Assembly (NCBI GenBank): GCA_946479335.1
Contig: CAMLFP010000062.1
Location: 1-19,848 of the forward strand
DNA: 19,848 nt
DNA from: an uncultured Archangium sp.
GTDB lineage: Bacteria; Myxococcota; Myxococcia; Myxococcales; Myxococcaceae
Direction: 5' to 3'
The notes under the pieces were generated by a model that saw nothing but the letters and a program-made list of their open reading frames with translations, made no database searches and had not been told where the DNA came from. Every line of letters begins with the position of its first letter. The stretch's first letter is position 1. Made by a program: the position numbers and the translations under genes. Below are positions 1-19,848 of the stretch, piece after piece.

Positions 1-595
<595 letters not shown>

Positions 596-618
596 GTGGA
601 GACTCTCCTCAAAACAAA

Positions 619-649
619 ACTCTAGCGCCGGTGAGGGCGGTGGTTGCAA
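619..649 (-). promoter_or_regulatory. Possible weak promoter for clpX
   Basis: Read on the minus strand, TTGCAA (649-644) is followed after 19 bases by TAGAGT (624-619), about 25 bases before the clpX GTG. It lies in the 59-base gap between the upstream gene and clpX. The spacing is longer than the ideal 17, and both boxes are imperfect, so this is only a candidate. Confidence 0.25.
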
Positions 650-654
650 CCCAC

Positions 655-1275
655 TTAGGCGTCCTTCGCGGCCGCCAGTTCTTCCAGATCATCTGCGAGT
701 GCCTGTGCCCGCTCTTTAACCGCGTCGGGGACGCGCTTGCTCGCGCCCAGCTCTGCCACCAGCCGCTTGGCGAGGCTCCACAGGCGCTTGAGCTCCGCCT
801 CGTTGCTCGGCCTGCTCTCCGGCGGAGGGAACTTCTCGACGAGATCGCGGCGCAGCTCGCTGGTCGGCTTCTCCTGGTTCCAGATCGCATCGCGGATCGA
901 CTTGTACTCGCCGGCCGAGAGCTGCCCGCGCTCCTCGGCCTGCGCCAGCACCTCCACCACCTCGAAGGCCGGCGCGGCTTCGGCGAGCTCCGGGGCCTTC
1001 ATCACCTGCGGCTCGTGCTTCTCGAGGAAGCTGAAGTTGCGCGTCAGCTTGTCAGCCGTCTGCTTCTTGATGCGCAGCTCGCCCAGGCAGTACGCCTCGA
1101 ACGACCCGTAGCCCCACTCGGTGAACAGCCCCTCGTGCCGCACCTGCGTCAGCAGCTTGCCCAGCTCGACCCACGATGACTTGAAGCGCCTGGCCGCCAG
1201 CAGCACCGTGTGACGGAAGCTGCCCGGGGGCACGTGCTCGGCTTTGCTCGAAATGATCTCTTCAGCGGTCGCCAT
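655..1275 (-). CDS. Protein of unknown function with a possible helix-turn-helix-like segment
   Basis: A 206-residue soluble protein with no signal peptide or membrane segment. I do not recognise a named family. Residues about 38-80 (an [14 protein letters not shown] stretch, then a [20 protein letters not shown] stretch) resemble the segment in phage and plasmid proteins where a YxxFexYc motif precedes a small helical DNA-binding unit, but this is only a resemblance. The C-terminal 70 residues are charged and helical, suggesting a coiled coil or dimer interface. It starts 13 bases after the GYF-domain gene and ends 59 bases before clpX, so it probably shares a transcript with one or both. 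It may be a regulator or a Clp-related factor, but nothing in the sequence proves that. Confidence 0.8.
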
Positions 1276-1288
1276 GCTGCGGCGCGCT

Positions 1289-2140
1289 TTAACTCTTCTT
1301 TCCGACGTTGAAACTGAGATTCACCGAGTTGCCGGAGTGCTTGGCCTGGAACGGCCACTTCTGCAGCTCCTTGAGCAGGCACTCGTTGAACGAGGCGTCT
1401 TGCTTGAGCGACGGGTTGTCGACCCACACCTTCGAGACCTTGCCGCCGTCGGCGATCGCGAACTCGATGGGGATCTTCATGAACTCGCCCGGCTTGGCCA
1501 CCGCGCGGATGCAGCTGATCAGCTTCGCCTTGTTCTGCGCGACGACCGCGTTGATGCCGGCCTCGTCGACCTCCGCCATCTGCATGCCGTCGGAGTCGGC
1601 CGCGCCCATCTTCGTGCCACCGGAGTTGGTCTTCGTCGCGCCGGTGTTGGCGCGGCCCGTGGTGGTCGACGACCCCGTCGTCTTGCGGCCGGAGCCGTTG
1701 TAGTCGACGAACTCCTCGTCGCTCCCGCGGCGGGCCTTGGAGATGGTCGGCGCGTCGATGGTGATGTCGCCCCACGCCAGCTCCTCGGCCGACTTGCCGT
1801 CGAACGAGTGCTTGGCGAGCGTGCTGCCGACGATGGCGACCACGACGCCCAACACCACGATGACCACCGCGCCGATGGTGATCGCCTTGTTGCGCGAGGC
1901 CTTCACGTCGGCGTGGTGGGCTTGCGCCTGCGCGTCGACCCGCTTCTTGGCCTCGGCCTTCGCGACGTGCACCTTGAAGTCGGGCACGTCGATCAACTTC
2001 TGGAAGCGACCGCTCCCGAGCGCCTGCACCTCGCTCGCCGCCGACAGCTCGCCGGCATAGAGCTTGTCGATGATCGCCTGCGCCGAAACCGGCCCCAGGA
2101 TCAGATCACCATCGCGGAAGAGCCAGCCCTGATCTGCCAT
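1289..2140 (-). CDS. GYF-like / AgmX-PglI C-terminal domain membrane protein
   Basis: A 283-residue protein of a layout common in myxobacteria. Residues 1-55 form a GYF_2-like domain (WLFRDGDLILGPVS, then a helix and a FQKLIDVPDF end). Residues 60-85 are charged, and residues 86-106 form one hydrophobic membrane helix with a positively charged cytoplasmic side. A low-complexity Gly/Ser/Thr linker covers about 145-190. Residues about 195-280 match the AgmX/PglI C-terminal domain, a TonB-C-like fold, with the usual paired cysteines (C210 and C254) and a KWPFQ motif before the last strand. The GYF part should therefore sit in the cytoplasm and the C-terminal domain in the periplasm. AgmX itself acts in adventurous gliding motility in Myxococcus; whether this paralogue does cannot be told. 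It follows the ribbon-helix-helix gene by 48 bases. Confidence 0.8.
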   Translation of the reverse strand: MADQGWLFRDGDLILGPVSAQAIIDKLYAGELSAASEVQALGSGRFQKLIDVPDFKVHVAKAEAKKRVDAQAQAHHADVKASRNKAITIGAVVIVVLGVVVAIVGSTLAKHSFDGKSAEELAWGDITIDAPTISKARRGSDEEFVDYNGSGRKTTGSSTTTGRANTGATKTNSGGTKMGAADSDGMQMAEVDEAGINAVVAQNKAKLISCIRAVAKPGEFMKIPIEFAIADGGKVSKVWVDNPSLKQDASFNECLLKELQKWPFQAKHSGNSVNLSFNVGKKS

Positions 2141-2188
2141 GCGTCAGGTTCCGTAGCACGGCGGTGACGCGGGCGGCTACCGCAGTCG

Positions 2189-2353
2189 TCAGTCGTTCAA
2201 CTTCTCTTCGTACTTCTCCAGCAGATCCGAGATGGCTTCACGGAGGTACTCGCTCTGGCGAATGCGCGTCTCGCGAGACAGGTCCTTCAGCTGCTCGAGA
2301 CGATCACGGTTCAGGCGAAACACCACGGAGGTCAGACGGTTGTTGTCGTTCAT
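2189..2353 (-). CDS. Small ribbon-helix-helix (CopG/MetJ-like) DNA-binding protein
   Basis: A 54-residue protein with the classic ribbon-helix-helix pattern: a short beta strand (SVVFRLNRD, about residues 9-17), helix 1 (EQLKDLSRETR), a turn, then helix 2 (QSEYLREAISDLLEKYEEKL). Such proteins dimerise through the strand, which also contacts DNA, and are often autoregulators, antitoxins or small transcription factors. The frame stays open upstream, but the ATG at 2353 starts the fold exactly where family members begin. The ribosome site is weak. TTGACG lies about 35 bases upstream without a convincing -10 box. No toxin-like partner is seen: the next gene on the strand encodes the GYF membrane protein. 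A stand-alone regulator is more likely than an antitoxin. Confidence 0.82.
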   Translation of the reverse strand: MNDNNRLTSVVFRLNRDRLEQLKDLSRETRIRQSEYLREAISDLLEKYEEKLND

Positions 2354-2385
2354 GTGCCTACATGGTCCCACAGACCTGAAGGCCG

Positions 2386-2940
2386 TCAAATTTTCTCGAA
2401 GAGATACGAGCGAAACTGGAGCCCCACCATCACCTCGCCGGAGAAGCGCAGGTGCAGCAGGCCGCCGATCTGCGCGCCCGCGCTCGCGTACACGCCGGCG
2501 ATGTCGGCGAAGTCGTATTGCACGCCGATCGCGAAGCGCACGCCGAGCGTCACCGCCGGCAGCGCGTGCACCGCCGCGTCGAGATCGAAGAAAGTCTTCC
2601 ACTTCTCGCGGCCGAAGCTCTGGCGCAGGCCCGCGTAGAACGAGAGGCCCACCAGCGCGACCTTGTAGACCCCGGGCTCGAAGCGGCCGCTCACGCGCAG
2701 CTCGCTCTTGTCGGTGATGCCCAGCGACCCGCCCAGCTCCAGCGGCACCCGGAGGCCCGTCTCGCTGCGCTGCTTCGAGGTGGCGCCGATCAGCGTGCTG
2801 TATTCACCGCCGGCCGCCACCGTCAGCCCGAGCGAGCCCCGGTGCGACTGCGCCCAGCCGACGCTCGAGAGCAATACGGCGAAGCACACCAGGGCCCTCC
2901 CCCGCGCCACGCGCGGAGGAGGCGTGCGCGAGCAGGTCAC
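2386..2940 (-). CDS. Small exported protein, probable outer-membrane beta-barrel
   Basis: Unknown protein with a signal peptide (ARGRALVCFAVLLSSVGWAQ) followed by about 155 residues of alternating polar and hydrophobic residues typical of beta-barrel strands, such as GSLGLTVAAGGEYS, LRVPLELGGSLGI and VALVGLSFYAGLR. The last strand ends in aromatic-rich MVGLQFRSYLFEKI. The size suits a small barrel of about eight strands. The GTG at 2940 overlaps the upstream stop by four bases (GTGA), suggesting translational coupling. A GTG at 2910 would give a more ordinary signal peptide and is an alternative start. Coupling to the large surface lipoprotein upstream suggests a shared role at the outer membrane. 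No named family is recognised. Confidence 0.72.
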   Translation of the reverse strand: MTCSRTPPPRVARGRALVCFAVLLSSVGWAQSHRGSLGLTVAAGGEYSTLIGATSKQRSETGLRVPLELGGSLGITDKSELRVSGRFEPGVYKVALVGLSFYAGLRQSFGREKWKTFFDLDAAVHALPAVTLGVRFAIGVQYDFADIAGVYASAGAQIGGLLHLRFSGEVMVGLQFRSYLFEKI

Positions 2941-5567
2941 TTCGCGCGACGGCGCAGCAGCGCGGCGAGCGCCAACGCCACGGCGCTCCACGCACCGCCG
3001 GTCGAACAGCCGCCGCCGCGGAGCGCGCCCTCCGACGTCGCGGTGCCATCGTTCAAGCTGGGCCGCGTGGCGACGACCGGGGCGGTCCACGTGGCCTGCC
3101 CGACGTTGCCGAGCGCGTCGCGCGCGAACACCGTCACGCCGCCGAGCTGCTCGACGGCCGAGAGCGAGATCTCCTGCGCAGGGCCAAACTCCGAGCGCTG
3201 CCCCGTGCCCAGCTGGTACGCGTACTCGAGCTGCTTCGAGACGACGTCACGCGCGCTGACGACGACGCGGTCGGCTGCCTCGTCGGCACTCAACGTCACC
3301 TCCGGCGGCGCGTAGTCGACCACGAACGACACCGTCTCCGGCGCCGAGACGCCGTGCGGGTCTTCAGCCACGCGGCTGCGCACCGAGATGGTGTGCGTGC
3401 CCTGGAGCGCCAGCACCGGGTGCGTCACCGTCAGCTCACCGCCGCTGGCCGCGACGAAGTCGGTCCACATGCCGTGGTCGACCTTCCACGAGAACTGGGC
3501 GCTGCCGGGCTTGCCGGTCGCGCTCACGTCGAGGATCGCCTTGGGCCAGGGCAGCGCGCGACGCCCGGTCGCGACCATCTCGCTGGCCTGCGGCATCACC
3601 GAGCGCTTCAGCGACGCCTTCATCTTCGGGGCGCTGACCGCGCAGGCGGCATTGATGTCCATCAGGTCGGCGTAGAGCGCGAGGTGGTTGAAGTCGTCGC
3701 TGCCGGGCGCGACCCGCCCGATGCCCTTCGCCTCACGCACGCGCAGCTTGAAGGTGCCCAGGCTCGGGAGCGCGATGGCGCCCAGGGCGCTGCCCAGCGC
3801 GGGCTCCGCGACGCCGATCAACGTCGGCACGAGGTCTGCCAGCACCTGCGGGTCTTCAGCGAGGATCTCGCTGTTCGACGTGCGGATGTTGGTGATGAGC
3901 GAGTTGAGATCACCCAGCGCCGGGGTCACCGAGTCACACCCCTCGAAGATGAGCGAGAGGGGAATGGAGACGTCGGCGGTCAGCGTGAAGAGGCGGACGT
4001 TGCGGTCATCGACCATCGCGTAGAAGTCGATGCTCAGGTCTTTCATCACCAGCGTCATCAGCGGCTTGATCGGCCGGTGCGTCGCGGGGTCGTAGGTGCC
4101 TTCACCCACGTGCACCTCGGGCGGCGTCGCGGGGCGGAGCACCATCACCATCGGCGCGCCCTTGCCGTCGCGCGTGGCGACCTTCCCGAGCGACGGCAGG
4201 AAGGTGGAGAAGAGATCCGTCGAGATGAGGTCGACCGTCTCGGTGCCGATCGCGAGGCAGAGGGCGCCCGACTGGTGCACACCCCACATCGCCTCGTTGA
4301 TGAAGCTCGACGAGATGCCGAGCGCGAACTGGTAGCCGGGATCGCCCGCGTCGAGCGGCGAGGCCTCACCGTCGAAGTCGGGGAACGGCACCATCGCCGC
4401 GACGGGCTCCGCCACGATGGGCACGCAGCCCGAGACGACCGACGGCTTCACGCCGACGCGGGTGCCGATGCTGATGCCGCCGTCGGTCTGCGTCTCCGCC
4501 GTGGCGCCCGCCGCCGCGAAGAGCTCGATGGCCGCGGTGGGCGGCGCGCCGAAGCTGCCGAGCACGCTGTAGAGGTTCATGGTGCCCTCGGTGCCAAGCA
4601 TCATCGGAGCGCAGGCGCCATTGAGAGAGCAGATCTTCCCGCTCCCGCCCAGCCCGCCGGAGCCGCCGCTGATGCAGCTCGCCTGCTGATTGGTGCCGTC
4701 GGTGGTCATCGGGCAGTCGGCGTCGGTGTCGCAGCTCTGGCAGTCGATGTTGGTCAGCATGTTGCCGATGATGTTCTGCAGCGGAGTCGACAACTGCTGG
4801 AGGATGAACTGCTTGATGGAGTTGTTCCCCAGGATGCTGCAGCCGAAGTCGCACGCGCCGCTGACGGTGCTGATGGCGAGGCTGTTCGGATCGAGGCAAT
4901 TGGGCGACGGCGGCGCACCGCTCGCGCCACACACCTGCGTGCCGCTGATGGAGTTCAGCTGGAACGCCAGCAGCTTGTCGAAGCGGGTGTCGATGCTGAA
5001 GTCCATCTGCACGCCGATGGTGTTGCCCGCCGGCGCGTTGTTGAACCGCGCGCCGCACGTGAGGCTGCACGAGAAGATGCCACACGCGGCCTTGGCGCTG
5101 AGGTTGATGACCCCGGTGTCAATCTGCAGCGAGACCGAGACCTTGAGGGTGTCTGGACCGATCGGCACCAGTTGAAGCCCCGTGATCTGGATGTTCACCA
5201 GCGACTGCTCGCCCGCCTCGCAGTTGCGATTGGCGTTCTGGTCGGCGAGCCACGCATCGACCGTCGCGGTGCACACCCAGACGTCGGTGCTCACCACGTC
5301 GTTCATGAACGTGCAGCCGATCGGCACCTGGATCTGGCCGCCCGGTGCGAACGCGCCGATGAGCGTCTGCCACTGCGTGTTGATGTAGTTCACGCCGGCC
5401 TGCGACAAGCGGATGTTGATCGCGTTGTCGGTCTTCGGCCCCATGTAGTGCGTGCCCGCGGGGTATGGCTCGAGACAGCTCAAGCCAACGCCTCCACTAC
5501 AACTGACAGCGAGCGCGGCAACGAACGGCAGCGAGAAGAGTCGCGCGTAGGTGCGTGATGAATGCAT
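2937..5567 (-). CDS. Large surface lipoprotein with MYXO-CTERM-like tail
   Basis: An 876-residue exported protein. The ATG at 5567 was chosen over an in-frame ATG at 5624 because it places a lipoprotein signal at the very start: positively charged n-region, hydrophobic core, and lipobox LAVSC with lipidated C23 and Ser at +2, which suits outer-membrane sorting. Residues about 45-560 hold two long regions of alternating amphipathic strands, separated by a Cys/Gly-rich linker around 275-320. The second contains a DLSIDFYAMVDDRNVRLFTL stretch near 510-529. This layout vaguely recalls two-lobed lipid-binding (BPI/TULIP-like) proteins, as inference only. About 690-830 looks like Ig-type domains. 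The C-terminus has GGGCSTGG, a hydrophobic stretch and LLRRRAK, which matches the MYXO-CTERM sorting tail. Function unknown. Confidence 0.82.
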   Translation of the reverse strand: MHSSRTYARLFSLPFVAALAVSCSGGVGLSCLEPYPAGTHYMGPKTDNAINIRLSQAGVNYINTQWQTLIGAFAPGGQIQVPIGCTFMNDVVSTDVWVCTATVDAWLADQNANRNCEAGEQSLVNIQITGLQLVPIGPDTLKVSVSLQIDTGVINLSAKAACGIFSCSLTCGARFNNAPAGNTIGVQMDFSIDTRFDKLLAFQLNSISGTQVCGASGAPPSPNCLDPNSLAISTVSGACDFGCSILGNNSIKQFILQQLSTPLQNIIGNMLTNIDCQSCDTDADCPMTTDGTNQQASCISGGSGGLGGSGKICSLNGACAPMMLGTEGTMNLYSVLGSFGAPPTAAIELFAAAGATAETQTDGGISIGTRVGVKPSVVSGCVPIVAEPVAAMVPFPDFDGEASPLDAGDPGYQFALGISSSFINEAMWGVHQSGALCLAIGTETVDLISTDLFSTFLPSLGKVATRDGKGAPMVMVLRPATPPEVHVGEGTYDPATHRPIKPLMTLVMKDLSIDFYAMVDDRNVRLFTLTADVSIPLSLIFEGCDSVTPALGDLNSLITNIRTSNSEILAEDPQVLADLVPTLIGVAEPALGSALGAIALPSLGTFKLRVREAKGIGRVAPGSDDFNHLALYADLMDINAACAVSAPKMKASLKRSVMPQASEMVATGRRALPWPKAILDVSATGKPGSAQFSWKVDHGMWTDFVAASGGELTVTHPVLALQGTHTISVRSRVAEDPHGVSAPETVSFVVDYAPPEVTLSADEAADRVVVSARDVVSKQLEYAYQLGTGQRSEFGPAQEISLSAVEQLGGVTVFARDALGNVGQATWTAPVVATRPSLNDGTATSEGALRGGGCSTGGAWSAVALALAALLRRRAK

Positions 5568-5647
5568 GAGGGGTTTGGGCTCCGGGGAAATCGGCCTGCT
5601 GCAACGGTGCTGAAAACTCGGCAAACCCTAGCAGTGTTCGAGCGTTT

Positions 5648-5679
5648 CTGACGCGTGACTGACCGGCGCAGCGCGTCAG
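5648..5679 (-). terminator. Inverted repeat at the end of larE, possible terminator
   Basis: CTGACGCG (5648-5655) is repeated in inverted form as CGCGTCAG (5672-5679), giving an 8 bp perfect stem with a 16-base loop. It overlaps the larE stop codon and lies upstream of the large lipoprotein gene. No run of T follows on the minus strand, so it is an imperfect intrinsic terminator, or an RNA-stabilising hairpin. Confidence 0.35.
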
Positions 5680-6542
5680 ATGACGGGCAGCGACACGTTG
5701 CGGCCACGCAGCGCGTCATTGAGGCGCCCGGAACGGAACGGCTCGAGGTCGATCGACACGTAGGTGAAGCCCGCGGCCTTCACCGCCGCGTTCACCTGCG
5801 CGCGCACCGTGGCGTCCATCATGCGCGGCAGCTCGTCGGCGCCCACCTCGAGGCGCGCGAGGTCGCCGTGGTACCGCACGCGGAAGATCACGAAGCCGAG
5901 CGCGCGGACGGCCTTCTCGGCGGCGCCCACCTGCTGGAGACGCTGCACGGTGACCTGCGTGCCGTACGGCAGGCGCGAGGCGAGGCACGCGAGCTGCGGC
6001 TTGTCCCACGTCGGGAGCCCGAGCCGGTGACTCCACGCACGGATCTCGTTCTTGGTGAGCCCGGCCTCGGCGAGCGGGGAGCGCACGGCGTGCTCGCGCG
6101 CGGCCTGGTGCCCGGGCCGGTGATCTTTCTTGTCGTCGGCGTTGAAGCCGTCGAGCACCACGGCGAGGTCCTGCTCCGCGCGCACCTTCTCGGAGATGGT
6201 GTACAGCTCCGTCTTGCAGAAGTAGCAGCGGTTCGCGGGGTTCGCGGCGTAGCGCGGGTCAGCGAGTTCGTTGGACGCGACCACCACGTGCCGCGCGCCC
6301 AACTGCGCGGCGAGCGCCTTGGCCTCCTCGGCCTCATCGGGCGCGACCGACGCCGACAACGCGGTCAAGGCGACGGCGCGCTCGCCCAGCTCGTCGAGCG
6401 CGATCTTCAGCACGAAGGCGGAGTCGACGCCGCCGGAGAAGGCGACCAGCGCCGAGCCGCAGGCGCGCAGGGAGTCACGCAGCTGCTGCACGCGCGACGC
6501 GGAGCCGGCGCACAACGAATCGATCTGTTCAGGCGACAACAT
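5676..6542 (-). CDS. larE: LarE-type ATP-dependent sulfur transferase (PP-loop family)
   Basis: A 288-residue cytoplasmic enzyme. LarE activates a substrate carboxylate with ATP and installs sulfur; in lactate racemase maturation it converts the pyridinium dicarboxylate intermediate into the thiocarboxylate form of the nickel-pincer cofactor. Seen here are the PP-loop SGGVDS at 36-41, NRCYFCK with C106 and C109, and KPQLACLASRLPYG with C186 in the position of the sacrificial or cluster cysteine. Single-Cys LarE proteins give up that cysteine's sulfur. Members with three cysteines bind a 4Fe-4S cluster that can carry extra sulfide, and this protein fits the three-Cys class. No larA, larB or larC is present in the window. 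It starts 37 bases after the APS-kinase-like gene and is probably co-transcribed with it. A different thiolation target is possible. Confidence 0.9.
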   Translation of the reverse strand: MLSPEQIDSLCAGSASRVQQLRDSLRACGSALVAFSGGVDSAFVLKIALDELGERAVALTALSASVAPDEAEEAKALAAQLGARHVVVASNELADPRYAANPANRCYFCKTELYTISEKVRAEQDLAVVLDGFNADDKKDHRPGHQAAREHAVRSPLAEAGLTKNEIRAWSHRLGLPTWDKPQLACLASRLPYGTQVTVQRLQQVGAAEKAVRALGFVIFRVRYHGDLARLEVGADELPRMMDATVRAQVNAAVKAAGFTYVSIDLEPFRSGRLNDALRGRNVSLPVI

Positions 6543-6579
6543 CGCAGCGGCTCTTAACGCGCGCGGCGCCCGAACGCGC

Positions 6580-7257
6580 CTACTTCTTGCCCTTCTTCTT
6601 GGCGGGCTTCGAAGCCTTCGGCGCCTTCCCGGCCTTGGCGGGCTTCGCCGGCTTGCCGGGCTTGCCCTTCTTCACGGGCTGCGCCTTCCACTTCGTGCCC
6701 GTGATGACCTTGAGCTCCTCAGGCGACACGTACGAGAGATCGAGGAGCGACTGGAAGATGCGGTTGCCGCCTTCTTCGATCGACTCGGTGTTGGTGTGCA
6801 CCGTCACCTCGGGCGACCCGGGCGGCTGGTACGGCTCCGTGATGCCCACGAAGTTGGGGATCTCGCCGGCCAGCGCCTTCTTGTACTTGCCCGTCGTGTC
6901 ACGCTTGATGAGCTCGTCGGTGGGGCAGTCGACGTACACCTCGATGTACCGCTGAATGCGCCGGCGGTTCTCGTCGCGGCCGGCCTTGTCGGGGCTGGCG
7001 CACGCCACCAGCGTCGCGACGCCGTTGCGGGTCAGCACATCGGCCACGAAGCCGAGGCGCCGCGCGATCGCCACGCGCTCCTCTTTGGTGGCGCCTTCGA
7101 TTTCCTTCCACAGCTCGTCCTGCAGGTCGTCTTCGTCGAGAATCTCGACCTTGCGGCCAACCTGGCGGAGCCGCGCTTCGATGTAGCCCGCCAGCGTGGT
7201 TTTCCCTGCGCCGAGCATGCCCGTCAGCCACACCGTAAAGCCCGTTTCTTGCGCCAT
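6580..7257 (-). CDS. cysC: Adenylyl-sulfate (APS) kinase-like protein with Lys/Pro/Ala tail
   Basis: A 225-residue CysC-family P-loop kinase; the family phosphorylates adenosine 5'-phosphosulfate to PAPS. Seen are Walker A GMLGAGKT at 13-20, an RRxGxVA segment near 67-73, ASPDKAGR at 87-94, and GKYKKALAGEIPNFVGI, the conserved lid, at 123-139, followed by the family's EPYQPPxxPE. Odd points: the usual LDGDxxR motif reads LDEDDLQ at 40-46, so the substrate-contacting arginine is Gln46. Also, residues about 195-225 form a basic Lys/Pro/Ala/Gly tail like histone H1 tails. The ATG at 7257 has GGAGGGAG six bases upstream (7271-7264) and a promoter behind it. No ATP sulfurylase gene is adjacent. 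Family membership is firm; the exact substrate is less so. Confidence 0.86.
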   Translation of the reverse strand: MAQETGFTVWLTGMLGAGKTTLAGYIEARLRQVGRKVEILDEDDLQDELWKEIEGATKEERVAIARRLGFVADVLTRNGVATLVACASPDKAGRDENRRRIQRYIEVYVDCPTDELIKRDTTGKYKKALAGEIPNFVGITEPYQPPGSPEVTVHTNTESIEEGGNRIFQSLLDLSYVSPEELKVITGTKWKAQPVKKGKPGKPAKPAKAGKAPKASKPAKKKGKK

Positions 7258-7295
7258 TTCGTGTGCTCCCTCCGCTGCGGTTGTAAAAAGACGGC

Positions 7296-7324
7296 GCTTT
7301 ATAGTGGAAATCTCCGACTTTGCC
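7296..7324 (-). promoter_or_regulatory. Sigma-70-type promoter for the APS-kinase-like gene and larE
   Basis: On the minus strand, TTGGCA (7324-7319), exactly 17 bases, then TATAAA (7301-7296). It lies in the 73-base gap before the kinase ATG and predicts a leader of about 30 bases holding a strong ribosome site. It stands out in a GC-rich background and suggests that kinase and larE can be transcribed apart from the ThiF group upstream. Confidence 0.68.
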
Positions 7325-7330
7325 AACGGC

Positions 7331-7789
7331 TCAGGTCGAAGAATGTACGGCGCACCGCTCCGCTGGCCGCGAAACGAGGCGTTCACCGTCCCACTCCAGG
7401 AGCCCCAACGGCTCGGCCCACCCGAGGATCAGGCGCTGCACGGCGAGCGCGGCGAGCGAGCCAACCAGCACCGAAGGGCCCGCGCTGGAGGGCAGCGCGG
7501 CAAGCAGCTTCTCCCAGCACGCGGTGCAGCCGGCGGCGCTCTTCCAGGCGACGCCTCCACTGACCACCACCACCGCGCCCAGCGCCGAGCTCGGCTGGGT
7601 CGTCAGCAGCACGGAGCCGCCCTCGCCCACCTGGGTCCCACCGGCGCGGAGGTACGTCACCGCGCTCTCCATCGCCGGGCTGTCACCGCGGGCCTCGACC
7701 CTCGCCTCCATCAACCTGCGTTGCCCCCGCCCGCCCAGCTCGCGGAGGAGGATCTGCCGGCCATAGCGCTGGAGCTCTTCTTCGCGCAC
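7331..7789 (-). CDS. Truncated MoeB/ThiF-like protein: N-terminal arginine-finger segment and C-terminal part without the ATP-binding core
   Basis: A 152-residue protein. Residues 1-31 match the N-terminus of MoeB/ThiF proteins, with RYGRQILL at 8-15 and GRGQRRL at 20-26. R11 aligns with E. coli MoeB Arg14, which reaches across the dimer to the ATP of the other subunit. Residues about 70-95 resemble the strand and first zinc CxxC (C88, C91), and GPSVLVGSLAALAVQRLILG at 104-123 followed by a short LLEWDG strand match the C-terminal helices of MoeB. The Rossmann core with GxGGxG, the RQ loop and the catalytic Asp is absent. Its GTG start lies one base after the carrier gene stop, in a fully intact frame. 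I infer an inactive partner of the neighbouring ThiF protein. A decaying relic is the alternative. Confidence 0.78.
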   Translation of the reverse strand: MREEELQRYGRQILLRELGGRGQRRLMEARVEARGDSPAMESAVTYLRAGGTQVGEGGSVLLTTQPSSALGAVVVVSGGVAWKSAAGCTACWEKLLAALPSSAGPSVLVGSLAALAVQRLILGWAEPLGLLEWDGERLVSRPAERCAVHSST

Positions 7790-7790
7790 G

Positions 7791-8057
7791 TCAGCCCCCG
7801 GCCATCGCGGCGACCAGCACCACGGTGTCGCTCGCGCTCAACGCACGCCGCGGCTCGTCGCGCACGTCTTCGTCGCCGACGAACACCCCGACGGTGCGCT
7901 TGAGGGCGCCACCGTCGAGGAACAGCTTCTCGCGCAGCGCCGGGTGGGCGACGCACAACGCCTGCAGCGCGGCATCCACCGACGCGGCCTCGACGCGCAC
8001 CTTCGCCTGTTGACCGGCCAGGGCCCGCAGCGCCGCCGGGAGTTCGATGGTCACCAT
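7791..8057 (-). CDS. MoaD/ThiS-like ubiquitin-fold sulfur carrier protein
   Basis: An 88-residue beta-grasp protein ending exactly in AMAGG, the free diglycine that is adenylated and then thiocarboxylated in sulfur carriers of the MoaD/ThiS/CysO type. Typical features are the MVTIELPAALRALAG first hairpin, the VDAALQALCVAHPALREKL helix, the VGVFVGDEDVRD segment and the DTVVLVAAMAGG last strand. Its ATG overlaps the end of the TusA-like gene by seven bases, and it is followed one base later by the E1-like partner gene. The acceptor of its sulfur is not shown by the sequence. Moco, thiamin and cysteine biosynthesis are possible by family, but no enzyme of those pathways lies beside it, so I give no gene symbol. 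Confidence 0.9.
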   Translation of the reverse strand: MVTIELPAALRALAGQQAKVRVEAASVDAALQALCVAHPALREKLFLDGGALKRTVGVFVGDEDVRDEPRRALSASDTVVLVAAMAGG

Positions 8058-8272
8058 CGCGCGCGGAGCCTCAGCTTCGAGGTGCCGTCACCCAACGCCG
8101 TCAGCTCGAGCACCTCGTGCCCTTCTTCTCGCGCGCTCCGCGGCACGTTGCGCAGCGGCTCTTCACCGCGCAGCAGCACCTCGAGCTCGCCACCGTCATC
8201 GAGCTGCTCGAGCGCGAGCTTCACCCGCACGTACGTCATCGGGCACACGTCTCGGGTGATGTCGAGGACCAT
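8051..8272 (-). CDS. TusA-family sulfur carrier/transferase-like protein
   Basis: A 73-residue protein of the TusA (SirA-like) fold. TusA proteins carry persulfide sulfur on the first cysteine of a CPxP motif. Here the motif is DVCPMTYVRVKLALE with the candidate cysteine at residue 10; the second Pro of CPxP is Thr, a variant I associate with TusA-like genes next to ThiF and MoaD genes. The later part (NVPRSAREEGHEVLEL) is typical. The ATG at 8272 has GGGAG just upstream and gives the family's normal N-terminus, although it lies 37 bases inside the ThiF gene. The gene then overlaps the carrier gene by seven bases. It could supply sulfur to the adenylated carrier, by analogy with persulfide donors in related relays. 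Confidence 0.88.
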   Translation of the reverse strand: MVLDITRDVCPMTYVRVKLALEQLDDGGELEVLLRGEEPLRNVPRSAREEGHEVLELTALGDGTSKLRLRARW

Positions 8273-8970
8273 GCGTCTCCCAATACCGGCTTCGCGCCGT
8301 GTCCGCACGCCGCGCAGTCGGCGCGCTTCTTCACCTTCACCGCGCGGAACGTGAACGCGTGCCCGTCGACCACCTGCAGCAGCGCGACGCCCGGGGTGAC
8401 ATTCACGGTGAGCGCGAGCTGCGCCTGCACCCCGCCCATCAGGCCCGCCATCGACCCCAGCACGCCCGCCTGCGCGCAGGTCGGCGCATCGTCGGGCGGC
8501 GTCTCGAACAGACATCGCAGGCAGGGCCCGTCGGGTTGGATGCGCATCGCGAGGCCCTCGAAGCGCAGCACGCCGGCGTAGATGAGCGGCGTCGCCGTCA
8601 GCACCGCCGCGTCTGACAGCAGGAACTTGGTGTGCACGCCGTCGGTGCAGTCGAGCACCACGTCGTGCGCAGAGAACAGCGCCTCGGCGTTGGTCGCGGT
8701 GACGCGCTCTTGCAGCGTCGTGAGCTCGAGCGACGGAAACTGCGCGCGCAACTTCGCCGCTGCCGAATCGACCTTGGGCCGCCCGAGATCGGCGTCGTGA
8801 TGCAGCGGCTGCCGGTGGAGGTTACTCAGCTCGACCGTGTCGGCGTCGATCAGCGTCATGCGCGTGACGCCTGCGCGCGCGAGCGCCAGCGCCGCGGGGC
8901 ACCCGAGGCCACCCACTCCGATGATCAACACGCGCGGCACCCGCCCCTCATACCCGGAAGTGGCGGCCAC
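8236..8970 (-). CDS. ThiF/MoeB-family adenylyltransferase (E1-like) lacking the N-terminal arginine-finger segment
   Basis: A 244-residue E1-like enzyme that should adenylate the C-terminal glycine of the neighbouring carrier. Seen are GVGGLG at 18-23, D42 and D44, SNLHRQ at 49-54, K66 in RPKV, and the catalytic DCTDG with D110. A zinc site has C150/C153 and C219/C222. C165 in PTCAQAGVLG is at the place of the reactive cysteine of MOCS3/Uba4. MoeB and ThiF normally have about 30 residues with RYxRQ before the first strand. Here the GTG start is only ten residues before it, and an in-frame TGA lies two codons upstream. Missing, therefore, is the segment found in the protein at 7331-7789. Start of a four-gene run with overlaps of 37 and 7 bases. 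Confidence 0.9.
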   Translation of the reverse strand: MAATSGYEGRVPRVLIIGVGGLGCPAALALARAGVTRMTLIDADTVELSNLHRQPLHHDADLGRPKVDSAAAKLRAQFPSLELTTLQERVTATNAEALFSAHDVVLDCTDGVHTKFLLSDAAVLTATPLIYAGVLRFEGLAMRIQPDGPCLRCLFETPPDDAPTCAQAGVLGSMAGLMGGVQAQLALTVNVTPGVALLQVVDGHAFTFRAVKVKKRADCAACGHGAKPVLGDAWSSTSPETCAR

Positions 8971-8999
8971 CGGTCACCACGCGTGAGCCCCGACGAATC

Positions 9000-10292
9000 G
9001 TGAGGCCCGCTGTCGAGCGCCGCGGCTACACTTGGCGCATCTTGGAGCCCAACGATGATCGCCGGGCGCGTGTGCGCGCGGTGCTGGAACAGCGAGGCCT
9101 GACCCAGCAGGTCTCCCCCCAGGAGGCCTCCCAGTCGTGGACCTCGGAGCGCTTCCGCGCGCGCGCCAAAGGCCTCTTCTACGCGCGGCTGATGTTCTTG
9201 AGCCTCGGCCTGCTGGTGCTCGCGGTGCCGGTGTGGCGCGTGTACTTCGACTTCTCGACGCTGGCCTTCGGCGGCTACTTCTTCATGTTGATGTACAGCG
9301 TGGCGAACTACCTGGTGCTGCCCAACGAGCGCGCGGGGAAGATCGTCACCTACGTCACGCTCTGTCTCGACCTGCTGATGATGGTGGTGGTGGTGGCCAA
9401 GCCGCACGCCGCGGGTGGGTTGGCGAACCCGCTGCTCGCGACGCAGCTGCTGTTCACGATGCTCTTCGCGCTGCTCTTCCCGCGGCCGCTGGCGATCCTC
9501 CCGCCGTTGCTGGCGCTGCCGATCACCGCGCGGCTCGATCAGCTGCTCGACCGCAGCCCGACCGCCATCGAGGTGCTGACGCTGCTCTGGTACCTCGGCT
9601 TGAACTTCATCGTCATCTACGTGCTGGTGTACCTCAACGAGCGCGAGGTGACCTCGCACCGGGAGGTCGTCGAGCTGCAGGGAGATCTCAAGGAGCTCGC
9701 GGTGGTCGAGGAGCGCAACCGGCTGGCCCGCGAGATCCACGACGGGCTGGGCGCCACCCTCTCGTCGCTGATCATCCAGTCTGAATATGTGACGCAGCTG
9801 GCGAAGGACCCCGCGGTGAAGAACGAGGTGCTGGAGCTCAAGCAATCGGCCGAGGAGGCGATCGAGGAGCTCCGGCGCAGCCTGCAGATGATGCGGGAGG
9901 ACTTCGACCTCGCGCACGGCGTGGAGGACTACGTGAAGACCTTCGGCGACCGCACGCAGCTGCCGGTACAGTTCAGCAAGTCGGGCACGCTGCTGGGCCG
10001 CCTCCAACCCGAGACCGCGCTCGCGCTCTTCCGGGTGCTGCAGGAGCTGCTCTCCAATTCGGCGAAGCACGCGCAGCCGAAGCACATCGAGGTGAAGCTG
10101 CACTTCGGCGCGCACGCGGTGCACCTCGCCGTGAAGGACGACGGCAAGGGCTTCGACCCGGCGACGCCGCGCCCCGGGCACTACGGCCTCATCAACCTCC
10201 GCGAGCGCGCCATGAAGCTGGGCGGAGACGTCACCATCGACGCCCGCCCCGGCGAGGGCGCGCACATCACCTTCTCCGCCCCCGTGAATTGA
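9000..10292 (+). CDS. Membrane sensor histidine kinase, NarL/DesK type (HisKA_3)
   Basis: A 430-residue kinase. Residues about 60-212 hold five or six hydrophobic segments, so the sensor part lies in the membrane with no large outside domain. A short coiled coil (213-240) leads to the HisKA_3 box, REIHDGLGATLSSL, with phospho-acceptor H247. The ATPase domain has N353 in QELLSNSAKHA, DDGKGF at 380-385 and GHYGL at 393-397. Such kinases phosphorylate LuxR-type regulators, and one follows three bases downstream. The GTG at 9000 is the longest start. Codons at 9042 (TTG) or 9069 (GTG) would also fit, as none has a clear ribosome site. The start lies only 29 bases from that of the divergent ThiF gene. 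The signal is unknown. Confidence 0.9.
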   Translation: MRPAVERRGYTWRILEPNDDRRARVRAVLEQRGLTQQVSPQEASQSWTSERFRARAKGLFYARLMFLSLGLLVLAVPVWRVYFDFSTLAFGGYFFMLMYSVANYLVLPNERAGKIVTYVTLCLDLLMMVVVVAKPHAAGGLANPLLATQLLFTMLFALLFPRPLAILPPLLALPITARLDQLLDRSPTAIEVLTLLWYLGLNFIVIYVLVYLNEREVTSHREVVELQGDLKELAVVEERNRLAREIHDGLGATLSSLIIQSEYVTQLAKDPAVKNEVLELKQSAEEAIEELRRSLQMMREDFDLAHGVEDYVKTFGDRTQLPVQFSKSGTLLGRLQPETALALFRVLQELLSNSAKHAQPKHIEVKLHFGAHAVHLAVKDDGKGFDPATPRPGHYGLINLRERAMKLGGDVTIDARPGEGAHITFSAPVN

Positions 10293-10295
10293 CCC

Positions 10296-10994
10296 ATGAC
10301 CGATCCGACTCCGCAGCAGGCCGCAGCGCCCATCCGCGTCTTCGTCGTCGAAGACCAGACCAAGATCCTCAAGAACCAGCTCAAGCTGCTGGAGAGCAAC
10401 CCGGAGCTCGCCATCGTCGGCACCGCGCTCTCTGGCGAGACGGCCCTCGAGGAGGTGCGGCGGCTGAAGCCCGACGTGCTGCTCCTCGACCTCGGCCTGC
10501 CGCGCATGAGCGGCATCGACGTGACCCGCGCCGTGAAGGCCGAGCTCCCGGAGATCGAGATCCTCATCTTCACGATCTTCGACGAGGAGGACAAAGTGCT
10601 GGAGGCCGTGCAGGCGGGCGCGTCGGGCTACCTCCTCAAGGGCACCACCGCCGATAAGATGATCGAGGCGATCAAGGAGGTGAAGGCCGGCGGCACGGTG
10701 ATTCAGCCCAGCCTCGCGCGACGGCTGCTCAAGCACTTCCGCGTGGGAGAGACGACGACGCCCGGCGCCCCCGCGCTGACCGAAGAGCCGGAGGGCAAGA
10801 AGCTGTCGGCCCGCGAGACGGAGATCCTCCAGCTGATCGCCAAGGGCATCTCCAACAACGAGGCGGCGCAGCTGCTGAGCCTCTCGAAGGCCACCATCCG
10901 CACGCACCTCGAGCACATCTACCGCAAGCTCGAGGTCACCAACCGCGTGGAGGCCGTCACCGAGGGCCTCCGCAAGGGCCTGATCCAGGTCTGA
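10296..10994 (+). CDS. NarL/FixJ-family response regulator with LuxR-type DNA-binding domain
   Basis: A 232-residue cytoplasmic transcription regulator and the evident partner of the kinase just upstream (three-base gap). The receiver domain is at residues 12-130: acidic pair E19/D20, phosphorylation site D65 in LLLDLGLPRMSG, T93 and K115 in GYLLKG. After a linker, the LuxR helix-turn-helix is at about 168-228, with LSARETEILQLIAKGISNNE, the recognition segment LSLSKATIRTHLEHIYRKL and a NRVEAV ending. All key residues are present, so it should be phosphorylation-controlled. Targets cannot be read from the sequence. The nearest divergent candidate is the ThiF operon. Confidence 0.94.
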   Translation: MTDPTPQQAAAPIRVFVVEDQTKILKNQLKLLESNPELAIVGTALSGETALEEVRRLKPDVLLLDLGLPRMSGIDVTRAVKAELPEIEILIFTIFDEEDKVLEAVQAGASGYLLKGTTADKMIEAIKEVKAGGTVIQPSLARRLLKHFRVGETTTPGAPALTEEPEGKKLSARETEILQLIAKGISNNEAAQLLSLSKATIRTHLEHIYRKLEVTNRVEAVTEGLRKGLIQV

Positions 10995-11011
10995 GGGTGT
11001 GAAACGACGAA

Positions 11012-11040
11012 GGCCGCCGCGGAAGCGCTCCGCGACGGCC
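11012..11040 (-). terminator. GC-rich hairpin between convergent genes
   Basis: GGCCGCCGCGGA (11012-11023) pairs with TCCGCGACGGCC (11029-11040), a 12 bp stem with a single C/A mismatch and a 5-base loop. It lies between the response regulator and the lipoprotein gene, which converge. On the minus strand it is followed by TTCGTCGTTTC, a modest T-rich stretch. On the plus strand no T run follows. It probably serves the minus-strand lipoprotein gene best. Confidence 0.6.
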
Positions 11041-11066
11041 CTGGTGCGTTCAACCTGCCCGGCTGC

Positions 11067-12569
11067 TCAGAGGCAGAAGCCGACGCGGGCGCCGGTGGTG
11101 CTGTTGACGCGGTGGCAGGTCTTGCCGCCGGTGCAGAGCGCGTTGGGGCGCGTCGCGCAGCTGGCCGCGACGCCACCGTCGGCGAGATCGCAGCTGGTGT
11201 CGCACACCTGGGTGCAGGTCGCGCTGGCGTTGATGTCGCCGCCGTTGCTGCACAGCTGCGCAGAGCCGCACGCCGCGCCGTGGAACGGGTCGGTGTCGCT
11301 GCACGTAGCGCCCGGGGCCGCGACCGACGCGCGCTGCGGCATGCAGATGCCCTTGCCGTCGAGGCTGACGACCAGCTCGCCGGTGGCCAGGGTGGGCACG
11401 CAGCTCGCGGTGGTGGTGCCGACGTTCGCGCAGGAGCCCGCGTCGGCGCTGAAGACGTCGCACGACTTCATGCACGCGCCCAGCACCGCGGTGCCGTCAG
11501 GGTCGGAGAGGCGCATGTAGTTCACGCACGCCTCGTCGGCCTGGCACGCCGGCTTCTGGCTCTGGCCGTACCCGGGGGGCTGCGCGTTGCAGGCGCGCTG
11601 GCACACACCCTCGTCGCCGCCGCGCGTGGGCACGCACACCAGGCCGGTGTTGCACTGGGTCGCAACGGTGCCCTGCCCGAAGTCGGTCTTGCAGGCCTCG
11701 CCCTCGTTCGCCGTGCCCGGAGGCCGGCAGGTCGCGATGAGGATGTTCCCGTAGGTCCACGTGCGGAAGACCGCGTGCTGGCAGGTGCCGGTGCCGAGGC
11801 CCACCGGGTCGGTGACCACGAACGACTGGCCCTGGAGCGCGCGCACCAGGCACGTGTCCGAGGGAGACACGGTCGTCATCAGGTAGGCGCCGCCGTCGCC
11901 CTTCTTGAAGCCGCCGTCCCACCCGCCGTCGGGGTCGAGGTCGCGGATGTTCTGCGCGCAGTAGCCGTCGCCGAAGAGGCCGATGGGCGCGCAGCCGATG
12001 CCGCCCGACGCGATGTCGCCGTTGCAGACGTCGCCGCGGTCGCACGCGTTCTGGTTCGCGCAGTCCCGCATGCAGATCGCCGTGTTGCGGAAGAGGTCGG
12101 CGCAGCCCTGACCGGTGCCGCAGCGCGCGTTGTCGTTCTCCGGGTTGCACTGCTGGAAGAGCGACGGGGCGGCGCACGACTGGTTGACGCACCACTTGTC
12201 GGCCACCGCGCAGGTGTCGCTGCCGCCCACGAGGCTCGAGAGGCACGCGCAGCTCCCGCCGAGGCACGCCACCTGGCCGGGGTCGCACTGGGCGCCGTTG
12301 CAGGTGACCGAGTTCGCCACGCACTGGAAGACGCCGTCAGACACCTTCACGCAGGTGCCGGCGTCACAGCCGCCGCAGCCATCGCGGCAGGTGCGCGTGG
12401 CGGTGTCGCAGACCTGGTTGGCCGAACAGCCTCCCGAGCACGCATCGCGATCAGGCGGGTTGCCCGCGTCGAACTCCGTCTCGCCGGAGTCGTTGGTGTT
12501 GATGGGCGAGGGGCACGCCGTGAAAAGGAGGGCGCCCAGGGTGACGGCGCTCATGATGCTCAAACGCAT
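11067..12569 (-). CDS. Cysteine-rich outer-membrane lipoprotein of unknown function
   Basis: A 500-residue exported protein. The signal MRLSIMSAVTLGALLFTAC gives a lipobox with lipidated C19 and Pro at +2, so no inner-membrane retention signal by the E. coli rule. The second ATG (12569) is chosen because AAGAAGG stands seven bases before it; the ATG at 12575 is too close to that site. The mature protein has about 50 cysteines in short CxxxC, CGGC and CxxNQVC patterns, resembling the EGF- or disulfide-rich modules found in myxobacterial surface proteins (for example GCSANQVCDTATRTCRDGC near 45-65). An even number of disulfides in the periplasm or outside the cell is likely. A promoter-like pair stands upstream and a hairpin follows. 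No catalytic motif is seen. Confidence 0.85.
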   Translation of the reverse strand: MRLSIMSAVTLGALLFTACPSPINTNDSGETEFDAGNPPDRDACSGGCSANQVCDTATRTCRDGCGGCDAGTCVKVSDGVFQCVANSVTCNGAQCDPGQVACLGGSCACLSSLVGGSDTCAVADKWCVNQSCAAPSLFQQCNPENDNARCGTGQGCADLFRNTAICMRDCANQNACDRGDVCNGDIASGGIGCAPIGLFGDGYCAQNIRDLDPDGGWDGGFKKGDGGAYLMTTVSPSDTCLVRALQGQSFVVTDPVGLGTGTCQHAVFRTWTYGNILIATCRPPGTANEGEACKTDFGQGTVATQCNTGLVCVPTRGGDEGVCQRACNAQPPGYGQSQKPACQADEACVNYMRLSDPDGTAVLGACMKSCDVFSADAGSCANVGTTTASCVPTLATGELVVSLDGKGICMPQRASVAAPGATCSDTDPFHGAACGSAQLCSNGGDINASATCTQVCDTSCDLADGGVAASCATRPNALCTGGKTCHRVNSTTGARVGFCL

Positions 12570-12617
12570 GTGCATGCCTTCTTTGGGGAAAACGGCCGGG
12601 GAGAAAAGCGGCGCACC

Positions 12618-12645
12618 CTTTAAGAGCAGCAGTGGGGGGTGTCAA
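12618..12645 (-). promoter_or_regulatory. Sigma-70-type promoter for the Cys-rich lipoprotein gene
   Basis: On the minus strand, a perfect TTGACA (12645-12640), 16 bases, then TTAAAG (12623-12618), about 50 bases before the chosen ATG. It lies in the 92-base gap after the beta-barrel gene. The -10 box is imperfect; a 17-base spacer with TAAAGG is equally possible. Confidence 0.5.
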
Positions 12646-12661
12646 CCGGCGTCGAGTGGCT

Positions 12662-14158
12662 TCAGTAACTCGCGGTGAGCCCGAAGATCAGCGAGTGGTA
12701 CGTCTCTTCACCCACGCCGCCGCACTGCGTGTCGTTGCACACGATCCACTTCTGGCCCTGGCCGTAATAGGTGTCTTTGTAGCCCGTCATGCGCCAGCGC
12801 ACCGTGTAGCCGATGGGGCCCCAGATCTGCCCTGCCACGCCGGCCTCGATGCCGAAGCCGAAGGCCGTCGCGCCGCCGGTGGGGTCTTTGAGGTTGCCGT
12901 AGCCGATGATCTGCTCCGCCGACGGCTTGGGGTTCATGAAGATGCTGCCGCCGAACTCGAAGCGCAGCTGCGGGAGGATGGCGAGCGCCACGTCGAGGCC
13001 GACGACGCCGTGGATGGCGCGCTGACTCGAGGGCAGCGAGAGGTTCGCGTTGGGGTCGATGACGAAGTTGCGGGTGGCGATACCGCCGCGCAGCCCCACC
13101 CAGCCCACCGGTGAAGCCTGTTTCCGGTAATACGGGCCAGCCTCCTGCGCGCCCATCGCGACGCCCATCTCGAAGTGGTAGCGGTACGCGACCTGGCCCA
13201 TGAAGCCGAGGTCGTTGCTCTTCACGGTCTGCTCCGCCCCGCTCCCCTGCGCGTTCTGATCGACGACCCGGGTGAGCGACTGGCCGTACTGGAAGTTCAC
13301 CAGCAGCCCGAGGCCCTGGGCCAGCGCGTTGACGCCCTTGGTCGACCCGGCGTTGACCCGCGCGAGCGGGAAGAGCTCCGCGTTCAGTGACAGGCCGAAG
13401 TACGGCACCGTCGCCGCGAAGTCGATGGTGACGCCCGCCGGCTTGGTCGCCGCGGTGTCGTACTGCTTGCACGAGGTGACGCCCGGGCGCAGGCACTGCG
13501 AGCGCCACGTCGTCGCGCCCGCGACCCACACGCGGAAGATCGGCACCGGGACGATCTCCGACGCCTTCTTCTTGTAGGGGTCGTCGAGGTCGACGTCGCG
13601 CTCAGGCTCGGGCTTCGGGTTGTTGCTGACGTCAGTGACCACGCCCACGTTGCCCGCCGAGTCGGTCTGCGTGAGGTCGAGCCCGGTCGACATCTCCGGC
13701 GTCTGCTCGCCGCCGCCCGCGTCTTCCTGCGGTTTCGCGGCGCCCTGCTGCGCGGCGGCGGTGATGGCGCGCGCGAGCTTGCCCGCGAAGTCGTCTGAGA
13801 GGAGCCCCTTGGTGACCTTGAGCGACTTGGTCCACAGCTCGCCGCCGGTGCGATCGTAGATGACGACGTTGTACTTGCCGCCCGACACCTCACCGCCGAC
13901 CGCGGCGTCGATGGCGATCACCTTCGCGGCGCGCGCGACGCCGACGGGCGTCATGGCCGCGGCGCCGGTCATCTTCTTCTTCGCGGCGGCGGCCTTGTAG
14001 TCCTTCAGCGAGATGAGCTCGTTCGCCCCGCTCGCGCGCACGGCTTCTTCAATCTGCGCGCGCAGCTTGTCTTTGGAGTCGCCATCCAGCTCCAGAATGA
14101 TGACCTTCTGCGCGAAGGCCGGGAGCGACAGGAGCGCCAGCAGCAGAAACGCACGCAT
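12662..14158 (-). CDS. Exported protein with N-terminal periplasmic domain and probable C-terminal outer-membrane beta-barrel
   Basis: A 498-residue protein with a clean signal peptide (MRAFLLLALLSLPAFA, cleavage before QKV). Residues 17-140 form an alpha/beta domain with VIILELDGDSKDKL, a helix, and VYDRTGGELW-type strands. It is similar in style to small periplasmic domains that compute a product from named components, but no family is certain. Residues 140-200 are a Pro/Glu/Asp-rich linker. From about 205 to the end the sequence alternates polar and hydrophobic residues in strands such as GLSLNAELFPLARV, VGWVGLRGGIATRNFVI, LRFEFGGSIF and a terminal SLIFGLTASY. The aromatic end fits BAM-dependent insertion. 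It is probably an outer-membrane channel or assembly protein. It has no close link to either flanking gene. Confidence 0.8.
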   Translation of the reverse strand: MRAFLLLALLSLPAFAQKVIILELDGDSKDKLRAQIEEAVRASGANELISLKDYKAAAAKKKMTGAAAMTPVGVARAAKVIAIDAAVGGEVSGGKYNVVIYDRTGGELWTKSLKVTKGLLSDDFAGKLARAITAAAQQGAAKPQEDAGGGEQTPEMSTGLDLTQTDSAGNVGVVTDVSNNPKPEPERDVDLDDPYKKKASEIVPVPIFRVWVAGATTWRSQCLRPGVTSCKQYDTAATKPAGVTIDFAATVPYFGLSLNAELFPLARVNAGSTKGVNALAQGLGLLVNFQYGQSLTRVVDQNAQGSGAEQTVKSNDLGFMGQVAYRYHFEMGVAMGAQEAGPYYRKQASPVGWVGLRGGIATRNFVIDPNANLSLPSSQRAIHGVVGLDVALAILPQLRFEFGGSIFMNPKPSAEQIIGYGNLKDPTGGATAFGFGIEAGVAGQIWGPIGYTVRWRMTGYKDTYYGQGQKWIVCNDTQCGGVGEETYHSLIFGLTASY

Positions 14159-14168
14159 GAGGGTTGAT

Positions 14169-14198
14169 GCGTTACGCCGTCACGCTGGCACAGGTCAA
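14169..14198 (-). promoter_or_regulatory. Weak promoter candidate for the beta-barrel gene
   Basis: On the minus strand, TTGACC (14198-14193), 18 bases, then TAACGC (14174-14169), a few bases before the ATG at 14158. The -10 box is poor, and the leader would be very short, so this is tentative. The 80-base gap shows nothing better. Confidence 0.25.
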
Positions 14199-14238
14199 CC
14201 CTGAGTGCACGCGCTCTCGCGGGGTAAGAATCAACGCG

Positions 14239-14889
14239 TCACGCGACGAGCACCGGCCAGCCCTGCGCGCGCGCGTGCCGCACCAGCTGGTTCGACGAGT
14301 CGGGCGGCGCGATCACCAGCTGCGCGCGCGAGAACTGCAGCATGTCGACGTCGGTGTCGCCGTTGCCGGCCGCGAGCGCGGGCGCGACGCCCTTCTTCTG
14401 CAGCCAGATCACCTTCCCCGGCCCCGCGGGCACCGGGTGGTGCACCTCGCCCGAGAGCCGCCCCTCGCGGACCTCGCAGGTGACGCCGATCACGCGGGCC
14501 GGGTCGATGCCGAGGTGTTCGGCGCCCGGCAGCACCACCCAGCGGGGAGACGCGGAGCAGATCCACACCTCCTGCTGGTGCAGCTTCGCGAGGAAGGGCC
14601 TCACCCACGGGAAGACGCGGCCCGTGAAGCGCTCGGTGAAGAAGGCCCGCGCGTGCGCCAGCAGCTCGTCTTCACGCAGCCCGGCCATCACCTCGACCGC
14701 CCACGCCAGCGCGCGCGCGGGCGCGGAGGCCATCAGGTGCTCGTAGGTCTCGTAGCGGCCTTCGAAGAGGCGGCGGTGCAACGCCCACCGCAAGAAGTCC
14801 TCGCCGACGTCACCGCGCCAGAGGGTGCCGTCGGCGTCGAACACCACGCGATCTCCGGGCTGGAGCTGCGCCACCAGCGCGTCGAGCAT
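14239..14889 (-). CDS. HAD-family hydrolase, phosphoserine-phosphatase-like (subfamily IB)
   Basis: A 216-residue phosphatase-like enzyme. Motif I is VVFDADGTLW with nucleophile D18 and D20. A helical cap follows (residues 30-95). Motif II is WICSASPRW with S112, motif III is K159, and motif IV is AGNGDTDVDML with D178 and D182. All catalytic residues are present. Helical-cap IB members include SerB-like phosphoserine phosphatases and phosphatidylglycerophosphatases, so the substrate is not certain. Its ATG comes two bases after the stop of the MlaC-like gene, and its ribosome site lies inside that gene's end, so the two are co-expressed. That hints at phospholipid-related work, but this is inference. 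A longer in-frame reading upstream is a shadow of mlaC. Confidence 0.88.
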   Translation of the reverse strand: MLDALVAQLQPGDRVVFDADGTLWRGDVGEDFLRWALHRRLFEGRYETYEHLMASAPARALAWAVEVMAGLREDELLAHARAFFTERFTGRVFPWVRPFLAKLHQQEVWICSASPRWVVLPGAEHLGIDPARVIGVTCEVREGRLSGEVHHPVPAGPGKVIWLQKKGVAPALAAGNGDTDVDMLQFSRAQLVIAPPDSSNQLVRHARAQGWPVLVA

Positions 14890-14891
14890 CG

Positions 14892-15521
14892 TCAGTCCTT
14901 CTTGTCGGAGGCGTCGGCGCGCTTCTTGTTGGTCAGCTCGGTGTTCTGCTTCTCGAGCGAGTCGCGGCGCGTGTTGAGCTTCTCGAGCAGGCCGTCGAAG
15001 CCCTTGGAGGCGAGCTGCTTGTTGAACTCGTCCTGGTAGGTGGTGACGAGCGAGACCTGGTCGGTGACCACGTCGTAGATGCGCCAGCCGGCCTTCGGGT
15101 CGGCGCGGAACATCTTGTAGACGATGGCGAAGGTGTCGCCCTTGAGCTTGATGGAGGTGTTCACCACCGCCTCGTTGCCGGTGATCGACTCCTCGCCGTA
15201 CTCGACCGTCGGGGGCTGCTGCTCGCCCTCGCTGTCCTTCAGCGCGCGGTTCGCGTAGCTGGCGCGCAGGAGCTCGCGCATCGTGCCGCCGAGCGCGTCT
15301 TGCTGCTTGCGGGTGAGCTTGTCCCACTTCGCGCCCATCGCCCGCTTGCTGAGCTCGCTGAAGTCGATGACCTCATCGACCCGCGCGGAGAGCTTCTTCG
15401 CCGAGGCCCCGGCGTCCTTCTCCTTGCTCACCTTCTGCACGTCGGCGTCGATGCTCTTCACGAGCGCGGTCGGGCTCGGGGGAGCGGCAGAGAGGGCAAG
15501 AGCGGCGATGACAGCGATCAC
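14892..15521 (-). CDS. mlaC: MlaC/Ttg2D-family periplasmic phospholipid-binding protein
   Basis: A 209-residue exported protein of the MlaC (Tol_Tol_Ttg2) family. MlaC shuttles phospholipids through the periplasm between outer-membrane MlaA and the inner-membrane MlaFEDB transporter. Diagnostic parts are VIDFSELSKRAMGAKWDKLT, TMRELLRASYANR, GNEAVVNTSIKLKGDTFAIV, GWRIYDVVTDQVSLVTTYQ and EFNKQLASKGFDGLLEKL. The C-terminal 35 residues are charged and Lys/Asp-rich. The GTG at 15521 is chosen because AAGGAG sits six bases upstream and the product then begins with the hydrophobic signal (MIAVIAALALSAAPPSP). An ATG at 15557 would add 12 residues and bury that site. No mlaA, mlaD, mlaE or mlaF is in the window. 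A HAD phosphatase is coupled downstream. Confidence 0.88.
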   Translation of the reverse strand: MIAVIAALALSAAPPSPTALVKSIDADVQKVSKEKDAGASAKKLSARVDEVIDFSELSKRAMGAKWDKLTRKQQDALGGTMRELLRASYANRALKDSEGEQQPPTVEYGEESITGNEAVVNTSIKLKGDTFAIVYKMFRADPKAGWRIYDVVTDQVSLVTTYQDEFNKQLASKGFDGLLEKLNTRRDSLEKQNTELTNKKRADASDKKD

Positions 15522-15527
15522 GAAGGT

Positions 15528-15533
15528 CTCCTT
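15528..15533 (-). promoter_or_regulatory. Ribosome binding site that decides the mlaC start
   Basis: AAGGAG on the minus strand (15533-15528), six bases before the GTG at 15521. It favours this start over the ATG at 15557, which has no such site. Confidence 0.6.
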
Positions 15534-15582
15534 GCGAAAGGGGAAGCGCCCAAACAACGAAAGAGGCGCCGCGTCAATTCAC

Positions 15583-17424
15583 CTACTTCCGCCCGGCTAC
15601 CTGCCCGAGCTGGAGTGGCTGGGTCAAGGCGCGCACGAGGTACGGCACGATCGGCACGTCGATGCCCTTGAGCATCACCGCCTCGCTCGCCTCGTGGATC
15701 ACGCCGGGCCCCGCGCGCATCAGCGTGTCGCTGGTGACCAGCACCTGCCCTGCCTCGGCGATGCCGCACAGGCGCGCGGAGAGGTTCACCGTGGAGCCGA
15801 TGGCCGTGTAGTCCTGCCGGCGAGAGGCGCCGATCGCGCCGACGACCGCGGGGCCGGTGTTGATGCCGACGCCGACCTCCAGCAGCTCGCCGTTGACGCG
15901 GATCTTGTGCGCCCGCTCCACCATCTCGAGCGCCGCGGCGATGGCCTTGCGCGCGTCGTCTTCACGCGAGTTCAGCGAGCCCCACACCGCCATCACGCAG
16001 TCGCCGATGAACTTGTCGACCACGCCGCCGTGGCGCTCCACCGCGTCGACCGCCTCACCGAAGAAGGCGTTCAAGAAGCGCACGACCTCCTCGGGCGGCA
16101 TGTGGCTGCTCATGGTGGTGAACCCGCGGATGTCGGCGAACAACACCGTCACCTCCGCGGCCTGGCCCGACATGTTCACCTTCAGGCGGCCCGAGAGCAC
16201 CTCTTCGACCGCGGCCTGGGAGAGGAAGCGCGAGAGGCTGGCGCGCGTCTCGACCTCGCGCTGCACCTGCGCCACCAGCGCCGCGTTGTCGAGGAGGATG
16301 CTGGCCTGCGACGCGATGCCGTCGAGCAGCGGGAGATCGTCGTCGGTGAAGGCCGCGCTCATCGACACCGATTCGACGTAGAGGATGCCGATGGTGCCCG
16401 CGCGCGTGGTGCGCAGCGGCACCGCCATCACGCTCTTCACCCCGCGGATCATCACCGACTTGCTGCGATCGAAGCGGTCGTCCATCAGCGCGTTGTGGGT
16501 GATGAGGCCGTTGTCGCTGATCAGCGCTTGATCGATGACGGTGCGCGGCACCTCCACCACGCGATCACCGTGGCGCGCCTTCGACGCGTAGCGGCCGGAG
16601 GTCAGCCACACCGCCGCGCCGTCGGCGTTCAGCAGCTCGAAGATCACCGAGAGGATGCGGTCGACCATCGTCTCCACGCTGCGCTCGAGCGACACGCGCC
16701 GGTGGAACTCCTGGGCGATGCGGAAGCGCGCGTTCTCGCGGCGCAGCGTGGCGATGGTCAGCCCCTCGACCTCGTCGAGCTTCACCATCACCGTCTTGCC
16801 TTCGCGCTCGGGCGCGGGCTCCTCGGTGACCCCTTCGATGTCGGAGGCCACGCGGATGCTGGTGTCTTCCGGGGCCTCGAGCGCGTCGTGCTGACCGGTG
16901 GTGTCGCCGTTGCTGAGCGGCGGCCCTGCCCCGTTGGGCGTGACCTCCGCGAAGGCGTCGTCGCGCCGGTAGAACGCCCGGCGGATCAGCGCGGCCACGC
17001 CGCCGTTGGTGGCCACGAACACCGTCACCGTGCGCGCGCCGACGATCTGCCGCAGCTCGGGCTCCAGCGTCGCCGACAGCGGCACCGAGGCCACCACGCT
17101 CAGCTCGTGCTTCGCCGAGTCCCAATGCACGGGGCACATGCGCAGGCGCTCGGCGCTGCGCACCCCGACGCGCTCCAGCAGCTCCTCGTCGAGGCGGATG
17201 CTCTTGAGCTTCTCGGCCTTCACGAAGCGCGTCGAGTACAGCTCCGCGAAGATCCGCAGGAAGTCGCCCTCCTTCAGGAGGTTCAACCGCAGCAACGCGT
17301 CGGAGAGCGTGCCGCCGTTTTCGACGACATACGCTCTCGCGAGCTCGAGGCTGGCGGCGTCGACCAGCCCACTCGCCTTGAGCGGATTCACAATGACCGC
17401 TTCGGGTTCGCTGGAGACCGTCAT
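15583..17424 (-). CDS. Class III adenylate cyclase with MshEN-like N-terminal domain and GAF domain
   Basis: A 613-residue cytoplasmic protein. Residues about 10-155 resemble the MshEN/T2SSE N-terminal domain (GGTLSDALLRLNLLKEGDFL at 37-56, then FVKAEKLKSIRLDEELLERV), seen in GspE-type ATPases and in c-di-GMP receptors. Residues about 235-390 form a GAF domain. Residues 420-600 form the cyclase domain. It has both metal-binding Asp residues (D431 in FADIRGF, D475 in IGDCVMAVWG), the adenine-specifying pair K471 and D538 (DKF and RQDYTAIG), and N547 and R551 in GSTVNLSARL. It therefore should make cAMP, not cGMP, as a homodimer. A Thr/Glu-rich linker at 160-215 separates the first domain. It diverges from the beta-helix lipoprotein gene. 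Confidence 0.92.
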   Translation of the reverse strand: MTVSSEPEAVIVNPLKASGLVDAASLELARAYVVENGGTLSDALLRLNLLKEGDFLRIFAELYSTRFVKAEKLKSIRLDEELLERVGVRSAERLRMCPVHWDSAKHELSVVASVPLSATLEPELRQIVGARTVTVFVATNGGVAALIRRAFYRRDDAFAEVTPNGAGPPLSNGDTTGQHDALEAPEDTSIRVASDIEGVTEEPAPEREGKTVMVKLDEVEGLTIATLRRENARFRIAQEFHRRVSLERSVETMVDRILSVIFELLNADGAAVWLTSGRYASKARHGDRVVEVPRTVIDQALISDNGLITHNALMDDRFDRSKSVMIRGVKSVMAVPLRTTRAGTIGILYVESVSMSAAFTDDDLPLLDGIASQASILLDNAALVAQVQREVETRASLSRFLSQAAVEEVLSGRLKVNMSGQAAEVTVLFADIRGFTTMSSHMPPEEVVRFLNAFFGEAVDAVERHGGVVDKFIGDCVMAVWGSLNSREDDARKAIAAALEMVERAHKIRVNGELLEVGVGINTGPAVVGAIGASRRQDYTAIGSTVNLSARLCGIAEAGQVLVTSDTLMRAGPGVIHEASEAVMLKGIDVPIVPYLVRALTQPLQLGQVAGRK

Positions 17425-17502
17425 GGGAAAGCGGGCGTCAGCTTAGGCACCGTTTTCGCGGCGAGTCTTTCAAAGAAAGCGCGCTGCGCCGATGATCAGC
17501 GC

Positions 17503-18843
17503 ATGCGCCTCGCTCTGCCGTTGCTGGTCCTCATCTCTGCGTGCGGGAAGGTCGAAGACCCCCACGTCGACAGCTCCCACCTGCCGGGGCAGTGTGGCGC
17601 GGCGTCAGGGGTGCTGGTGAGCGCCGCACCTACCACCGACCTCTGCGTGCTCGGCGTGGCCTCGACGGTCTCGGGCGATGGCCCGTGGGCCTGGAGCTGC
17701 ACGGGCCCGGGCGGCGCGACGAACTGCTCCGCGTCGGTCGCCGGCCCCGAGGGAGAGCAGCTGCCCGCGGCGGGAAACCCCGACGGTGGGTGCAACGCGC
17801 TTCAGCTGCCCGCCTCCGCGCAGGCCGTCGACACCAGCGCGCCCGATCACGTCGTCGGCACGGGGACACCCGAGAGCTGCACCGCCGCCGCGTTGAAGGC
17901 CGCCGTCTCGCAGGGAGGGATCATCACCTTCGACTGCGGGCCGGGGCTGGTCACCATCAAGCTCACCGAGGCGCTGACCCCGCCGACCTCCAACGCGTAC
18001 GCGAATGAGGCGCCGGTGCACACGGTGATCGACGGCGGGCGCAAGGTGACGCTCGACGGTCAGCGCGCCACGCGCATCATCAACTGGAACCACGAGGGGC
18101 ACTGGCAGAAGAGCGACGACACGCTGACGCTGCAGCACCTGCGGTTGATGAACGGCAAGGCCACCGGGAGCGACACCTTCGCGGCCTGCACGCAGGCGCC
18201 GAATGATCAGTGCTCCACCGGCTTCAAGGATGGCCAGGGCGGCGCGCTGTTCATGCGCGACGGAGACCTCCGCGTCATCGACTGCACCTTCACCAACAAC
18301 GAGGCGGCGCTGACCGGGCCCGACACCGGCGGCGGCGCGATCTACGTGCTGGGCACGGCGCACGACATCCAGATCTCCGGCAGCACGTTCTCCGGCAATC
18401 GCGCGAGCAACGCAGGTGGGCTGGGCATGCTGTTCTCGGGCGCGCTGATCTCCAACTCGCTCTTCATCGGCAACGAGGCGGTGGGCACCGGCGCCAACAG
18501 CGTCGACGCGTCACACTGCGCGTGCGCCGGCAACCAGGTCGGCTCGGGCGGCAACGGCGGAGGCCTCTACAAAGACGGCGGCGACGGGCAGGACATCGTG
18601 GTCTGCGGCTCGCAGTTCACCCAGAACTCCGCGAAGGAGTTCGGCGCCGCCATCTTCCTCACCGCCAACGGCAGCGCGGCGCACCTCGTGCTCTACGACA
18701 CCAACGTCAACGACAACACCAACGGGCACCCGTACTGGCAGTGGTGCGCGTCGATCTCCACCGACACCACCGGCACCTCGCCGCAGCCGGTGAGCTCCAG
18801 CTTCTGTCAGAGCGACGGCACCTGCAGCAGCACCTGCGGCTGA
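17503..18843 (+). CDS. Lipoprotein with right-handed parallel beta-helix (polymorphic-OMP-like) repeats
   Basis: A 446-residue exported protein. The signal MRLALPLLVLISAC gives lipidated C14 with Gly at +2. Residues about 30-75 carry the motif CG.....LC..G.as.v.GpWaWsC.GpgGa (Cys-rich, Ig-like), often found in deltaproteobacterial surface proteins. From about 118 on the sequence follows the beta-helix pattern: SCTAAALKAAVSQGGIITFD, then a VIDGGRKVTLDG strand, then repeated GGAIYV-, ISGSTFSGNRASNAGG- and NSLFIGNEAVG-type turns. Such helices bind polysaccharide or act as adhesins or stalks. There is no autotransporter barrel, so it is anchored only by lipid. Its ATG at 17503 is 78 bases from the divergent cyclase start. 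A much longer upstream reading frame is antisense to the cyclase and was rejected. Confidence 0.85.
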   Translation: MRLALPLLVLISACGKVEDPHVDSSHLPGQCGAASGVLVSAAPTTDLCVLGVASTVSGDGPWAWSCTGPGGATNCSASVAGPEGEQLPAAGNPDGGCNALQLPASAQAVDTSAPDHVVGTGTPESCTAAALKAAVSQGGIITFDCGPGLVTIKLTEALTPPTSNAYANEAPVHTVIDGGRKVTLDGQRATRIINWNHEGHWQKSDDTLTLQHLRLMNGKATGSDTFAACTQAPNDQCSTGFKDGQGGALFMRDGDLRVIDCTFTNNEAALTGPDTGGGAIYVLGTAHDIQISGSTFSGNRASNAGGLGMLFSGALISNSLFIGNEAVGTGANSVDASHCACAGNQVGSGGNGGGLYKDGGDGQDIVVCGSQFTQNSAKEFGAAIFLTANGSAAHLVLYDTNVNDNTNGHPYWQWCASISTDTTGTSPQPVSSSFCQSDGTCSSTCG

Positions 18844-18884
18844 GTTTTCTTGCACCTGGCGACCGCGCGAGGTGTGAGCGCGAC

Positions 18885-19848
18885 ATGAGAATCGCCTTCC
18901 CGCTCGTCGTCGGCGCCGCGCTCTTCCTCTCCTGCTCGCCCGTCGAGGCGCCGTGCGGGCCCGCGAACTGCGCCGGGTGCTGCGCGCCCGATGGCGCCTG
19001 CGAGCTGGGCCTCACCGTCAGCGCCTGCGGGAGCGGCGGCATGGCCTGCCAGACGTGCGCGAACGGCCAGTGCGGCGTCGGCGGTTGCTTCGTGCCGCCC
19101 ACGTGCACCCCGCGCACCTGCGCCACCGCGGGGAAGAACTGCGGCACCATCGACGACGGGTGCGGCCAGACACTCAACTGCGGGAGCTGCGGCGCCAATG
19201 AGACCTGCGGCGCCGGCGGCGTGAACGTGTGTGGCGTCGGCACGTGCACCGCGAAGACGTGCCCCGAGTTGAACGCGGTGTGCGGGCGGATCAGCGACGG
19301 GTGCTCCGAGCTGCTCTCGTGCGGCACGTGCGGCACCGGCCTGTCCTGCGTCTCGTACCAGTGCACGTGCGTGCCCGGCACCTGCTCCTCGCTCGGGAAG
19401 AACTGCGGCACCGTCGACGATGGCTGCGGCGGCACGGTGGAATGCGGAACCTGCGCGCAGGGGACGTGCGGCGGCGGTGGTCACGCGAACGTGTGCGGCA
19501 GCGGCACCTGCACCGCGGCGACCTGCGAGTCGTTGGGCAAGAACTGCGGGTCGGTCAGCGATGGCTGCGGCGGCACGCTGAACTGCGGCGCCTGCACGCT
19601 GGGCACCTGTGGCGGCGGCGGCACGGCGAACGTCTGCGGAGGGGTGTGCACCGCGTCGTGCCCGACGGGCTACTCGTGCGATGCGTACGGCCAGTGCGCC
19701 GGAGGCACGCCGACCGGGCTCGCCTTCGATGTCACCACGTTCCAGCTCTCCGGGAAGGTGACGCTCAACGGCGCGGCGCCCGTCGACAACGGCTCGTGCA
19801 ACGACTCGTATTACTTCCGCGGCTTCGTGAACCTCACGGACGCGACGA
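18885..19848 (+). CDS. Cys-rich tandem-repeat lipoprotein (3' part cut by window edge)
   Basis: At least 321 codons; the frame runs off the right edge. The start ATG at 18885 has GAGGTG upstream. The signal MRIAFPLVVGAALFLSC gives lipidated C17 with Ser at +2. Residues about 24-70 hold a first CxGCCxxDGxC unit, residues 73-254 hold four imperfect Cys-rich repeats of 41-47 residues (listed separately), and from about 278 a beta-rich domain begins (GLAFDVTTFQLSGKVTLNGAA). That last part resembles the repeated FDVTTFxLSGxVTLNG domain of myxobacterial surface proteins, known to me by pattern and not by function. It lies 41 bases after the beta-helix lipoprotein gene and is probably co-transcribed. 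Length and end are unknown. Confidence 0.85.
   Translation, partial: MRIAFPLVVGAALFLSCSPVEAPCGPANCAGCCAPDGACELGLTVSACGSGGMACQTCANGQCGVGGCFVPPTCTPRTCATAGKNCGTIDDGCGQTLNCGSCGANETCGAGGVNVCGVGTCTAKTCPELNAVCGRISDGCSELLSCGTCGTGLSCVSYQCTCVPGTCSSLGKNCGTVDDGCGGTVECGTCAQGTCGGGGHANVCGSGTCTAATCESLGKNCGSVSDGCGGTLNCGACTLGTCGGGGTANVCGGVCTASCPTGYSCDAYGQCAGGTPTGLAFDVTTFQLSGKVTLNGAAPVDNGSCNDSYYFRGFVNLTDAT
19101..19646 (+). repeat. Four tandem Cys-rich coding repeats of 41-47 residues
   Basis: Units start near 19101, 19242, 19365 and 19506. The consensus is TCTxxTCxxLGKNCG, then xxDDGCGGTLNCGxC, then xxGTCGGGGxANVCG. Units 1, 3 and 4 are close to each other; unit 2 is the most diverged (its second half lacks the GGGG and NVCG segment) and is shorter. 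Cys spacing is kept, so disulfide pairing is probably constant. Expansion by unequal recombination is likely. Confidence 0.8.

Follow-up and report, generated by a model that had tools for sequence, protein, structure and literature searches.

E. coli MoeB and ThiF (PF00899) are built of identical subunits, each with an active site and an arginine finger. In the window, the whole 19,848-nt stretch of DNA from an uncultured Archangium sp. that was analysed here, these functions are found on two proteins, a ThiF-type protein that carries the catalytic motifs and a 152-aa protein that carries the finger segment, raising the question of whether the two operate as a single enzyme. The initial annotation of this locus interpreted them as an active/inactive heterodimer, and the comparative data presented below support this interpretation, with the assembly itself being inferred; the likely pathway of the operon, an undivided E1 in genome G147 and the spread in partner length go beyond that annotation. 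We consider it quite probable that the ThiF protein and the 152-aa protein (hereafter, the partner) each form one half of a heterodimeric, E1-like activating enzyme.

Gene content of the window operon

The genes concerned, and the divergent genes next to them, are the following:

8236..8970, minus strand: ThiF/MoeB-type adenylyltransferase, the proposed active half (244 aa; GTG start at 8970)
8051..8272, minus strand: TusA-like sulfurtransferase with CPMTYV (PF01206, 5.3e-17)
7791..8057, minus strand: MoaD/ThiS/CysO-type carrier with C-terminal Gly-Gly (PF02597, 3.8e-7; SAMP1 profile 7.8e-11, under the cut-off)
7331..7789, minus strand: 152-aa partner, the proposed inactive half (finger segment, beta1/helix remnant, CxxC...CxxH and C-terminal helices; ATP site absent)
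6580..7257, minus strand: CysC, adenylylsulfate kinase (PF01583, 3.7e-39; syntenic, operon membership presumed)
5676..6542, minus strand: LarE, ATP-dependent sacrificial sulfur transferase (TIGR00268, 3.1e-94; syntenic, operon membership presumed)
9000..10292, plus strand: divergent histidine kinase (syntenic in many relatives; true start perhaps at about 9042)
10296..10994, plus strand: response regulator following the histidine kinase (domain search)

The six minus-strand genes are co-directional, in the order ThiF-TusA-carrier-partner-CysC-LarE, so that the genes for TusA and for the carrier ending in Gly-Gly sit between those for the two proposed halves. The initial annotation had placed a diglycine carrier and a TusA-like protein there, an assignment borne out by the domain matches, and its coordinates and reading frames proved correct. 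Named relatives of the window are Archangium and Myxococcales metagenome assemblies. No JAB or CysM-like gene was found in the window operon; the operons of relatives hold JAB (PF14464) and PALP/CysM-like (PF00291) genes, both of them, for example, at loci L072, L076, L086 and L092, and because of these genes the charging of a sulfur carrier is the probable job of the system.

A ThiF protein without the arginine finger

The window ThiF contains the motifs GxGGLG, DxD, NLxRQ, the Lys, DxxD, CxxC...CxxC and the thiol Cys. Its match to PF00899 (5.6e-60; 202.9 bits against a cut-off of 28.1) covers residues 13-219 and begins at profile position 22, no other family being above its cut-off in the 244 aa, and MoeB and ThiF from the PDB align with it only from their residues 30-32. 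These motifs and alignment starts agree with the initial description of a protein that keeps its catalytic motifs and starts at the first Rossmann strand; the in-frame TGA that was said to lie two codons upstream is indeed present at 8976-8974, 5' of the GTG at 8970. An alternative start is GTG 8940, and P0062, the closest database relative at 98% identity, has 234 aa, not 244.

The conservation of individual residues was followed in an alignment of 105 loci, defined as those with a ThiF gene and a separate partner gene on the same strand within 950 bases, one locus per genome:

8812..8814, minus strand: R53 in NLHRQ, taken as MoeB R73 from the MoeB alignment (Arg in 103 of 105 aligned loci)
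8641..8643, minus strand: D110, taken as MoeB D130 (Asp in 103 of 105 aligned loci)
8476..8478, minus strand: C165, at the thiol position of ThiF C184 and MoeB C187 by alignment, with residue names from the available text of PMC13139853 (Cys in 99 of 105 aligned loci)

K66 is kept in 104 of the 105. The chain has no N-terminal finger helix (RYxRQ), which a self-sufficient MoeB/ThiF homodimer would possess. A finger segment upstream of ThiF was recognised in none of the 105 loci read, and a frameshift or assembly error masking a longer ThiF is therefore ruled out. Loose patterns upstream of five ThiF genes (L041, L055, L076, L085, L097) were judged on inspection to be fortuitous (HRRAL, HGRAL, HKRAL).

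The structural model of ThiF (pLDDT 87.8) scores 28.2 against both ThiF and MoeB, 27.1 against UBA3 and 27.0 against a human SUMO E1 chain, and several SUMO E1 chains align with it from residue 6.

A partner with the finger segment and no ATP site

One feature of the partner is central to the proposal:

7754..7768, minus strand: RYGRQ segment (R8-Y9-G10-R11-Q12), with the R11 codon at 7757-7759 as the proposed arginine finger

Residues 2-51 of the partner match MoeB profiles over their first 50 residues (6.6e-6 for the best match, far under the cut-offs of those models). Its 152 aa gave no Pfam match, and GxGGLG, NLxRQ and DxxD are all absent from the sequence, in keeping with the initial account of a protein with RYGRQ and C-terminal helices and no ATP site. 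Homology to the ThiF/MoeB fold is indicated by this N-terminal match, by matches of some family members to PF00899, and by a Foldseek search with the partner model, in which ThiF was the best hit (2.6e-5). VIA-align scores of the model are ties (ThiF 10.7, SAE1 10.6, MoeB 10.5, APPBP1 10.4), a structural likeness that fits a heterodimer without singling out inactive subunits. The model has a mean pLDDT of 88.4, with residues 1-20 at 55-57; low values of this kind would be expected where a helix packs against a second chain, other causes being possible.

A search of 5.8 billion proteins returned 59 matches to the partner. We aligned 54 of these with the window sequence (55 rows), leaving out P0059-P0061 (longer and E1-like) and P0039 and P0050 (short), and found 22 invariant columns, among them R11, Q12, G19, G20, G22, Q23, C88, C91 and C146. 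In a second alignment, of 24 rows chosen to span diverse relatives and including P0060 and P0061, only R11, Q23, Y46 and G51 are invariant. The partner is thus more than a chance open reading frame, given the 59 matches, the invariance of R11 and Q12 in 55 rows and the recurrence of the gene order in relatives. The aligned matches are called hypothetical protein wherever they are named, except for one molybdopterin-synthase adenylyltransferase, and no Pfam domain is assigned to them.

Across 20 non-overlapping close pairs, partner dN/dS ranges from 0.03 to 0.45 with a median of 0.12, the value of 0.45 coming from the pair L105/L100, in which the partners lie at contig ends. For ThiF, the median is ~0.085 and the range 0.03-0.18 (20 close pairs outside G080/G082). 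By these estimates, the partner is under purifying selection and is not a relic.

Conservation of the pair across genomes

The initial annotation had suggested looking for genomes with both genes side by side as a check on conservation, and a ThiF without the finger, accompanied in its operon by a separate partner, was found at 122 loci, one per genome and the window counted. The partner was searched for in 147 genomes of the class and 195 of the phylum, and ThiF in the same 147, with follow-up searches of 26 and 20 genomes; the loci were then read with custom profiles. From 116 tabulated loci, 11 were excluded to give the set of 105. Five of the excluded loci have one gene of the pair absent (L003, L017, L078, L083, L142), with L017, L078 and L083 at contig ends and L003 and L017 representing two contigs of one genome, G003; in another five, the E1 and the finger segment share a reading frame (L106, L079, L143, L144, L145); and L139 has a ThiF-type gene with no nearby partner and no finger flagged by the pattern, its genome (G035) having a partner on another contig. 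L007-L038, apart from L017, were skipped as repeat genomes or side loci. The total of 122 comprises the 105, a further 10 (G158 outside the class), one from G167, likewise outside the class, where the partner immediately follows ThiF, and 6 more. A contig scan with the window partner as sole query gave no matches; with the partner alignment, it gave seven loci, of which L007 was dropped because it carries a full-length E1. Outside the pair count stand G013 and G048, with no partner locus among those read (the second ThiF of G048 is at a contig edge), and G026 and G035, in which partners were found.

The commonest gene order is ThiF-TusA-carrier-partner-(CysM)-(JAB)-CysC-LarE; in many loci, individual genes of this series went undetected. 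The carrier was unmatched by the small profile used in a good number of loci (e.g., L040, L056, L085, L089, L103). TusA was undetected in G080 and G082, and also in loci with an intact pair (e.g., L072, L076, L087, L088, L091, L093-L097, L099), so its absence says little.

Class-type ThiF proteins at E <= 2.0e-75 were present in 81 genomes, and a partner was listed in 79 of these; in the remaining two, the partner is partial (G080) or was missed where the contig ends 94 bases past ThiF (G057). Nine genomes with weak best matches (G052, G054, G055, G076, G077, G078, G081, G083, G093) seem to be without the pair, a diverged partner being possible, and the loci read in G055, G077 and G093 hold full-length E1s. 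Taken across genomes, the comparison strongly suggests that the two genes form a pair.

Finger and active site are kept or lost together

The finger Arg is present in 120 of the 122 partners and the NLxRQ Arg in 120 of the 122 ThiF proteins, and the two exceptions are the same. At L077 (G082) and L084 (G080), ThiF has neither Arg53 nor Asp110 and the partner has no RYxRQ segment, its profile match starting at position 30 in G082 and at position 105 in G080. All 17 loci added to the set of 105 have both residues (partner Arg, 17/17; ThiF NLxRQ Arg, 17/17), and the DxxD Asp was unmatched, by pattern and not by alignment, in four of them (L200, L208, L210, L211). The window partner itself was scored by pattern as having no motif, the better-scoring half of its match being the C-terminal one; its translation shows RYGRQ.

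The genomes G080 and G082 are similar (ThiF 80% identical), so the joint loss may be a single event. Between them, dN/dS is 0.46 for ThiF and 0.17 for the 77 remaining shared partner codons, and the latter value speaks for some retained role of the C-terminal part of the partner in the absence of the finger. A partner broken beside otherwise intact genes, which the initial annotation held would count against its reading, was found at none of the loci examined, the ThiF proteins of G080 and G082 having lost the catalytic Arg and Asp as well. Constancy of this kind is evidence of strong selection on the partner Arg, and not of its chemical role.

Proposed mechanism and alternative explanations

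Judging by its motifs, the ThiF protein would bind ATP and the Gly-Gly tail of the carrier and adenylate the carrier. The partner, a degenerate copy of the same fold, as is shown for the family, would replace the second subunit of a MoeB-type dimer, providing the dimer surface and an N-terminal helix that crosses over such that R11 would contact the ATP phosphates in the ThiF site, by analogy with MoeB R14 and ThiF R11. TusA would deliver persulfide sulfur to produce the carrier thiocarboxylate, and the charged carrier is probably used for making cysteine or in a related step of sulfur assimilation, as the CysM-like synthase and JAB/Mec+-like peptidase in the operons of relatives suggest.

Published accounts bear on how much the finger contributes. 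According to the available text of PMC13139853, the finger is Arg11 in ThiF and Arg14 in MoeB and is described as non-essential in both, TcdA is without a finger, and yeast Tcd1, an inactive subunit, gives Arg59 to Tcd2 and is needed for Tcd2 solubility. The accessible part of PMC7527816 reports that R18A in Uba4, the equivalent residue supplied by the second subunit, strongly lowers adenylation, and that of PMC12355090 places Arg57 of UBA1, with Arg515, at the gamma-phosphate position. Setting PMC13139853 against PMC7527816, as far as their text is available, the finger may perhaps be helpful rather than essential.

Among the alternatives, the one that survives best, which we nonetheless regard as unlikely, is that the heterodimer forms and the finger adds little to it, the partner being mainly a scaffold, one that keeps ThiF stable or offers a docking site to the carrier, TusA or a JAB peptidase. 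The non-essential finger of MoeB and ThiF and the requirement of Tcd2 for Tcd1 fit such a role, as do L056 and L073, where the partner is in one frame with a JAB domain, and the constraint on the finger-less partner remnants of G080 and G082. However, R11 is one of the four columns invariant in the diverse alignment and is absent only where the catalytic residues of ThiF are absent, the effect of Uba4 R18A argues for a contribution of the finger, and partners as short as ~88-125 aa (L086, L091, L093-L095) keep the finger segment.

It is improbable that ThiF acts alone, as a fingerless homodimer, while the partner has a separate job, such as sulfur relay via CxxC...CxxH, or regulation. The Cys/His set is gone from several partners that keep the finger segment (e.g., L040, L042, L091, L093), and the presence of the two genes, like the loss of their key residues, is coupled. 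On the other side, besides the case of TcdA, the operon E1 of G162 (L177) has no finger segment and no partner was seen in the 3.6 kb covered, suggesting that a finger-less E1 may act alone somewhere. A donor other than the partner could be a housekeeping full-length MoeB, which is encoded separately in each of G001-G004 and could give its finger to the operon ThiF, leaving the partner unneeded for that purpose; we give this very little credence, because it leaves a finger-bearing partner in 122 operons, and the constancy of its Arg, unexplained. Finally, loss of the ATP site and a length that varies from ~88 to 232 aa could be those of a decaying, functionless relic of a duplicated E1 gene, a reading to which the low dN/dS, the recurring gene order and the invariant residues leave almost no room.

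Comparison with known systems

In sequence, the proposed heterodimer of ThiF and partner resembles UBA3-APPBP1 (NEDD8 E1) and SAE2-SAE1 (SUMO E1), in which the active chain is likewise without the finger segment and the inactive chain has it. In contrast to these, the window ThiF has no catalytic-cysteine, E2-binding or ubiquitin-fold domain, and the inactive half is far smaller. The window ThiF is 39% identical to ThiF and 36% to MoeB, as against 22-24% to UBA3 and 19-20% to the active SUMO E1 chains, and because the active half is thus nearer to MoeB/ThiF than to its eukaryotic counterparts, the likeness to the eukaryotic pairs is probably convergent. The best reading is that a heterodimeric E1 arose in bacteria separately from UBA3-APPBP1.

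The yeast ct6A tRNA dehydratase Tcd1-Tcd2 is similar in that an inactive subunit of the ThiF fold is proposed as the finger donor but, according to the available text, differs in acting on tRNA rather than on a carrier protein and in an inactive subunit that retains the ThiF domain (PMC13139853). With the CysO-CysM-Mec+ / MoeZ route of cysteine synthesis, as covered in the part of PMC3227635 available, the window shares a Gly-Gly carrier and an E1, to which the operons of relatives add CysM-like and JAB genes; MoeZR combines the E1 and a rhodanese domain in one chain, whereas the window has a divided E1 and TusA, with no CysM or JAB in the operon. The class 4e sulfur-assimilation operons of Iyer et al. 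2006 likewise combine ThiS/MoaD-like, E1-like, SirA/TusA, JAB and adenylylsulfate kinase genes; a divided E1 is not mentioned in the available text, and the main text contains neither Myxococc- nor heterodimer (PMC1779556).

No title on a divided bacterial E1 was found in the literature searched, which lay mostly outside subscription journals, and a prior description is possible. The enzyme would be of a known kind, since eukaryotes have E1s with an active and an inactive half; none of those titles concerned a bacterial counterpart for a sulfur carrier with so reduced a partner.

Proposed stages of the division

G147 encodes one full-length E1 with RHSRQ in a CysM-E1-TusA-carrier-CysM-JAB-CysC operon, with no separate partner in the locus read. 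The longest separate partners, of ~225-232 aa (L089, L090, L099, L103, L104; L098 and L107 are alike but run to contig ends), have a Rossmann-like domain in which GxGGLG and NLxRQ are absent by reading, and those of L089 and L103 still match PF00899. Partners of 202-216 aa are encoded at L074 and L075 and of ~150-215 aa at most loci, and the short ones comprise 111-125 codons (L091, L093-L095) or ~88 aa (L086), with the finger segment kept in all of the short ones.

In a 38-row tree, the operon ThiF proteins form a group (79/62) that the E1 of G147 joins (96/80); eight other full-length E1s stand apart (97/97), and nine long partners form one group on a long branch (93/96). When further full-length E1s are added, the deep order is not resolved, and a single origin of the finger-less ThiF proteins is neither shown nor rejected (p-AU 0.54). 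The ancestral operon probably contained a single full-length E1, as that of G147 does, and two copies of this E1 would have diverged, the active half losing the finger helix and the inactive half losing the ATP site and shrinking.

We lean toward the view that bacteria independently evolved, for a sulfur carrier, an asymmetric E1 with one active site of the UBA3-APPBP1 kind, whose inactive subunit was reduced in some lineages to ~90-125 residues comprising the finger helix and a minimal dimer surface. Arguments on how E1s went from identical subunits to active/inactive pairs usually start from the finished eukaryotic enzymes. The same step seems to have been made independently in a bacterial lineage, with intermediate states surviving in living genomes, and each step can therefore be tested with small proteins. 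The finding also bears on the published disagreement over the need for the arginine finger and suggests a function for a partner family otherwise named hypothetical protein. If the proposal is true, the way in which a heterodimeric E1 came about could be followed one stage at a time through the surviving states, namely the undivided E1, the partner with a whole Rossmann domain, the shrunken partner and the pair that has decayed jointly.

Variation in the activating enzyme and its partner

In two relatives (loci L077 of genome G082 and L084 of G080), the ThiF protein, the operon E1, lacks the catalytic arginine and aspartate and the partner lacks the finger segment, yet the carrier, JAB, CysC and LarE genes are still present despite these losses. 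A different arrangement was found in the operon locus L177 of genome G162:

1351-2400, operon E1 without RYxRQ, between the CysM-like and carrier genes

No partner gene was seen in the 3.6 kb of sequence covered at this locus, and the E1 is possibly a finger-less E1 that acts alone. Separately, several operon ThiF proteins (for example, those of loci L054, L066 and L069) have a short, His-rich N-terminus, MHG...HHPRIPxASRxERAR, which occupies the expected place of the finger helix.

Gene fusions and the carrier

Locus L076 of genome G046 contains an apparent E1-carrier fusion:

5473-6384, single open frame holding ThiF and the carrier

At loci L056 and L073, a JAB-type domain lies C-terminal to the partner within the same frame. 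Searching the interval between TusA and the partner with a small custom profile, we did not find a carrier gene in L040, L042-L044, L046, L056, L058, L070, L071 and other loci.

Frames beside the operon genes

Two features lie beside the operon genes in the window:

2937-5624, 895-aa open frame, after LarE
9000-10994, histidine kinase and response regulator, divergent from the operon

Long frames of similar appearance occupy the position matching the 895-aa frame in relatives' loci L001 and L002. Synteny of the divergent histidine kinase with the operon is kept in many relatives, and the kinase may regulate the operon.
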